A DNA stretch of 64,000 nt from an uncultured Bacteroides sp. (GTDB lineage: Bacteria; Bacteroidota; Bacteroidia; Bacteroidales; Bacteroidaceae): positions 124,001 through 188,000 of the forward strand of contig CANSEY010000002.1 in NCBI GenBank assembly GCA_947646015.1. Direction: 5' to 3'. Positions 1 to 64,000 of the stretch are shown piece after piece; the stretch's first letter is position 1, and every line of letters begins with the position of its first letter. The notes beneath the pieces were generated by a model. That model made no database searches and was not told the origin of the DNA. It saw only the letters and a program-made list of their open reading frames with translations. Both the position numbers and the translations under genes were made by a program.

Positions 1-117
1 GGAAACTATACTGGAGCCCATAATCAATATTGTACAAGTCCCAAAAATGCTACAGGATGTGTTTCGGATCCTGATCCAACCCGCACTTGTTCATATTCAA
101 TTTTTTGTAAAAAATAA
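1..117 (+). CDS. C-terminal fragment of a small Cys-rich exported protein (NVEALA-family-like)
   Basis: The first 38 codons read open from the left edge to TAA at 115-117 and end in a Cys-rich tail (motifs YCTSP, TGCVSD, RTCSYSIFCKK). A perfect-stem terminator follows at 139-170, which supports this being a real gene end. Small Bacteroides proteins of the NVEALA type have this kind of Cys-spaced C-terminus and sit directly upstream of 6-bladed beta-propeller lipoproteins, as here. The diagnostic N-terminal part lies outside the window, so the family name is inference from tail and context. Function unknown. Confidence 0.5.
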   Translation, partial: GNYTGAHNQYCTSPKNATGCVSDPDPTRTCSYSIFCKK

Positions 118-138
118 TAGTTACTTGTTCAAATGTTA

Positions 139-170
139 CCGGAAGAGGTGTTTTCCTCTTCCGGTTTATT
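139..170 (+). terminator. Rho-independent terminator
   Basis: Perfect 10-bp stem (139-148 with 155-164), 6-nt loop, then a T-rich tail. It ends the Cys-rich gene at the left edge, 24 bp before the lipoprotein start at 188. Confidence 0.8.
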
Positions 171-187
171 CTAATAATATGTTAGTT

Positions 188-1381
188 ATGAAGTACTTGA
201 ATTTGTTTATATTCGTGTTGTTGTTGGCAGGATGTAATCGACCTGTTAAACACTCCGATATTATCCAAGCCGATACTATGGTAAGTATCATACCCCAAGA
301 GGATACTATCACATTATCTGCTCTCTTTTCTAGATGTGAAATTGTAAAATTGAATGATATTGTTTTAGCGTCAATAAATAAAGTATTTAAGTATGATTCT
401 TTGTGGATTGTGCAAGGAAAGTCTGATCAGGGTGGGGTCCATTTGTTTAATAATGAAGGCCGATATTTAAAAACTGTTTTGAAATGGGGGCAAGGGCCTG
501 AAGAGGCATATGATATTTGGAGTATTAAACTATTAGATGGATCTATCTATTTATTGATTAATTCTGGAACAGAAGTTGTGGAATATTCTTTGCAGAAACA
601 AAAAATGGTAGAGCGCTTTCGGCTACCGTCTGAGATACTTTCAGCTACAGATTTTGTTGTTGATAATGGTGGAAATTATATATTCTTAAAATCGATCTCC
701 CGAGAGAAAAAAAAGGAAGAGTATAAACTTTATGTGTATAATAAGAAAGAGGGGACAATCGTAAATAGAATATTGAATATGGATAAAAAGTCTAGTGAGT
801 ATATTTCTTTTGATCAAAGTGATTGTTTATATCGTGTTCAGGATGAAATCTATTATTACGAGGTTTTTAGAAATGGTATTTGTCGGTTATCTGCTAATGA
901 TATGACTGGATACATCGCTTTTAAACAAAATGAATATACTTTTCCGGAAAAAGAACTTTATAATGAAGATCATACATTTCAGTCTTTTATAGATGTTTGT
1001 GAAAATAGTCCTTTTATTTGGGCACATCGTAATTTATTTGAAGGAGAGCGCTTTGTGAGTTCTACTTATATGTATAAAAAAGAACTGTTTTGGAATATTA
1101 TAGATAAATCTGATTATAGCGTACATTCATATAAATGGGTATATGATGACTTGATATTAAATGAGGTTGTCCCTGTTGAAGATTATTTATATCGTGCTAA
1201 TGTTCAGGAGAATATCCATTGTTATACATTGTCTTTTTACGATTTTGATAGAATTATGCAGTTGAAAAAGAAGTGTAAAAAAAGCGTAGGAGAAAAGTGG
1301 ATGGTAAAACTAGATGATATGTTAGATGAAAATTCAAATGATATAATAGTTTGTTTTTATGAAAAAAAAGTAATGATATAA
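188..1381 (+). CDS. 6-bladed beta-propeller lipoprotein
   Basis: The open frame extends up to 47, but the start is placed at ATG 188 because it gives a clean lipoprotein signal (MKYLNLFIFVLLLAGC, lipobox LAGC) and because the terminator at 139-170 lies inside the longer version. The mature 380-residue protein begins with a polar linker, then shows blade-like repeats typical of Bacteroides 6-bladed propeller proteins (for example 'LFNNEGRYLKTVLKWGQGP', 'YSLQKQKMVERFRLPSE'). It is exported and lipid-anchored; ligand and role are unknown. It follows a Cys-rich small exported protein and precedes a CxxC membrane protein, a common arrangement. Codon use is AT-rich, more so than the fuc genes downstream. 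The 3' end overlaps an alternative ATG/poly-A start region of the next gene. Confidence 0.75.
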   Translation: MKYLNLFIFVLLLAGCNRPVKHSDIIQADTMVSIIPQEDTITLSALFSRCEIVKLNDIVLASINKVFKYDSLWIVQGKSDQGGVHLFNNEGRYLKTVLKWGQGPEEAYDIWSIKLLDGSIYLLINSGTEVVEYSLQKQKMVERFRLPSEILSATDFVVDNGGNYIFLKSISREKKKEEYKLYVYNKKEGTIVNRILNMDKKSSEYISFDQSDCLYRVQDEIYYYEVFRNGICRLSANDMTGYIAFKQNEYTFPEKELYNEDHTFQSFIDVCENSPFIWAHRNLFEGERFVSSTYMYKKELFWNIIDKSDYSVHSYKWVYDDLILNEVVPVEDYLYRANVQENIHCYTLSFYDFDRIMQLKKKCKKSVGEKWMVKLDDMLDENSNDIIVCFYEKKVMI

Positions 1382-1392
1382 TTTTTTATTCG

Positions 1393-1920
1393 TTGTTAGC
1401 ATTGTGTCTATTTACTAACTGTCTGTTTATAGGATACTACTATTACCAACAAAACAGGGAAGTGCTGTTGGGGCAAGAGTTGGAACATCAGAAAAAACAA
1501 AATTATGAATTAATAGTTAATCAAATAGAATCAGGGATTATTCCACATGTAATTTCTGATAAAAAAGAATTTGCAGGATATTTTGTCCTTGTGTTTCCTA
1601 ATGGTATTTGTGATGTTTGTAATAAATGGTTGTTTAAACAAATCTCTGAATTATCCAGTACTTCGGATTTAGTGGTGGTTGTCCCTGATAAATTGAAGAA
1701 GAATATGGAAATCTATAATACCGTTTATAAACTTAAGTTGTCGTCTATTTTTTGTTCGGAAAAGTATGCCATCTCTCAGGAGGAATTTAAAGATATGACA
1801 TATATATTCTATTGCTCAAAAACTGGAACGGTTTTATATCCTTTGGCACTTCATCATAAAAATATAGACTTGAACTTGTACTTTAAATTAGTAAAGTCAA
1901 TAGATTTAGATTTCTTGTAA
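1393..1920 (+). CDS. Membrane-anchored protein with a CxxC motif (thioredoxin-like?)
   Basis: The frame has no ATG near its beginning; a TTG at 1393 gives 175 aa starting with one hydrophobic anchor (LALCLFTNCLFIGYYYY), so the protein should be tethered to the inner membrane with the rest in the periplasm. The soluble part contains FPNGICDVCNKW, a C-x2-C pair placed after a beta-strand as in thioredoxin-fold proteins, but the rest is too divergent for me to assign. The frame is actually open from 1363, and ATG 1359 followed by eight A's lies one nucleotide out of frame with it: removal of one A would give a start MKKSNDIIFYSLLALC. The gene lies 12 bp after the propeller lipoprotein and is likely cotranscribed with it. 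Confidence 0.6.
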   Translation: MLALCLFTNCLFIGYYYYQQNREVLLGQELEHQKKQNYELIVNQIESGIIPHVISDKKEFAGYFVLVFPNGICDVCNKWLFKQISELSSTSDLVVVVPDKLKKNMEIYNTVYKLKLSSIFCSEKYAISQEEFKDMTYIFYCSKTGTVLYPLALHHKNIDLNLYFKLVKSIDLDFL

Positions 1921-2076
1921 CACAAGGGATGCTTTTCTATATTTAAGTAAGAGTAGCTTTGTTGGTTGTAGAGTAAATGATTACTATAAATAATTGCTTT
2001 GTTCTCTGCCTTTGATGTTATATAACATACCATTTTATCTTGCTTATCCAGAATAAACTACTTTTCTTTGTATCAT

Positions 2077-2096
2077 GATAGTTCAGCATAGCTATC
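2077..2096 (+). promoter_or_regulatory. Candidate FucR operator upstream of fucR
   Basis: An inverted repeat GATAG (2077-2081)/CTATC (2092-2096) encloses TCAGCATAG (2083-2091). The same 9-mer occurs upstream of fucI at 3138-3146. Its position 29-48 bp before fucR would suit autoregulation. Assignment is inference. Confidence 0.35.
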
Positions 2097-2124
2097 TACA
2101 ATTAAATAACCTTTATTGATACGT

Positions 2125-3105
2125 ATGAAAATAACTTTTGGACAACAAACGACCAAAGTAAAGCAACTGGCTGATAAGATCAGTTTTGATATCTCGATGG
2201 GAGTATATAAATCGGGAGACTCATTGCCTTCTATTAATCAGCTCAGTCAGGCGTATGAAGTTTCCCGTGATACTGTGTTTAAAGCTTTTCTTGATTTAAA
2301 AGAAAGAGGGATTATTGATTCTACTCCGGGAAAAGGGTATTACGTTGTGGGGAGATTGAAGAATGTATTGCTTCTGCTTGATGAATATTCTCCTTTTAAG
2401 TATGCACTTTACAATAGTTTTGTAAAGCGTTTGTCTATCCGCTATAAAGTCGACCTGCTGTTTCATCAGTACAATGAGCGTTTGTTCAATACCATCATCC
2501 GTGAATCGTTGGGGCGGTATAATAAATATATTGTGATGAACTTCGATAACGAAAAACTGTCTCCTAATCTTTATAAGGTAAATCCATCCAAACTTCTTCT
2601 TCTTGATTTCGGTAAATTTGAGAAAGAGGGATTTTCTTATGTTTGTCAGGACTTTGATCAAGGATTCTATAATGCGCTATTTCAACTGGCAGATCGATTG
2701 AGAAAATATCAAAAACTCGTTTTCGTGTTAGTAGATGATAGTATGCATCCCCGGAGTAGCCGTGACTTTTTTGAGAGATTTTGTGCCGATCAACATCTTG
2801 GTTGTGAAGTGGTGAGTGATATTGAGGGACTTCAGGTTCGCAGAGGAGAAGTTTATATAGCAATTCGCCAAATAGATGTAGTAAGTATTATTAAGAAAAG
2901 TAGGGTTGAGGGATTGCAATGTGGGGTTGATTTTGGCTTGATCGGATATAATGATACACCTGCTTATGAAGTGATAGATCAGGGAATAACTGCACTAAGT
3001 GTGGATTGGGAAAAGATGGGAGATAAAGCTGCTGAGTTTGTTTTGCAGGGGAAAACCATACAAGATTACTTGCCTACGGAGGTCAGGTTAAGGGCTTCTT
3101 TATAA
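2125..3105 (+). CDS. fucR: GntR-family transcriptional regulator of the fucose operon
   Basis: A 326-aa regulator. The start is ATG 2125 (MKITFGQQ); a TTG three codons earlier is less likely. Residues about 5-75 form a GntR winged helix: 'LADKISFDISMGVYKSGDSL', 'INQLSQAYEVSRDTVFKAF', 'ERGIIDSTPGKGYYV'. The rest resembles a LacI/periplasmic-binding-type effector domain, including 'DFGLIGYNDTPAYEVI' near the C-terminus. This architecture, just upstream of fucI on the same strand, matches FucR of Bacteroides, which represses the fuc genes and responds to L-fucose. Binding of fucose is taken from the family. Candidate operators are noted at 2077-2096 and 3118-3146. The 205-bp upstream region is AT-rich with no clear promoter. 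Confidence 0.85.
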   Translation: MKITFGQQTTKVKQLADKISFDISMGVYKSGDSLPSINQLSQAYEVSRDTVFKAFLDLKERGIIDSTPGKGYYVVGRLKNVLLLLDEYSPFKYALYNSFVKRLSIRYKVDLLFHQYNERLFNTIIRESLGRYNKYIVMNFDNEKLSPNLYKVNPSKLLLLDFGKFEKEGFSYVCQDFDQGFYNALFQLADRLRKYQKLVFVLVDDSMHPRSSRDFFERFCADQHLGCEVVSDIEGLQVRRGEVYIAIRQIDVVSIIKKSRVEGLQCGVDFGLIGYNDTPAYEVIDQGITALSVDWEKMGDKAAEFVLQGKTIQDYLPTEVRLRASL

Positions 3106-3117
3106 AAGAGCTTTTCG

Positions 3118-3146
3118 GACCTGTATGTCAGCACAGGTCAGCATAG
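3118..3146 (+). promoter_or_regulatory. Candidate FucR operator upstream of fucI
   Basis: A 7-bp inverted repeat GACCTGT (3118-3124)/ACAGGTC (3133-3139) overlaps two GTCAGCA copies (3127-3133 and 3137-3143) spaced 10 bp, one helical turn. TCAGCATAG (3138-3146) is shared with the fucR upstream region. It lies 32 bp before the fucI start. Confidence 0.4.
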
Positions 3147-3177
3147 GAAGATTGTTTAATAAACTTAATAATATAGT

Positions 3178-4950
3178 ATGAAAAAGTATCCAAAAATCGG
3201 GATTCGTCCCACCATCGATGGACGTCAGGGCGGCGTTCGCGAAAGCCTTGAAGAAAAAACAATGAATCTGGCAAAAGCTGTTGCCGAGTTGATCACTTCT
3301 AATTTGAAGAATGGAGACGGAACCCCTGTGGAGTGTGTGATTGCAGATGGAACCATCGGACGTGTGGCTGAAAGTGCTGCTTGTGCGGAGAAGTTTGAAC
3401 GTGAGGGGGTAGGAGCCACTATCACTGTCACTTCATGCTGGTGTTACGGTGCCGAAACAATGGATATGAATCCGTATTATCCGAAAGCTGTTTGGGGATT
3501 TAATGGAACAGAGCGTCCGGGAGCTGTATATCTGGCTGCTGTGCTGGCAGGACATGCACAGAAAGGACTTCCGGCATTTGGCATTTATGGTCGCGATGTA
3601 CAAGACTTGAATGACAATTCTATTCCGGCAGATGTAGCTGAAAAAATTCTGCGTTTTGCACGTGCGGCTCAGGCTGTAGCCACAATGCGTGGCAAATCTT
3701 ATCTGTCTATGGGCAGTGTTTCTATGGGTATTGCCGGTTCGATTGTAAACCCGGACTTTTTCCAGGAATATCTAGGCATGCGTAATGAATCGATTGATTT
3801 GACAGAGATTATTCGTCGTATGGCCGAAGGAATCTATGATAAGGAAGAGTATGCCAAGGCAATGGCTTGGACTGAAAAATATTGCAAAAAGAATGAGGGC
3901 AATGACTTTAATATACCTGAAAAAACGAAGACCCGTGCACAAAAAGATGAGGACTGGGAGTTCATTGTGAAAATGACAATCATCATGCGCGATCTGATGC
4001 AGGGAAACCCTAAATTGAAAGAACTCGGATTTAAGGAAGAGGCTTTGGGGCATAATGCTATTGCGGCAGGTTTCCAAGGGCAGCGTCAGTGGACCGATTT
4101 CTATCCGAATGGCGACTTCTCTGAAGCATTACTCAATACTTCGTTCGATTGGAATGGTATTCGTGAGGCTTTTGTCGTTGCAACAGAAAACGATGCTTGT
4201 AACGGTGTGGCTATGCTGTTTGGTCATCTGCTGACGAATCGTGCACAGATTTTCTCAGATGTACGCACATATTGGAGTCCGGAAGCAGTGAAACGTGTGA
4301 CCGGTAAAGAGTTGACAGGAATGGCTGCTAACGGTATTATTCACTTGATTAATTCGGGGGCAACTACTCTTGACGGAACCGGGCAGCAGACGAATGCTAA
4401 CGGAGAACCTGCGATGAAACCTTGCTGGGAAATTACAGAAGGAGAAGTTGAGAAGTGTCTGGAGGCTACTACCTGGTATCCGGCTAATCGCGATTATTTC
4501 CGTGGGGGTGGTTTCTCTTCCAATTTCTTATCAAAAGGAGGTATGCCTGTAACTATGATGCGGTTGAACCTGATAAAAGGTCTTGGTCCAGTGCTGCAGA
4601 TAGCCGAAGGTTGGACAGTAGAGATTGATCCGGAGATTCATAAATTACTTGACGAACGTACGGATCGTACATGGCCTACTACCTGGTTTGTTCCTCGTTT
4701 GTGTGATAAACCGGCCTTTAAAGATGTATATTCTGTGATGAATAACTGGGGGGCCAATCACGGGGCGATCAGTTATGGACATATTGGACAGGATGTGATT
4801 ACATTGGCTTCCATGCTTCGTATTCCGGTTTGCATGCATAATGTAGAAGAAGACCAGATTTTCCGTCCGGCAGCTTGGAATGCTTTTGGTATGGATAAAG
4901 AAGGAGCAGATTATAGAGCTTGTACTACTTATGGTCCTATTTATAAATAA
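3178..4950 (+). CDS. fucI: L-fucose isomerase
   Basis: A 590-aa cytoplasmic enzyme that converts L-fucose to L-fuculose, the first step of fucose catabolism. E. coli FucI is 591 aa. The metal and catalytic residues fall at the same numbers as in the E. coli enzyme: E337 (in FVVATEND), D361 (in QIFSDVR) and H528 (in [14 protein letters not shown]), which points to an intact Mn-dependent active site. The N-terminal '[20 protein letters not shown]' is typical of the family. It starts the structural part of the fuc operon, 72 bp after fucR, with fucO following after 18 bp. Regulation is probably by FucR through the repeats just upstream. No oddities seen. Confidence 0.97.
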
Positions 4951-4968
4951 CCTTTAGAAGAGTACAAC

Positions 4969-6123
4969 ATGATTAATCGATTTATATTAAACGAGGTTTC
5001 TTACTTCGGTCCGGGAGCACGTGAAGTGCTCCCCAAAGAGATTTCACGTTTGGGGCTGCACAAAGCATTTGTCGCAACAGACAAAGATTTGATAAAATTT
5101 GGAGTAGCTGACAAAGTACTTAAGGTGCTGGAAGCTGCCAAGATTCCTTATGAAATATTCAGTGAGATTAAGCCCAATCCTACAGTGTCGAATGTGAAAG
5201 CCGGTGTCGAGGCATTTGCATCTTCCGGTGCAGACTTTATTTTGGCTATAGGTGGCGGATCTTCTATGGATACGGCAAAGGCGATTGGTATTATTACCAA
5301 TAACCCGGAATTCAGTGATGTCGTTTCATTGGAGGGAGTGGCAGATACCAAGAAGAAATCTGTTCCCATCATCGCATTACCTACTACTGCAGGAACTGCG
5401 GCAGAGGTGACTATCAACTATGTGATAACGGATGAACAGAACCAGAAGAAGATGGTTTGTGTAGATCCTAATGATATTCCGTCTATTGCGATAGTGGATG
5501 CTGAGTTGATGTACACACTTCCTAAAAGTCTGACTGCAGCTACGGGACTCGACGCACTGACTCATGCTATTGAAGGTTTAATAACCAAAGGGGCATGGGA
5601 GATGAGTGATATGTTCGAAATTAAAGCTATTGAAATGATCAATCGTTATCTTGTGACTGCCGTTGAAGAACCATCGAATGCAGAGGCACGTAACGGTATG
5701 GCAGTGGCTCAATATATTGCAGGTATGGCTTTTTCGAATGTAGGTCTGGGAGTTGTGCATGGTATGGCACATCCGTTGGGAGCTATTTTCGATATTCCTC
5801 ATGGTGTGGCCAATGCTCTATTATTGCCCATTATTATGGAGTTCAATGCTCCTGCAGCTCTTGACAAATATGTTGAGATAGCTAAAGCGATGAATGTGTA
5901 TTCTACTGACATGACTAAAGAAAAGGCGGCAGAAGCAGCAGTCGAAGCTGTAAAAACATTATCTTTGAGGGTCAATATTCCGCAACACTTGTCGGACTTG
6001 GGTATTCAGGAAAGTGATCTTGACCGTCTGGCCACAGCAGCGTTTGCTGATGTATGTACGCCGGGCAATCCACGGGAAGTAACAAAAGAAATTATTCTTG
6101 ATTTATATAAGAAAGCATTATGA
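4969..6123 (+). CDS. fucO: Lactaldehyde reductase (group III Fe-dependent alcohol dehydrogenase)
   Basis: A 384-aa dehydrogenase matching FucO length. The NAD-binding segment has GGGSSMDTAK (residues 95-104). Metal ligands expected from E. coli FucO (D196, H200, H263, H277) are seen as D195 and H199 (GLDALTHAIEG), H264 (GVVHGMAH) and H278 (DIPHGVAN). It reduces L-lactaldehyde, the aldolase product of fuculose-1-phosphate, to 1,2-propanediol, re-oxidising NADH anaerobically. It sits between fucI and fucA and overlaps fucA by 4 bp (ATGA), so translation is coupled. Presence inside the operon makes a complete route to propanediol in one transcript. A general 1,2-propanediol or 1,3-diol dehydrogenase role is possible but context favours FucO. 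Confidence 0.93.
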   Translation: MINRFILNEVSYFGPGAREVLPKEISRLGLHKAFVATDKDLIKFGVADKVLKVLEAAKIPYEIFSEIKPNPTVSNVKAGVEAFASSGADFILAIGGGSSMDTAKAIGIITNNPEFSDVVSLEGVADTKKKSVPIIALPTTAGTAAEVTINYVITDEQNQKKMVCVDPNDIPSIAIVDAELMYTLPKSLTAATGLDALTHAIEGLITKGAWEMSDMFEIKAIEMINRYLVTAVEEPSNAEARNGMAVAQYIAGMAFSNVGLGVVHGMAHPLGAIFDIPHGVANALLLPIIMEFNAPAALDKYVEIAKAMNVYSTDMTKEKAAEAAVEAVKTLSLRVNIPQHLSDLGIQESDLDRLATAAFADVCTPGNPREVTKEIILDLYKKAL

Positions 6124-6758
6124 TAACCAATGAACATATCGAGCAATACCTTGCTCAGGCACATCGCTATGGCGATGCCAAACTGATGTTGTGCAGTAGC
6201 GGTAACCTTTCATGGAGAATCGGTGAAGAAGCGCTTGTTTCCGGAACAGGTTCTTGGGTGCCGAATTTGCAGAAAGAGAAAGTATCCATTTGTAATATTG
6301 CTACGGGTACGCCTCAAAACGGTGTGAAACCTTCCATGGAAAGTACCTTTCATCTGGGGATTCTTCGTGAGCGTCCGGATGTAAATGTTGTTTTGCATTT
6401 TCAGTCGGAATATGCTACGGCTGTTTCTTGTATGAAAAATAAACCATCTAACTTCAATGTAACTGCGGAGATCCCTTGTCATGTAGGTAAAGAGATTCCT
6501 ATTATTCCTTACTACCGTCCCGGTTCTCCGGCGCTTGCCAAGGCTGTTGTGGAAGCGATGAAAGAACATAATTCTGTATTGCTGACTAATCATGGGCAGG
6601 TGGTATGTGGCAAGGACTTTGATCAGGTATACGAACGTGCTACTTTCTTTGAGATGGCTTGCCGTATCATAGTTCAATCCGGAGGGGACTATTCGGTCTT
6701 GACGCCGGAAGAGATTGATGACTTGGAGGTATATGTATTGGGAAAGAAAACAAAATAG
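6120..6758 (+). CDS. fucA: L-fuculose-1-phosphate aldolase (class II aldolase)
   Basis: A 212-aa class II aldolase that splits L-fuculose-1-phosphate into DHAP and L-lactaldehyde. The family signature is visible: SSGNLSWR (phosphate-binding loop, residues 26-33), the acid/base Glu in PSMESTFHLG (E74), a metal His at H93 and the C-terminal His in LLTNHGQ (H158). In E. coli FucA the Zn is bound by H92, H94 and H155; the second of these is replaced here by Gln (VLHFQ, Q95). This is a visible deviation, perhaps usual in Bacteroides enzymes. The start overlaps fucO by 4 bp; fucK follows after 17 bp. Confidence 0.92.
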   Translation: MITNEHIEQYLAQAHRYGDAKLMLCSSGNLSWRIGEEALVSGTGSWVPNLQKEKVSICNIATGTPQNGVKPSMESTFHLGILRERPDVNVVLHFQSEYATAVSCMKNKPSNFNVTAEIPCHVGKEIPIIPYYRPGSPALAKAVVEAMKEHNSVLLTNHGQVVCGKDFDQVYERATFFEMACRIIVQSGGDYSVLTPEEIDDLEVYVLGKKTK

Positions 6759-6775
6759 ATAATGACTACCAGCTT

Positions 6776-8188
6776 ATGAGTACTTACTTAGCAGCTGACT
6801 TTGGTGGAGGTAGCGGTCGGATTATGGCCGGTACCCTTACCGAAGGTAAGCTAAAACTGGAAGAGGTATATCGTTTTGCCAATCGGCAGATAAAACTTGG
6901 AAACTGTGTTTACTGGGATTTTCTTTCTCTTTTTGAAGAAATGAAAAACGGACTTCGTGTCGCTGCCCGGAAAGGCTATGAAGTAAAAAGTATGGCTATT
7001 GACACCTGGGGAGTTGATTTTGGGTTAATAGATAAGGATGGTAAGTTGCTGGGCAACCCGGTCTGTTATCGTGATTCCCGTACGGATGGTATACCTGAAA
7101 GAGTGTTTAAACAGATTGATCAGACTGTTCATTACGCTGAAATCGGGATTCAGGTGATGCCTATCAATACTCTGTTTCAACTTTATAGTATGAAGCAGAA
7201 TGATGATGTGCAACTCCGGGTGGCTGATAAGCTATTATTTATGCCTGACCTGTTCAGCTATTTTCTTACCGGAGTAGCGAACAATGAATATTGTATCGCT
7301 TCTACTTCAGAGCTACTGGATGCTCGTCAGCGTAATTGGTCGGATAACTTGATCAGTGAGTTGGGATTACCCCGTCAGCTTTTTGGTGAAATCGTTTTTC
7401 CCGGAACTGTCCGTGGCAAATTGAAGCAGGAAATAGCAGATGAAACCGGTTTGGGATGTATCAATGTCGTTGCTGTTGGTTCGCATGACACAGCCAGTGC
7501 CGTATTTGCCGTTCCCTCCAATGAACCCAATCGGGCTTATCTCAGTTCGGGAACCTGGTCTTTACTCGGGGCAGAGGTAGATCAACCGATTCTGACAGAA
7601 GAAGCACGTGTGGCCGGATTTACGAATGAAGGCGGAATACAAGGTAAGATACGTTTTCTACAAAACATAACTGGGCTTTGGATTTTACAACGTTTGATGG
7701 CTGAATGGAAAGAACAGGGAAAGGAAATCAGTTATGATTGTGCAATAGCTGAAGCTACAGCGTCGGATATTCGTTCGGTGATTGATGTGGATGATTCTGC
7801 TTTTTGCAATCCCGACCATATGGAAGAGTCGATCATTAAGTATTGTCATAAGCACCATTTACGGACACCAGTCTCTCAAGGAGAATTTGTTCGTTGCGTT
7901 ATCGAGTCATTGGCATATCGTTATAAATTGGGAGTAGAGCAGATGAATCGATGTCTGCCGGCACCGGTCAAACAGCTTCATATTATTGGAGGAGGCTGCC
8001 AGAACCGTCTGTTAAATCAGCTTACTGCCAATGCTTTAGGTATTCCTGTGTATGCCGGTCCGGTAGAAGCCACTGCTATCGGCAATATTTTAGTGCAGGC
8101 AAAAGCCCAAGGCGAAGTCGATTCTTGGGAAGAATTAAAAGAAATTATCATAAACAGTGTAGAACCTCAGGTATATTATCCTGAATAA
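6776..8188 (+). CDS. fucK: L-fuculokinase (RhaB-like FGGY kinase)
   Basis: A 470-aa FGGY-type sugar kinase: N-terminal phosphate loop ADFGGGSGR, MAIDTWGVDFGLID, a second ATP-binding segment 'YLSSGTWSLLGAE' and the C-terminal adenosine segment 'HIIGGGCQNRLLNQL' followed by ATAIGN. It phosphorylates L-fuculose at O1 using ATP, feeding fucA. By sequence alone it looks closer to rhamnulokinase (RhaB) than to E. coli FucK, and automated annotation would often say rhamnulokinase; the operon, with fucose isomerase and fuculose-phosphate aldolase, argues for L-fuculose. It lies 17 bp after fucA and 11 bp before fucP. Confidence 0.88.
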   Translation: MSTYLAADFGGGSGRIMAGTLTEGKLKLEEVYRFANRQIKLGNCVYWDFLSLFEEMKNGLRVAARKGYEVKSMAIDTWGVDFGLIDKDGKLLGNPVCYRDSRTDGIPERVFKQIDQTVHYAEIGIQVMPINTLFQLYSMKQNDDVQLRVADKLLFMPDLFSYFLTGVANNEYCIASTSELLDARQRNWSDNLISELGLPRQLFGEIVFPGTVRGKLKQEIADETGLGCINVVAVGSHDTASAVFAVPSNEPNRAYLSSGTWSLLGAEVDQPILTEEARVAGFTNEGGIQGKIRFLQNITGLWILQRLMAEWKEQGKEISYDCAIAEATASDIRSVIDVDDSAFCNPDHMEESIIKYCHKHHLRTPVSQGEFVRCVIESLAYRYKLGVEQMNRCLPAPVKQLHIIGGGCQNRLLNQLTANALGIPVYAGPVEATAIGNILVQAKAQGEVDSWEELKEIIINSVEPQVYYPE

Positions 8189-8199
8189 CCCGACAATTC

Positions 8200-9531
8200 A
8201 TGAAAAACACCAACCGTTCCATTCTCCATAAAGATGGAGTAAGTTATATCCTACCATTTATCTTAGTGACCTCTTGTTTTGCTCTATGGGGGTTTGCTAA
8301 CGATATTACCAATCCAATGGTGAAGGCTTTCTCGAAAATATTCCGTATGAGCGTCACTGATGGAGCACTAGTACAAGTCGCTTTTTACGGGGGATACTTT
8401 GCAATGGCCTTTCCTGCTGCAATGTTTATTCGCAAATACTCTTATAAAGCCGGTATCCTGTTGGGACTGGGGCTATATGCTTTGGGTGCCTTGCTGTTTT
8501 TCCCAGCAAAGATGACAGGCGATTATTACCCTTTTCTGCTCGCTTATTTTATTTTGACATGTGGACTCTCGTTTCTGGAAACAAGTGCTAATCCTTATAT
8601 ATTATCGATGGGTACAGAAGAGACGGCGACCCGACGATTGAATCTGGCGCAGTCGTTTAATCCGATGGGATCATTGCTCGGCATGTATGTTGCCATGAAT
8701 TTCATTCAGGCGCGTCTGAATCCTATGGATACGGTAGAACGCAGCCAATTGTCTCCGGCAGAGTTTGAAGTATTGAAAGAGTCGGATCTCTCTGTGTTGA
8801 TTGCTCCTTATCTGATTATAGGATTAGTAATTCTAGCGATGCTTTTTGTGATACGTGCCGTTAAAATGCCTAAGAATGGCGATAAGAACCATAATATTGA
8901 TTTTATACCCACATTGAAGCGTATCTTTAAAATTCCCCATTATAGAGAAGGAGTCATAGCACAATTTTTTTATGTAGGTGCACAGATTATGTGTTGGACT
9001 TTTGTTATCCAATATGGAACGCGCTTGTTTATGTCGCAGGGAATGGAGGAGAAGGCTGCTGAAGTGCTTTCCCAGGAATATAATATAATTGCTATGATTA
9101 TTTTTTGCATAAGCCGTTTCGTGTGTACATTTATTCTTCGCTACCTGAATCCGGGGATGCTTCTCAAGATTCTTGCGATTGCGGGTGGTGCTTTTACGTT
9201 AGGTGTGATTTTTTTGCAAGACATATGGGGATTGTATTGTTTAGTAGCTGTTTCGGCTTGTATGTCACTAATGTTTCCCACGATTTATGGCATTGCTCTT
9301 CGTGGTTTGGGTGATGATGCCAAATTTGGGGCTGCCGGTTTGATTATGGCAATTCTGGGAGGCTCTGTGTTGCCACCATTACAGGCTTGTATTATTGACC
9401 AACATACATTGTTGGGTATGCCTGCTGTAAACTTGTCTTTCATACTTCCTTTTATCTGTTTCGTAGTGATTATTATTTATGGACATCGTACGTGTGCACG
9501 TGTGAAGAAGATAAAAGCAGCACGAAAGTAA
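8200..9531 (+). CDS. fucP: L-fucose:H+ symporter, MFS family
   Basis: A 443-aa integral inner-membrane transporter with about 12 hydrophobic segments, close to E. coli FucP (438 aa). Family signatures: 'CFALWGFANDITNPMVKAF' in TM1, QVAFYGGYFAMAFPAA in TM2 (the Asn and Glu/Asp positions used for proton coupling and sugar recognition lie in these helices), 'FLETSANPYILSMG' and 'RLNLAQSFNPMGSLLG'. It imports fucose with protons and is the last structural gene of the fuc operon, 11 bp after fucK. Fourteen bp separate it from the next gene, so read-through is possible. Confidence 0.93.
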   Translation: MKNTNRSILHKDGVSYILPFILVTSCFALWGFANDITNPMVKAFSKIFRMSVTDGALVQVAFYGGYFAMAFPAAMFIRKYSYKAGILLGLGLYALGALLFFPAKMTGDYYPFLLAYFILTCGLSFLETSANPYILSMGTEETATRRLNLAQSFNPMGSLLGMYVAMNFIQARLNPMDTVERSQLSPAEFEVLKESDLSVLIAPYLIIGLVILAMLFVIRAVKMPKNGDKNHNIDFIPTLKRIFKIPHYREGVIAQFFYVGAQIMCWTFVIQYGTRLFMSQGMEEKAAEVLSQEYNIIAMIIFCISRFVCTFILRYLNPGMLLKILAIAGGAFTLGVIFLQDIWGLYCLVAVSACMSLMFPTIYGIALRGLGDDAKFGAAGLIMAILGGSVLPPLQACIIDQHTLLGMPAVNLSFILPFICFVVIIIYGHRTCARVKKIKAARK

Positions 9532-9544
9532 TATTGAGAATCGG

Positions 9545-10648
9545 ATGCGGTGTTTGACGATTCTTCTGGGCAACTGTTTTCTTCTGCTTGTGTCATTAGC
9601 CTCTTGCGGGAAAGTGTCATTAGCGGAAGAAGCAGTGTTTTCTATACCGGTGGATACGACATTTATGAGGCTTCGTCAATGGGAGTGGTATTGTCAGAAA
9701 CGGGCTGACAGTTGTCTGACAGAGAATAATTATCAGGGAGCTTTATCTTGGCTGGATTCCGCTCGTATCCAAGTGGAACATTACGGACGTCCTTATTATA
9801 TATTGGCACGCGGGGACGTATATTATTCCATCCATCAATATGATTCTGCCCGTCGTTATTTTAGTATGGCAGCCCATTCCATTCATCCACATATTGCTAT
9901 CGAAGCTTGGAGGAAACTTGCAGAACTGGAACTTATGGAAGGAAATGAGAAGCAAGGGTTCTATTCTACGCAGAAGGCAGATGCACTTTTCCGGGTGGAG
10001 ATAGGCCATGTGCAGAGTGATAACAGTGAAGCTCTATATCAGGAAGAGAGGTTGAAAAACGAGTTAAACCAATTGAAGATTGCCAAACAGAATAGGGAAA
10101 TTGCCATGTTAACTTTGAGCCTTTGTCTGATTATACTGATTGCTTTGTTTATTTTCTACCGGCAAAATAAGATAAAGCGTGAAAAAGAGCGTCTGCTTCT
10201 TGAAGAGAAAGCCAAGTTGGAGCAAGAGAACCAAATACTGAAACAAACTGAAGAGTTAAGTGCTTTGAGAGAAAAAGAGGCGGTTTTGCGAGAGTCTTTG
10301 TTCCGTAAGGTCGATGTTTTGCGTAAAATACCCTCCCTCAATGAAGAAGAACAGGAGAGTGGTGAACATCGCATAGCTTTGTCGGAAAGGGAGTGGGAGG
10401 AAATTCGTCAGACAGTGGATAATGCTTATGATGGGTTTTCACAACGGTTGCTTGCACGCTTTCCTTTGTTGACCTTAAAAGATATTTATTTCTGTTGTCT
10501 GGTGAAGATCAATGTCAGTATAAAGGACCTTTCCGATATTTATTGTATTAGTCGTACCTCGGTTAGTAAAAAGAAATTTCGCATCAAGCGAGAGAAGCTT
10601 GGAGCAGAGGATTCGGACTCTTTAGATGACTTTTTACGTGGTTTTTAG
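9545..10648 (+). CDS. Membrane TPR protein with C-terminal helix-turn-helix
   Basis: A 367-aa protein recognisable as the Bacteroides type of membrane TPR regulator. It begins with a signal or lipoprotein-like segment (LLLVSLASC), followed by TPR-like helices (about 45-160), one transmembrane helix (LTLSLCLIILIALFIFY, about 185-205), a charged coiled coil (about 207-250) and a C-terminal domain with a helix-turn-helix-like stretch 'SDIYCISRTSVSKKKFRIK' near residue 335. The topology suggests a sensor with periplasmic TPRs and a cytoplasmic DNA-binding tail. It is placed between fucP and two propeller lipoproteins; I infer it regulates the propeller genes rather than the fuc operon, which already has FucR. 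The ligand is unknown. Confidence 0.65.
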   Translation: MRCLTILLGNCFLLLVSLASCGKVSLAEEAVFSIPVDTTFMRLRQWEWYCQKRADSCLTENNYQGALSWLDSARIQVEHYGRPYYILARGDVYYSIHQYDSARRYFSMAAHSIHPHIAIEAWRKLAELELMEGNEKQGFYSTQKADALFRVEIGHVQSDNSEALYQEERLKNELNQLKIAKQNREIAMLTLSLCLIILIALFIFYRQNKIKREKERLLLEEKAKLEQENQILKQTEELSALREKEAVLRESLFRKVDVLRKIPSLNEEEQESGEHRIALSEREWEEIRQTVDNAYDGFSQRLLARFPLLTLKDIYFCCLVKINVSIKDLSDIYCISRTSVSKKKFRIKREKLGAEDSDSLDDFLRGF

Positions 10649-10818
10649 TTCTCGGAAACTTGTTTGTCCATGCTAATTTAAGAAATATTTTATATAATAT
10701 GTTGATATATAGTGTGGTAGCGTATCTCTTTTTGAAGTACTTTGTCTATATCCCTTTTTGTTTTTCCTCTGCCCGATGGTTAATTTTGCAATATCAAAAC
10801 TTTAAAAATGTACGTGAT

Positions 10819-11970
10819 ATGTTGAATCGACTGAACTATTTCATTATGTTGGCAGGGCTACTTGTTTTAGTAGCATGTTCGTCTAATTCCGGAAAACAGG
10901 TAGAGGTTGCAAATACTCCTTTTGTTTACGATGGATTAAAAGAGTATCCGGTAAAAGAGTTGAAACTGTCCGATCTGGCAGTTAGTGATTATGTGTTATT
11001 AAAAGACGATGAAAATTCATTGTTGGGTAGGTTACCGACAAATCCCTGTATGCAGGTCACTGAAGACCGGATTTATATTCAGGATGAAGAGCAACAGGCT
11101 ATATTTATTTTTGACCGTCAGGGAAATCCATTATTGCAAATGCGTCATAAAGGAGGTGGTCCTCAGGAATGGGCGTCTCTGAACTCTTTCTATGTGGACA
11201 GCCCTAATAAAGAAATTATAGTGTTGGACTGGGCTAAAAAGTTTATAGTTTATGATTTGAATGGGAAATTTAAACGAAGCTTCCCAACGCCTGGTTGCTC
11301 TTGGAAGTTTGCTAACTTGAATGATGAGGCCGTACTGATATATTGTCCTTTTACGAATCGTAATAATGGAGAGGCAGTTTGTATCCTTTCTAAAAAAGAT
11401 GGCAAAAAGTTGTATGTGTGTCCTATTACGATAGATAATTTTGTGTGGGATAGCGAGGGACGTATTGGCTATGAACCATTGAAGCCAGCTTATGGTGGGA
11501 TTTTATTTTCAGATTTATCATTGAAAGGCGTGTATTTTATTGATGCTGAAACATATGAAGTAAAACAGGTTATTGATGAAGTGACAGAATATAAATTTGA
11601 AAATGCAGAGTTCGTTAAGCTACATCCGGCGATCGATGCTAAAGATTATACTTTGTATACTACGCTCGGTACGAAATGGTTGACTCCAGATATGCCAATG
11701 AACTATTATTATTTTGATAAGAAGGAGCAAAAAATGTATACTTTGAAAAATGAAACCGGATGGGCTGTTTTAAAAGATGTCTGCAATGTACAGAGAACCC
11801 GTACAACGAATACTCCAGGTATCGGCATTGGTTATTATTGGCCTTCTACTATGAAAGGAGAGTCGATGCAAGCTGAAAAAGAGCAGTTTGACCCTCGTTT
11901 CCGGGCAATAATGGAATCTATACCTGAAGAAGGTAACCCTGTATTACAAATTATGAACTTCAATAAATGA
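10819..11970 (+). CDS. 6-bladed beta-propeller lipoprotein
   Basis: The frame is open from 10660, but the start is set at ATG 10819 because it yields a lipoprotein signal peptide with lipobox LVAC (MLNRLNYFIMLAGLLVLVAC), whereas the longer version puts another hydrophobic stretch in front. About 383 aa. The mature part contains propeller blade motifs such as 'IFIFDRQGNPLLQMRHKGGG' and 'FIVYDLNGKFKRSFPTPG' typical of Bacteroides 6-bladed propeller proteins. It is exported and lipid-anchored. Its stop overlaps the start of the next propeller gene by 4 bp (ATGA), so the two are made together. No function is established. Confidence 0.75.
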   Translation: MLNRLNYFIMLAGLLVLVACSSNSGKQVEVANTPFVYDGLKEYPVKELKLSDLAVSDYVLLKDDENSLLGRLPTNPCMQVTEDRIYIQDEEQQAIFIFDRQGNPLLQMRHKGGGPQEWASLNSFYVDSPNKEIIVLDWAKKFIVYDLNGKFKRSFPTPGCSWKFANLNDEAVLIYCPFTNRNNGEAVCILSKKDGKKLYVCPITIDNFVWDSEGRIGYEPLKPAYGGILFSDLSLKGVYFIDAETYEVKQVIDEVTEYKFENAEFVKLHPAIDAKDYTLYTTLGTKWLTPDMPMNYYYFDKKEQKMYTLKNETGWAVLKDVCNVQRTRTTNTPGIGIGYYWPSTMKGESMQAEKEQFDPRFRAIMESIPEEGNPVLQIMNFNK

Positions 11971-13184
11971 TGAAGTTGTTCCGCGAGATATTGATTATTT
12001 GTCTTCTTGGGAAGTTAATAGCTTGTTCGCCATTAGCTTCCGGGGAGATAAATGACGTTTGGGGACATAAACAAGTGGCTACGGTTGAAATGGCAGGCTC
12101 TGATAGCGTTTGGGTCTGCCACTTGTCTATGTTGAAGGATACGGTTACTGTACCTCTTAGTTATTTTGTCGAGGAGCTGGAAATGGTCAAACTTGATAAT
12201 CGGGATGCTGCATTGGTATCTTCTTCCAAAACAATTATTGGCAAACAATATATTTTAGTACATAAAATGGGGCATGTCCCTTTCAAACTTTTTACTAAAA
12301 GCGGGACTTATTTGAGGGATATCGGTTCCTTTGGTCAAGGTGCGGGTGAATATGGCTTAGCTTATGATGCACAGATGGATGAGGAGAATAACCGGTTTTA
12401 TGTGTTATGTTGGCAGGCCGACCATATCTTGGTATTCGATTTACAAGGAAATATACTTCAACCGATTCGATTGGCGCATTGGTCACCTAAAGGGGTATTT
12501 CATGTAGAAACGGAACGAGGACGAGTGCATGTTTGTGCTCTTTCTTTTAATCGTGACTTTGTAGGTGATAGGCATTCGCCTATGATTTGGACGCAAAGTT
12601 TGGATGGCAAGATTATAAAAGAACTTCCGGCAGGGTATTTGGCCGTGAATGATTATGGAAATGAAATCAAATCTCTAAATAATGGGACGGTGATGGACAT
12701 TGGTTTCTGGTTTGGAGGCCAATATCGTAACGATTCATTATATCACTATAATAACCAGGAGTTTAGGCTTGTTCCGCGTTTTACGCTTGATTATGGAGGA
12801 CATGAATTGACCCCACACAGCTTCGGAGAGTTGCCGAATCACTTCTGGGGAGAAATATCATATCCTGTAAGGCTAAGTCCACATTCGTCAACTACCACTC
12901 CTCCGGAATATTATATGGTTGATAAACATACTTTACGAGGCGCTTTTGTTGAAATATACAATGATTTCTTAGGGGGCATTCCTGCTGACTGGTTCTTTTC
13001 ATCTCATGACGGATATTATGTTTGGAATGTTGAACCTGTACGATTGAAGCAAATGGTTGAGGATCGTTTGTCTTCAGGTGAGATTGTCTCGGATTCGGAC
13101 CGAAGAAAGCTAACCGAACTGCTTAGGAGTACTAAAGAAAATGATAACAATTATATTTTCTATGGTCGATTGAAATGTAGATAG
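11967..13184 (+). CDS. 6-bladed beta-propeller lipoprotein
   Basis: A 405-aa paralogue of the preceding gene, translationally coupled to it by a 4-bp overlap. The signal peptide MMKLFREILIICLLGKLIAC ends in a lipobox (LIAC). Blade motifs include 'LFTKSGTYLRDIGSFGQGAG' and 'ILVFDLQGNILQPIRLAHW'. The Phe-Gly-Gln-Gly-Xaa-Gly-Glu element recurs in this family (compare WGQGPEE in the 188-1381 gene). It is likely a surface or periplasmic binding protein; partner and ligand unknown. No terminator is visible in the T-rich 40 bp downstream before the rimP promoter. Confidence 0.75.
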   Translation: MMKLFREILIICLLGKLIACSPLASGEINDVWGHKQVATVEMAGSDSVWVCHLSMLKDTVTVPLSYFVEELEMVKLDNRDAALVSSSKTIIGKQYILVHKMGHVPFKLFTKSGTYLRDIGSFGQGAGEYGLAYDAQMDEENNRFYVLCWQADHILVFDLQGNILQPIRLAHWSPKGVFHVETERGRVHVCALSFNRDFVGDRHSPMIWTQSLDGKIIKELPAGYLAVNDYGNEIKSLNNGTVMDIGFWFGGQYRNDSLYHYNNQEFRLVPRFTLDYGGHELTPHSFGELPNHFWGEISYPVRLSPHSSTTTPPEYYMVDKHTLRGAFVEIYNDFLGGIPADWFFSSHDGYYVWNVEPVRLKQMVEDRLSSGEIVSDSDRRKLTELLRSTKENDNNYIFYGRLKCR

Positions 13185-13225
13185 TTCCTGTTTTTTTCTT
13201 ATCATTTCTTTTTTTTCTCTAATAT

Positions 13226-13256
13226 TTTGTAGTCGAACAGATTATTTATATCTTTG
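13226..13256 (+). promoter_or_regulatory. Bacteroides-type promoter for rimP-nusA-infB
   Basis: TTTG at 13226-13229, 19-nt spacer, TATCTTTG at 13249-13256: an exact match to the Bacteroides -33/-7 consensus (TTTG and TAnnTTTG). It lies 66 bp upstream of rimP. Confidence 0.8.
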
Positions 13257-13280
13257 CACCCGAAACGGATGAAAGGTGGA

Positions 13281-13303
13281 GGGGCGATTAAGCTCCTTTT
13301 TTT
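13281..13303 (+). terminator. Possible transcription attenuator in the rimP leader
   Basis: GGGGC (13281-13285) and GCTCC (13292-13296) form a 5-bp stem with one G-U pair and a 6-nt loop, followed directly by seven T's. It lies in the 5' leader between the promoter and rimP, so it would act on the operon itself. The stem is short; strength uncertain. Confidence 0.45.
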
Positions 13304-13321
13304 GTTCTTAATAGTTAATCA

Positions 13322-13789
13322 ATGATAGAAAAAAGAACTGTTTGTCAGATTGTTGAAGAATGGCTGGAGGATAAAGACTATTTTCTGGTAGAAGTGACCG
13401 TCAGCCCTGATGACAAGATTGTGGTCGAAATTGACCATGCAGAAGGTGTTTGGATTGAAGACTGTGTGGAGTTGAGTCGCTTCATTGAGTCGAAACTGAA
13501 CCGTGAAGAGGAAGATTATGAGCTGGAAGTAGGTTCTGCCGGAATCGGACAGCCATTTAAAGTATTGCAACAGTACTATAACCACATCGGCCTGGAGGTG
13601 GAAGTGCTGACTAAAGGCGGACGCAAACTGAGCGGGGTCTTGAAAGATGCTGATGAAGAAAAGTTTGTTGTGACCGTACAAAAGAAAGTAAAACCCGAAG
13701 GAGCCAAACGTCCTCAATTGGTAGAAGAGGATGAAACCTTCACCTATGATGATATAAAATATACTAAATACTTAATTAGTTTTAAATAA
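13322..13789 (+). CDS. rimP: Ribosome maturation factor RimP
   Basis: A 155-aa cytoplasmic protein needed for 30S subunit maturation. The family pattern is clear: 'DDKIVVEIDHAEGVWIEDCV' (the conserved Asp-rich loop), 'SRFIESKLN', 'YELEVGSAGIGQPFK' and a C-terminal Sm-like beta domain ending in IKYTKYLISFK. Length and gene order (rimP-nusA-infB) match those of most bacteria. It is first in the operon behind the promoter at 13226-13256; nusA follows after 2 bp. Confidence 0.92.
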   Translation: MIEKRTVCQIVEEWLEDKDYFLVEVTVSPDDKIVVEIDHAEGVWIEDCVELSRFIESKLNREEEDYELEVGSAGIGQPFKVLQQYYNHIGLEVEVLTKGGRKLSGVLKDADEEKFVVTVQKKVKPEGAKRPQLVEEDETFTYDDIKYTKYLISFK

Positions 13790-13791
13790 TT

Positions 13792-15054
13792 ATGGCCAAG
13801 AAAGAAGAAACAATCAGCTTGATTGATACATTTTCGGAATTTAAGGAACTGAAGAATATCGATAGAACCACGATGGTAAGCGTGCTCGAAGAGTCGTTCC
13901 GCAGTGTGATCGCGAAAATGTTTGGCACTGATGAAAATTACGACGTAATTGTGAATCCGGATAAGGGTGACTTTGAAATATGGCGTAACCGTGAGGTAGT
14001 GGCAGACGAGGATTTGACTAACCCGAATATGCAAATTTCGTTGACTGAAGCACAAAAAATCGATGCTTCTTACGAAGTGGGTGAAGAAGTAACCGATGAA
14101 GTGATTTTCGCTAAGTTCGGTCGCCGTGCTATTTTGAATCTTCGTCAGACACTGGCTTCTAAAATTCTTGAGCTTGAAAAGGACAGTATTTATAATAAAT
14201 ACATTGATAAAGTAGGTACTATCATCAACGCAGAAGTATACCAGATCTGGAAAAAAGAGATGTTGTTGCTTGACGATGAAGGAAACGAGTTATTGTTGCC
14301 GAAAACAGAGCAGATACCAAGCGATTTTTATCGTAAAGGAGAAACTGCCCGTGCAGTGGTGGCACGCGTGGACAACAAAAACAACAATCCGAAAATTATC
14401 CTCTCGCGTACTTCTCCGGTTTTCCTGCAGCGCTTGTTCGAGATGGAAGTGCCTGAAATAAACGATGGCCTGATTACCATCAAAAAGATTGCCCGTATTC
14501 CCGGTGAACGTGCCAAGATTGCGGTAGAATCTTATGATGACAGAATTGACCCTGTAGGAGCCTGCGTAGGTGTAAAGGGAAGTCGTATTCATGGCATCGT
14601 ACGTGAACTTCGCAATGAAAACATTGATGTGATTAATTATACATCTAATATTTCATTGTTTATCCAGCGTGCTTTAAGCCCGGCTAAGATTTCTTCTATT
14701 CGTCTGAATGAAGAAGAACGTAAAGCAGAAGTATTCTTGAAACCGGAAGAAGTATCGTTGGCTATTGGTAAAGGCGGTTTGAATATTAAACTGGCCAGTA
14801 TGTTGACTGAGTACACCATTGATGTGTTCCGTGAGTTGGATGAAAACGCGCAGGATGAAGATATTTATTTGGACGAGTTCAGAGATGAAATCGACGGATG
14901 GGTGATCGATGCTATCAAGGCTATTGGCATTGATACGGCTAAGTCTGTATTGAATGCACCTCGCGAAATGCTGATTGAAAAAACGGATCTTGAAGAAGAA
15001 ACGGTGGACGAGGTATTACGCATTTTGAAATCGGAGTTTGAAGATAATGAATAA
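13792..15054 (+). CDS. nusA: Transcription elongation/termination factor NusA
   Basis: A 420-aa NusA. The N-terminal RNA-polymerase-binding domain (about 1-130) is followed by S1 (about 135-205, 'VGTIINAEVYQIWKKEM'), KH1 ('DPVGACVGVKGSRIHGIV', about 245-275) and KH2 ('EVSLAIGKGGLNIKLASML', about 320-340). It is shorter than E. coli NusA (495 aa); only one helix-hairpin-helix-like region remains at the C-terminus ('PREMLIEKTDLEEETVDEVL') instead of two acidic repeats, as usual outside gamma-proteobacteria. It binds RNA polymerase and nascent RNA and modulates pausing, and in other bacteria acts on its own operon, which makes the leader hairpin at 13281-13303 notable. Confidence 0.95.
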   Translation: MAKKEETISLIDTFSEFKELKNIDRTTMVSVLEESFRSVIAKMFGTDENYDVIVNPDKGDFEIWRNREVVADEDLTNPNMQISLTEAQKIDASYEVGEEVTDEVIFAKFGRRAILNLRQTLASKILELEKDSIYNKYIDKVGTIINAEVYQIWKKEMLLLDDEGNELLLPKTEQIPSDFYRKGETARAVVARVDNKNNNPKIILSRTSPVFLQRLFEMEVPEINDGLITIKKIARIPGERAKIAVESYDDRIDPVGACVGVKGSRIHGIVRELRNENIDVINYTSNISLFIQRALSPAKISSIRLNEEERKAEVFLKPEEVSLAIGKGGLNIKLASMLTEYTIDVFRELDENAQDEDIYLDEFRDEIDGWVIDAIKAIGIDTAKSVLNAPREMLIEKTDLEEETVDEVLRILKSEFEDNE

Positions 15055-15070
15055 TAGATCAATGCGATGA

Positions 15071-15126
15071 TGTGCCGATATGCCAATAAAAAGAAAGGGC
15101 GTATAGGAATTGGCACATTGGCATAT
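15071..15126 (+). other. Alternative stem-loops between nusA and infB
   Basis: ATATGCCAAT (15078-15087) is perfectly complementary to ATTGGCATAT (15117-15126). TGTGCC (15071-15076) can pair with GGCACA (15112-15117), and TGCCAAT (15081-15087) also with ATTGGCA (15109-15115). These pairings compete or cross. No T-run follows, so this is not an ordinary terminator; an RNA-processing or translation-control site is possible. Confidence 0.4.
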
Positions 15127-15174
15127 TGAACGATTATCAAATTATTCTTTCTCCATTATTCTTTAAATTAAAAT

Positions 15175-18100
15175 ATGACGATAAGGTTAAACAAAGTTAC
15201 AAGAGATTTAAATGTAGGAATCGCGACGGTAGTTGAGTTCTTGCAAAAGAAGGGGTATACCGTTGAGGCAAACCCGAATACGAAAATTACCGAGGAGCAG
15301 TATGCTATGCTCGTGAAAGAGTTCAGCACAGATAAGAACCTTAGACTTGAATCGGAACGTTTCATTCAGGAACGTCAAAACAAAGATCGCAACAAGGCAT
15401 CTGTTTCTATCGATGGTTATGATAAGAAGGAACCGGAGAAGACTGTTGCTGACGATGTGATTAAGACGGTCATTCCGGAAGATGTGCGTCCGAAGTTTAA
15501 ACCTGTCGGAAAAATTGATTTAGATAAACTGAACCGGAAGGTTGAGAAAGAACCGGTGAAAGAAGAGCCAAAACCACAACCTGTAGCTGCTGAGGAAAAG
15601 AAAGTAGCGGAAGAGGTTAAGCCTGTTGTAAACGAAGTGAAAAAAGAAGAAGTCACTGTGACTCCTGCTACTTCGGAACCGAAACCGGTGAAAGAAGAAC
15701 CGAAACCGGTGGTGGTTGAAAAGCCTGTTGAAACAGAAAAGAAAGTGGTTGAGGAAGTCAAGAAAGAAGAACCAAAAGTCGTGGTGTCTCCAGAAAAAAC
15801 AGAGAAGAAAGAAGAGAAACCGGTAGCAGAAGCACCGGTTACTCCAGTAGAGAAGGAAGAGGAGGGCGTATTTAAGATCCGTCCGACTGAGTTTGTATCT
15901 AAGATTAATGTTATCGGGCAGATTGACTTGGCTGCATTAAATCAGTCGACACGTCCGAAAAAGAAATCGAAAGAGGAAAAGCGGAAAGAGCGTGAAGAGA
16001 AGGAAAAGCTTCGTCAGGATCAGAAGAAACAGATGAAGGAAGCCATCATCAAGGAAATCCGTAAAGAAGATAGTAAACAAGCTAAGGTCGTTGGTAAGGA
16101 AAACCTTGATCCTAACGGTAAGAAGAAACGTAATCGCATCAACAATAATAAAGAAAAAGTAGATGTGAACAATGTTGCTTCTAATTTTGCACACCCTACT
16201 CCAAACAGTGAGCGTACGAATAATAACCGTGGAGGAAATCAACAAGGTGGCGGCGGACAGAATAGAAACCGTAATAACAATAATAAAGACCGCTTCAAAA
16301 AGCCTGTAGTAAAGCAGGAAGTAAGCGAAGAAGATGTAGCAAAGCAGGTTAAAGAAACGTTGGCTCGTCTGACAAGCAAAGGTAAGAACAAAGGTGCCAA
16401 ATATCGTAAAGAAAAACGTGACATGGCGTCCAACCGTATGCAGGAACTGGAAGATCAGGAAATGGCAGAAAGCAAGGTACTGAAACTGACAGAATTTGTG
16501 ACTGCTAATGAATTGGCAAGCATGATGAACGTATCTGTAAATCAGGTTATCGGAACTTGTATGAGCATTGGTATGATGGTTTCTATCAATCAGCGTCTGG
16601 ATGCAGAAACGATTAATCTTGTGGCTGAAGAATTTGGATTTAAGACTGAATATGTCAGTGCAGAAGTAGCCCAAGCCATTGTTGAAGAGGAAGATGCACC
16701 GGAAGATCTGGAACATCGTGCTCCGATTGTTACAGTCATGGGACACGTAGACCATGGTAAAACTTCGTTGCTTGACTACATTCGTAAAGCAAATGTAATT
16801 GCAGGTGAAGCCGGAGGTATCACACAGCATATTGGTGCATATCATGTTACATTGGAAGATGGACGTAAGATTACGTTCCTCGATACTCCGGGACATGAGG
16901 CATTTACTGCAATGCGTGCCCGTGGTGCAAAGGTGACCGATATCGCAATTATTATTGTAGCTGCCGATGATGATGTAATGCCCCAGACCAAAGAAGCCAT
17001 TAATCATGCAGCAGCGGCAGGTGTTCCTATCGTATTTGCTATTAATAAAATAGATAAGCCTCATGCTAATCCCGAGAAAATTAAAGAGACATTGGCTCAG
17101 ATGAATTATCTCGTAGAAGAGTGGGGTGGTAAATATCAGTCACAGGATATCTCGGCTAAGAAGGGTCTCGGAGTTCCTGAACTGATGGAGAAAGTACTTC
17201 TTGAAGCAGAAATGCTCGACTTAAAGGCAAATCCGAATCGTAATGCTACGGGTTCTATCATCGAATCAACTTTGGATAAGGGACGTGGATATGTTGCGAC
17301 TGTATTGGTCTCTAACGGTACGCTGAAGGTGGGTGATATTGTACTTGCCGGAACAAGCTACGGCCGTGTAAAAGCCATGTTCAATGAACGTAACCAGCGT
17401 GTAGCCCAGGCAGGGCCATCGGAACCGGTATTGATTCTGGGTTTGAATGGTGCTCCTGCTGCAGGTGATACTTTCCACGTGATTGAGACTGATCAGGAAG
17501 CCCGTGAGATTGCCAATAAACGTGAACAGTTACAGCGTGAACAGGGTCTGCGTACTCAGAAACTGTTGACACTGGATGAAGTGGGACGTCGTATTGCGCT
17601 AGGTAACTTCCAGGAACTGAACGTAATTGTGAAAGGTGACGTGGATGGCTCTATCGAGGCCTTGAGTGATTCGTTAATCAAGCTGTCTACCGAACAGATC
17701 CAGGTAAATGTGATCCATAAGGCTGTAGGTCAGATTTCGGAATCGGATGTGACATTAGCAGCTGCTTCGGATGCTATTATTATCGGATTCCAGGTACGTC
17801 CATCGGCTTCCGCACGTAAGTTTGCCGAACAGGAAGGTGTGGACATACGTTTGTACTCTGTTATCTATGCAGCTATCGAAGAGGTGAAGGCTGCTATGGA
17901 AGGTATGCTTGCTCCGGAAGTGAAAGAGGTAGTAACTGCTACTATCGAAGTGCGTGAGGTATTCCACATTACTAAGGTGGGTACAGTAGCCGGTGCTGTT
18001 GTGAAAGAGGGCAAGGTGAAACGTTCGGATAAGGCTCGCCTGATCCGTGATGGTATAGTAATCTTCTCAGGTTCCATCAATGCTTTGAAGCGCTTTAAAG

Positions 18101-18222
18101 ATGACGTGAAGGAAGTAGGTACAAACTTCGAATGTGGTATCAGTCTTGTTAACTACAACGATTTGAAGGTAGGTGATATGATTGAAACTTACGAAGAAGT
18201 AGAAGTGAAGCAAACTTTATAA
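15175..18222 (+). CDS. infB: Translation initiation factor IF-2
   Basis: A 1015-aa GTPase that places initiator fMet-tRNA on the 30S subunit. The N-terminal IF2_N segment (residues 1-60) is followed by a very long Lys/Glu/Pro/Val-rich linker (about 80-240) with repeated KEEPKPV-type units and an Asn/Gly-rich stretch around 350-365. A second IF2_N-like domain lies near 435-500. The G domain starts about residue 521: GHVDHGKTS (G1), DTPGHEAF (G3), NKIDKP (G4). Domains II-IV follow and end at VEVKQTL. The linker repeats are low-complexity protein and not mobile DNA. It is last in rimP-nusA-infB, 120 bp after nusA, with a terminator 22 bp after the stop. Confidence 0.97.
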
Positions 18223-18243
18223 TTCTCACGAAACTGAAAATAT

Positions 18244-18289
18244 ACGGAGGCACAGAGTGATTACAACTCCGTGTCTCCGTTTTCGTTTT
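18244..18289 (+). terminator. Terminator after infB
   Basis: A 14-bp stem (18244-18257 with 18067-equivalent arm 18267-18280; one mismatch, one G-U), 9-nt loop, then TTTCGTTTT. It lies between infB and cvpA, only 8 bp before the cvpA start, with no promoter visible in between. Confidence 0.7.
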
Positions 18290-18296
18290 ACATAGA

Positions 18297-18800
18297 ATGA
18301 CGACCATAGATATTATCATACTGATTGCTCTTGGAGCCGGTGTTATTGTCGGATTTATGAAGGGCTTTATCCGGCAGCTTGCTTCCATTCTCGGATTAAT
18401 TGTGGGGCTATTGGCAGCAAAAGCTTTGTACACCTCACTGGCTGTGAAGTTATGCCCTACGGTGACCGACTCCATGACTGTGGCGCAGATACTGGCATTT
18501 GTCATTATCTGGATCGCTGTACCGCTAATCTTTACATTGGTGGCTTCAGTATTAACCAAGGCATTGGAGGCGGTTTCACTTGGCTGGCTGAATCGCATGC
18601 TTGGAGCCGGGCTCGGAGCTTTGAAATATCTTTTATTGGTGAGCTTGGTTATCTGTGTCATTCAGTTTATAGACTCCGATAGTCAGTTGATTAGCCAAAC
18701 AAAGAAGGAGCAGTCCTTGTTATATTATCCTATGGAAAGCTTTGCGGGGATCTTCTTTCCCGCAGCAAAAGAGGTTACACAACAATATATATTCAAATAA
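18297..18800 (+). CDS. CvpA family membrane protein
   Basis: A 167-aa inner-membrane protein with four hydrophobic segments. The start '[20 protein letters not shown]' and the following [18 protein letters not shown] are typical of the CvpA/colicin V production family. The molecular role of the family is not settled; in other bacteria it is linked to envelope stress tolerance. It precedes sufB by 2 bp and so probably shares a transcript with the suf genes. A terminator hairpin ends only 8 bp before its start codon, so expression must rely on read-through or a promoter I could not see. Confidence 0.85.
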
Positions 18801-18802
18801 AA

Positions 18803-20260
18803 ATGATGCAACAAGAAGAACCCAATAAATATGTAAAAGAACTCACGCAGGAGAAGTACAAATACGGCTTCACTACGGAGGTACATACAGATATCATAGA
18901 GAAGGGACTCAATGAAGACGTGGTACGTTTGATCTCGTCTAAAAAGAACGAGCCGGAGTGGTTGCTGGAGTTCCGTCTGAAAGCTTATCGTCATTGGTTA
19001 ACGCTGGAGATGCCTACTTGGGCACATTTGCGTATACCGGAAATTGACTATCAGGCAATCTCATATTATGCCGATCCTACGAAAAAGAAGGAGGGCCCGA
19101 AGAGTATGGATGAAGTTGATCCGGAATTGATAAAAACATTCAATAAACTCGGCATTCCACTGGAGGAGCAGATGGCATTGAGTGGTATGGCTGTGGATGC
19201 AGTGATGGACTCTGTGTCAGTGAAAACGACCTTTAAGGAAACACTGATGGAGAAAGGTATTATTTTTTGCTCATTCAGTGAAGCTGTGCGTGAACATCCC
19301 GACTTGGTGAAAAAGTATCTCGGATCTGTTGTTGGGTATAGAGACAACTTCTTCGCGGCATTAAACTCGGCTGTATTCTCAGACGGTTCTTTTGTCTATA
19401 TCCCCAAGGGGGTACGTTGTCCTATGGAACTCTCTACTTATTTCCGTATCAATGCTGCCAATACCGGTCAGTTTGAACGTACATTGATTGTGGCTGATGA
19501 CGATAGCTATGTTTCCTATCTGGAGGGGTGTACAGCTCCAATGAGAGATGAGAATCAATTACACGCTGCTATTGTCGAAATCATGGTACATGATCGTGCG
19601 GAAGTGAAATATAGCACCGTGCAGAATTGGTATCCGGGCGATGCCGAAGGCAAAGGTGGAGTTTATAATTTTGTGACAAAACGTGGCAATTGCAAAGGAG
19701 TAGACAGTAAACTTTCATGGACCCAGGTTGAGACAGGTTCGGCTATTACATGGAAATATCCGTCTTGTATTCTTTCCGGGGATAATTCTACTGCAGAGTT
19801 TTATTCTGTAGCTGTGACGAATAATTATCAGCAGGCAGATACAGGTACTAAAATGATCCATTTAGGTAAGAACACCCGTAGTACGATTGTCAGCAAGGGT
19901 ATATCTGCCGGGAAGAGCGAGAACTCTTACCGTGGGTTGGTCCGTGTAGCTGAAAAGGCTGATAATGCCCGTAATTATAGCCAGTGTGACTCATTGCTGT
20001 TGGGTGATAAGTGTGGTGCACATACTTTTCCCTACATGGATATCCATAATGAAACGGCAGTTGTGGAGCATGAAGCGACTACCAGTAAGATTAGTGAGGA
20101 TCAGATATTTTATTGTAATCAGCGTGGTATTTCTACAGAAGATGCCATTGGATTGATCGTAAACGGCTATGCTAAGGAGGTACTTAATAAACTTCCAATG
20201 GAATTTGCCGTAGAAGCTCAGAAACTACTTACGATCTCTCTTGAAGGCAGTGTAGGATAA
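18803..20260 (+). CDS. sufB: Fe-S cluster assembly scaffold SufB
   Basis: A 485-aa SufB, the scaffold subunit of the SufBCD complex that assembles Fe-S clusters in the cytoplasm. Typical segments: '[20 protein letters not shown]', '[20 protein letters not shown]', 'YLEGCTAP' and the C-terminal '[17 protein letters not shown]' followed by GISTEDA. No intein interrupts it. Two adjacent ATGs (18803 and 18806) make the first residue uncertain. The stop TAA overlaps by one base the ATG of an outer-membrane barrel gene, which separates sufB from sufC here. Confidence 0.95.
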
Positions 20261-21006
20261 TGAAGACGAAACGTGTTGGTTGGCTATTGATATTCCTGTC
20301 CTATGTTGGTGTAGTACTGGCACAAAACCTTGACGATCAAGAAAGGAGGTGGGCGATCAGTGGCTCTTGGGGAGGAAATTGGCCGATAGTCACAAAGAAT
20401 ACACTTTCGGGAAAAGCTGTTTCTGCAGGACATATACATACTTTAATGTTGGAGTATTATATTCCTTATACCCGTTTCTCCCTGAAAGGAGGATATACAG
20501 GTGAAGAAATAGGTTTGAATCCAGGTATTTCTGCCTCAATGAGTAATCTGGAAATAGGAGGGCGGTATTATTTCTTACCACAACGGTTTGCAATCCAACC
20601 TTATGGGGGACTTTCTACTGGATGGAACCTCTCTCCACGAAGGCAGGAGGGGATGGGCAGTAGCAGTTATTACGATCCTTCAAGGCAAGAGTTTCGTAAA
20701 GATTACGATTATCGATACCGAATTAAAGAACCATTATTCACAGTTTCTCCTGTGGTGGGAGCTGATGTATATTTTCTTTCTTGTCTTGCTCTCACCTTGG
20801 AATATAATTTCCGGATGGGCATTGCCGGAAAGATAAGTGGAGAGATAGAGAAGACTAATTCTCGTGGAACCGGATTTGTACGTAGCAATGGGATGCGGCA
20901 GACCGTAAGTGTAGGGGTAAAGGTTAACTTCCCTTTTACTATTACGCAGACGGACGGAAATTCCATACTACAATGGTTGGACGAGGTTATTTTTGGAAAA
21001 GAATAG
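20260..21006 (+). CDS. Outer-membrane beta-barrel protein within the suf operon
   Basis: A 248-aa exported protein: signal peptide '[19 protein letters not shown]' ending LAQ, then alternating polar/aromatic strands characteristic of small outer-membrane barrels ('[20 protein letters not shown]', '[20 protein letters not shown]', '[16 protein letters not shown]'). I do not recognise a specific family beyond OmpA/W-like small barrels. It starts on the last base of the sufB stop and ends 23 bp before sufC, so it is embedded in the suf transcript, an unusual partner for cytoplasmic Fe-S assembly. No enzymatic motif is seen. Confidence 0.7.
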
Positions 21007-21029
21007 ATAATGAAATAATTGATAAGATC

Positions 21030-21782
21030 ATGTTAGAGATAAAAGACCTGCATGCCAGCATTAACGGCAAAGAGATATTGAAAGGCATTAACCTGACGGT
21101 GAAGCCGGGCGAAGTACATGCCATTATGGGACCTAACGGTTCGGGTAAAAGTACGCTTTCGTCTGTTCTGGTAGGTAATCCTGCTTTCGAAGTGACGAAA
21201 GGAAGCATCACGTTTTATGGTAAAAATCTTTTGGAATTGAGCCCTGAAGATCGCAGTCACGAAGGTATTTTTCTTAGTTTTCAGTATCCGGTGGAGATCC
21301 CGGGCGTGAGCATGGTGAACTTTATGCGTGCTGCTGTCAATGAACAGCGTAAGTACAAAGGATTACCCGCTTTGACAGCCAGTGAGTTCTTGAAATTGAT
21401 GCGTGAAAAGCGTGCAGTGGTCGAGTTGGATAATAAATTGGCCAATCGTTCGGTAAATGAAGGTTTCTCGGGTGGAGAGAAAAAACGGAATGAGATTTTT
21501 CAGATGGCTATGCTCGAACCCCGTCTCAGTATCTTAGACGAGACTGATTCCGGACTCGATATCGATGCGCTTCGTATTGTAGCCGAAGGAGTAAATAAAC
21601 TGAAAACTCCCGATACCAGTTGTATTGTCATCACCCACTATCAGCGTCTGCTGGACTATATAAAGCCGGACATTGTACATGTTCTTTACAAAGGACGTAT
21701 TGTAAAGACTGCCGGTCCGGAACTCGCTCTTGAGTTGGAAGAGAAGGGATATGATTGGATTAAGAAGGAATTAGGAGAATGA
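21030..21782 (+). CDS. sufC: Fe-S assembly ATPase SufC
   Basis: The start is placed at ATG 21030 ([20 protein letters not shown]), giving 250 aa, the usual SufC size; the frame extends upstream to 20973 but overlaps the barrel gene. Walker [10 protein letters not shown] (about 35-43), the ABC signature as [11 protein letters not shown] (about 149-158), Walker B '[15 protein letters not shown]' and the switch His in VITHYQRLL are all present. The D-E-T-D-S-G-L-D form is characteristic of SufC. It powers the SufBC2D scaffold. Its stop overlaps the sufD start by 4 bp. Confidence 0.96.
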
Positions 21783-23134
21783 GTTTAATTATGAATGCAG
21801 AACAGCAATATATAGATCTCTTTTCTCAGTGTGAGGCGATGATCTGTCGTCATAGCGCTGAGGCGTTGAATGCCCCCCGGGCAACAGCTTTTGCTGATTT
21901 CGAACGTCAGGGGTTTCCTACACGGAAACAAGAGAAATACAAATATACGGATGTCAGTAAATTCTTTGAGCCGGATTATGGGTTGAACTTGAATCGGCTG
22001 CCCATTCCGGTGAACCCTTATGAAGTGTTTAAATGTGATGTTCCGAACATGAGCACTTCATTGTTTTTTGTAGTGAACGATGCATTCTACAATCAGGTGC
22101 TTCCTAAGTCCGGATTGCCTGAAGGAGTTATCTTCGGTAGTTTGAGAAATATGGCTGAACAGCATCCGGAACTTGTGAAGAAGTATTATGGTAAGTTGGC
22201 TGATACTTCGAAAGATGCGGTTACGGCTTTTAATACAGCTTTTGCACAGGATGGAGTATTGATGTATGTTCCGAAGAATGTGATCGTCGATAGACCTATT
22301 CAACTGGTCAATATACTTCGTGCGGATGTTAATTTCATGGTAAACCGCCGTGTGTTGATTATCCTTGAAGAAGGGGCTCAGGCCCGTTTGCTTATTTGCG
22401 ATCATGCAATGGATAATGTAAACTTCTTGGCTACTCAAGTTATTGAAGTGTTTGCAGAAGAGAACTCCGTTTTCGATCTTTATGAATTGGAAGAGACTCA
22501 TACCAGTACAGTGCGTTTCAGTAATTTGTATGTGAAACAGGGAGCAAACAGCAATGTATTGCTTAATGGAATGACACTTCATAACGGGACAACCCGTAAT
22601 ACGACAGAAGTTACCCTTGCCGGTGAAGGTGCCGAGATCAATCTTTGTGGTATGGCCATTGCTGATAAAAACCAACACGTGGACAATAATACCTCGATAG
22701 ATCATGCCGTGCCGAATTGTACCAGCAATGAGTTGTTTAAATATGTTCTTGACGATCAGTCTGTGGGAGCTTTTGCCGGTTTGGTACTGGTACGTCCTGA
22801 TGCGCAACATACCAGTTCTCAGCAGACAAACCGTAACCTCTGTGCTACTCGTGATGCCCGTATGTATACTCAGCCGCAACTGGAGATATATGCCGACGAT
22901 GTAAAATGCTCTCATGGAGCTACTGTAGGTCAACTGGATGAAAACGCTCTTTTCTATATGCGTGCTCGTGGTATCGCCGAAAAGGAGGCCCGTCTGTTGC
23001 TGATGTTTGCATTTGTCAACGAGGTGATTGATACCATTCGTCTGGAGGCGTTGAAAGATCGTCTGCATTTGTTGGTTGAAAAACGTTTCCGCGGTGAACT
23101 GAATAAGTGCCAGGGATGTTCTATTTGCAAATAA
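21779..23134 (+). CDS. sufD: Fe-S assembly protein SufD
   Basis: A 451-aa SufD, partner of SufB in the scaffold complex. The C-terminal beta-helix core is seen in '[20 protein letters not shown]', '[17 protein letters not shown]', '[20 protein letters not shown]' (including the conserved His after CS) and '[17 protein letters not shown]'. It ends in a Cys pair motif CQGCSICK, an extra tail. Start MSL at 21779 overlaps sufC by 4 bp; a second in-frame ATG lies four codons later. Part of sufB-(barrel)-sufC-sufD-sufS. Confidence 0.95.
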
Positions 23135-23145
23135 TCAGTGATAAA

Positions 23146-24357
23146 ATGAATATTCATAAGATACGTGAGGACTTTCCCATACTTAGCCGTACGGTATATG
23201 GCAAGCCTTTGGTTTATTTAGATAATGGTGCGACTACTCAGAAGCCTCGCCTGGTGATCGATTCGATTGTAGACGAATATTATTCGGTCAATGCGAATGT
23301 ACATCGGGGAGTTCATTTCTTGTCTCAGCAGGCGACGGAGCTGCATGAGGCTTCACGTGAGACTGTACGTCAGTTCATTAATGCCCGTAGTACTCGTGAG
23401 GTCATTTTCACTCGCGGGACAACGGAGAGCATTAATTTAATTGTCTCCAGTTTTGGTGAAGAGTTTATGCAAGAGGGTGATGAGGTGATTGTTTCAGTGA
23501 TGGAACACCACAGTAATATCGTACCTTGGCAGTTGTTGGCGGCCCGTAAAGGGATTGCGATTAAAGTCATTCCGATGAATGATAAAGGTGAGCTGTTACT
23601 TGAAGAGTACGAAAATCTTTTTTCTGAACGTACTAAGATTGTCAGCGTCGCCCAAGTGTCCAATGTACTGGGAACAATCAATCCGGTGAAAGAGATGATT
23701 GCCACGGCACATGCTCATGGAGTACCTGTTATGATTGACGGTGCTCAATCCATTCCTCACATGAAGGTGGATGTACAGGATTTGGATGCTGACTTCTTTG
23801 TTTTCTCAGGTCATAAAATATATGGGCCTACCGGAATAGGCGTCTTATATGGAAAGGAAGATTGGCTCGAACGTCTTCCGCCTTATCAGGGTGGAGGAGA
23901 AATGATTCAGTCTGTCTCATTTGAAAAGACTGTCTTCGGTGAATTACCATTTAAATTCGAGGCTGGAACCCCAGACTATATTGCCACTACCGGGCTTGCC
24001 AAAGCGCTGGACTATGTCACAGGTATTGGCTTAGACCCAATAGCATTACATGAACATGAGCTTACAGTCTATGCTATGCAACGGCTGAAAGAAATTCCGA
24101 ACATGCGTATTTTTGGTGAGGCTGAGCATAAAAGCAGTGTAATTTCATTCTTGGTAGGCGATATACACCATTTGGATCTGGGTACCTTGCTTGATCGATT
24201 GGGCATTGCTGTCCGTACGGGACACCATTGTGCAGAACCGTTAATGCGTCGTTTAGGCATTGAAGGTACGGTTCGCGCCTCATTTGCCGTGTATAATACA
24301 AAAGAGGAAGTTGATGCTCTTGTAGCTGGTATCGAACGGGTCAGTAAGATGTTCTGA
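23146..24357 (+). CDS. sufS: Cysteine desulfurase SufS
   Basis: The start is placed at ATG 23146 (MNIHKIREDFPILSRTVYG), giving 403 aa; the frame is open from 23107 but the added residues overlap sufD. It is a PLP-dependent group II desulfurase that mobilises sulfur from cysteine for SufBCD: 'YLDNGATTQKP', 'EHHSNIVPWQ', the PLP Lys in FVFSGHKIYGPTG, and the active-site Cys in RTGHHCAEPLMRR. No sufE or sufU gene is adjacent. A strong terminator follows at 24386-24420. Confidence 0.96.
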   Translation: MNIHKIREDFPILSRTVYGKPLVYLDNGATTQKPRLVIDSIVDEYYSVNANVHRGVHFLSQQATELHEASRETVRQFINARSTREVIFTRGTTESINLIVSSFGEEFMQEGDEVIVSVMEHHSNIVPWQLLAARKGIAIKVIPMNDKGELLLEEYENLFSERTKIVSVAQVSNVLGTINPVKEMIATAHAHGVPVMIDGAQSIPHMKVDVQDLDADFFVFSGHKIYGPTGIGVLYGKEDWLERLPPYQGGGEMIQSVSFEKTVFGELPFKFEAGTPDYIATTGLAKALDYVTGIGLDPIALHEHELTVYAMQRLKEIPNMRIFGEAEHKSSVISFLVGDIHHLDLGTLLDRLGIAVRTGHHCAEPLMRRLGIEGTVRASFAVYNTKEEVDALVAGIERVSKMF

Positions 24358-24385
24358 GGCATGTGTATTCTGACAGATATTGAAG

Positions 24386-24420
24386 TGTCGTGAAAGTTGT
24401 TGCTTTTGCGACATTTTTTT
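24386..24420 (+). terminator. Terminator after sufS
   Basis: An 11-bp stem with two G-U pairs (24386-24396 with 24403-24413), 6-nt loop, then seven T's. It closes the cvpA-suf operon 28 bp after sufS. The remaining stretch to 24655 contains no gene; a G-rich/C-rich short hairpin lies near 24485-24507. Confidence 0.85.
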
Positions 24421-24655
24421 ATGTTTGATAGGGGCTTGCTGAAATGTGTTGAATGACTTTAGGGCTCTGTCTTTAACTCTTTTGGGGAGGAGGTCTGTTT
24501 TTCCTCCGTCAACTAAGGGAAGGCGGAGCAAATACCGTACAGTATTACTTCCAACGACCGATCCGTATAAATAGATAATAAATGAAGGATTCCTGCAACC
24601 TTTTTCTTTCTTTATCGTCTAATATTAATATAAACCTCTAAATGAAACAAGAATT

Positions 24656-24976
24656 ATGTTATTAGCAACCACTCCAATCATCGAAGGAAAACGAATAACC
24701 ACTTATTATGGCATTGTGTCCGGAGAAACTATTATAGGTGCCAATGTCTTCCGTGACTTTTTTGCCAGTATTCGTGATATAGTAGGCGGACGCTCCGGTT
24801 CATACGAAGAAGTGCTTCGTGAGGCAAAAGATACTGCTTTGAAAGAAATGTCTGAACAGGCTCGCCAAATGGGCGCTAATGCTGTGATCGGAGTTGATTT
24901 GGATTACGAAACAGTTGGGGGAAGTGGCAGTATGTTGATGGTAACTGCTAGTGGGACGGCTGTGTTTTTGGAATAA
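24656..24976 (+). CDS. YbjQ/UPF0145 family protein
   Basis: A 106-aa protein matching the whole UPF0145 (YbjQ) fold: N-terminal '[20 protein letters not shown]' and [23 protein letters not shown], then '[20 protein letters not shown]' and a C-terminal strand. The family forms small oligomeric domains of unknown biochemical role, often single genes. It stands alone, between the suf terminator and a hairpin it shares with the convergent alpha-galactosidase gene. Confidence 0.88.
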
Positions 24977-24993
24977 CAAAGTAATCATAAAGA

Positions 24994-25031
24994 CCATACG
25001 GGTGTTACGGAAGTCTGTAACACTCGTATGG
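24994..25031. terminator. Bidirectional terminator
   Basis: A 15-bp stem with one G-U (24994-25008 with 25017-25031) and an 8-nt loop, between the convergent ybjQ-like gene and the GH27 gene. Tails are A/T-rich on both sides but not long T-runs. Confidence 0.65.
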
Positions 25032-25050
25032 ATTATATGTTTACCTATTG

Positions 25051-26643
25051 TTAACGACCTTTGATGATTTCCATTTTATCAATATCGGGTGCCCACCCGT
25101 ACGAATTATACAGACGTATCGTGTTATAGCCTTTGCGAAGTTTAACCTTGATAGTTGTTGTAGCTGCTTGATCCCATGTACCGGAATAAAGGTTAGACTG
25201 TTTATATTCTGTTCCGTTTACAGCTATTTGGATATCGCGTTTATCACCTGAATAATAAGTTAACTTAAGTTGATAATCTCCTCCTTTGCTAATATACACG
25301 TTTCTGAATTCTGCCCAATTGGAAGGTGAATTTCCAAGATTTTTCATAATATATTCTCCTGAGGCTCCTGATTCTGGTGTAAAATGAGCTGCCTGTTTGT
25401 TGTCTGGCAGAAATTCTTGCATGAAAGCATATTCAGCTTCATAACATGTCCGGTCGTGACGTTTGCTACCTTCAAGTCTTATTAAAGCTGTTCCATGTGC
25501 AGGAACTAGCGTTTCATAGTAATCGGTGAATGTTCCCATTTCTTGATGGTTCCATAGATCTCTCACTCGTACATCCCCTGATAAATAGAGCTTATCGAAA
25601 TCGACTCTGATCTGCTGATCTGTATTGCTTCTGTTATATAGTGCTACTGCACGTAGTTTGCCTTCACGTTTCTGAATGGCTTTTGATAAAATCAGATAGT
25701 CTTTTCCCCGTTCAATGGCTTCAGCCTGCAGACCTAATGAATCCTGATTTAATGCGATCACTTCCTTATTGGTAATGATCGATAAAGTTTTTTCAGGAAT
25801 TGTACGAAGATCGCATCCGATCATTAACGGGGAGGACAAGATAGACCATATTCCAAAATGAGTTTTTTCTTCGTCTTCCGTGAGCCCTCTTCCTACTTCA
25901 AGCATATCCATGTCATTATAGTGCCCCGGGCTTGCGTAAGGTGCTAAGTAGAGATTTCTTTCAATGATTCGGTCGATTGTTGTGAATCGTGGATTGATGT
26001 CTGTATGGATTCGCCAGGAACCTGCCAACTGGGTAGCCCAAGTGCCCGGAAACTGCCAACGGCATATATTATATCGAACATCTGTCCGTCCTGTCCGTCT
26101 GATCGCTTTGTAGATATCCGTATAACGTTGCTGCTCACTTTGTCCGGTTGCTTCACCGCCACACCAGTCTATTTTAATGAAATCATATCCCCAGTCTTTG
26201 AGGAAGGTTTGGCAGTCTATATCATCGTGTTTCCAAAGCCCTACACCGATACCGAGTGTATCTGCGTCATAGATGGAGCCACAAGTGTTGCTGCCCGCAT
26301 CAGAATATATACCGGCTTTCAATCCCTTTGAATGAATATAGTCGGACAGGACTCTCATCCCATTCGGGAATTTTTTCTTATTGGCAAAAAGACGTCCTTC
26401 CGAATTTCGTCCTCCAAAGTATCCGTCGTCTATGTTCACATATCCATAGCCTACATCCTTCAGACCCCGGTTGACCATGGCATCAGCTGTCTCTTTAATT
26501 AGTTCTTCATTAATATGTACTCGGAAGGTGTTCCATGAACTCCACCCCATCATGGGAGTATTTGTGTTTTGTGCCGTGACAGTTGTGAAAAAGCTTGCCA
26601 ATAACAGGAGGCAGCAATAAGTAGTAACTTTCTTCTTTTTCAT
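25051..26643 (-). CDS. Alpha-galactosidase, GH27, with C-terminal carbohydrate-binding domain
   Basis: A 530-aa secreted enzyme. Signal peptide about 1-24 (ends TVTAQ). GH27 TIM barrel (about 28-300): TPMMGWSSWN, the nucleophile Asp in FIKIDWCGG (D159) and the acid/base Asp in GHYNDMDMLEVG (D246, the second Asp of N-D-x-D). A beta-sandwich C-terminal domain of the barrel follows, then about 395-530 resembles a CBM35/CBM6-type module ('CYEAEYAFMQ', 'GEYIMKNLG', 'WAPDIDKMEII'). It releases terminal alpha-galactose. It is downstream of susC/susD, so it acts on the glycan that pair binds and imports. A hairpin lies between susD and this gene. Alpha-N-acetylgalactosaminidase activity is a possible alternative. 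Confidence 0.9.
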   Translation of the reverse strand: MKKKKVTTYCCLLLLASFFTTVTAQNTNTPMMGWSSWNTFRVHINEELIKETADAMVNRGLKDVGYGYVNIDDGYFGGRNSEGRLFANKKKFPNGMRVLSDYIHSKGLKAGIYSDAGSNTCGSIYDADTLGIGVGLWKHDDIDCQTFLKDWGYDFIKIDWCGGEATGQSEQQRYTDIYKAIRRTGRTDVRYNICRWQFPGTWATQLAGSWRIHTDINPRFTTIDRIIERNLYLAPYASPGHYNDMDMLEVGRGLTEDEEKTHFGIWSILSSPLMIGCDLRTIPEKTLSIITNKEVIALNQDSLGLQAEAIERGKDYLILSKAIQKREGKLRAVALYNRSNTDQQIRVDFDKLYLSGDVRVRDLWNHQEMGTFTDYYETLVPAHGTALIRLEGSKRHDRTCYEAEYAFMQEFLPDNKQAAHFTPESGASGEYIMKNLGNSPSNWAEFRNVYISKGGDYQLKLTYYSGDKRDIQIAVNGTEYKQSNLYSGTWDQAATTTIKVKLRKGYNTIRLYNSYGWAPDIDKMEIIKGR

Positions 26644-26668
26644 AAGGTGTTGTTTTTGTAAGGTAAAA

Positions 26669-26710
26669 TAGCCTGTATATCCCTGTCCGGTGGTAGGTAT
26701 ATACAGGCTA
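26669..26710 (-). terminator. Stem-loop between susD and the GH27 gene
   Basis: Perfect 12-bp arms (26669-26680 and 26699-26710) around an 18-nt loop. Read on the minus strand it is followed by TTTTACC, a weak T-run, so it may be a partial terminator lowering GH27 expression relative to susCD, or a 3'-end stabiliser for susD mRNA. Confidence 0.55.
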
Positions 26711-26734
26711 ATTTATATTATTAGGAAAGATGAA

Positions 26735-28579
26735 TTACCAACCCGGATTCTGGACCAGATTTGAATTTACATTCAGGTAATCCTGTTTGATTGGACTCAA
26801 ATACTGTTCATCCCTGAAGATGAATGGTTGAGCATCCAAACGTGCATTTTTATAATACTCTTCGTTGGTTGTACCGTAAGAGTTCAATCCGATCATACCA
26901 TTTTCCATACCGCTCCATTCTTTCAGGGCAATCAGCCAACGGCGATAGTCGTATGACATATGTCCTTCGAACATCAGCTCTATGGTTCTTTCACGATGAA
27001 TTACCTCACGAAGTTTGTCTCCGGACGGAAGTCCTTTGTAGGAAACTTCTACATTAGGAATACCGGCTCTCTGGCGGATCAGGTTGAAGTAAGTAAGTGC
27101 ATCTCCTTCCAGTGTTCCATTGTATTCAAAGTAAGCCTCTGCATAGTCCAAATACAATTCTCCTAAGCGGATGATAGGGAAAGGGAAAGCTACCAGAGAG
27201 TTGCTGGTACCACTAACAAAAGTTTCTGGATGAGCCAGTTTGGCGATAGCATACGATCCATATAATTGGTCACTTCCCGCATCACGTGTTCCATTTTGCT
27301 CTTTGAAGCGCATTTTGAGGTTAATGGTGTCTCCGTTGATCAGGTAGTCCCCGCGGTTGAAGCCGATAGAACCATAGAAACGTGGTTCACGGTTGCGATG
27401 GAGCACTGCTACCGAATCCCCTTCGGCTACTGTGAAACGATGTGCATAATCAAACTCTGGATCTTCATCTATCGGAAGTCCGTTCTTGGTCAGATACATG
27501 TCCGCACTGAAAGCCGTTGCACCTAAAGCTCCATAAGGTGCTCCCGAGGAAGTACTGATACCTTTGGGAATTACGTGTGTTTGAATAGAGTTTCCATCGG
27601 CCCATGTTTCTTTCCAGCCACTATATCCCCAGATCAGTTCTTTATTCCATGCGTCTACAACCAGGTTACGTGCATTGGCAATGGCTTGGTTGAATTCCGG
27701 CAGATTACCTTTCTTTGTATACTTATACAATTCTGCTCCGGCTTGATGTGCCATGTCGATTGCCTTTTTACATTCGTCCATGGCAGTTTTCCATTTATTC
27801 TTGTCATAAGTCAGGTTCATGAGCAACTGTCCGTCCTTGTTCTTGAAATTCTTATACATATCAGCATTCCCATTGAACTGTGGGCTGGCTGCGTACAAGT
27901 ACATTCTTGCCTTTAGTGCTTGTGCAATGACTTTTGTAGCACGACCGTAGTTGGAAGCTTTCACTGTCATAGGCAGGTCGGCAGAGGCATTATCGAACAT
28001 TTGAGCAATTCGGCTAACGCATTCATCATAGGGTACACGCGGCTTGAAAAGTTCTTCTTTGGGTGCATTAAGAGGGATTGCTTCGTCCAGTATGACTATA
28101 GGACCGTAGTTCTGTAATAGCAGGTAGTGGTAGTAGGCAATCAGAAATTTTACTTCACCTTTCCAAAGTACTTTCTTGGCTGCGAGGTCTGCCTCTGAGA
28201 TTTGTGATGGCTTTACATCATCAATATTATCCAAGAACGTATAACATTGGCGGATACCGTTGTATGAACTTTGCCACACATCAATGATTGGATCAGCAGA
28301 ATTGTACAATCCTTGTTGCATTCTCATAAAGGTGAACCAAGTAGTGGTCCAGTGGGCAGATCCGACAGTTTCCGGAGTTGTGCACCAACTGAAGTTCTGA
28401 CGGAAGTTCAGATAATTGGGAATGAAAGAATAGCAGGCGAAGACAAAGTTCTCGGCAGTCTGTTCGTTCTTGAACGCATCAGCCAAAATAGGGGTGTCAT
28501 CGGGTACAATGTCCAGATAATCACAAGAGTGTAAGCTAGCTCCGATTAGTAAAGCTACAATTATATTTTTTAGTTTCAT
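26735..28579 (-). CDS. SusD-like surface glycan-binding lipoprotein
   Basis: A 614-aa RagB/SusD family protein. Signal peptide with lipobox-like LHSC (Cys at 19), then the typical 'DYLDIVPDDTPILADAFKN' start. The TPR-rich N-terminal half and the C-terminal SusD domain are recognisable: 'RLGELYLDYAEAYFEYNG', 'NLIRQRAGIP', 'IHRERTIELMFEGHMSYDYRR'. It caps the SusC transporter at the cell surface and binds the glycan. It lies 14 bp after susC, and a GH27 gene follows. Substrate is inferred as an alpha-galactoside from that neighbour. Confidence 0.95.
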   Translation of the reverse strand: MKLKNIIVALLIGASLHSCDYLDIVPDDTPILADAFKNEQTAENFVFACYSFIPNYLNFRQNFSWCTTPETVGSAHWTTTWFTFMRMQQGLYNSADPIIDVWQSSYNGIRQCYTFLDNIDDVKPSQISEADLAAKKVLWKGEVKFLIAYYHYLLLQNYGPIVILDEAIPLNAPKEELFKPRVPYDECVSRIAQMFDNASADLPMTVKASNYGRATKVIAQALKARMYLYAASPQFNGNADMYKNFKNKDGQLLMNLTYDKNKWKTAMDECKKAIDMAHQAGAELYKYTKKGNLPEFNQAIANARNLVVDAWNKELIWGYSGWKETWADGNSIQTHVIPKGISTSSGAPYGALGATAFSADMYLTKNGLPIDEDPEFDYAHRFTVAEGDSVAVLHRNREPRFYGSIGFNRGDYLINGDTINLKMRFKEQNGTRDAGSDQLYGSYAIAKLAHPETFVSGTSNSLVAFPFPIIRLGELYLDYAEAYFEYNGTLEGDALTYFNLIRQRAGIPNVEVSYKGLPSGDKLREVIHRERTIELMFEGHMSYDYRRWLIALKEWSGMENGMIGLNSYGTTNEEYYKNARLDAQPFIFRDEQYLSPIKQDYLNVNSNLVQNPGW

Positions 28580-28593
28580 AATTATTCAGATTT

Positions 28594-31500
28594 TTAAAAA
28601 GTGAACTGTAAACCGATGGAACCCATGATTTGTGTCGGATATTTTAATCCGTTTGAGGTATAGAGCTCCGGATCCCATAATTTAAATTTAGAGAATGTCA
28701 GCAGGTTTTGTCCGCTGATATAGGCACGTAAAAATTTATAAGAGTATCCTAATTCCACGTTTTTAAGTCGGATATACGAACCATCTCTCAGCCAGTAAGT
28801 AGAGTTGGGGTTATTATTGTTGTTTTTCCCGTTTGTCAGTCTCGGATACATTGCTTCGGGGTTCGGGTTTGCCTCTGTCCAATGATTATCGGCAACAAAT
28901 TGCATGACACCATACGATTCTCCACCGAAAGGATGGATGTCGCTCAACATGATGCTTCTTTTGCCTACTCCTTGAAAGAAGATGGAAGCATCCCATTTTT
29001 TGTACTGGATACTGACTCCCAGACCATAGCTGATTTGGGGTAATTCCGGATTACCAATGTAAGTTTGATCGTTTCCGTCGATCTTTCCGTCATTATTGAG
29101 GTCTGCATATTTAATATCACCCGGTTGCACAACTCCGGTTAGTATTTGTTTTGGACTGTTGTCAATCTCTTCCTGATCTTTGAAGAGTCCTAATGCAATA
29201 TAGCCTTTATACTGATTCAGGGGGCGTCCTACTTGTGACATGTATGCATATTCGTAGTCCGGTTCGTCTATTTCCATATATTGGTTCTTAGCGTATGTGA
29301 AAGTACCTTTGGCAGAGATCATGAAGTCTTTGCTGACAGCGTGATTATAGTCCAATGACATGTCAACGCCTTGATTGCGTACCTTACCCAGATTACCATA
29401 GGGTCGGAGATCTCCGGTGATACCACTTTCTGCAGGGATTGTATTACGTCTAAGGAAGATGTCTTTACGGTCTTCTCTAAAGAAATCTACGTTGAGGCTT
29501 AATTTGTTGAATAATCCCAGGTCGAATCCTACATTATACTTTTTACCGATTTCCCATGTCACCTTTTCAGCTCCGTAAGTAGTGATGGTAGCTCCGTTAG
29601 ATGAGGTTTGCCACTGGTCACCGAATACAAATCCGGCTCCACCCAAATCTACTTTAGTAAGATAGGGGAAACGGTTGGAGCCGATATCCGCATTACCTAC
29701 CAATCCGTACGAAGCGCGTATTTTTAAGTTGGAGATAACTTTTGTCAATGGTTCGAAGAATTTCTCGTTGGAGATAAGATAGCCGACAGCGAGTGAAGGG
29801 AAGAATCCGTAACGGCTTCCTTTTTCGAAGTTCTCACTACCATTGTAGCCGAAATTGAATTCAGCCAAATAGCGTCCGTCATAAGCATAGGTAACACGTC
29901 CGGCCAGCCCCTGATTACGTTCCGGCAATGTATTGTAATAGTTATTGTCAGGATTGTTCAGATTGTATTCGCGCTGAAGATATACCAACATTGCTCCGAC
30001 ATCATGTTTATCACCGAACATGCGCTGATAGTTCAGTGTAGCCTGCAGGTTCATCAGACGGTCGCCAGTAGTGGAAGTCGATGTCTCAAGAGCGGTACGT
30101 CCCTTACTGATAGAGTTATAATCATAAAGATAGCTTCCGTCTTCTTGCTCCTGAGGATTCTGTAATTCATAAAAGTAAGGTGAAAAGGAGCGATTGACAG
30201 TCGTCTTCGACCAGTTTTTAAAAGAAACCAGTGCTTTAAAATTCAATCCTTTGGTAAGGAAGTCAAGTTTCTGTTCCAGTTCGAAAGCCGTATTAATGGT
30301 ATATGCGCTTTGCTTAGAACTACCTTGTACCATACTTGCATAAGGGTTGCGATAAATACTGAATCCTCCGGAACCGATAGGACCACCTGATTTGTTTCCG
30401 AATATAGTGTGATCTTCACGGTTGATATTCGGATATACAGGTGCAAAATACATTGACGGAGCTTCCATTACGTATTTATACAAATCGTCCATACTGGTTG
30501 ACGGACCATTGTAATTGACTATTTGCGAGTTGATTCTCACATTTACTTTGGTACTTGATGTCAACCATGCTCCCACGTTACTTTGGAACGAGTAGCGAAG
30601 ATTCTGTATATTGTTGTCGAATGTGTTATTCGGATCTTTTTTCAGCATACCATTATCATTATTGATGGAGGCGCTGATGAAATAGTCTACTTTCTTTGTA
30701 CCACCCATTACATTCAGGTTGGCTGATTGGTTCATGGAGTAGTCTTTAAACATATAGTCGAACCAATCAACGTTGGGATATACATACTGATTTCTGCCTT
30801 CAAGCGTTCCTTGAATTTTATCATCTGAGAAAGCCGGTGTACCATCCGGGTTACGGGTCAGAATGGCTTCATTTCTCAATTTCATGGCTGTTACTGCATC
30901 TGCCAGTTTGAGTGTACGTGTCGGTGCGGTAAATGTATTATCGATGCGTACATTGATGCGTGCTTTTTCAAGATCTTTACCGGTTCGGGTAGTGATCAGG
31001 ATGACACCATTGGCACCGCGTGCTCCGTAGAGGGCTGTAGCCGAGGCATCTTTCAATATTGAGAAGTTTTCGATAGCTTCCGAGGGAATAGCGTTCATAT
31101 CTCCTGCCGAAACTTCGACACCATCGATGAAGATCAGAGGATCAGTCGTTCCACTGAAAGTTGCGGCACCGCGTATCCAGAAGTTTGCTCCATCGGCACC
31201 CGGCTCACCGGTGCGTTGCATAGAAATCACGCCTGCTATACGTCCGGCAAATGATGTACTCAGGTTACTGGAAGGTACTCGAAGTTCAGCCGGTTTGATG
31301 GATTGTACAGCACCTACAACACTGGCTTTTTTCTGTGTTCCGAATCCTACTACCACTACTTCTTCCAGACTCTGGGCGTCAGGTACCAATTTGAAAACAA
31401 CTACCTTTTTCCCTTTTAGCGGAATTTCAACAGGGGTATATCCGATAAAGGAGGCTACTAATGTGCTATTTTCCGGAGCCATTAATGTAAAGTTCCCTTC

Positions 31501-31992
31501 GACATTGGTTACTGTTCCCAATGTACTATTGCCTTTTATTACGATATTTGCTCCCGGAATCCCTTCTCCGTTTTCGTCAAGAACCTGACCGGTGATTTTG
31601 ATTTTTTTTTCCTGTTGAGGTGCTTCTGCCGTAGCTTTGGTAATTGTGATCTGACGGTCGTTGATGTTGTACTTCAATCCCGCTTCTTTAGACAAGATAT
31701 TCAGAATCGATTCTACATTCTGTTTATCTATCGAAACAGACACTTTCTTCTGCAGTACAGGTAAAAGATCTTTTGAATACAAAACGACAAATTCACTGTT
31801 TTTTTCGATGTATTCAAACACTTCTTTTACTGTTTTATTAGTTGCGTGAAGCGTAAAAACAGTTTGCTGGGTATAAGTTTCTACAGCATAAACCGGAGTA
31901 GCGATACTCGGTATAAGTAAAAAAATACTAATTAATAAAAAAAAGGACGTAATCCTCCCTGCCTTATGACAAGGAATTGCTTTCTTTTTCAT
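28594..31992 (-). CDS. SusC-like TonB-dependent outer-membrane transporter with STN domain
   Basis: An 1132-aa SusC/RagA family protein. After the signal peptide (about 1-36) comes an STN/secretin-type domain (about 42-115, 'TFTLHATNKTVKEVFEYIEK'), a carboxypeptidase-D regulatory-like domain (about 130-205, 'ITGQVLDENGEGIPGANIVI'), the plug with the SusC-type TonB region ('LEEVVVVGFGTQKKASVVGA'), and the C-terminal 22-strand barrel ending LQFTF. The STN domain is the element that signals through FecR-type anti-sigma factors, consistent with the fecR and ECF sigma genes immediately upstream. It imports glycan fragments with SusD. No frameshift or truncation seen. Confidence 0.96.
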   Translation of the reverse strand: MKKKAIPCHKAGRITSFFLLISIFLLIPSIATPVYAVETYTQQTVFTLHATNKTVKEVFEYIEKNSEFVVLYSKDLLPVLQKKVSVSIDKQNVESILNILSKEAGLKYNINDRQITITKATAEAPQQEKKIKITGQVLDENGEGIPGANIVIKGNSTLGTVTNVEGNFTLMAPENSTLVASFIGYTPVEIPLKGKKVVVFKLVPDAQSLEEVVVVGFGTQKKASVVGAVQSIKPAELRVPSSNLSTSFAGRIAGVISMQRTGEPGADGANFWIRGAATFSGTTDPLIFIDGVEVSAGDMNAIPSEAIENFSILKDASATALYGARGANGVILITTRTGKDLEKARINVRIDNTFTAPTRTLKLADAVTAMKLRNEAILTRNPDGTPAFSDDKIQGTLEGRNQYVYPNVDWFDYMFKDYSMNQSANLNVMGGTKKVDYFISASINNDNGMLKKDPNNTFDNNIQNLRYSFQSNVGAWLTSSTKVNVRINSQIVNYNGPSTSMDDLYKYVMEAPSMYFAPVYPNINREDHTIFGNKSGGPIGSGGFSIYRNPYASMVQGSSKQSAYTINTAFELEQKLDFLTKGLNFKALVSFKNWSKTTVNRSFSPYFYELQNPQEQEDGSYLYDYNSISKGRTALETSTSTTGDRLMNLQATLNYQRMFGDKHDVGAMLVYLQREYNLNNPDNNYYNTLPERNQGLAGRVTYAYDGRYLAEFNFGYNGSENFEKGSRYGFFPSLAVGYLISNEKFFEPLTKVISNLKIRASYGLVGNADIGSNRFPYLTKVDLGGAGFVFGDQWQTSSNGATITTYGAEKVTWEIGKKYNVGFDLGLFNKLSLNVDFFREDRKDIFLRRNTIPAESGITGDLRPYGNLGKVRNQGVDMSLDYNHAVSKDFMISAKGTFTYAKNQYMEIDEPDYEYAYMSQVGRPLNQYKGYIALGLFKDQEEIDNSPKQILTGVVQPGDIKYADLNNDGKIDGNDQTYIGNPELPQISYGLGVSIQYKKWDASIFFQGVGKRSIMLSDIHPFGGESYGVMQFVADNHWTEANPNPEAMYPRLTNGKNNNNNPNSTYWLRDGSYIRLKNVELGYSYKFLRAYISGQNLLTFSKFKLWDPELYTSNGLKYPTQIMGSIGLQFTF

Positions 31993-32053
31993 ACATTTAC
32001 ATTGATTTTAGTTAATCATTAAAAGTTTGTGATTTAATAAAAAGTCATTAGAG

Positions 32054-32079
32054 TCGGATAATATGGGCGTATTATCCGA
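32054..32079. other. Perfect hairpin between fecR and susC
   Basis: 10-bp arms (32054-32063 and 32070-32079) with a 6-nt loop. On the plus strand it is followed by TTTTCTTTTTTT, on the minus strand (the direction of the genes) by a less regular T/A-rich tract with five T's about 12 nt downstream. It may limit read-through from fecR into susC. Confidence 0.55.
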
Positions 32080-32157
32080 TTTTCTTTTTTTATCCGCTTT
32101 CTTTCTACATAATAATGTGTGTTTTTTAAGGTTAAACATTTGTTTATTTTACTTGTA

Positions 32158-33306
32158 TTATTCTATATAGATTACATTGTTTTTCATTGTGTATTCGGCA
32201 GGCAAGATAGATAGAATTGACTTCATTACCTGATTTAAATCATCATTTAAAAAGAGTTTACCAAACATTTGTTCGTTCTCTATCGCAGCATCACACCGGA
32301 TGTTTTGTCCGTAATAATCTTGCAGCCGTAACAAAACTTGCTTTAGGCTTTCTCCCTGCAAGGTCCATATCCCGTCAATCCAGCTGATATAATCACGGGC
32401 ATTTACTTTTTCTTTTCCTGATATACCTTCTTGATTAAGTTCTACTTTCTCGTTAGGTACCATCTTTATATGATGATTTTGTTGGTCTTTTACATTGACC
32501 GAACCTTCTACCAATACGACTGCGGCTTTTTCCTGATTTTTATAAGCCGATATGTTGAAGGATGTACCCAAAACGCGTACTTCAAATCCGGAAGTATTCA
32601 CGATAAACGGTTTCGAAGTATCATGTGTTACGTTCAGATACACTTCTCCTTCCACATAAATTTCTCTGTATTTCCCTTCAAATGCACGGGGATAGATAAC
32701 TTTACTCCCGGAATTGATCCATATTTTACTGTTATCGGCTAAGACAATCTGTGAACGCTTACCTTTCGGGACAATAATCTGATTGTATTCCTCTTTAATG
32801 TCATCTTCCACAAGTTTATTAGAGTTGACCTGCACCTGACCTGTTGCCGAATAGACGATCTGGGCATTATTGTCCAATTCTATCTTCTTTTGATCCGAAA
32901 CCACCAGCGTAACTTCTTTTATATCCTGTGGAATTTCTGTTTGCAGACTTTGTGCTATTTTATTCAGATCATGTCTCTCTTCATCATTCAATAAAAGAAA
33001 ACAGCCGGCTCCTATTAACAGGGCTACAGAAGCTGCAACTGCCGAATATTTCAGAATACTGAACAACCTTGCCGTCTTATTGCTCTTCAAGGCAAGACGG
33101 ACCGGAGTGTTGTCGGCATTTATTTTTGCCTGCACTTTTGCCCATATATCCGGTTCACCCGTTTCTTCGGGGAGACATCGGTTCCAGAGAAAGTCGAGCT
33201 TATCATATTCGGCTTGTTCTTCCGGAGATTCAAATGATATCTTTTCCGGATGATCGCCATCCTTATTCAGGCGTGAAGCAAATGATTTAAACTTATTCTT
33301 TCTCAT
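32158..33306 (-). CDS. FecR-family anti-sigma factor
   Basis: A 382-aa membrane-spanning regulator. Cytoplasmic N-terminus of about 85 residues, one TM helix (YSAVAASVALLIGAGCFLLL, about 93-112), then a periplasmic FecR domain ('GKRSQIVLADNSKIWINSGS', 'REIYVEGEVYLNVTHDTSKP') and a DUF4974-like C-terminal part ('LKQVLLRLQDYYGQNIRCD'). It should hold the ECF sigma factor inactive and release it when the STN domain of the adjacent SusC signals substrate. The order sigma-fecR-susC-susD-GH27 is a standard Bacteroides polysaccharide-utilisation locus. Confidence 0.94.
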   Translation of the reverse strand: MRKNKFKSFASRLNKDGDHPEKISFESPEEQAEYDKLDFLWNRCLPEETGEPDIWAKVQAKINADNTPVRLALKSNKTARLFSILKYSAVAASVALLIGAGCFLLLNDEERHDLNKIAQSLQTEIPQDIKEVTLVVSDQKKIELDNNAQIVYSATGQVQVNSNKLVEDDIKEEYNQIIVPKGKRSQIVLADNSKIWINSGSKVIYPRAFEGKYREIYVEGEVYLNVTHDTSKPFIVNTSGFEVRVLGTSFNISAYKNQEKAAVVLVEGSVNVKDQQNHHIKMVPNEKVELNQEGISGKEKVNARDYISWIDGIWTLQGESLKQVLLRLQDYYGQNIRCDAAIENEQMFGKLFLNDDLNQVMKSILSILPAEYTMKNNVIYIE

Positions 33307-33392
33307 TATTTTAATAGGATTACATTAATAAAGACGCAGTTTACTTGAGAATGTCCTATTCGGATTCCATTTTTTTTAGATTATTTTCTGAT

Positions 33393-33935
33393 TTATTTTT
33401 TCAGACCATTTGAAATGATCTCTAATGCTTTGGCAACGTGGACGTTAATGGTCTTAACCGAGATATTCAGCATATCGGCTATTTCTTTATAGGGTAGGCG
33501 TTCTATCTTGGCAAGAGCGAAGACTACCTTGCATTTTGGAGGAAGTGTTTGAATGAGGCTATTGATTTGAGCTATCTCTTCCTTGCTGATCATCTCTTCA
33601 TCGGGAGTTTGCAGATTTCCGATTATTTGAAAATCATCTATTTCTTCCCATGAGGCAATTTCACTTGAATTTTCCGCTTTTCTCAGATAGGAGATGGCTT
33701 TGTTATGAGTTAATGTGAGCAACCAAGCTTTTATATTCTTGATTTCATCTATTTCTTCCCGGTGTCTCCATACATCCAGAAAGACGTCGCTGACTACTTC
33801 TTCAGCGGTTTCTTTGCTTCGTACGAAACACTGTGCATAGTAGAACAAGTCTTTCGAATAGCTATTAACAAAATGACGGAAAGAAGCCTCTTCTCCTTTC
33901 TTTATCTTGCTGATATATTCTATGTTGTTGTTCAT
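33393..33935 (-). CDS. ECF sigma-70 family RNA polymerase sigma factor
   Basis: An extracytoplasmic-function sigma factor of the Bacteroidetes type. Start chosen at ATG 33935 (MNNNIEYISKIKKGEEASF, 180 aa); an upstream ATG at 33956 would lie only about 5-10 nt from the -7 box at 33967-33974. Region 2 ('FAQ-type YYAQCFVRSKETAEEVVSDV', 'DVWRHREEIDEIKNIKAWLL') and region 4 ('LPPKCKVVFALAKIERLPYK', 'EIADMLNISVKTINVHVAKA') are complete. It is expected to activate its own PUL under control of the FecR protein encoded downstream. Confidence 0.93.
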   Translation of the reverse strand: MNNNIEYISKIKKGEEASFRHFVNSYSKDLFYYAQCFVRSKETAEEVVSDVFLDVWRHREEIDEIKNIKAWLLTLTHNKAISYLRKAENSSEIASWEEIDDFQIIGNLQTPDEEMISKEEIAQINSLIQTLPPKCKVVFALAKIERLPYKEIADMLNISVKTINVHVAKALEIISNGLKK

Positions 33936-33966
33936 ATATAGAGTAATGGTTACCATATGTGCGCTG

Positions 33967-33974
33967 CAAAAATA
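33967..33974 (-). promoter_or_regulatory. -7 promoter element for the ECF sigma gene
   Basis: Minus-strand TATTTTTG fits the Bacteroides -7 consensus TAnnTTTG. No TTTG is found at the -33 distance, so the promoter is only partly supported. It implies a transcript start near 33960. Confidence 0.45.
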
Positions 33975-34141
33975 TAAAATATAAACTTCTTTTCTTAATA
34001 TTTATTACATTGTTTCGCTTCTTAATTTAATAATATGTGGTATTTTAAAGGCTCGATCACTTTTACTTGCTTCTATTTGCAGGTTTTGTGTTAGCCATAA
34101 ATGAGGGGGGCAAACTTTTTGATACAACCCGTATTCAGGAC

Positions 34142-34154
34142 CTGTTTAAATTTT
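34142..34154 (+). repeat. 13-mer CTGTTTAAATTTT, copy 1 (probable IS end)
   Basis: The same 13 bases occur in the same orientation at 39247-39259. Copy 1 lies 78 bp before the start of the IS5-like transposase remnant, where the terminus of such an element is expected. The sequence from 33975 to here contains no gene. Confidence 0.5.
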
Positions 34155-34231
34155 ATAGTTTGAAATAAAAAGAGTGTTTCCTCTTTCCGTCAAAATGATT
34201 ATTTTTTTTAGTTGCCAAGCTTCAAATGATT

Positions 34232-35024
34232 ATGTATTTAACGGATTTAGAAGCAATACAGTTACAAGTTACCAAGAAAATCTTGGATTTGCAAGAAAGA
34301 AAGCGAAAATATGATTTGAGTGAAATATGGAATGTAATATTCTATATCGTCAATATCGCTTATCAGTGATGCATGTTGTCTTCGGACTTCGTACCTTGGG
34401 AATTGGTTTACTACTATTATCGTAAATGGTCTTTTTGGGGTGAATTTGATCTGTTATTGAATAACTTAAGAGAAAAAGTACGTGTGGAAATGGAATAAGT
34501 TGCAGGAGCTGGTTTGGGTATTATGGATAGTCAAAGTGTTTGTTGGGGCGACAATCGTCCCCTCAACGGCATTGATGGCAACAAAAGGGTTAAAAGAATC
34601 AAGCGTCATGTAGTAGATAAGAATGGTTTTCTACTCACTGTAATGGTGACAATAGTTTGCGTGCATGATGGCAAAGTCGTTTATCTGTTAGCTAGATTGT
34701 CTTGGGGAACTTTGCTGTTATATCAAAATCATACTGGCAGATGTCGGTTATCGCTGGGGAATAGGAGAAAATATTAAAAACGCTTTTGAATATTTGGCTA
34801 TTCTCGGTATGATTAATTTTCTTCAATTGGGTAAGCCGTCTTATTATCGTAACAGTAAACAGGTTACCGGATTTGCCGATTGCCAAAGTCGAGATTTGGA
34901 TAAACTGCACTTTCATTTGTGGTACTTCATTGACCAATGTAAATATAGCCTAATTAAACCGAATATCGCAATAAATCGAAGGCTATGGGAAGAAGGGATT
35001 GGAATTGAGGTGGTTGTGATGTAA
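34232..35024 (+). pseudogene. Decayed IS5-family-like transposase
   Basis: From ATG 34232 (MYLTDLEAIQLQ) one frame runs to 34777 with two in-frame stops (TGA 34367-34369, TAA 34496-34498) and then shifts: near 34720 the coherent frame becomes the one reading ILADVGYRWGIGENIKNAFE. Diagnostic segments are SEIWNVIFYIV, 'GIMDSQSVCWGDNRPLNGID', 'GNKRVKRIKRHVVDKNGFLL' and LADVGYR, the pattern of DUF4096/DDE transposases of IS5-type elements common in Bacteroides. After about 34840 similarity is no longer visible. It is clearly inactive. It lies downstream of the kelch gene and marks the left border of the AT-rich accessory segment. Confidence 0.75.
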
Positions 35025-35053
35025 GTATTTGAATTTTAAGTGATTATTGTTGC

Positions 35054-36385
35054 TTATTCCCGATTAATAAAATGTAACTCTGTGCGGTCAAAATCGGATA
35101 ATCGGACCTCATAAACTCCAGAATCCCCTAACTTGCCATCTACTCCTTCACTATATCCTCCCACAATAATTAATTTATCGCCCGTGCAATAAAGTCCACC
35201 CGCCCGTAACTTCAGATCAATTTGATAAGCTTTTGTCTCATTAGTACATAAATTATATACTTGTATCACACCATTTTCCAAAATGTAGACTTTATCTCCA
35301 CCACGAGTCATAGCCGCCTTACTTATTGAAAACCACAAGTTTCCTCTATTCTTCCAAATACCGGTAGTCAGATCATAAGTGAGTATTGTCGATAAAGGTC
35401 TTTGTCGATACCCACCAAATAAGAAAACAGTATGCCCCATAAGAATTCCATTTGTTTCCATTCCTAAGGGCATTTTTCCTACCTCATACCAAATGCCTTT
35501 TTTCAAATCAAGCATGTGTATTTTATCTGAATATTTTTGCCATCCATTTTCTGCCTGATAGGTAGAACCTCCGAAGATTATTAATTTGTTATCGTAAATA
35601 AATGCAGCAGAAGAAGCGGCTTGATGCGGATTCACTGGGTCTATTAATATTGTATCCTGATGTATATTATATATCTCTACCGTCTCATCAAGATACTCAA
35701 TCTTCCGATTAGTTGAGAAACGTTTCCCACCCATAATATAGATTTTCCCATCATTGTAAAGAGCTGAATGATAAGCACGCTCCCTCAACTTTTGGTTTGA
35801 AACGATCCAAGTATTCGATGTGGTATCATAAATATACATTCTATTACTATACTTTTCATAAATAAACCCTGTGGGAAGTCCGCCAGATGCTCCCAAACTA
35901 AAGCCCATAGGAAGTTTTATCTGAGATCTATCTCCACCTATAATATACAGTTTCTTTCCTAATGAAATCATTGCAAACGAATATAGTGGGACAGGCATTG
36001 ATGATATTTGTGTATATGGCAAACGTAAGTAAGTTTTTTTTATGCCATAAACAGATACTTCTCCTAGTATAAATGGCTCTTCTTGCAATAAAATCACATT
36101 TTTCTTTTGCAATAAAGAGGCTACAGCAAATTTTCTTGTACGATATCCGACAAAAGAAAAACAGAGAGTATCTATATTATGTAACAACTCTCCATTGTTT
36201 ATCATAAACTCACCCTTTTTATCTGCAACAGCTACTCCTACCCCCCGATTAGTATAAATATTAGCTCCTGCCAAAGGCTGTTTTGTTTTTGCATCAATAA
36301 TTTGGCCTCTAACTTGAGAGGATAAATTATTGTTGCACCATGGTGCGAGAAATATTATTAACCATAAGTACTTTATCATTTTCAT
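35054..36385 (-). CDS. Secreted carboxypeptidase-like/kelch-repeat protein in the RiPP-like cluster
   Basis: A 443-aa exported protein. Signal peptide about 1-23 (ends NLSSQ). Residues about 25-110 form a carboxypeptidase-D regulatory-like domain ('VRGQIIDAKTKQPLAGANIY', 'IDTLCFSFVGYRTRKF', LGEVSVYGIKK), the same module that begins TonB-dependent transporters. The remainder has six kelch-type repeats with the G-G pair ('LGKKLYIIGGDRS', 'NDGKIYIMGGKRF', 'YDNKLIIFGGSTY', 'HTVFLFGGYRQ', 'GDKVYILENG', 'GDKLIIVGGYSEG'), which would fold as a six-bladed propeller. It is the last gene of the minus-strand operon, 56 bp after the peptide gene. It could be a surface receptor, immunity or adhesin component; no known function. 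Confidence 0.8.
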   Translation of the reverse strand: MKMIKYLWLIIFLAPWCNNNLSSQVRGQIIDAKTKQPLAGANIYTNRGVGVAVADKKGEFMINNGELLHNIDTLCFSFVGYRTRKFAVASLLQKKNVILLQEEPFILGEVSVYGIKKTYLRLPYTQISSMPVPLYSFAMISLGKKLYIIGGDRSQIKLPMGFSLGASGGLPTGFIYEKYSNRMYIYDTTSNTWIVSNQKLRERAYHSALYNDGKIYIMGGKRFSTNRKIEYLDETVEIYNIHQDTILIDPVNPHQAASSAAFIYDNKLIIFGGSTYQAENGWQKYSDKIHMLDLKKGIWYEVGKMPLGMETNGILMGHTVFLFGGYRQRPLSTILTYDLTTGIWKNRGNLWFSISKAAMTRGGDKVYILENGVIQVYNLCTNETKAYQIDLKLRAGGLYCTGDKLIIVGGYSEGVDGKLGDSGVYEVRLSDFDRTELHFINRE

Positions 36386-36393
36386 ACATATTA

Positions 36394-36430
36394 GAAGAAT
36401 AGATATCTATTTTAGAAATACCTATTCTTC
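36394..36430 (-). other. Hairpin between the precursor peptide and kelch genes
   Basis: 9-bp perfect arms (36394-36402 and 36422-36430) with a 19-nt loop, just upstream of the kelch start at 36385. There is no T-run, so an mRNA-processing or stabilising role, or partial attenuation, is more likely than termination. Confidence 0.45.
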
Positions 36431-36441
36431 ATTTAAATTGG

Positions 36442-36741
36442 CTACGTCATACCAGGACAAAGATATAACATACAATCATCTTGGTCACAACTACACTCCC
36501 AGCCCATCGTGGGACAAATGGGAGGAAGTCCATCACAATTACAGAACTGATCACATGGATCAGCATAGCAAGGCGGAGCTGAATCTTTATTTACACATGT
36601 ATTTTTACCACAACCATCTGCTCCTCCTTTTAAAACATACTGTTCCATAAGATCTAATCTTTCGATTCTTTCATTAACCCCCATATTCATTTCGAATTCA
36701 AAAAAAATTGAGTTTAAAGAAATCATTTCTTTCTTTTTCAT
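36442..36741 (-). CDS. Cys-rich RiPP-type precursor peptide with KGG leader
   Basis: The start is ATG 36741 (MKKKEMISLNSIFFEFEMN): a strong Shine-Dalgarno AAAGGAGGTG lies just upstream at about 36750-36759, which rules out the GTG three codons earlier inside it. The product is 99 aa. Residues 1-38 form an amphipathic leader, then LKGG (residues 37-40), a double-glycine-type leader end. The 59-residue remainder has 11 Cys (44, 49, 58, 63, 67, 69, 76, 83, 85, 90, 95) with Pro, Gly and Asp and few hydrophobics. It is encoded with a radical SAM/SPASM protein and is the probable substrate. It resembles the GG-leader natural product precursors of Bacteroidales in leader only; the core matches no family I know. 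No C39 peptidase transporter is in the window. Confidence 0.75.
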   Translation of the reverse strand: MKKKEMISLNSIFFEFEMNMGVNERIERLDLMEQYVLKGGADGCGKNTCVNKDSAPPCYADPCDQFCNCDGLPPICPTMGWECSCDQDDCMLYLCPGMT

Positions 36742-36762
36742 ACTTGACACCTCCTTTCTATA

Positions 36763-37431
36763 TCAATAACTATCTAGTATCTTGTTAATATCTTTTCTTA
36801 AAAGAGAATACGACTCCCAATTATATGGCAATATCTTTCTGATGAAATTGTATAAAACATAATCAGTTTTCTCTAAAAATATAAAAGGATTCCTCCCCTC
36901 TGATTTTGTAGTTATCCGATGAGGATAGTGAGCAAGATAAAACAATTGAATTAATCTATTGCAGACCATAAATACGCTTTTCTTCTTCTCGATGCATTCA
37001 TCATGATCTATATTACAAATCTCCAATATTTCATTCTTTAAATTATCAACAAGCATAGTCCTTAACAATACTCTGCGTTCAATTATATCATTCAAATATT
37101 TTTGTAAATCCTTTATTAGATGTAACGGGTCATAAATACCTCGGGAAGAAGAAACAAACGTCAAAGGCATATTATGATATCCATATAAATACTTTTGAAA
37201 ATCTCGATATATATGTTGTTTTGAAATAATAAATATGGTAACCTCCAGTCCATCATATTTAAAAGTTACTAAATATGCCCCTGTTATAGATGCTTTCATA
37301 AACAAAATATCAAGATCACTGTCTTTCCTAAAAAAAAATTCTGCAACAGATCCACCGAGTGCAATTGACGCATCAGGAAACGATTTATGTAGAAAATCTA
37401 CTACTGTATGAGCAACTTCTAAATGTTTCAT
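36763..37431 (-). CDS. Nucleotidyltransferase-fold protein
   Basis: A 222-aa protein with an N-terminal nucleotidyltransferase signature: 'SIALGGSVAEFFFRKDSDLD' (GGS at 26-28, Asp at 39 and 41), the G-S-x(n)-D-x-D pattern of the polymerase-beta superfamily that binds Mg-nucleotide. The third acidic position is less clear ('GLEVTIFIIS' has Glu where Asp is usual). The C-terminal 130 residues are helical and unrecognised. The start overlaps the preceding gene by 4 bp (ATGA), and the precursor peptide follows after 21 bp. It may nucleotidylate the peptide or another protein of the pathway (inference); an antitoxin-type MNT role is less likely because no HEPN partner is obvious, though the adjacent helical 118-aa protein has not been excluded as one. 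Confidence 0.7.
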   Translation of the reverse strand: MKHLEVAHTVVDFLHKSFPDASIALGGSVAEFFFRKDSDLDILFMKASITGAYLVTFKYDGLEVTIFIISKQHIYRDFQKYLYGYHNMPLTFVSSSRGIYDPLHLIKDLQKYLNDIIERRVLLRTMLVDNLKNEILEICNIDHDECIEKKKSVFMVCNRLIQLFYLAHYPHRITTKSEGRNPFIFLEKTDYVLYNFIRKILPYNWESYSLLRKDINKILDSY

Positions 37432-37784
37432 AAAAGACGTTTTATTACTATATTATTCTTTCTTTTAGCAACAAATTCGTTTTCTTTAATTTCCAATAAT
37501 AAGTTTTTGATGTCCTGTATACTATTTTCGTTTAAAACGGAATTCAAAAACAGATCTATTCTTTCAATATAAGATTCATATCGCTTCGTATTTCTTATTC
37601 TTTCTCTGAAAGAGAAAAGTCCTCCCTCCAATTGAGAAAGGTACAAAAAAGAGTATAATTCTTCTTTCATGTCTAACATCCTCAAAAGATTGTCTAATGT
37701 AAACTCTTCCCTTGAAATCGCATTATCTTTCAAGAGTTCTTCATCTGATAACAATAGTATTACATCCTCTAAATTATTTATCAC
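37428..37784 (-). CDS. Small helical protein of unknown function in the RiPP-like operon
   Basis: A 118-aa, mostly helical, acidic/basic protein (MINNLEDVILLLSDEELL start) that I do not recognise. The start is GTG 37784, preceded by AAAGGAGA at 37791-37798, a strong ribosome site; the gene overlaps the end of the radical SAM gene by 11 bp and the nucleotidyltransferase by 4 bp, so all three are made as a unit. Size and position are like the small 'modification system' proteins of other peptide clusters (for example those with CXXX-repeat peptides), or a HEPN-like partner of the nucleotidyltransferase. It has no Cys, signal peptide or membrane segment. Confidence 0.65.
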   Translation of the reverse strand: MINNLEDVILLLSDEELLKDNAISREEFTLDNLLRMLDMKEELYSFLYLSQLEGGLFSFRERIRNTKRYESYIERIDLFLNSVLNENSIQDIKNLLLEIKENEFVAKRKNNIVIKRLL

Positions 37785-39153
37785 AACTTATCTCCTTTCT
37801 TATATATTCATCATAGATAATCTTAATCATACGAATGAAAAGTTGTGGATAATTATTGCAATTTCCAGGTTTTACTTTTCCATTTTTCCTCAAACTTCCT
37901 ATAATACAGCCACCTCCGCAAAATAAGGCATATTTACACTTGCAGCAATTGGATTCACTGACATTCATATAAAACCAAAATTTAAGTCTATCATCTTCAA
38001 GATGAAAGTCAGGAATATAACGTCCTATCTTATATTTAGATATACCTACTACATCCCAACAAGGATAGATATCTCCAAGTGGATCAAAAATAATATTACC
38101 TGTTTGCGATCCACAAAAAGCTCCTTTATAAGCCAATGGTTTACCTAATAACAAAGATTTCAGAATATTATATGTCCCATAATTCTGGCACTCTGCTTTT
38201 TCATCTAACTTTCCGAGTTTTTTCTTTTCATAAAAGGTATTTACTAAGTCTATTTGAGAGAATGGAGTTTCAAACATTGAATTCTCCTCAATGTCCTTAC
38301 GTAATAAAGCGCAATATGGAGCAAATGTCCGGTAGCGATACCACCCTTTTTGTTTAAAGAACAAGAACAACTCGTCAAGTCGACTAATTGTATAAGAATC
38401 TGTATTTATTCTAACTGCAACAGGAAAGCCTAATTTTAATAAAGCATCAATATTCTCCGTGATCTTTGTAAAAGAATCATTGTTTTTATAATGTGGCTTT
38501 CGTTCATTCTGAACATCCTCTACACCATCTAAGGTTATTTGAAAAGAGAAAATCTTATTATCTTTCAAAAAATCAAGATATTTATCAATATCATAGCCAT
38601 TGGTTGTTACAGAAAAATTACATTTATTTTCTTTCCCTTTTTTCACTATATAGCAAATCATATCATAATTGTCTGCAAGGAATGGCTCTCCTCCATATAA
38701 AGCAATCGTTCTAGAACATGAGCCATCTTTTATTTTTTCTGATATTATCTCAAAGGCTCTGTCAATATATTCTTTAGAAATCTTGGCTTTAGGTAAACAA
38801 TGTGAACCGTTTAAAATGGGATTCTCGTAACAATAAATACAACGTAAATTACAATCATATGAAAGTATGAAATGAAAATTATATTTTTTAAAGCGCATAT
38901 CCTTATGAGCCTTATCGAGCAAATGTTTCACGAGTTGTATTTCTTCACTGTGTGTGAGAGAAGTTAAGTATCCTCTTTTTATTAATTTATTTTTAGTATC
39001 TTCTGACACATGTCCCAAATTTCCATTATTTTTAAGAAAGTCATAAACGCTTTTATTCACAATGTCAAGGGCACGTGTATATCCATTTAAAATAACGTAT
39101 AGATTCTTTTTTTTATCTACATTTACAGATATATTATAAGAAGACGCTCTCAT
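37774..39153 (-). CDS. Radical SAM/SPASM peptide maturase
   Basis: A 459-aa radical SAM enzyme. Residues about 1-65 resemble a PqqD/RRE-like winged helix found at the N-terminus of many peptide maturases ('YVILNGYTRALDIVNKSVYD', then KRGYLT). The core has the 4Fe-4S site CNLRCIYC (C101, C105, C108) and the SAM-binding GGEPF (154-158). The C-terminal SPASM domain carries at least seven Cys for auxiliary clusters: C347, C365, C403/C404, C406, C412, C416 and C432 ('CCKCKYALFCGGGC'). Enzymes of this class make thioether, C-C or epimerised residues in ribosomal peptides. It is first in the operon, behind a promoter at 39192-39222, and the Cys-rich peptide encoded four genes down is the likely substrate. 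Anaerobic sulfatase maturase is a less likely alternative (no sulfatase nearby). Confidence 0.88.
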   Translation of the reverse strand: MRASSYNISVNVDKKKNLYVILNGYTRALDIVNKSVYDFLKNNGNLGHVSEDTKNKLIKRGYLTSLTHSEEIQLVKHLLDKAHKDMRFKKYNFHFILSYDCNLRCIYCYENPILNGSHCLPKAKISKEYIDRAFEIISEKIKDGSCSRTIALYGGEPFLADNYDMICYIVKKGKENKCNFSVTTNGYDIDKYLDFLKDNKIFSFQITLDGVEDVQNERKPHYKNNDSFTKITENIDALLKLGFPVAVRINTDSYTISRLDELFLFFKQKGWYRYRTFAPYCALLRKDIEENSMFETPFSQIDLVNTFYEKKKLGKLDEKAECQNYGTYNILKSLLLGKPLAYKGAFCGSQTGNIIFDPLGDIYPCWDVVGISKYKIGRYIPDFHLEDDRLKFWFYMNVSESNCCKCKYALFCGGGCIIGSLRKNGKVKPGNCNNYPQLFIRMIKIIYDEYIRKEISCDK

Positions 39154-39191
39154 GGTATTTTTAATTATAGTTGATCTATTACGATTCCCTA

Positions 39192-39222
39192 CAAATATAA
39201 CAATTCATTTGATTAATTAAAA
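39192..39222 (-). promoter_or_regulatory. Promoter of the RiPP-like operon
   Basis: Minus-strand TATATTTG (39192-39199) matches TAnnTTTG exactly, with TTTT at the -33 position (39219-39222) after a 19-nt spacer (TTTG expected). It lies 39 bp upstream of the radical SAM start. Confidence 0.55.
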
Positions 39223-39240
39223 ATAAAATAGCAGAAATAT

Positions 39241-39361
39241 GAGAGTCTGTTTAAATTTTCCTCATAAAAGTTTTTATTCAGTTTGTTTTCCTCTTTTTAT
39301 TCGTCACATAGTCCGCTATGCTCCTCATAAAGATAGAAAAACATCCTCAAAGAGGACTCTC
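39241..39361. repeat. MITE-like element or IS end remnant
   Basis: GAGAGTC (39241-39247) and GACTCTC (39355-39361) form a 7-bp inverted repeat around about 107 bp without coding potential. The left end runs into the 13-mer CTGTTTAAATTTT (39247-39259) that is also at 34142-34154. Internally there is a small palindrome CATAG/CTATG (about 39308-39321). Confidence 0.4.
39247..39259 (+). repeat. 13-mer CTGTTTAAATTTT, copy 2
   Basis: Identical and same orientation as 34142-34154. The two copies enclose the IS5-like remnant and the whole radical SAM operon (about 5.1 kb). Confidence 0.5.
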
Positions 39362-39619
39362 AAAACAATACTGAGCAAAATTTAAGAGAGCTCCAGGTCT
39401 ATTCCAAATAAAGTTTAGTAATCGCAAGGAAATAAGCTGGTACAGTTTTCATTGACACCGTTTCTCCCATACCGGATAAAAATAGATATATGAATATGGC
39501 CTTAGATAACCATTGAAAATTGTCTTGATTATGAATTAAACCAGTACCTTTTCTGTAGCTATATTTGTAGACCCGGAGAAAAATCGTAAATTTAGATGCT
39601 TGACAAAGGTATTTATAAG

Positions 39620-40530
39620 ATGATTACAAAATCTACTTCAAAAGTGCTTAAGCTTGAAGAACCGGCTTATATTGCTATATTTAGCAAATGTTGAACACAA
39701 TAGTTCTTGGCAACGAAAGCAATCTCCCTTCACGAACTTTTAGCATCAGCAAAGTTAGTAAGCATACACTTTATAAAGACAAATGGGAACTTAGAATCGG
39801 TAATGGTTCCGGTAAGGGGGCGTATTCGGCGACAAGGTGGTGGCAGGAAGTATCTTCCGGGTCTTCACCCTGAGTGGATAGACGCCTTGAAGATTGTAAT
39901 TGAATCATATACAGCAGAAGTCCCTCAATAAGTAAAGAACTGTCGAAGAATGGATCTGATATATTCGAATATATTGTTAGGCAGGTTCTTGATTTGCTAG
40001 CCTTTCACCATTGTTCTTTCATAAAGGATATGCCGATGAAAGAAGTTAAGGACAGAGATGCACAATTTAAGAATATCTCTTCCATAAGGACAGCATGTTG
40101 GAAGATCGGATTTCCTATGATCAGTATTGATACCAAAAAGAAAGAACTCATTGGCAAGTTCAAGCGCAACGGAAAAGTTTTGATTAAAACTCAGCAAAAA
40201 TCTCTTGATTATGATTTTGCCATATTTTCCAATGGGCAGATCATCCCTCACGGCATTTACGATGCCACGGGGAATGTTGAATATGTGACAATTAGTACAA
40301 GCCATGATGCTTCTAAGTTCGTTTGTGACAACATACACAACGTCTTCAAGAACAGTATCATAAGGTCCATATGCTCGTGATAATATGGGATGACGGAGGC
40401 TCGAACTCCAGTTCTCACTGCGTTGTAAAGCGAGAACTTATGGAATTCGCTGACAAACTAAAAATGAATTTTTGGGTGATATATTATCCGCCATATTGTT
40501 CCTAAGTTCAATTCTATTAAATGTTTAATT
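39620..40530 (+). pseudogene. Decayed ISAzo13-like transposase
   Basis: Pieces in at least three frames keep the order of an ISAzo13-type (Rhodopirellula-type DDE) transposase: RGRIRRQGGGRK near 39810 (in frame with ATG 39620 but after stops), then 'VKDRDAQFKNISSIRTACWK' and 'MISIDTKKKELIGKFKRNGK' (first catalytic Asp, 40030-40170), GQIIPHGIYDATGNVEYVTI, FVCDNI, then DDGGSNSSSHC (second Asp region, about 40397-40430), VIYYPPYCS with a stop at 40503, and KFNSIK by another shift. Multiple stops and frameshifts make it non-functional. It forms the right border of the accessory segment. The 54 bp before it and 39362-39619 hold no gene. Confidence 0.75.
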
Positions 40531-41092
40531 GTTCCTATTGATATATATTCAGAAACGTATGATATAGATTTATGAAAAGGAGGTGTCTTAGAGGACTTGT
40601 TTTTCATGGACAGTTTCCTAAATGGAATTATCTCATCAAACCAGTATAATGTGTACCAAGTTATTTTAAAGCATTACTTAAAGTAGTATAGTAAGGTGGA
40701 TTCGAACAGAGATGAGTAGCGGGAGTTAGCATCATTTCAGTGTCTGGGCGGGGCTTGATATCATTCTGTCACTTTGATAATCGGGGCTCTCCAGAATCGT
40801 TTATTTCGGACGTGGGCACTTGCCTGAATGAAAAAACGCATTCTACTGGATGCGTTTGATGATGTATTTCTTAGAATTTTGATTGTTTGGCTGCAATAGG
40901 AAAGTGGAAATGTCTTGTCGGTGTTAAAAGGTTTCTTGTGTGAAGCTGTATTCCTGCCTTTTGTCACTTCGGGAAACTCTGCCTGCGCTTGTAACCAGAA
41001 GAAAGAATGTTCCTTTTAGACCGAATTTTGAATAACAATGGGAGATATTCGGGAAAACAATAGAAGATATTTCTAAAACATAAGGACGTTTT
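40531..41092. other. Intergenic DNA without a recognisable gene
   Basis: Non-coding on both strands as far as I can judge. The only clear structure is an 8-bp perfect hairpin (40834-40841 with 40850-40857, 8-nt loop), without a long T-run after it on either strand. Confidence 0.5.
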
Positions 41093-41136
41093 GGGTAAAT
41101 GCTTACGTCTTTTCGGGTAAATGCCTACTTCTTTTC
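41093..41136. repeat. Tandem 22-bp repeat, two copies
   Basis: Units 41093-41114 and 41115-41136 begin GGGTAAATGC and are identical at 20 of 22 positions. Further shorter duplications (CTCCGAAGCCT-like and CGGCTCTTTT) follow to about 41205. No coding function seen. Confidence 0.6.
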
Positions 41137-41318
41137 GTAAAAAAACGGCTCTTTTGTCTCCGAAGCCTGGTACTCCGGCTCCGAAAGCCTCCGTTCGGCT
41201 CTTTTCTTCTCCAGGATTATCGGAAACGATCAGGAATCCTGTTGTCAAAAACGGATGTTTACTTTCTTTTTGCGCTGATATTCCGGGAATATATGACATC
41301 CGGCCGGATTATACGGGT

Positions 41319-41394
41319 TTCACCACAGATTAGCGCAGAATGATTTTAAGTCATTGATTATCAATATAAGTAATCTGTATTAATCTGTGGTGAA
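41319..41394. repeat. Interspersed palindromic repeat, copy 1
   Basis: Perfect 14-bp inverted repeat TTCACCACAGATTA (41319-41332)/TAATCTGTGGTGAA (41381-41394) around 48 bp. A shorter, related copy occurs at 46743-46830. Located between the accessory segment and the GH36 gene. Confidence 0.65.
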
Positions 41395-41445
41395 TTCCGG
41401 CAAATCCCCAAATTTAGAATAGGGGGCTTATGGATCGTTCTTTCT

Positions 41446-43605
41446 CTACTCTGCTACCACCTCTATTACCCGGCTATTGGTTTGTGAAGTTGTAAATGCA
41501 TTCAATCCTATTTTCATCAGATAGTCACCGGAGAAGATTTTCTCATTACCCGACAAATTGGATTTCCGACCCGGCATCAGATTAATTTCCTTCACCCGGT
41601 ACATCTTTTGGGCATCAAGCCCCCGGAGCTTTACCGGTAGTAGTTTCTCGCCGAAACGCGGATGGATGTCGTAGGTAAAGAGGACGGCTTTCGAAGCATC
41701 GGGGGCAGCATACATCACTGCCATGTGGTTGCCATCATATGGAGATACGAGACGATATTGATCACCATCTAGAATGACAGGTTTCAAGCGTTTATAATTG
41801 GCTACTGCTTCCTGGCAATAAGTAAGTTCATCTGCTTTCATGTCTTTCAGTCCGATGTCGAAACCAAGTTTACACATACTGGCAACATCGGTGCGGAATT
41901 TCACACTTGTTCTGCTGTTCCAGCTTGTTACGTGTGCACACATCGCTTTGGCCGGGAAGAACTGTGAGAAGCCCCACTGAATGAATAAGCGTTCTACCGG
42001 ATCGGTATTATCCGAACACCAAAATTCGGTGAAGTACTTCAGTGCTTCATAATCACAACGTGCACCTCCACCGGAGCAAAGCATCATGGGCACATTAGGA
42101 TATTTCTCTTTTACCCGTTTCAATACATTATATATACCGCGCACGTGGTCGATGTAGAGCTGTCCTTGTTTATCTTTCAGGTAAGGCGAATAAATATTAG
42201 TAATCGGACTGTTGCAATCCCATTTAAAGAAGGCTACATCGGGATTCTCCGTCATAATCTTATCTACGACACCAAACACGAAGTCTTGTACTTTAGGATT
42301 GCTCAGGTCAAGTACCAACTGATTACGGAAATAATAAGTTTCCCGGTTCGGGTAATGGATAGCCCATTCCGGATGTGTTTCGAACAGGTCACTTTTGGGA
42401 TTCACCATCTCTGGTTCAATCCAGATACCGAATTTGACACCGGCTTCTTTCGCTTTCTCTACTAATGCAGGGATTCCTCCGGGAAGCTTACTTTTCATCG
42501 CTTCCCAATCGCCCAGGCCGGCATGGTCATCGTTGCGCGGATGTTTGTTGCCAAACCATCCGTCGTCGAGCAGGAACATATCTACGCCTAGGTGTTTGGC
42601 CTCTTTCATCAGTTTGCCCAGTAATTCTTCATCGAAGGTGAAGTAAGTATTTTCCCAATTATTAAGCAGAGTCATTCGGTCTCCCTTGCCGTCTTTCAGT
42701 TGGTAGTTGCGTGCCCAATTGTGCAGGTTACGGCTGGCTTCACCCGTACCGTTGTTACTCAACGTAAAGATAAACTCCGGGGTGGTAAATGTTTCGTTTG
42801 CTTTCAATTGATAGTCCGAGGCGTATGGATTGATAGCAGGGATGATTCGTAAGTCGCCTTCATTGTCCACTTCGAAAGTAAACTGGTAGTTGCCTGTCCA
42901 TCCGATGGTGCCCAATACTACTTGTCCCTGATGCTCCTGAGCGGGCTGTTCCAGTCCGAGTTCAAAAAAAGGTTGCATGTGCATGGCAGCACGGCTACCT
43001 AACTTCGTATCGAGAATCTTTTTGCCGGGTTGCAATTGCTGTGTACTCATCTGCACCTCTTTAGCCCAGTCACTGCTGAATTCGGTGAGATAATATTTTT
43101 GGTTTGAGAAGTAAAGCATTGTCGAAGCATAACGCCATAACACGACCGGCTTCTTTTGTTGATGCTTGATCTCGCTCCATGTTTTGATGACATTTTGTTT
43201 AGGATAGGCTACATAGTGCAGTGTGACGTCCACCGGATATTGGTCATCTTTCATCCGGATGATGGTTTCTGTTCCACCTTCCACTGCTTTCTGTTCCGAA
43301 GATACATAACGCAGGATCGTGCTGAGATTGCCATCGTTGTTCGTAATGGCTACGGCCGGTTCGAAATAATCTTCTCCACCCGAACCCGGATAGACTTCCC
43401 ATCCTCGTGAGGAGCCGGAAAGGTTTTTCAGGTCTTGTTCGTTCAGTAGTCTGTCACCTAGATAAGATTGATACAGACGTCCGTCCGGAGCAACTTCCAG
43501 GATAAGGTCCGTCCGATCTGTCGAGATGCGAATCTGTCTGGACTCTTGTGCATTGACATGAATACAAGCTACAAGAATCAGTAATGTTGCAAGTAATTTT
43601 TTCAT
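41446..43605 (-). CDS. Alpha-galactosidase, GH36
   Basis: The start is set at ATG 43605 (MKKLLATLLILVACIHVNAQ), which gives a signal peptide; the frame extends 14 codons upstream without sense. 719 aa. The N-terminal beta-sandwich is followed by the catalytic barrel: 'FLLDDGWFGNKHPRNDDHAG', GIWIEPEMVNPKSDL, the nucleophile Asp in AFFKWDCN (about D463) and the acid/base Asp in FWCSDNTDPVER (about D532), then a C-terminal beta domain. It hydrolyses alpha-galactosides such as melibiose and raffinose in the periplasm or outside. It stands alone with its own promoter (43645-43676). It is not part of the GH27-susCD locus but may act on the same sugars. Confidence 0.93.
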   Translation of the reverse strand: MKKLLATLLILVACIHVNAQESRQIRISTDRTDLILEVAPDGRLYQSYLGDRLLNEQDLKNLSGSSRGWEVYPGSGGEDYFEPAVAITNNDGNLSTILRYVSSEQKAVEGGTETIIRMKDDQYPVDVTLHYVAYPKQNVIKTWSEIKHQQKKPVVLWRYASTMLYFSNQKYYLTEFSSDWAKEVQMSTQQLQPGKKILDTKLGSRAAMHMQPFFELGLEQPAQEHQGQVVLGTIGWTGNYQFTFEVDNEGDLRIIPAINPYASDYQLKANETFTTPEFIFTLSNNGTGEASRNLHNWARNYQLKDGKGDRMTLLNNWENTYFTFDEELLGKLMKEAKHLGVDMFLLDDGWFGNKHPRNDDHAGLGDWEAMKSKLPGGIPALVEKAKEAGVKFGIWIEPEMVNPKSDLFETHPEWAIHYPNRETYYFRNQLVLDLSNPKVQDFVFGVVDKIMTENPDVAFFKWDCNSPITNIYSPYLKDKQGQLYIDHVRGIYNVLKRVKEKYPNVPMMLCSGGGARCDYEALKYFTEFWCSDNTDPVERLFIQWGFSQFFPAKAMCAHVTSWNSRTSVKFRTDVASMCKLGFDIGLKDMKADELTYCQEAVANYKRLKPVILDGDQYRLVSPYDGNHMAVMYAAPDASKAVLFTYDIHPRFGEKLLPVKLRGLDAQKMYRVKEINLMPGRKSNLSGNEKIFSGDYLMKIGLNAFTTSQTNSRVIEVVAE

Positions 43606-43644
43606 GGTATTGTTGTTGATGTTATGAAATATGCATTGTGTGTG

Positions 43645-43676
43645 CAAAGTAAGATAAACTTCATTATATTCACAAA
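43645..43676 (-). promoter_or_regulatory. Promoter of the GH36 gene
   Basis: Minus-strand TTTG (43673-43676), 20-nt spacer, TTACTTTG (43645-43652), close to the TAnnTTTG consensus. It is 39 bp from the start at 43605. Confidence 0.5.
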
Positions 43677-43793
43677 TGAAACGGGAAGAAACAAATGGAT
43701 GTTTGTGGTTCAGAGCTCTGTTTCTTAAGCGTTCTCCGGCAGATAGTGGCTTTTAAAAGAGCTTCCGGGGTAGTGGGAATATCATTCCGGTAC

Positions 43794-43827
43794 TTTGTTG
43801 TTACATAAATAAAAATATGTAATTTTG
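43794..43827 (+). promoter_or_regulatory. Promoter of the lipoprotein gene at 43849
   Basis: TAATTTTG (43820-43827) matches TAnnTTTG; TTTG at 43794-43797 gives a 22-nt spacer, while GTTG at 43797-43800 gives 19. Confidence 0.5.
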
Positions 43828-43848
43828 AGGATCTTAAAATAAAACAGG

Positions 43849-44403
43849 ATGAAAACAGGTATGAAGCTAATTCAGGGAGCTTTGTTTGTGCTTCTTTTTT
43901 TGTTTGCCGCCTGCACACCCCACAGGTGCCCGATTCCCGACGAAATGATAGGAGAACACAGAATTCACCGGGCGGACGGATTCATGACACAGGATTATCG
44001 TTTGTCAATTATCCCGGTCAACGATTCGGTGTATGATATAAAGTTGTGGGAGAGGAAGAGTTCTTCAGAATCTCCGGAAAAGGTATATTACGATGGATTG
44101 CGTTTCCATTATCGGGATACGGTGCATATCTTCACAAAGCGCGTCACGAGTGGTACCGAAACTTATCGGGTGAATAGACGTCGGGTGACCCGTGATAAGA
44201 ATCCTCGTATCTGGTATACCCTAAAATTAAGTAGTACCGGGTTTGTGATGTCCGACTCATTGGTGGAGCGAAAAGGGGCTTCCGATGAACAACACCGAAA
44301 ATTACTTTATAAACGTTATGGCAGACTGACTTTCCGCGAAGGTAAAATCATTTTCCTGAATAGCCGTTGTCCGGCATTCTATGTGAAGAAGGAAGAGAAA
44401 TAA
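43849..44403 (+). CDS. Hypothetical lipoprotein
   Basis: A 184-aa lipoprotein: signal peptide ending in lipobox FAAC (Cys at 24, followed by TPHRCPIPDE). The mature part is beta-rich with short repeats of basic/aromatic residues ('YDGLRFHYRDTVHIFTK', 'YRVNRRRVTRDKNPRIWY'). I do not recognise the family. Monocistronic: a promoter lies at 43794-43827, and hppA begins 123 bp later with its own promoter-like elements. Function unknown. Confidence 0.65.
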   Translation: MKTGMKLIQGALFVLLFLFAACTPHRCPIPDEMIGEHRIHRADGFMTQDYRLSIIPVNDSVYDIKLWERKSSSESPEKVYYDGLRFHYRDTVHIFTKRVTSGTETYRVNRRRVTRDKNPRIWYTLKLSSTGFVMSDSLVERKGASDEQHRKLLYKRYGRLTFREGKIIFLNSRCPAFYVKKEEK

Positions 44404-44526
44404 AGTGCATAGTGCCTGTATTCGTTTTTTAGAGGCGGGAGATCAGCAAAAGTCGAAAATATTTGGTTATCTCGTTTAGATTCAATACTTTTAGGCTTTC
44501 GTTAAACCTCTAAATATTGTACGTCT

Positions 44527-46731
44527 ATGGATAGCATTCTTTTTTGGCTTGTTCCGTTTGCCTCTGTTCTGGCTCTCTGTTTTGCGCTCTATTTTCATAA
44601 ACAAATGATGAAGGAGAGCGAAGGTACTCCACAAATGATTAAGATTGCCGCTGCCGTGCGTCGGGGCGCTATGTCTTATCTGAAACAGCAGTATAAAATC
44701 GTTGGCTGGGTATTTCTCGGACTGGTGATTCTATTCTCTGTAATGGCTTATGGTTTTCAGGTGCAGAATGCCTGGGTACCGATAGCTTTCCTGACCGGAG
44801 GTTTCTTTTCCGGTCTTTCCGGCTTTTTGGGAATGAAAACAGCTACTTACGCATCGGCGCGTACGGCTAATGCTGCTCGTACGTCATTGAATGCCGGATT
44901 GCGAATAGCCTTCCGAAGCGGAGCTGTGATGGGACTGGTAGTGGTCGGCCTGGGACTGCTCGACATCTCTTTTTGGTATCTGTTGCTCAATTGGGCGATA
45001 CCTGCCGATGTGCTGACACCCACTCATAAACTCTGTATCATCACTACTACCATGCTGACTTTTGGTATGGGTGCCAGTACGCAGGCGCTTTTTGCCCGTG
45101 TGGGAGGTGGCATTTATACAAAGGCTGCCGATGTGGGAGCCGATCTTGTGGGAAAAGTTGAGGCCGGTATTCCCGAGGACGATCCGCGTAACCCTGCCAC
45201 CATTGCTGATAATGTAGGTGATAATGTGGGTGACGTGGCAGGAATGGGTGCCGATTTATACGAGTCATATTGCGGTTCCATTTTGGCAACGGCTGCTTTG
45301 GGTGCGGCCGCCTTTATTCATACGGGCGATACGGTTATGCAGTTTAAAGCTGTAATTGCTCCGATGCTGATTGCCGCTATCGGCATCATTCTTTCTATAA
45401 TCGGTATTTTTTCAGTACGTACCAAAGAGAATGCTACCATGAAAGATCTGCTTGGTTCGCTGGCTTGGGGGACAAACCTGAGTTCGGCTTTGATTGTAGC
45501 AGCCACTTTTTTTATCTTGTGGTTATTACAATTGGACAATTGGATGTGGATTTCTTGTGCGGTAGTTGTAGGATTGGTTGTGGGTATTGTTATCGGCCGT
45601 TCGACGGAATATTATACTTCCCAATCTTACCGGCCTACTCAGCGGTTGAGTGAAAGTGGCAAAACGGGTCCTGCCACAGTCATCATTTCGGGTATAGGAC
45701 TCGGCATGTTGTCCACAGCTATTCCTGTGGTGGCGGTGGTAATCGGTATTATTGCTTCCTATCTGTTGGCTTCCGGTTTTGATTTCAATAATGTGGGAAT
45801 GGGACTTTACGGCATCGGTATTGCTGCTGTCGGTATGCTTTCTACATTGGGCATTACGCTTGCTACGGATGCTTACGGTCCGATAGCCGACAATGCCGGT
45901 GGCAATGCGGAGATGTCCTCTTTGGGTAAGGAGGTGCGTAAACGCACCGATGCGCTCGATTCGTTGGGAAATACAACGGCTGCTACCGGAAAAGGTTTTG
46001 CCATTGGCTCGGCTGCTCTTACGGGGCTGGCATTGCTGGCTTCTTATATTGAGGAGATCCGCATTGGGTTGACTCGTCTTGGTAATTTGGAACTTACTTT
46101 TCCGAATGGAGACACGATCAGTACGGCCAATGCTACCTTTGTGGATTTTATGAACTATTATGAGGTAAATTTGATGAATCCGAAGGTACTTTCCGGTATG
46201 TTTCTCGGTTCGATGATGGCATTCCTGTTCTGTGGTCTGACTATGAATGCAGTCGGACGTGCTGCCGGACATATGGTAGATGAAGTACGCCGCCAGTTCC
46301 GTGAAATGAAAGGTATCCTGACCGGGGAAACCGAACCGGACTACGAACGTTGCGTTGCTATTTCTACAAAAGGAGCACAGCGGGAAATGGTAGTGCCTTC
46401 TCTGATTGCCATCATTGCTCCAATCCTTACCGGACTGATATTTGGTGTTCCCGGTGTATTGGGACTGTTGATTGGCGGACTGAGTAGTGGTTTTGTACTT
46501 GCTATCTTCATGGCCAATGCCGGTGGAGCATGGGACAATGCGAAGAAGTATGTGGAAGAAGGCAATTTTGGAGGTAAAGGTAGCGAGGTGCACAAGGCTA
46601 CTGTGGTAGGTGATACGGTAGGGGATCCATTTAAAGATACGTCCGGCCCGAGTCTGAATATCCTGATTAAACTGATGAGCATGGTTGCTATTGTTATGGC
46701 AGGATTAACTGTTGCCTGGAGCCTGTTCTGA
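44527..46731 (+). CDS. hppA: K+-dependent membrane ion-translocating pyrophosphatase
   Basis: A 734-aa integral membrane enzyme (about 16 TM helices) that couples PPi hydrolysis to H+ and/or Na+ export. Substrate motifs are intact: '[20 protein letters not shown]', '[20 protein letters not shown]', '[14 protein letters not shown]' and '[18 protein letters not shown]'. The sequence [10 protein letters not shown] has Ala where K+-independent enzymes have Lys, which marks the K+-dependent type; Bacteroides enzymes of this type can pump Na+ and H+. TTTG (44462-44465) and TACTTTTA (44487-44494) upstream look like a weak promoter. No neighbour is functionally linked. Confidence 0.95.
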
Positions 46732-46742
46732 GAAGGGACATC

Positions 46743-46830
46743 ATTCACCACAGAGTAACATGGAGTTTCATCGAACGAGCTTAAACTATTGATAGCTGGC
46801 GATATTCATCCGTGTGAATCTGTGGCGAAT
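46743..46830. repeat. Interspersed palindromic repeat, copy 2
   Basis: ATTCACCACAGA (46743-46754) pairs with TCTGTGGCGAAT (46819-46830) at 11 of 12 positions. The arms match the outer part of the repeat at 41319-41394, so this is a diverged second copy, just after hppA. Confidence 0.6.
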
Positions 46831-46893
46831 GTGAGTTCTGATTTAATGCAAAACGGCTGATGGCATGACGAATGCTTGCCTTCTTCTTCATCT

Positions 46894-46925
46894 TTTGTTC
46901 ATTTCCGTTTAATTGATTACATTTG
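46894..46925 (+). promoter_or_regulatory. Promoter of rnhB
   Basis: TTTG (46894-46897), 20-nt spacer, TACATTTG (46918-46925): consensus Bacteroides promoter, 21 bp before the start codon. Confidence 0.75.
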
Positions 46926-46946
46926 CCGTGTTAAATAAAAGAAACG

Positions 46947-47552
46947 ATGCTCTTACCCTGGTTAAACGAAGAACTGATAGAAGCCGGTTGTGATGAAGCC
47001 GGACGCGGTTGTCTGGCAGGTGCGGTTTATGCTGCTGCCGTTATCTTACCGAAAGATTTTGAGAATGAATTGTTGAATGACTCCAAGCAGTTGTCGGAGA
47101 AGCAGCGATATGCTTTGCGCGAAGTGATTGAGCGGGATGCGGTTGCCTGGGCCGTCGGCATTGTTTCGCCCGAAGAGATTGATAAGATAAACATCCTGAA
47201 TGCATCGTTTCTCGCCATGCACCGGGCGGTAGACCGGCTGAAAACCCGTCCTCAGCATCTGCTGATCGATGGAAACCGTTTCAAGAAGTACCCCGACATA
47301 CCTCATACTACTGTTATAAAGGGAGATGGCAAATATCTTTCGATAGCTGCTGCTTCTATCCTTGCCAAAACTTATCGTGATGACTACATGAACAAACTGC
47401 ATCAGGAATTCCCATGTTATGACTGGGAGCATAACAAAGGTTATCCTACGAAAAAGCACCGTGCGGCTATTGCCGGGCACGGTACTACTCCGTATCATCG
47501 CATGACTTTCAATCTGTTGGGCGACGGACAGTTGGAATTGTTCTCAAAATAA
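46947..47552 (+). CDS. rnhB: Ribonuclease HII
   Basis: A 201-aa nuclease that cleaves RNA in RNA-DNA hybrids and at single ribonucleotides. Motifs: '[20 protein letters not shown]' with catalytic Asp and Glu, LLIDGNRF with a third Asp, and '[20 protein letters not shown]' carrying the fourth. Normal length. It is convergent with corA, with 7 bp between the two stop codons. Confidence 0.95.
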
Positions 47553-47559
47553 ACTTTCC

Positions 47560-48486
47560 TTAAAACCACTTTATCTTCCTGAAGATCACAAAGGAGAGGG
47601 CAGACAGGAATACGGATACCAGGATGATCAGCAGGAAGGCATGAGGCATCTCCTCAAGATGTATGTCTACGTTCATGCCATAGAAACTGGCTATTAACGT
47701 GGGGATCATCAATGTAATGGAAAGACTTGTCATACGTTTCATGATCGCATTCACATTATTGGAGATGATGGATGCAAAGGCGTCCATGGTTCCGGTGAGA
47801 ATGTCACTGTAAATGTTGACCGTATTGAATGCCTGCTTCAGTTCAATGATCACGTCTTCCACTAACTCTTCATCCAGATAATCGGTATCCTGGAAGATGG
47901 TTTTCAACTTGCCGATCATCACTTCATTGCCACGAATGGAAGTATTGAAATAGACCAGTGTCTTCTGTAACTTCATCAATCGCAGCAGATCCTCGTTTCG
48001 GATGCTTCGCTCCAGTTCCTTCTCGGCAGCGGTGATGTCTATATTTATCTGTTTCAGATACTTCAGGAACCAGACAGCCGAAGAATAGATCAGTCGGAAA
48101 ATCAAGTCGAGCTTATTGCGTACTTCGATGCCTTTCCGGCGGGTATGTTCGATGAAATCGGGAATCATATCCGTCTGATGGTAGCACACAGAAACAATGA
48201 TTTCATTGTTGGTGATGATGCCGATGGGTACGGTGGTATAAGGGATACTGCTTTGAGCGTTCTGGACCGGTATACGCAGTATGGTCAGCAACCAGTTGCC
48301 TTCCGTTTCCGTACGCGGACGTTCGTCGGTATCGGCAATGTCATTTAAAAAAGATTCAGGAACTTTCAGGGTTTCGGTCAGGAATTTGAAATCACTGCTG
48401 TCCGGGCATACTACATTGACCCAGCTGTTAGGAAGCCATTGTGCTTTTTCCACAAAGCCGGCCTCACAATAAAGATATGTTCGCAT
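47560..48486 (-). CDS. corA: CorA-family magnesium/cobalt transporter
   Basis: A 308-aa protein with a large cytoplasmic N-terminal domain ending in a long helix and two C-terminal TM helices. The signature GMN follows TM1 (ASFYGMNVDIHL) as in all CorA channels, and the last helix ends in FRKIKWF. It forms a pentameric Mg2+ channel. It is divergent from gpmI across a 285-bp region and convergent with rnhB. Confidence 0.9.
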   Translation of the reverse strand: MRTYLYCEAGFVEKAQWLPNSWVNVVCPDSSDFKFLTETLKVPESFLNDIADTDERPRTETEGNWLLTILRIPVQNAQSSIPYTTVPIGIITNNEIIVSVCYHQTDMIPDFIEHTRRKGIEVRNKLDLIFRLIYSSAVWFLKYLKQINIDITAAEKELERSIRNEDLLRLMKLQKTLVYFNTSIRGNEVMIGKLKTIFQDTDYLDEELVEDVIIELKQAFNTVNIYSDILTGTMDAFASIISNNVNAIMKRMTSLSITLMIPTLIASFYGMNVDIHLEEMPHAFLLIILVSVFLSALSFVIFRKIKWF

Positions 48487-48724
48487 CTTATTGCCTCCTT
48501 TCGTTTGTTAATGTCCGAGCAGAGGCATTACCGCAGAATGACTCTGTTCGTGTTAGTTAATACTGTTGTACGTTCGCGGGTTTGAATCGTCCATATTCTG
48601 TTTTATTTTTAAAGCAGCGCAAAAATAAGGAAATCATTTCAAATCTGCGGCATTTTTTCTTCCTTTTTGTCCGGCGGGGAGATTGCTTAACATAGATTAA
48701 ACGTGTTCGTAATTAACTTTTTTG

Positions 48725-48732
48725 TACCTTTG
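48725..48732 (+). promoter_or_regulatory. -7 element of the gpmI promoter
   Basis: TACCTTTG followed by GCACC matches the Bacteroides -7 consensus; no clear TTTG at -33. It lies 39 bp before gpmI. The rest of 48487-48724 shows nothing I recognise. Confidence 0.6.
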
Positions 48733-48771
48733 CACCCGAAAAATAGAACGACAATTTAATTTTAGAATATT

Positions 48772-50286
48772 ATGAGTAAGAAAGCCCTTTTAATGATTCT
48801 TGATGGTTGGGGATTAGGCGACCACGGGAAAGATGACGTAATCTTCAACACTGCTACTCCTTACTGGGATTATCTGATGGAGACCTATCCTCACTCTCAG
48901 TTACAGGCCAGCGGTGAAAACGTAGGTTTACCCGACGGACAGATGGGTAACTCGGAAGTGGGTCACCTCAATATCGGCGCAGGACGCGTAGTTTATCAGG
49001 ATTTGGTGAAAATCAACCTCTCTTGTCGTGACAACAGCATCCTGAAGAACCCGGAGATCGTTTCAGCTTTCTCTTACGCAAAAGAAAACGGAAAGAATGT
49101 TCATTTTATGGGACTGACTTCGGATGGTGGCGTACATAGCTCTCTGGACCATCTGTTCAAACTTTGCGATATTGCTAAAGAATATAATATTGAGAACACT
49201 TTCGTTCATTGCTTTATGGATGGACGTGACACAGACCCGAAGAGCGGTAAAGGCTTTATCGAACAACTGGAAGCGCATTGCGCCAAGTCTGCCGGTAAAG
49301 TGGCTTCCATCATTGGCCGTTATTATGCTATGGACCGTGACAAACGCTGGGAACGTGTGAAAGAAGCGTATGACCTGCTGGTAAACGGCATTGGTAAGAA
49401 AGCTACCGACATGGTGCAGGCTATGCAGGAATCTTATGATGAAGGGGTAACGGACGAGTTTATCAAACCGATTGTGAATGCCGGTGTAGACGGTACTATC
49501 AAAGAAGGTGACGTGGTGATCTTCTTCAACTACCGTAACGATCGTGCCAAAGAGCTGACTGTAGTTTTGACCCAACAGGATATGCCGGAAGCAGGCATGC
49601 ACACAATACCGGGATTGCAGTACTACTGTATGACTCCGTACGATGCTTCGTTCAAGGGTGTGCATATCTTGTTCGATAAGGAAAACGTGGCTAATACGTT
49701 GGGCGAGTATCTGGCTGCTAACGGAAAGAAACAGCTTCATATTGCCGAAACAGAGAAATATGCTCACGTAACATTCTTCTTTAACGGTGGTCGTGAAACT
49801 CCGTATGATAACGAAGACCGCATCCTGGTTCCGTCTCCGAAAGTTGCAACTTACGACTTGAAACCGGAGATGAGTGCCTATGAAGTGAAAGATAAACTGG
49901 TGGCTGCCATCAACGAGAATAAATATGACTTTATCGTGGTGAACTATGCCAATGGTGATATGGTAGGTCATACCGGTATTTACGAAGCTATCGAGAAAGC
50001 GGTAGTTGCCGTAGACGCGTGTGTGAAAGATACCATTGAAGCAGCCAAAGCTCAAGGTTACGAAGCTATCATCATTGCCGATCATGGTAACGCTGACCAT
50101 GCTTTGAATGAAGACGGTACCCCGAATACGGCTCACTCTTTGAATCCTGTACCTTGTGTATACGTGACAGAGAATAAAGAAGCAAAAGTGGCAGACGGAC
50201 GTTTGGCAGATGTGGCGCCTACCATCCTGCATATTTTGGATATGGTTCAACCGGCTGAGATGACAGGTTGCAATTTGATTAAATAA
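48772..50286 (+). CDS. gpmI: 2,3-bisphosphoglycerate-independent phosphoglycerate mutase
   Basis: A 504-aa glycolytic enzyme interconverting 3- and 2-phosphoglycerate, Mn-dependent, of the alkaline phosphatase superfamily. '[17 protein letters not shown]' holds the first metal Asp, '[19 protein letters not shown]' the catalytic Ser, [10 protein letters not shown] and '[12 protein letters not shown]' the substrate domain, and [11 protein letters not shown] plus [10 protein letters not shown] the other metal ligands. Usual length. It has its own promoter element and a strong terminator. Confidence 0.97.
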
Positions 50287-50324
50287 TTAATAGCTTTTTA
50301 CTACAATAGCTATCAGCATAAAAT

Positions 50325-50370
50325 GAAGTGTTTTCGGGAGGCTTATACCTCTTGAAGACACTTCTTTTTT
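50325..50370 (+). terminator. Terminator after gpmI
   Basis: An 11-bp outer stem with one G-U (50325-50335 with 50354-50364) extended by GGGAGG/CCTCTT, 6-nt loop, then six T's. Confidence 0.85.
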
Positions 50371-50379
50371 ATCTAAATG

Positions 50380-50411
50380 CTTGTTGCTTCATATTTAATG
50401 AGTTATCTTTG
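50380..50411 (+). promoter_or_regulatory. Promoter of the histidine kinase pair
   Basis: TATCTTTG (50404-50411) fits the -7 consensus; CTTG (50380-50383) is at the -33 position with a 20-nt spacer. 23 bp from the start codon at 50435. Confidence 0.65.
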
Positions 50412-50434
50412 CTAACCTTACACAAAATATAAAG

Positions 50435-51529
50435 ATGAAACAGCTTATATTGTCAGGGATGTTCGTTGTATGTGGATTGTCCGTATCCCTTGCTTCTGAA
50501 AAGTGGGCTGTGGATAGCATAAACTGGCATCGTGCAGAGCAGAAAATGCAAGAGAAGGATTTTCAGGATGCAGCACTGACATATAAGGAATTGATTACGA
50601 AAGGAGATTCTTTGTTTGTGGATTATGCCGGCCGGCATGTTGAGGATATGCGTGAACAATATTCCATTGACGAGTTGGACTTACAAAACGGAATGCAGCA
50701 GAAGAAAATATGGAAATTGGTGTTTATCACCATTCTATGTCTGGTCGTTTTGTTATTCGTAGGACTTCTCTATTTGAGGAGAGCGGAGAGAAAACTTCTA
50801 TTTTCCAGAGAAGAGTTGCAAAAGGCAAAAAGGCTGGCCGAAGAGTCTGTCCGTAATAAGAGCGTATTTCTTTCCAATATGAGCCATGAGATAAAAACTC
50901 CCTTAAATGCGTTGGCAGGTTTCTCTGAAATTTTGATTACTCCGGGAATTGACGATGAAGTTCGTGCGCAGTGTAATGACGTGATCAGGTTAAACTCCGA
51001 TTTATTGTTGCATTTGGTAAATGACGTAGTCGATGTTTCGTGTCTGGATGTGGCAAATATGAGATTCTCCGTGGTTCCGCATGAGGTGGTGGCTTTATGC
51101 CGGAATGTGGTGGAGATGCTGAGAAATATCAAACAGACTTCTGCGGAGATGATTTTTGAGACAGAATTGTCTGCTTTGGAAATGGAAACTGATCCGTGCA
51201 GGCTCCAGCAAGTATTGATCAACCTACTGGTCAATGCCACAAAATTTACGAAGGAGGGATATATCACATTGACACTGCGGATAAATGAAGCCGGGGTACC
51301 TGAGTTTATGGTAACGGATACCGGGTGTGGAATTCCCCTTGAAAATCAAGAGGCTGTATTCGGTCGGTTCGAAAAACTCAATGAAGGCATCCAGGGTACA
51401 GGGCTGGGGCTGTCTATCTGTAAGCTGATCATTAATCGTATGGGAGGAGATATCCGGGTTGACTCCACTTATAGCAAAGGGGCCCGTTTTATTTTTACTC
51501 ACCCTTTGAAACAGGAGGAAAACCGATGA
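50435..51529 (+). CDS. Sensor histidine kinase
   Basis: A 364-aa kinase with a signal-like N-terminus (1-20), a short TPR-like periplasmic part, one TM helix (KLVFITILCLVVLLFVGLLY, about 94-113) and a complete catalytic core: H box FLSNMSHEIKTPLNAL (H151), N box 'QQVLINLLVNATKFTKEGYI' (N267), G1 VTDTGCGIPL (295-302), F box VFGRFEKL and G2 GTGLGLSICK (321-330). It should autophosphorylate; no response regulator is adjacent and no receiver domain is attached. Its stop overlaps the next gene by 4 bp (ATGA). That gene encodes a related protein lacking catalytic residues, so the two may work as a complex. Confidence 0.9.
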   Translation: MKQLILSGMFVVCGLSVSLASEKWAVDSINWHRAEQKMQEKDFQDAALTYKELITKGDSLFVDYAGRHVEDMREQYSIDELDLQNGMQQKKIWKLVFITILCLVVLLFVGLLYLRRAERKLLFSREELQKAKRLAEESVRNKSVFLSNMSHEIKTPLNALAGFSEILITPGIDDEVRAQCNDVIRLNSDLLLHLVNDVVDVSCLDVANMRFSVVPHEVVALCRNVVEMLRNIKQTSAEMIFETELSALEMETDPCRLQQVLINLLVNATKFTKEGYITLTLRINEAGVPEFMVTDTGCGIPLENQEAVFGRFEKLNEGIQGTGLGLSICKLIINRMGGDIRVDSTYSKGARFIFTHPLKQEENR

Positions 51530-53469
51530 AGAGACTGGTTGTTCTATTGTTTGGTTTGGTCGGTGCCGCCTTGCTTATGTCGGCTGCCAATTCGGGTGAT
51601 CGTGTACTGCGTGACAGTATCTTTCATGTCTATCGGTCGATGCCTGCCGACACCACTCGGACCGTTTTTGCGAAAGAGGCTGCAATGGGACACGTTAAAG
51701 AAAGCTGGGCGTTGGAGTTACTGGATTCGGCATTGGTGTTTGCCCGGGAGATAAAAGATGTGGAGGGTGAGTTGGAACTCCAATACGGGATTTTTCGTTA
51801 CTATACGTTCAGGATGGACGGTGAGAATATGGAAAAGACGTGTGCCACCCTGAGGGAAGCGTGTTATCGTTATAAGAAATATGACAACTATTTTCTGGCT
51901 TTGCATTATGTGCTCCAGTTGAAGGGATCGGAGGGGGACACGGAGTATGCCATTCTTGAATCGAGAAAGATGCGTGAAGAAGCTGTGCGTTTGCATGCCG
52001 ACCGTGGAGTGTTTTTGTCATATATCACGGAGGGAAAGTCGTATGTTTTCGCAAGAAACACGGAAAAAGCAATCGAACAGTATCTGAAGGCACTTGAGAT
52101 TGAAGGAACGACTTTCGGGGACAAACTCATGGTACATGGATATCTGGCAAGTTCCTATTACCTGAAAGATAAATATAAGGAGGCTCTTGGAGAATTGAAA
52201 GCACAACGGCAATTGATTGACGGAGTAATTAAGAAAAAGCCGTCTATGCTTGGAGTGTACAGATCTACTCTGTTGACTATCGAGTTGATGTATTGCAAGA
52301 TTTATCTGGGTATGGTTGACGCAGATCCCTTGTGGATACATCTCAATGAAGCTGCCAAATTTTATGATGATGACTGTTTTTCGGCTACAGCAGTCAATTA
52401 TCACTTTTCTTGGGCGGGATATTATTATTTAAGACAGGACTGGGAACGATGTTTCCCTGAATTTGAACGTACATTGGCTGCTTTTAAGGGTACTCAGCCT
52501 ATGTATGAGATTGAGATTCGGAGAATAATGGGAGATGCCTATGTGGATGTCGGCCGATATGAAGAGGCTGCCCGGACTTATAAAACAGCGGCTGTGATGT
52601 GCGATTCTGTAAATAAAGCTACTTTGCGAATGAATGAAGAGACGGTGGAGGCCAACTATCGTATCCGGAAAGCTTTGCTTGACAAAGAATTGGGAGAGAA
52701 GCGCTTTTTGCAAGTGGCGGTAGTAGGATTGTCTCTGTTTGTTGTTTTGTTGGTGTGGGGAGTGATACGCTTGATCCGGATTCGGGGAGAGTTGGTGAAA
52801 TCTCAGAAGGAAATGGCGGAATCGTATGCCGTGGTCGTAGCAACCGATAAGATGAAAGAGGTTTTTTTGCGGAATATTACAGATGAAATACGGGTTCCTC
52901 TGGATACTGTGGTGGAATTGTCTGACCGCCTGTGCCGGGAGACGAATTTGAAACAGGAAAAACAGCAGGAGTATTCTGCAACAATTAAGAAGTGTGCTTC
53001 AAAATTGATTGGCCTGATATTCAATGTGCTGGACCTTGCCCGATTAGAATCGGGAATGATGAAGTTTGTGGTAGAGGAGTATGATGTGGTTCAGTTATGT
53101 ACCGATGCCAGGCTGATGGTGGAGATGCAAACTGAAAATAGAACGAAAGTTGATTTCCACACGGAACCGGATATGCTGCTGATCGATGTGGATACCAACC
53201 GGTTTATGAAAATGCTTGCTTCTGTGCTAAAATATCCCGAAGAAAGTGAGGGGCTTTTCAGGGTGAAATTCATCTTGTCCCGCCCAAGCGAGGATTATTT
53301 GCAAATTAAAGTTGTAAACAGCCCCATTTTTATGACTGCCGAAAGTGAAAAGGAGTTTGATGTTTTGCATACCATCAATCGGCTGTACTTAGAAACTTTC
53401 CAAGGTAGCTATCAGTTACTCGAAGAGAGTGGTGAGCGGATGATTATCATTACATATCCTGTGTCATGA
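51526..53469 (+). CDS. TPR histidine-kinase-like protein lacking catalytic residues (pseudokinase)
   Basis: A 647-aa protein: signal peptide (1-20), periplasmic TPR array (about 60-375), one TM helix (AVVGLSLFVVLLVWGVIRLI, about 398-417), then a DHp-like segment FLRNITDEIRVPLDTV. This aligns with FLSNMSHEIKTPLNAL of the preceding kinase, with Asp453 in place of the phospho-accepting His. The C-terminal region keeps the layout of an ATPase domain (LIGLIFNVLDLARLESGMM; YDVVQLC) but has no N box (FMKMLASVLKYPEE instead), no DxGxG and no GTGLG. It is probably a non-catalytic sensor or adaptor, coupled in translation to the intact kinase by a 4-bp overlap. Confidence 0.8.
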   Translation: MKRLVVLLFGLVGAALLMSAANSGDRVLRDSIFHVYRSMPADTTRTVFAKEAAMGHVKESWALELLDSALVFAREIKDVEGELELQYGIFRYYTFRMDGENMEKTCATLREACYRYKKYDNYFLALHYVLQLKGSEGDTEYAILESRKMREEAVRLHADRGVFLSYITEGKSYVFARNTEKAIEQYLKALEIEGTTFGDKLMVHGYLASSYYLKDKYKEALGELKAQRQLIDGVIKKKPSMLGVYRSTLLTIELMYCKIYLGMVDADPLWIHLNEAAKFYDDDCFSATAVNYHFSWAGYYYLRQDWERCFPEFERTLAAFKGTQPMYEIEIRRIMGDAYVDVGRYEEAARTYKTAAVMCDSVNKATLRMNEETVEANYRIRKALLDKELGEKRFLQVAVVGLSLFVVLLVWGVIRLIRIRGELVKSQKEMAESYAVVVATDKMKEVFLRNITDEIRVPLDTVVELSDRLCRETNLKQEKQQEYSATIKKCASKLIGLIFNVLDLARLESGMMKFVVEEYDVVQLCTDARLMVEMQTENRTKVDFHTEPDMLLIDVDTNRFMKMLASVLKYPEESEGLFRVKFILSRPSEDYLQIKVVNSPIFMTAESEKEFDVLHTINRLYLETFQGSYQLLEESGERMIIITYPVS

Positions 53470-53823
53470 TTGCAGATGATTCGTATCCGGCATGAGAAAG
53501 CGTAATTGTTTTTGTCTTTTAGGATACGTTTTATCTTCTTGTTATGCAAATTCCCGGCGAAAACGATCTGTCGAACCATATATTTCTGTAACTTTGTCTT
53601 TAATAAACGTAGTGATAATAGATGATCTGTTATGCAATTAGCCACTATAAGATTATAAATTTTATCGCTAATTATTTGTTTGTCAATATTCTAATTTACA
53701 TGATAATCTATCAAACTCAGGTGGCTTTACTATCAGATCTGAATATCTCTTTAAGAGTATGAAAAACTTGAGAGATTCCTTCTATTTACACTTAGGTAAC
53801 TTGTATAATATAAACCGATAATT
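53470..53823. other. Intergenic region without a recognisable gene
   Basis: About 350 bp of AT-rich sequence between the pseudokinase and the DUF3109 gene. No strong hairpin, exact promoter consensus or RNA gene is visible; it must contain the promoter of 53824 onwards. Confidence 0.4.
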
Positions 53824-54405
53824 ATGATTCAAATAGACAACGTTGTTGTGAGCCTGGATGTGCTTCGCGAGAAGTTTGTGTGCAACTTGGATGCCTGTAA
53901 AGGTGAGTGTTGCATTGAAGGTGATGCCGGGGCTCCGGTAGAACTGGAAGAGGTGGAGAAATTGGAAGAGGTGCTTCCGGTTGTTTGGGATGAACTGTCG
54001 CCCGAAGCTCGTGCGGTAATAGATAAGCAAGGCGTGGTATATACCGATCGGGACGGTGATCTGGTGACCTCCATTGTGAATGGCAAAGACTGTGTATTTA
54101 CTTGTTACGATGAAAAGGGGTATTGCTATTGCGCCATCGAGAAAGCATATCGGGGAGGAAAAACAGACTTTTATAAACCGGTGTCTTGCCATCTGTATCC
54201 TATACGGGTAGGCAATTACGGACCTTATCAGGCAGTGAATTACCATCGTTGGGATGTATGTAAGGCTGCTGTATTGTTGGGTAAAAAGGAGAATGTTCCG
54301 GTCTATCGCTTCCTGAAGGAGCCGTTGATTCGTAAATTCGGTAAGGAGTGGTATGATGAACTGGAGATTGCGGTAAAAGAATTGCAGGATAGAGGGATGA
54401 TATGA
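53824..54405 (+). CDS. DUF3109 family Cys-rich protein
   Basis: A 193-aa cytoplasmic protein with a Cys pattern like the YkgJ/DUF3109 metal-binding families: KFVCNLDACKGECCIEGD (C-x4-C-x3-CC), then 'DCVFTCYDEKGYCYCAIEK', 'PVSCHLYPIRVG' and RWDVCKAAV. At least nine Cys are placed to bind an Fe-S cluster or Zn. The biochemical role is unknown. It overlaps the AsmA-like gene by 4 bp, suggesting co-expression only. Confidence 0.85.
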   Translation: MIQIDNVVVSLDVLREKFVCNLDACKGECCIEGDAGAPVELEEVEKLEEVLPVVWDELSPEARAVIDKQGVVYTDRDGDLVTSIVNGKDCVFTCYDEKGYCYCAIEKAYRGGKTDFYKPVSCHLYPIRVGNYGPYQAVNYHRWDVCKAAVLLGKKENVPVYRFLKEPLIRKFGKEWYDELEIAVKELQDRGMI

Positions 54406-57368
54406 ACAGACAGGTAAAGAAAACACTTAAGATCAGCGGCATCACGTTGGGAACAGTTCTTTTGGTGCTGCTTGTTGCCATTGCTTTTGTGATTAATTTC
54501 ATCGTAACTCCGAAGAAGCTGACTCCGGTGGTGCTGGATGCTGCCAATCAGACTCTGAATGTACACCTGGATATGGAGAGCGTAGAGTTGACTTTCTTTT
54601 CAACTTTCCCACAGTTCGGATTGAAGGTGAAGAACGGTAGTTTGGTGTCTAAAGCCTTGAATGATAGTAGCTGGTGCAAAACCGATTCGTTACTGTCTTT
54701 CAAGGAATGTGTGCTGACCGTCAACCCGATAGCATATTTGACGGAAAATCGCATTGTTGTTCACAATCTTTCGTTGGAAGAGGTAGCTGTATATGCCTAC
54801 CGGAATAAAACCGGGAAAGCCAATTGGGAGGTAACCCGTGCGTCGGTCGATACGATACCGGCCGATACTGCATCGACCGATTTTAATAGTGAGATTGATA
54901 TCCGGAATATAGAACTCAAACATGCCAATCTTGTTTTCGATGATCGGAATACGGATATTTACTCACGCATCGATGATGCCAATCTGAAGTTGAGGCTTTC
55001 GCTGACAAAGGGTATTTCTACTTTAGGGTTGAAATTTGACAACAAGAATATTCTTTTCTGGCAGCAGGGAGAACTGTTGGTCAATAAGATAGCTACTTCT
55101 TTACGGACAGATATTATGGTGGACAGGCAGACCGCTGTCTGGAAACTGAAGGATACGGAACTCGATGTGAATGGTATCCGGCTGGATGTAAACGGAGCTT
55201 TCCGGCGGGATACCGTGGCGAAGACAATCGGTATGGATCTGGAATATGGTTTGCATGCCCCTTCGATGGAGACGGTGTTGCGGATGATTCCGAAATCGTA
55301 TGTGAAGGATAGTAAAGTCTCGGCTAAAGGTGAAGTTACCGTTAGCGGTAGGGTGAGGGGTGTGTATGGTGACAAAAAGTTGCCTGCCGTTTCACTCAAG
55401 ATCGGTATCAAAGAGGCTTCGGCACAATATAAGGGTTTACCATACGGTATTGATGAGGTAACGGCAGATTTTGATGCGTATGTCGACTTGATGCGTCATC
55501 AGCCTTCGTATCTAAACCTGAAAATATTCCATTTTAAAGGGGCACATACTGAAGTTTTGGCCGATGCGAAGGTAGACGATTTGCTGGATGATCCGTTGAT
55601 TACTTTCCATACCAAGTCGACTGTCGACTTGGATGCACTGGCTAAAACCTTTCCATTGCAGGAAAGCGTGACAATCACGGGAAAACTGGATGCGGATATG
55701 GGGATGAAGTGCCGCCTTTCTGCTTTGAAGAAGCAGGATATCGGGCGCATGAAGTTGGGAGGCAAACTTGAATTGAAAGATTTTGAATTGAAGGATACTG
55801 CCAAGGATTTCGATTTTCTAGGTAATGCTACTTTCCGTTTCCGTGATAACGAAACCTTGCAGGCGCAGATGGATGTCCGTAAACTGGTGTTGAGAAGCCG
55901 TTTTCTCTCTTCTGACATCGAACGGTTGGTTGCCAATGTTTCTTCGACTAATCCGCAGGATACCAACCGCATTGTCTCTTTGCAGTGCGATATGGAGGTC
56001 AGTAAGCTCCGTGCTTCGATGGGCGATTCTATAAAGTTATACAGTGCCCGTGCAAAAGCACAAGCTGCACTGGGGCCTCAGGAGGTGGATGTAACGAAGC
56101 CGGCGATTGATTTTTCACTTCGTGCCGATTCGCTTTTCTTCAGTGCGGCAGGAACTCGCATGGCTATGAATGTGGCGGGCATCAAGATGAAGGCTGATAA
56201 GCTGAATGACTCCCTGTGGATGCCTAAAGGGATTGTTGGGTTCAATCGCTTACGCTTCCGTACGCCGGAATTCGGCTTGCCTATTCGCATGTCAAAAACA
56301 GCGGTGACGGTGGATGGCCCGAAGATTACTTTAAAGAATGCTTCTGTCCGTATCGGACGCTCCAATATGACGGCTACAGGCGATATGATGGGTGTTTACA
56401 GGGCAATGACGAAAGGAGAGAAGTTGACGGCACATTTGTCTCTTACGTCTGATCTGATCGATTGTAATCAGTTGATTAATTCTCTTTCTTTCCCCGAGGA
56501 TACTACGGAAGTGCTTACCGACAGCGTACCTTCGGAGATGGAATTGTTTGTGATTCCCCGAAATATAGATTTTGAATTGCAAACAGATCTGAAGAAGGTC
56601 ATTTTTGAGAAAATGCTGTTTGAGAATGTACATGGAGCGGTAGATATTAAGAATCAGGCCATACATCTGGAAGATCTTTCAATGCGTGCTCTCGATGCCG
56701 ATATGAAGGCTGTGATGGTCTATAAGGCCGGTAGTCCCCGTGGCGGATATGCCGGTTTTGATTTTAAGATCCGAAACATCAATATTGCGAAGCTGGTCGA
56801 CTTTGTTCCTGCACTCGATACGATAGTGCCTATGCTTCGTTCTTTCAAGGGACGGGTTATGTTTGATGTTGCTGCCGATGCCCGTTTGGATTCGGCAATG
56901 AATGTCCGTATCCCCACTTTGCGTTCGGCCATTCACATCAAAGGAGACAGCCTGGTCCTGATGGATGGTGAAACCTTTGCTGAGATCTCAAAGATGTTGA
57001 TGTTTAAGAATAAAAAAGAGAATGTATTCGATAGTATCTCTGTCAATGTGACGGTACACGACGGTAATGTGACCGTCTATCCTTTCCTGGTAGAGATAGA
57101 CCGTTATAAAGCTGCTGTTGGAGGTGAGCAAGGATTAGATATGAACTTTAACTATCACATCTCCATCTTGAAGTCTCCGTTGCCGTTTAAAGCGGGAGTG
57201 AATATTTCGGGCAATCTGGACAAAATGAAGTTCCGTATAGGTAAGGCCAAATATAAGGATGCGGTTACCCCTGCTGCGGTACATCGGGTGGATAGTACCC
57301 GCATGAATATGGGCAATGAGATTGTTAATCGTTTCCGACGAGTAGTATTGGGACGACAACCTCGATAA
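54402..57368 (+). CDS. AsmA-like envelope protein
   Basis: A 988-aa protein with an N-terminal TM anchor (about 10-32, 'ITLGTVLLVLLVAIAFVIN') and a long periplasmic beta-rich part. The start resembles the AsmA family ('LTPVVLDAANQTLNVHLDME', 'FFSTFPQFGLKVKNGSLV') and the C-terminus the AsmA_2 domain ('FKGRVMFDVAADARLDSAMN', 'FNYHISILKSPLPFKAGVNI'). AsmA-like proteins are bridge-like lipid-transfer proteins linking inner and outer membrane. It follows DUF3109 with a 4-bp overlap and ends at a bidirectional terminator with gyrB. Confidence 0.85.
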   Translation: MNRQVKKTLKISGITLGTVLLVLLVAIAFVINFIVTPKKLTPVVLDAANQTLNVHLDMESVELTFFSTFPQFGLKVKNGSLVSKALNDSSWCKTDSLLSFKECVLTVNPIAYLTENRIVVHNLSLEEVAVYAYRNKTGKANWEVTRASVDTIPADTASTDFNSEIDIRNIELKHANLVFDDRNTDIYSRIDDANLKLRLSLTKGISTLGLKFDNKNILFWQQGELLVNKIATSLRTDIMVDRQTAVWKLKDTELDVNGIRLDVNGAFRRDTVAKTIGMDLEYGLHAPSMETVLRMIPKSYVKDSKVSAKGEVTVSGRVRGVYGDKKLPAVSLKIGIKEASAQYKGLPYGIDEVTADFDAYVDLMRHQPSYLNLKIFHFKGAHTEVLADAKVDDLLDDPLITFHTKSTVDLDALAKTFPLQESVTITGKLDADMGMKCRLSALKKQDIGRMKLGGKLELKDFELKDTAKDFDFLGNATFRFRDNETLQAQMDVRKLVLRSRFLSSDIERLVANVSSTNPQDTNRIVSLQCDMEVSKLRASMGDSIKLYSARAKAQAALGPQEVDVTKPAIDFSLRADSLFFSAAGTRMAMNVAGIKMKADKLNDSLWMPKGIVGFNRLRFRTPEFGLPIRMSKTAVTVDGPKITLKNASVRIGRSNMTATGDMMGVYRAMTKGEKLTAHLSLTSDLIDCNQLINSLSFPEDTTEVLTDSVPSEMELFVIPRNIDFELQTDLKKVIFEKMLFENVHGAVDIKNQAIHLEDLSMRALDADMKAVMVYKAGSPRGGYAGFDFKIRNINIAKLVDFVPALDTIVPMLRSFKGRVMFDVAADARLDSAMNVRIPTLRSAIHIKGDSLVLMDGETFAEISKMLMFKNKKENVFDSISVNVTVHDGNVTVYPFLVEIDRYKAAVGGEQGLDMNFNYHISILKSPLPFKAGVNISGNLDKMKFRIGKAKYKDAVTPAAVHRVDSTRMNMGNEIVNRFRRVVLGRQPR

Positions 57369-57389
57369 GCCCGGGAGGAATTCAAAGAA

Positions 57390-57429
57390 AAGCGCCGGTC
57401 CGAAGGATTTTCCTTCAGCGCCGGCGCTT
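57390..57429. terminator. Bidirectional terminator between the AsmA-like gene and gyrB
   Basis: A 9-bp GC-rich outer stem (57390-57398 with 57421-57429) and an inner 6-bp stem (57402-57407 with 57411-57416). T-rich tails on both sides (CTTCTTCG on plus, TTTTCTTTG on minus). Confidence 0.85.
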
Positions 57430-57468
57430 CTTCGTTGTAAGATGTGAGGTTGGTGTTTATATTACGAA

Positions 57469-59478
<2,010 letters not shown>

Positions 59479-59543
59479 TTAGAGAAGAATGAAGAGTGAA
59501 AAAAGAAGAATTAAAAATAAACCCGACCGGGTAATTGAAAGCA

Positions 59544-59570
59544 TAAAAAGCCGAACTGAAAAGTCCGGCT
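59544..59570 (-). terminator. Terminator after rpsT
   Basis: Minus-strand stem AGCCGGA/TTCGGCT (59564-59570 with 59549-59555, one G-U), 8-nt loop, then five T's (59544-59548). It ends the tRNA-Glu-rpsT transcript. Confidence 0.8.
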
Positions 59571-59607
59571 TCTAATATTATATAGAGTCTGTTATATATC
59601 TTATTTC

Positions 59608-59862
59608 TTAAGCAAGCTTGTTGATGTAAATGGCCAACTTAGATTTCAGATTGTTAGCTTTATTCTTATGAATAACGTTTGTCTTAGCTAACTTGTCTAC
59701 CATCTTAACGATGCCCGGATACATAGCAGTTGCTTCTGCTTTGTCAGTAGTTGAACGAAGTTTTCTAACAGCATTTCTCATGGTTTTACCATAATATCTG
59801 TTACGAAGTCTTCTAGTTTCTTCTTGTCTGATTCTCTTGATTGATGATTTATGATTTGCCAT
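59608..59862 (-). CDS. rpsT: 30S ribosomal protein S20
   Basis: An 84-aa, Lys/Arg-rich helical protein that binds 16S r[23 protein letters not shown] start, [16 protein letters not shown], and a C-terminal '[20 protein letters not shown]'. It has the normal S20 length. It lies 39 bp downstream of the tRNA-Glu gene on the same strand and likely shares its promoter at 60050-60080. Confidence 0.95.
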
Positions 59863-59901
59863 CTCGACTAATCTGTTTTAATTCGTTTATTTTTTTAATT
59901 G

Positions 59902-59973
59902 TAGCCCGTGGGGGAATCGAACCCCCCTTTCAAGAATGAAAATCTTGCGTCCTAACCGATAGACGAACGGGCC
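59902..59973 (-). tRNA. tRNA-Glu (anticodon TTC)
   Basis: A 72-nt gene with full cloverleaf: acceptor GGCCCGT/ACGGGCT (first pair G-U), anticodon arm GCAAGATTTTCATTCTTG with anticodon TTC in loop TTTTCAT, and T arm GGGGGTTCGATTCCCCC. The CCA end is not encoded. A small hairpin GAGCA/TGCTC (59984-59997) is in the 5' leader. Confidence 0.95.
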
Positions 59974-60049
59974 ATCCTGTTTTGAGCATTTCTGCTCTTT
60001 TTGTTTCACTTTGCTTTCGTTCTGTATCGTTGTTTCCCGATTGCGAGTG

Positions 60050-60080
60050 CAAAGGTAGGGCTTTTTTTGAAACTACCAAA
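60050..60080 (-). promoter_or_regulatory. Promoter of the tRNA-Glu-rpsT transcript
   Basis: Minus-strand TTTG (60077-60080), 19-nt spacer, TACCTTTG (60050-60057): exact Bacteroides consensus, about 76 bp before the tRNA. Confidence 0.8.
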
Positions 60081-60239
60081 CTATTCGCGGAAAAATTTTC
60101 TGATTATTTTTGATGGTTTTTCGTTTTTATTTAGGTTATGTGTTGATAATCAATTTCTTATTTGCTGTTTTATTTTCTGGCGAAAGAATGATTTTTTTTT
60201 GAGATAGTAGTATTCGATTGTCCATTTCCTCTTTTTTTG

Positions 60240-60247
60240 TAGCTTTG
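60240..60247 (+). promoter_or_regulatory. -7 element of the recO promoter
   Basis: TAGCTTTG matches TAnnTTTG; ATTG (60217-60220) is at the -33 distance (19-nt spacer). It lies 24 bp before ATG 60272 and inside the longer possible frame, which supports the shorter recO start. Confidence 0.6.
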
Positions 60248-60271
60248 TTACCGGAAAGAAAAGTTAGAGCT

Positions 60272-61000
60272 ATGTTGCAAAAAACGGTTGGAATCGTTCT
60301 TCATGTATTAAAGTATAACGATACATCGAATATCGTAGAGATGTATACTGAGTTGTCAGGGCGTGCGTCCTTTTTGGTCACCGTGCCTCGTTCTAAGAAG
60401 GCTACTGTCAAATCGGTGTTGTTTCAACCATTGGCTTTAATCGAATTTGAGGCAGATTACAGACCGAATACTTCACTTTTTAGAATTAAGGAGGCCAAAT
60501 CTTTCAGTCCCTTTACTTCTATTCCCTATGATCCTTTTAAATCGGCTATCGCTCTTTTTCTCGCTGAATTTCTTTATCGTGCCATTCGTGAGGAGGCTGA
60601 GAACCGTCCGTTGTTTGCCTATTTACAACATTCTATATTATGGTTGGATACCTGTAAGATTAGTTTTGCTAATTTCCATCTGGTATTTCTGATGCGTCTT
60701 TCACGCTTTTTGGGGCTGTACCCCAACCTGGACGATTATCATGCGGGTGACTATTTTGATATGTTGAATGCCACTTTTACGTCCGTTCGTCCTCAACTGC
60801 ATTCTTCTTATATACAGCCCGATGAAGCCGGACGGTTGTTGCAGTTGATGCGTATGAATTATGAAACCATGCATCTTTTTGGAATGAACCGCACAGAAAG
60901 AGCCCGTTGTCTGGCTATTATTAATGAATATTACCGGTTGCATCTTCCCGATTTTCCTATACTGAAATCACTGGATGTATTGAAGGAGCTGTTTGATTAG
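60272..61000 (+). CDS. recO: DNA repair protein RecO
   Basis: A 242-aa recombination mediator that with RecR loads RecA on SSB-coated DNA. The frame is open from 60218, but the start is set at ATG 60272 ([20 protein letters not shown]) because the family begins there and a promoter -7 box is at 60240-60247. N-terminal OB fold: '[20 protein letters not shown]' then [15 protein letters not shown]; the helical C-terminal domain follows. It lacks the Zn-binding Cys cluster seen in some RecO proteins. Confidence 0.9.
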
Positions 61001-61053
61001 TGCTTCATGCATATTGGAGGGATATATATTATAGACAAGCCATAAACAAAATA

Positions 61054-61084
61054 CCCCGGATGCGAGTCTGGCTTGCATCCGGGG
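61054..61084. terminator. Bidirectional terminator between recO and the YqeY gene
   Basis: A perfect 10-bp GC-rich stem (61054-61063 with 61075-61084) and 11-nt loop between the convergent genes. The minus-strand tail is TATTTTGTTT; the plus-strand tail is less T-rich. Confidence 0.75.
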
Positions 61085-61109
61085 GTAGAAAGTATTTCTG
61101 TTTTGAGAC

Positions 61110-61559
61110 TTATCCCAATAACTCTTTTACTTTAGCTGAGATCGCGCGTCCTTCGGCCAATCCTGCCAGTTTTTTAGAAGCGACTCCCATTACTTTTCCC
61201 ATGTCTTTGCCGCTGGTAGCACCTACTTCAGCAATAATTTCTTTCAGTGCGGCTTCCAATTCTTCGGCACTCATCTGCTTAGGCAGATAAGTTTCCATAA
61301 CTTGCACCTGAGCCAATTCTGCATCAGCTAAGTCCTGACGACCTTGTCCTATATATATTTCTGCGGCATCCTTACCTTGTTTTACCAGTTTTTGCACGAT
61401 TTTCAGTGCATCTGCATCTGTAAGGGTGTCATTAGCTCCCGGAGCTGTTTTAGCTTCCAAAAAGAACTTTTTTACATTTCTGAGAGTTTCGAGAGCTACT
61501 TTATCTTTCGCTTTCATTGCGTTTTTAATGTCTTCGCTGACTCTTTCGAATAAATCCAT
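61110..61559 (-). CDS. GatB/YqeY domain protein
   Basis: A 149-aa YqeY family protein: 'ERVSEDIKNAMKAKDKVALE' at the N-terminus, 'AAEIYIGQGRQDLADAELAQ', 'METYLPKQMSAEELEAALKE' and a C-terminal 'KDMGKVMGVASKKLAGLAEG' with ISAKVKELL. This is the tail domain found in GatB of the tRNA-dependent amidotransferase; the free protein has no confirmed role and may bind tRNA. It lies 74 bp after ftsZ on the same strand, a conserved order in Bacteroides. Confidence 0.9.
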   Translation of the reverse strand: MDLFERVSEDIKNAMKAKDKVALETLRNVKKFFLEAKTAPGANDTLTDADALKIVQKLVKQGKDAAEIYIGQGRQDLADAELAQVQVMETYLPKQMSAEELEAALKEIIAEVGATSGKDMGKVMGVASKKLAGLAEGRAISAKVKELLG

Positions 61560-61633
61560 GATGTTATTATGATTTAACGATTTACGGTTTACAATTGGTA
61601 AATCCGGGTTAATGATTCGATATTTTACTTTAA

Positions 61634-62944
61634 TTAAAATGTGATAACTCCACTGTCATCTATAGCCTCTTCTGTTGCTATCTCTTCTTCCAGTGCGGCT
61701 TTTGCTTTGATTTTACCCAAAGTTGTTTTGTCGCGTAAGTAAGTAGGAGAGTCCTCTACCATGGCGATGATGTCATCGTTATCCAGGTCTTCTGCATTGA
61801 AGAGATAGATATGCCGGCGTTTACGCAGATTGCGTGTTCCGATTCCACTGGCACTTTCACCGTATGCTTTGCGGATGCGCTCTTTGTTCTTCTCCTTCTC
61901 TTCTTCCAGTTGCAACTGTCGCTCTTCTTCTTCCTGACTGCGTTTTTCGTGTAGGTCGTCCATGCCCGGTACGTCTTCTACACCGAAACCGGTAGCCAAT
62001 ACAGTGATCTTTACTTTCGTATCCAGTGAGTTGTCCATAGCTACACCCCAGATCACTTCCACACCTTCGCGGAATTTGCTCATGAACTCGTGTACTTCGT
62101 TCATTTCTTCCATCATCAATTCGGAAGCAGGACAGAAGGAGACGTTCAGCATTACCTTCTTGGCGTTGAAAATATCATTATTATTGAGCAGAGGTGAATG
62201 CAGTGCATCGTCTATTGCTTTGGTCACACGGTTTTCTCCTTCGCCGAATCCGGTACTCATGATGGCTACACCGCCGTCCTTGAGAATCGTTTTCACATCT
62301 GCAAAGTCCAGGTTGACCGTACCTCGCATGGTGATAATTTCGGCTATGCTCTTGGCTGCGATTGATAACGTATCATCTGCCTTGCCGAATGCATTCATAA
62401 AAGTCAGGTCGGAGTAGATTTCACGCAGGCGTTCGTTGTTGATCACCAGCAAAGCATCTACATGTTGTGCGATGCGTTCTACACCGTCCAGAGCCTGAAT
62501 AATTTTCTTTTCGCCTTCAAAAATGAAAGGGATGGTAACGATTCCGACAGTCAGGATGTCCATCTCTTTAGCGATACGGGCGATGACGGGAGCGGCTCCG
62601 GTTCCGGTTCCTCCACCCATTCCGGCAGTGATAAACACCATTTTGGTACCATCGTTCAGCAGAGTTTTGATGTCTTCGATGCTCTCTTCGGCAGCATCAC
62701 GTGCACGCTCCGGACGGTTTCCGGCACCGAGTCCTTGTGTGATGGAACGTCCCAGTTGCAGTTTGACCGGTACGGGAGACTCAGCCAATGCTTGGTTGTC
62801 GGTATTGCAGAGAACGAATGTTACGTCGTGTATGCCTTCCCGGTACATGTGGTTGACGGCGTTACCTCCACCACCTCCTACACCAATCACTTTGATGATT
62901 TTCGGTGAATCTGTAGGGAAATCGAATTGTACTATCTCGTCCAT
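61634..62944 (-). CDS. ftsZ: Cell division GTPase FtsZ
   Basis: A 436-aa tubulin homologue that forms the division ring. GTP-binding motifs: 'KVIGVGGGGGNAVNHMYREG' (T1), 'MVFITAGMGGGTGTGAAPVI' (T4, with GGGTGTG), and the T7 loop NLDFADVKTIL (Asp in FADV) for hydrolysis. After the core (about 1-325) comes an acidic/basic linker (EKRSQEEEERQLQLEEEKEK) and a C-terminal tail ending DDSGVITF. It follows ftsA after 26 bp. Confidence 0.97.
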   Translation of the reverse strand: MDEIVQFDFPTDSPKIIKVIGVGGGGGNAVNHMYREGIHDVTFVLCNTDNQALAESPVPVKLQLGRSITQGLGAGNRPERARDAAEESIEDIKTLLNDGTKMVFITAGMGGGTGTGAAPVIARIAKEMDILTVGIVTIPFIFEGEKKIIQALDGVERIAQHVDALLVINNERLREIYSDLTFMNAFGKADDTLSIAAKSIAEIITMRGTVNLDFADVKTILKDGGVAIMSTGFGEGENRVTKAIDDALHSPLLNNNDIFNAKKVMLNVSFCPASELMMEEMNEVHEFMSKFREGVEVIWGVAMDNSLDTKVKITVLATGFGVEDVPGMDDLHEKRSQEEEERQLQLEEEKEKNKERIRKAYGESASGIGTRNLRKRRHIYLFNAEDLDNDDIIAMVEDSPTYLRDKTTLGKIKAKAALEEEIATEEAIDDSGVITF

Positions 62945-62970
62945 ATTATATTGTATTATGAATTATCACT

Positions 62971-64000
62971 TTATTTCATATCTTCGTCAGAGAAAATTTC
63001 ATTAGAAAGTTTGTCGAAAGTCGATTTAAACCAGTTAGGTTTATTTCTTCTCTCTTCTTCCCTTCTTTTCTTCTCTTCCAGCTTGCGTTGCTTTTCTTCT
63101 TCTTTCCGCTTTTTCTCTTCTTCTTCTTTCTTCTTCTTGGCAGCGCGGGCAGCGGCTTCCTGTTCCTTCAGACTTTCGTCTTCTTCAAACATGTTCACCG
63201 GTTCGGGCTGGGGCTGAGGTTGTATATGCGGCTGTGGAGCGGGTGTTTCCAATAAACAACAGTTTTCGTTGCCCGCAATAAGCAGTCCGAATAAAGTGTT
63301 TTGTGTACCGTCTTTCTTCACAACGTCTTCGTCTGCATGGATGGTATTGCGTACGAAACGTGCGTTTCTCACCTTCTCTATTTTACTCCGTTTGCGTAGA
63401 ACCTCGTCCAGGTCTTTCAGGTTGGCGGCCCCTCCGGTGATGATGAGTCCGGCCAGAAGTTTGTCGTCATATCCCGAAAGTTGAATCTGATTCCATACGT
63501 TCGCGATAATCTCTTCGGTACGTGCCTCGATGATATTATTCAGTTTACCTAACTCTATCGTTCTATTTCCGTCTTCCAATTGGCAAGTAGCAGGTTCTTC
63601 GCCTTCTTCCTCTTCGTAGAAAGCATTGCCATATCTGATTTTCAGGCGTTCGGCCTCTTCTTCTTCCATCTGAAGAGAGACGAGGTCATGGGTAATACTG
63701 TTTCCTCCTAACGGCAGCACAGTGAGGAAGCGGAGGATATTATTCTTATAAATGGAAATGGTAGATGTGTCGGCACCAAAGTCGATCAGTGCGCAGCCGG
63801 AGCGTCTTTCACTTTCCGTCAGTACTGCATCGGCAGTAACCAGAGGTGAGATCAATAGGTCTGCTATTTCTATTTTAGCCTGTTCGAAGCAGCGTTCCAG
63901 ATTTTTCTTGAGCGAAGCACGTGCTACAATATTCAGAAAACGCCCTTCAATGTGGCTTCCGGCTACACCGACAGGGTCGGCTTGAAGATTGTTTCCTATT
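62971..64000 (-). CDS. ftsA: Cell division protein FtsA (5' end beyond the window)
   Basis: The frame is open from the right edge to the stop at 62971, giving the last 343 residues; the start lies outside. The actin-like ATPase part has ALIDFGADTSTISIYK (phosphate 2 motif), TVLPLGGNSITHDL and 'LAGLIITGGAANLKDLDEVL' (adenosine motif). After the fold there is an unusually long charged tail (63000-63190) rich in Lys, Glu and Arg, preceded by a Pro/Gln-rich stretch, and ending NWFKSTFDKLSNEIFSDEDMK-like residues that could form the membrane-binding amphipathic helix. FtsA anchors FtsZ to the membrane; ftsZ lies 26 bp downstream. Confidence 0.93.
   Translation of the reverse strand, partial: IGNNLQADPVGVAGSHIEGRFLNIVARASLKKNLERCFEQAKIEIADLLISPLVTADAVLTESERRSGCALIDFGADTSTISIYKNNILRFLTVLPLGGNSITHDLVSLQMEEEEAERLKIRYGNAFYEEEEGEEPATCQLEDGNRTIELGKLNNIIEARTEEIIANVWNQIQLSGYDDKLLAGLIITGGAANLKDLDEVLRKRSKIEKVRNARFVRNTIHADEDVVKKDGTQNTLFGLLIAGNENCCLLETPAPQPHIQPQPQPEPVNMFEEDESLKEQEAAARAAKKKKEEEEKKRKEEEKQRKLEEKKRREEERRNKPNWFKSTFDKLSNEIFSDEDMK

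Follow-up and report, generated by a model that had tools for sequence, protein, structure and literature searches.

Peptide clusters built around radical SAM enzymes with a SPASM domain are much studied RiPPs. The ranthipeptide maturase PapB links Cys with Asp within CX3D motifs and tolerates spacings of n = 0-6 (PMC9413430). Nucleotidyltransferases (NTases) occur in RiPP pathways including pseudomycoidin (PsmN) and some lasso and daptide clusters (PMC9266682, PMC10036551, PMC13289728); PsmN, which is nucleotidyltransferase-like, modifies a lasso peptide at its phosphorylated C-terminal Ser (PMC9266682). We analyzed a window of 64,000 nucleotides (the whole stretch of DNA studied) from an uncultured Bacteroides species, in which an NTase gene lies between a radical SAM maturase gene and a peptide gene. 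An NTase fixed in that place would imply that a gut commensal adds a second tailoring step, one of a non-radical kind. We read the locus, with a probability of roughly 0.6, as a RiPP cluster, probably horizontally acquired, in which the radical SAM enzyme (rSAM) makes thioether cross-links, the NTase and a small protein (X) tailor the peptide and a C39 transporter exports it. The features, in window coordinates, are listed here.

37774..39153, minus strand: radical SAM/SPASM peptide maturase (rSAM), 459 aa; CX3CX2C at residue 101, SPASM cysteine pattern complete
37428..37784, minus strand: protein X, 118 aa, GTG start, all-helical by prediction
36763..37431, minus strand: NTase, 222 aa, with a GGS...DxD motif
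36748..36757, minus strand: Shine-Dalgarno-like AAAGGAGGTG 5' of the peptide gene
36442..36741, minus strand: precursor peptide, 99 aa from ATG; KGG leader and 11-Cys core, ending CPGMT
36622..36741, minus strand: precursor leader, residues 1-40, with EMISLNS...FEF...MGVNERIERL common to the homologues in alignments
36445..36621, minus strand: predicted precursor core (residues 41-99) of 59 aa, among them 11 Cys and 8 Asp, with Thr at the C-terminus
35054..36385, minus strand: CarbopepD_reg_2 and kelch beta-propeller protein, 443 aa, N-terminus signal-like by eye
34105..41446, no strand: operon-bearing segment of 7.3 kb, missing in the relative G081 and read as an insertion
39994..40377, plus strand: ISAzo13-type transposase fragment within the segment (PF07592, E 8.7e-28)

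The ORF calls place rSAM, X, NTase, peptide and kelch protein in one minus-strand set at 35054-39222, with overlaps of 11 bp (rSAM/X) and 4 bp (X/NTase) and 21 bp between the NTase stop and the peptide ATG. YVLKGG occupies peptide residues 35-40, and all 11 Cys lie inside the 59-residue core. This bears out what the initial annotation described, both the overlapping five-gene layout and a peptide of 99 aa whose leader has KGG and whose core has 11 Cys. That annotation would have been contradicted by a gene order confined to this genome or by a peptide absent or random in homologous loci; we found the reverse in each case. Bacteroides oleiciplenus has all five genes in the same order, with genes for HlyD and a C39-peptidase ABC exporter coming after them, and a contig from IMG/VR has the first four (rSAM, X, NTase, peptide), with a homologous peptide in both loci. 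The rSAM-X-NTase-peptide order thus holds in all three loci found with the NTase, and the kelch gene comes next in two of them. The peptide ORF, judged by its sequence, is more than a chance reading frame because a homologous peptide stands at the same place in the two other loci and AAAGGAGGTG lies upstream. The latter is also found 5' of the B. oleiciplenus peptide gene and is absent 5' of that on the IMG/VR contig; AGGAG or GGAGG occurs within 20 bases 5' of the first ATG in only 3 of 36 window ORFs of at least 200 aa.

The genes have a narrow and patchy distribution. As sole query the peptide matched itself alone among 149 genus genomes and missed B. oleiciplenus, a locus that was recovered with the NTase as query. 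Of two scans of genome contigs, the first, with the rSAM alone, gave no match and the second returned B. oleiciplenus only; the NTase had no match in plasmid or phage records. Past the peptide, at a distance of 1-5 kb, the IMG/VR contig carries a DNA methyltransferase and another gene with PHROG matches; on its opposite side are a sigma factor, likewise with PHROG matches, and what looks by eye like a metallopeptidase. The genes on this contig may be phage-borne cargo. The relative G081 is 99% identical to the window on both flanks of the segment and has 63 bp there instead of 7.3 kb. The GC content is low, 0.342 for the whole segment and 0.307 from peptide to rSAM. The operon was probably acquired horizontally. 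Its patchy distribution, and a close relative in which the segment is missing, suggest that it moves among Bacteroides, which would fit a product used in competition or signalling.

An adjacent precursor with a kept leader and a variable Cys-rich core recurs in all three loci. The window peptide matches its two homologues at BLASTP E values of 2e-11 and 5e-13, and homology across the precursors ranges from E 2e-10 to 5e-13, with leaders kept and cores divergent. The leader ends in a double-Gly-type site, KGG in two of the three and KAG in B. oleiciplenus. A metal-binding Cys peptide of the CxxC type is disfavoured, the three cores containing no CC or CxxC where 7.9 were expected (P 1e-4). Asp lies two or three residues beyond Cys (C-x2/3-D) 13 times against 6.4 expected (P 0.005); for Cx3D alone the family cores give 6 against 3.1 expected (P 0.072), and for Cx2D alone P is 0.022. 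These tests of spacing were made post hoc, with three cores, after 48 residue/spacing pairs had each been tried twice. All three NTase-linked precursors end in Thr, as against none of six from relatives without the NTase. The relatives' precursors were found by a leader-motif pattern in six of eight nearer relatives; G766 (L056) and a Muribaculaceae plasmid (L041), where no precursor was found, were left out of the count. The pattern separates one clade from the rest, so it is effectively one event.

The Fe-S motifs typical of SPASM maturases are present in the rSAM sequence. It matches radical SAM in Pfam and scores 48 bits against the SPASM domain model TIGR04085 (cut-off 27), and CX3CX2C and the SPASM cysteines (C-x9-15-G-x4-C ... 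CX2CX5CX3C ... C) are present in all three homologues, with the last SPASM Cys, C432, invariant. The window rSAM is 55% and 57% identical to its two cluster homologues (53-57% among the rSAM proteins overall), and the three form one clade with support of 100/100 in a 22-row tree that included 11 of the 28 rSAM loci L004-L031, a 28% rSAM fragment (L052) having been dropped. Among the listed NCBIfam matches only the general SPASM domain model was passed, and the window rSAM fell far under the cut-off of every maturase family in the 25 best of 60 listed matches. Its best match was the ranthipeptide maturase PapB (NF047865), for which the three homologues scored 120.9 (window), 108.1 and 108.4 bits, below the cut-off of 340. 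Since the rSAM lies below the listed maturase cut-offs and the best-scoring family varies over the three homologues (PapB, Clo7bot, CefB), the chemistry is not fixed.

The NTase is an unusual second enzyme for such a peptide cluster. The window NTase scores 19.9 bits against a PF01909 cut-off of 21, and its two homologues, 42% and 32% identical to it, pass with 31.7 and 36.8 bits. Its structure model is poor (pLDDT 53). Protein X matches the IMG/VR X at BLASTP E 4e-19, whereas there is no meaningful BLASTP match between the window and B. oleiciplenus X proteins (E 27); only its position and length, together with a weak link to the X of the IMG/VR contig, tie the latter to window X. The AlphaFold model of X has a mean pLDDT of 72, with residues 1-26 below 50, and a fold search with it gave no match at E ≤ 0.001. 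The B. oleiciplenus X was scanned in Pfam only, and the IMG/VR X in Pfam and PADLOC.

The initial annotation also counted the kelch protein as a cluster partner, a claim that holds in part. The window protein has kelch repeats and CarbopepD_reg_2 in Pfam and is 36% identical to its positional counterpart, also a kelch protein, in B. oleiciplenus. Of the five genes its own is the least essential: a search through 17.4 kb of the IMG/VR contig gave no match to it, and only two of the 22 genomes (among 157 of the genus) with a kelch relative have the NTase. In one of the three loci, that of B. oleiciplenus, the C39 exporter and HlyD adjoin the cluster and follow directly on the kelch gene. The window's genome carries an exporter 78% identical to the B. 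oleiciplenus one in trans, on contig C17, near a TIGR04150 pseudo-rSAM.

Activity and chemistry are predictions from the genes. In the proposed pathway, the leader would be bound by the rSAM, and core Cys thiols would be joined as thioethers to nearby residues, most likely Asp. The NTase, aided by X, would then put a nucleotide-derived group on the peptide, possibly at the conserved C-terminal Thr. The C39-peptidase ABC transporter, beside the cluster in B. oleiciplenus and in trans in the window's genome, would cleave after KGG and export the product, and the kelch protein may be an exported accessory partner in binding, immunity or reception. Being small and intact, the four-gene unit lends itself to direct assays of both steps. 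A more specific proposal, that the locus represents a new RiPP class in which a multiply thioether-bridged Cys-rich peptide has its C-terminal Thr modified by a dedicated NTase-X pair with a nucleotide or a nucleotide-derived phosphate group, we hold to be unlikely; this combination of thioether bridges and nucleotidylation was not found in the portions of the open-licence PMC literature searched.

We weighed several other readings of the same genes. The rSAM could make another known linkage, a sactionine at a Cys alpha-carbon or a carbon-carbon cyclophane, with some Cys left for disulfides after export. Its matches to many SPASM maturase families, SCIFF and cyclophane makers included, have comparably low scores, but the cyclophane makers score under the Cys-peptide families (62 bits for YhhB vs 121 for PapB with the window rSAM), and this, with the post hoc enrichment of Asp at C-x2/3, makes the alternative rather improbable. 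The window copy could also be a stranded, non-producing remnant that arrived next to transposase debris and lacks its exporter. We regard this as rather improbable too: a transposase fragment lies in the segment, and searches of the window with the B. oleiciplenus exporter proteins yielded neither C39 nor HlyD matches, but the five ORFs are intact, with their overlaps and ribosome-binding-like site, and the genome supplies the exporter in trans.

Two readings concern the NTase and X. NTases of the same superfamily include antibiotic-modifying enzymes and MntA antitoxins, and the pair could provide immunity, resistance or regulation for the cluster instead of tailoring. The IMG/VR NTase, the only one of three for which the MntA model was listed, has weak matches of 19.4 bits to MntA and 18.2 bits to HalB, whose cut-offs are 60 and 190. 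Against this, rSAM and peptide flank X and NTase in each of the three loci, PADLOC matches of the NTases are partial (14-22 bits, in two of three), and none of the three X proteins has the HEPN RX4-6H motif; we consider an immunity or regulatory role the less probable one. A HEPN-MNT toxin-antitoxin system was rejected on the missing motif and the low MntA score. A defence system was rejected as well: we took the PADLOC viperin match of the rSAM (45 bits) for a resemblance common to radical SAM enzymes, and the remaining proteins had weak matches only. From its sequence the NTase might not be catalytic: by eye, only two carboxylates of the usual three can be made out, the third not being obvious, and T or S stands at its expected place in all three homologues. 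That it is a dead fold which, together with X, gives the rSAM a chaperone or a platform for leader binding is nevertheless quite unlikely, GGS/AGS and DxD being kept in all three despite 32-42% identity.

The initial annotation had proposed a SPASM-enzyme RiPP cluster fitting no named family, and this is supported by the recurrence, the kept leaders and variable cores, the sub-cut-off rSAM scores, and the lack of any NCBIfam model match at E ≤ 1 for the window's peptide, X and NTase. Its exclusion of the ranthipeptide family was too strong. The PapB cut-off is indeed not reached, but ranthipeptide chemistry is possible, PapB being the best rSAM match and C-x2/3-D being enriched (post hoc). Like PapB/PapA, the locus pairs a SPASM maturase with a Cys-rich substrate that has C-xn-D pairs in its cores; unlike it, there is no regular six-fold CX3D array and there are NTase and X partners. 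The CefB, Clo7bot and nif11-type maturases (NF038107, TIGR04334, TIGR04064) are similar over most of the rSAM (96-123 bits over the three homologues), but the rSAMs here fall far under their cut-offs (519-600 bits) and the precursors match no NCBIfam model.

Two groups of Bacteroidota clusters are close in other respects. The GG-Bacteroidales systems with a C39 exporter (TIGR04148/TIGR04150) share the Bacteroides host and the double-Gly leader, and the exporter near the TIGR04150 gene in the window's genome is the one that resembles the B. oleiciplenus cluster exporter. They differ in that the peptide here matches no precursor model (none of TIGR04148/04149/04150 at E ≤ 1, and a best rSAM score of 120.9 bits against a TIGR04148 cut-off of 300), the cluster has no pseudo-rSAM, and an NTase is present. 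In clusters of an rSAM, an ELExRLE-leader peptide and an M50-like membrane protein (L053, L054, L055, L057, L058), the rSAM is 34-38% identical to the window's, three of the five loci fall in a 98/97 group with it, and the leaders share SLN or LN...F...E..RL with the window's. Their partners are M50-like (a sub-cut-off Pfam match in both of the two tested), TPR or cyclase-like proteins, their precursors have 2-4 Cys, and no match to the NTase or X was present in the 8-14 kb read. Finally, no lasso or daptide genes were seen at the window locus, which sets it apart from the PsmN, lasso and daptide pathways. Those pathways share with it an NTase in a RiPP cluster, and PsmN acts at a C-terminal hydroxy residue.

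Re-reading the operon recovered the five genes that the initial annotation had described: a SPASM radical SAM enzyme (rSAM), a 118-aa protein (X), a nucleotidyltransferase (NTase), a 99-aa Cys-rich peptide with a KGG leader and a kelch protein. Together they form a SPASM-maturase RiPP cluster with an unusual NTase-X pair that is recurrent, probably mobile and possibly a new RiPP class.

35054-39222, minus strand: the five-gene operon
34105-41446: the segment that carries it

CX3CX2C (residue 101 in the window rSAM) and the SPASM cysteines are present in this enzyme and in both homologues from the loci described below. Upstream of the peptide gene ATG lies AAAGGAGGTG. Ribosome-binding sites of the AGGAG/GGAGG kind are seldom used by Bacteroidota, and only 3 of the 36 window ORFs of ≥ 200 aa have one within 20 bases 5' of the first ATG. 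The same upstream feature precedes the Bacteroides oleiciplenus peptide gene and is absent upstream of the IMG/VR one.

We searched 148 genomes of the genus with the NTase and found it in B. oleiciplenus YIT 12058 (41% identity); the three other matches were all short (E 1e-4 to 1e-3). The order there is rSAM, X, NTase, peptide, kelch, C39-peptidase ABC transporter and HlyD protein. Upstream are genes for a 136-aa protein whose start looks signal-like, a TPR protein and another kelch paralogue. Scans of IMG/VR viral contigs yielded one contig with the cluster, 3300037424_002473 (rSAM-X-NTase-peptide), and one scan added an rSAM fragment (28%). Over the 17.4 kb read of that 46.9-kb contig, kelch, C39 and HlyD gave no match. 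With the NTase profile, the 158 genomes of the genus yielded two matches, the window's genome and B. oleiciplenus, and the 395 genomes of the class yielded one, again the window's genome; the NTase family thus looks rare. The window rSAM query matched 48 of 393 order genomes at E ≤ 1e-25 (best foreign match 35% identical), and the rSAM profile matched 6 of 395 phylum genomes at E ≤ 1e-60. Neither NTase nor X was matched at E ≤ 1e-3 near six foreign profile copies (5.5-14 kb read each) or at the rSAM loci of genome G405 and a Muribaculaceae plasmid.

In a 22-row rSAM tree, in which G405 is represented by a fragment and the plasmid by a long branch, the three NTase-linked rSAMs form one clade (support 100/100). 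This clade is nested in a nine-row group (98/97) with relatives from other Bacteroidota; two further relatives, G919b and G589, fall just outside. The relatives' precursors have a common LN...F...ELExRLE-type leader, which the window's SLNS...EF...E..RL resembles. Pairwise identity among the three loci is 53-57% for rSAM and 32-42% for NTase, and the peptides match at E 2e-10 to 5e-13. X of the window matches that of the IMG/VR contig (35%, E 4e-19), the B. oleiciplenus and IMG/VR copies match weakly (E 0.039), and pairwise comparison of window and B. oleiciplenus gave no detectable similarity (E 27); homology of the B. oleiciplenus X thus rests mainly on position, length and the E 0.039 link.

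Five other loci (L053, L054, L055, L057 and L058) are a separate RiPP-like family of Bacteroidota. They combine a SPASM rSAM and an M50-like membrane protein with a peptide of 47-61 aa whose leader is of the ELExRLE type, and TPR or cyclase-like proteins are often encoded alongside. In the G405 assembly an in-frame TGA interrupts the maturase gene (L038 9560-10978), while the neighbouring gene for an 86-aa Cys-rich peptide is intact. The Muribaculaceae plasmid (CP061010.1, 18.8 kb) is mobilizable and encodes a SPASM rSAM related to that of the window (32%); by eye, the next genes encode an outer-membrane-type and an M50-like protein.

In the relative G081, 63 bp replace 34105-41446 between flanks 99.2-99.5% identical to the window on both sides. 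The segment may have been deleted in G081; an insertion in the window's strain is the simpler reading of this alignment. GC content is 0.307 from peptide to rSAM and 0.342 across the segment, against 0.42 and 0.45 in the wider flanks; the contrast is blunted by the 2 kb that adjoin the left end, shared with G081, at 0.37 (right side 0.46). Inside the segment lies a fragment of an ISAzo13-type transposase, and no transposase was matched among its left-end ORFs. A site elsewhere in G081 holds an 81%-identical kelch gene that the window's strain lacks at that position. In G073 and G047, relatives near B. oleiciplenus, the 16 kb read gave no HlyD, C39, peptide, NTase, X or rSAM match; remnants of the TPR gene in G047 suggest loss there.

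C39 and HlyD had no match in the 64-kb window. Elsewhere, the window's genome encodes four full-length exporters of the C39 type that resemble that of B. oleiciplenus. The closest is 78% identical and lies on contig C17; a glycosyltransferase-like gene and one for a TIGR04150 pseudo-rSAM (510.6 bits, cut-off 250) are nearby. We infer that a C39 exporter would serve the window's cluster in trans. In genome G133 (L094 6898-15671), a kelch relative adjoins a C39 ABC exporter, 55% identical to that of B. oleiciplenus, and a VKOR/C39-domain protein, possibly another peptide export locus. The window's genome has a second kelch paralogue (L090 4840-8765; contig C2, about 74.8-78.8 kb) near genes for an NVEALA peptide, a TolB-like propeller and a DUF1573 protein, a hint that kelch proteins of this kind go together with small secreted peptides.

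Among NCBIfam families, the window rSAM is nearest the PapB, CefB, Clo7bot and nif11-type maturases; the best family differs for each homologue and none is near its cut-off. PapB is reported to join Cys to Asp in CX3D, with n=0-6 tolerated (PMC9413430). The three cores lack CC and CxxC pairs (0 observed, 7.9 expected, P 1e-4) and have an excess of C-x2/3-D (13 observed, 6.4 expected, P 0.005); both tests are suggestive only, because they were framed after the spacing table was known.

Thr is the last residue in each of the three NTase-linked precursors (CPGMT, CRIMDLT, CPSMT) and in 0 of 6 relatives' precursors (Fisher P 0.012, uncorrected for phylogeny). PsmN, an NTase-like protein, is described as decorating pseudomycoidin at its phosphorylated C-terminal Ser (PMC9266682). 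This precedent and the Thr pattern make the C-terminal Thr a candidate site, and by analogy suggest that the NTase acts there.

The main text of a Bacteroidales RiPP survey (PMC10352776) contains no words starting with nucleotidyl, kelch or oleiciplenus. Nucleotidyltransferases have been reported in daptide clusters (PMC10036551) and rumen bacterial lasso clusters (PMC13289728), so a RiPP cluster with an NTase is not unheard of. In the present cluster, the NTase has a constant place between the SPASM maturase and the precursor.
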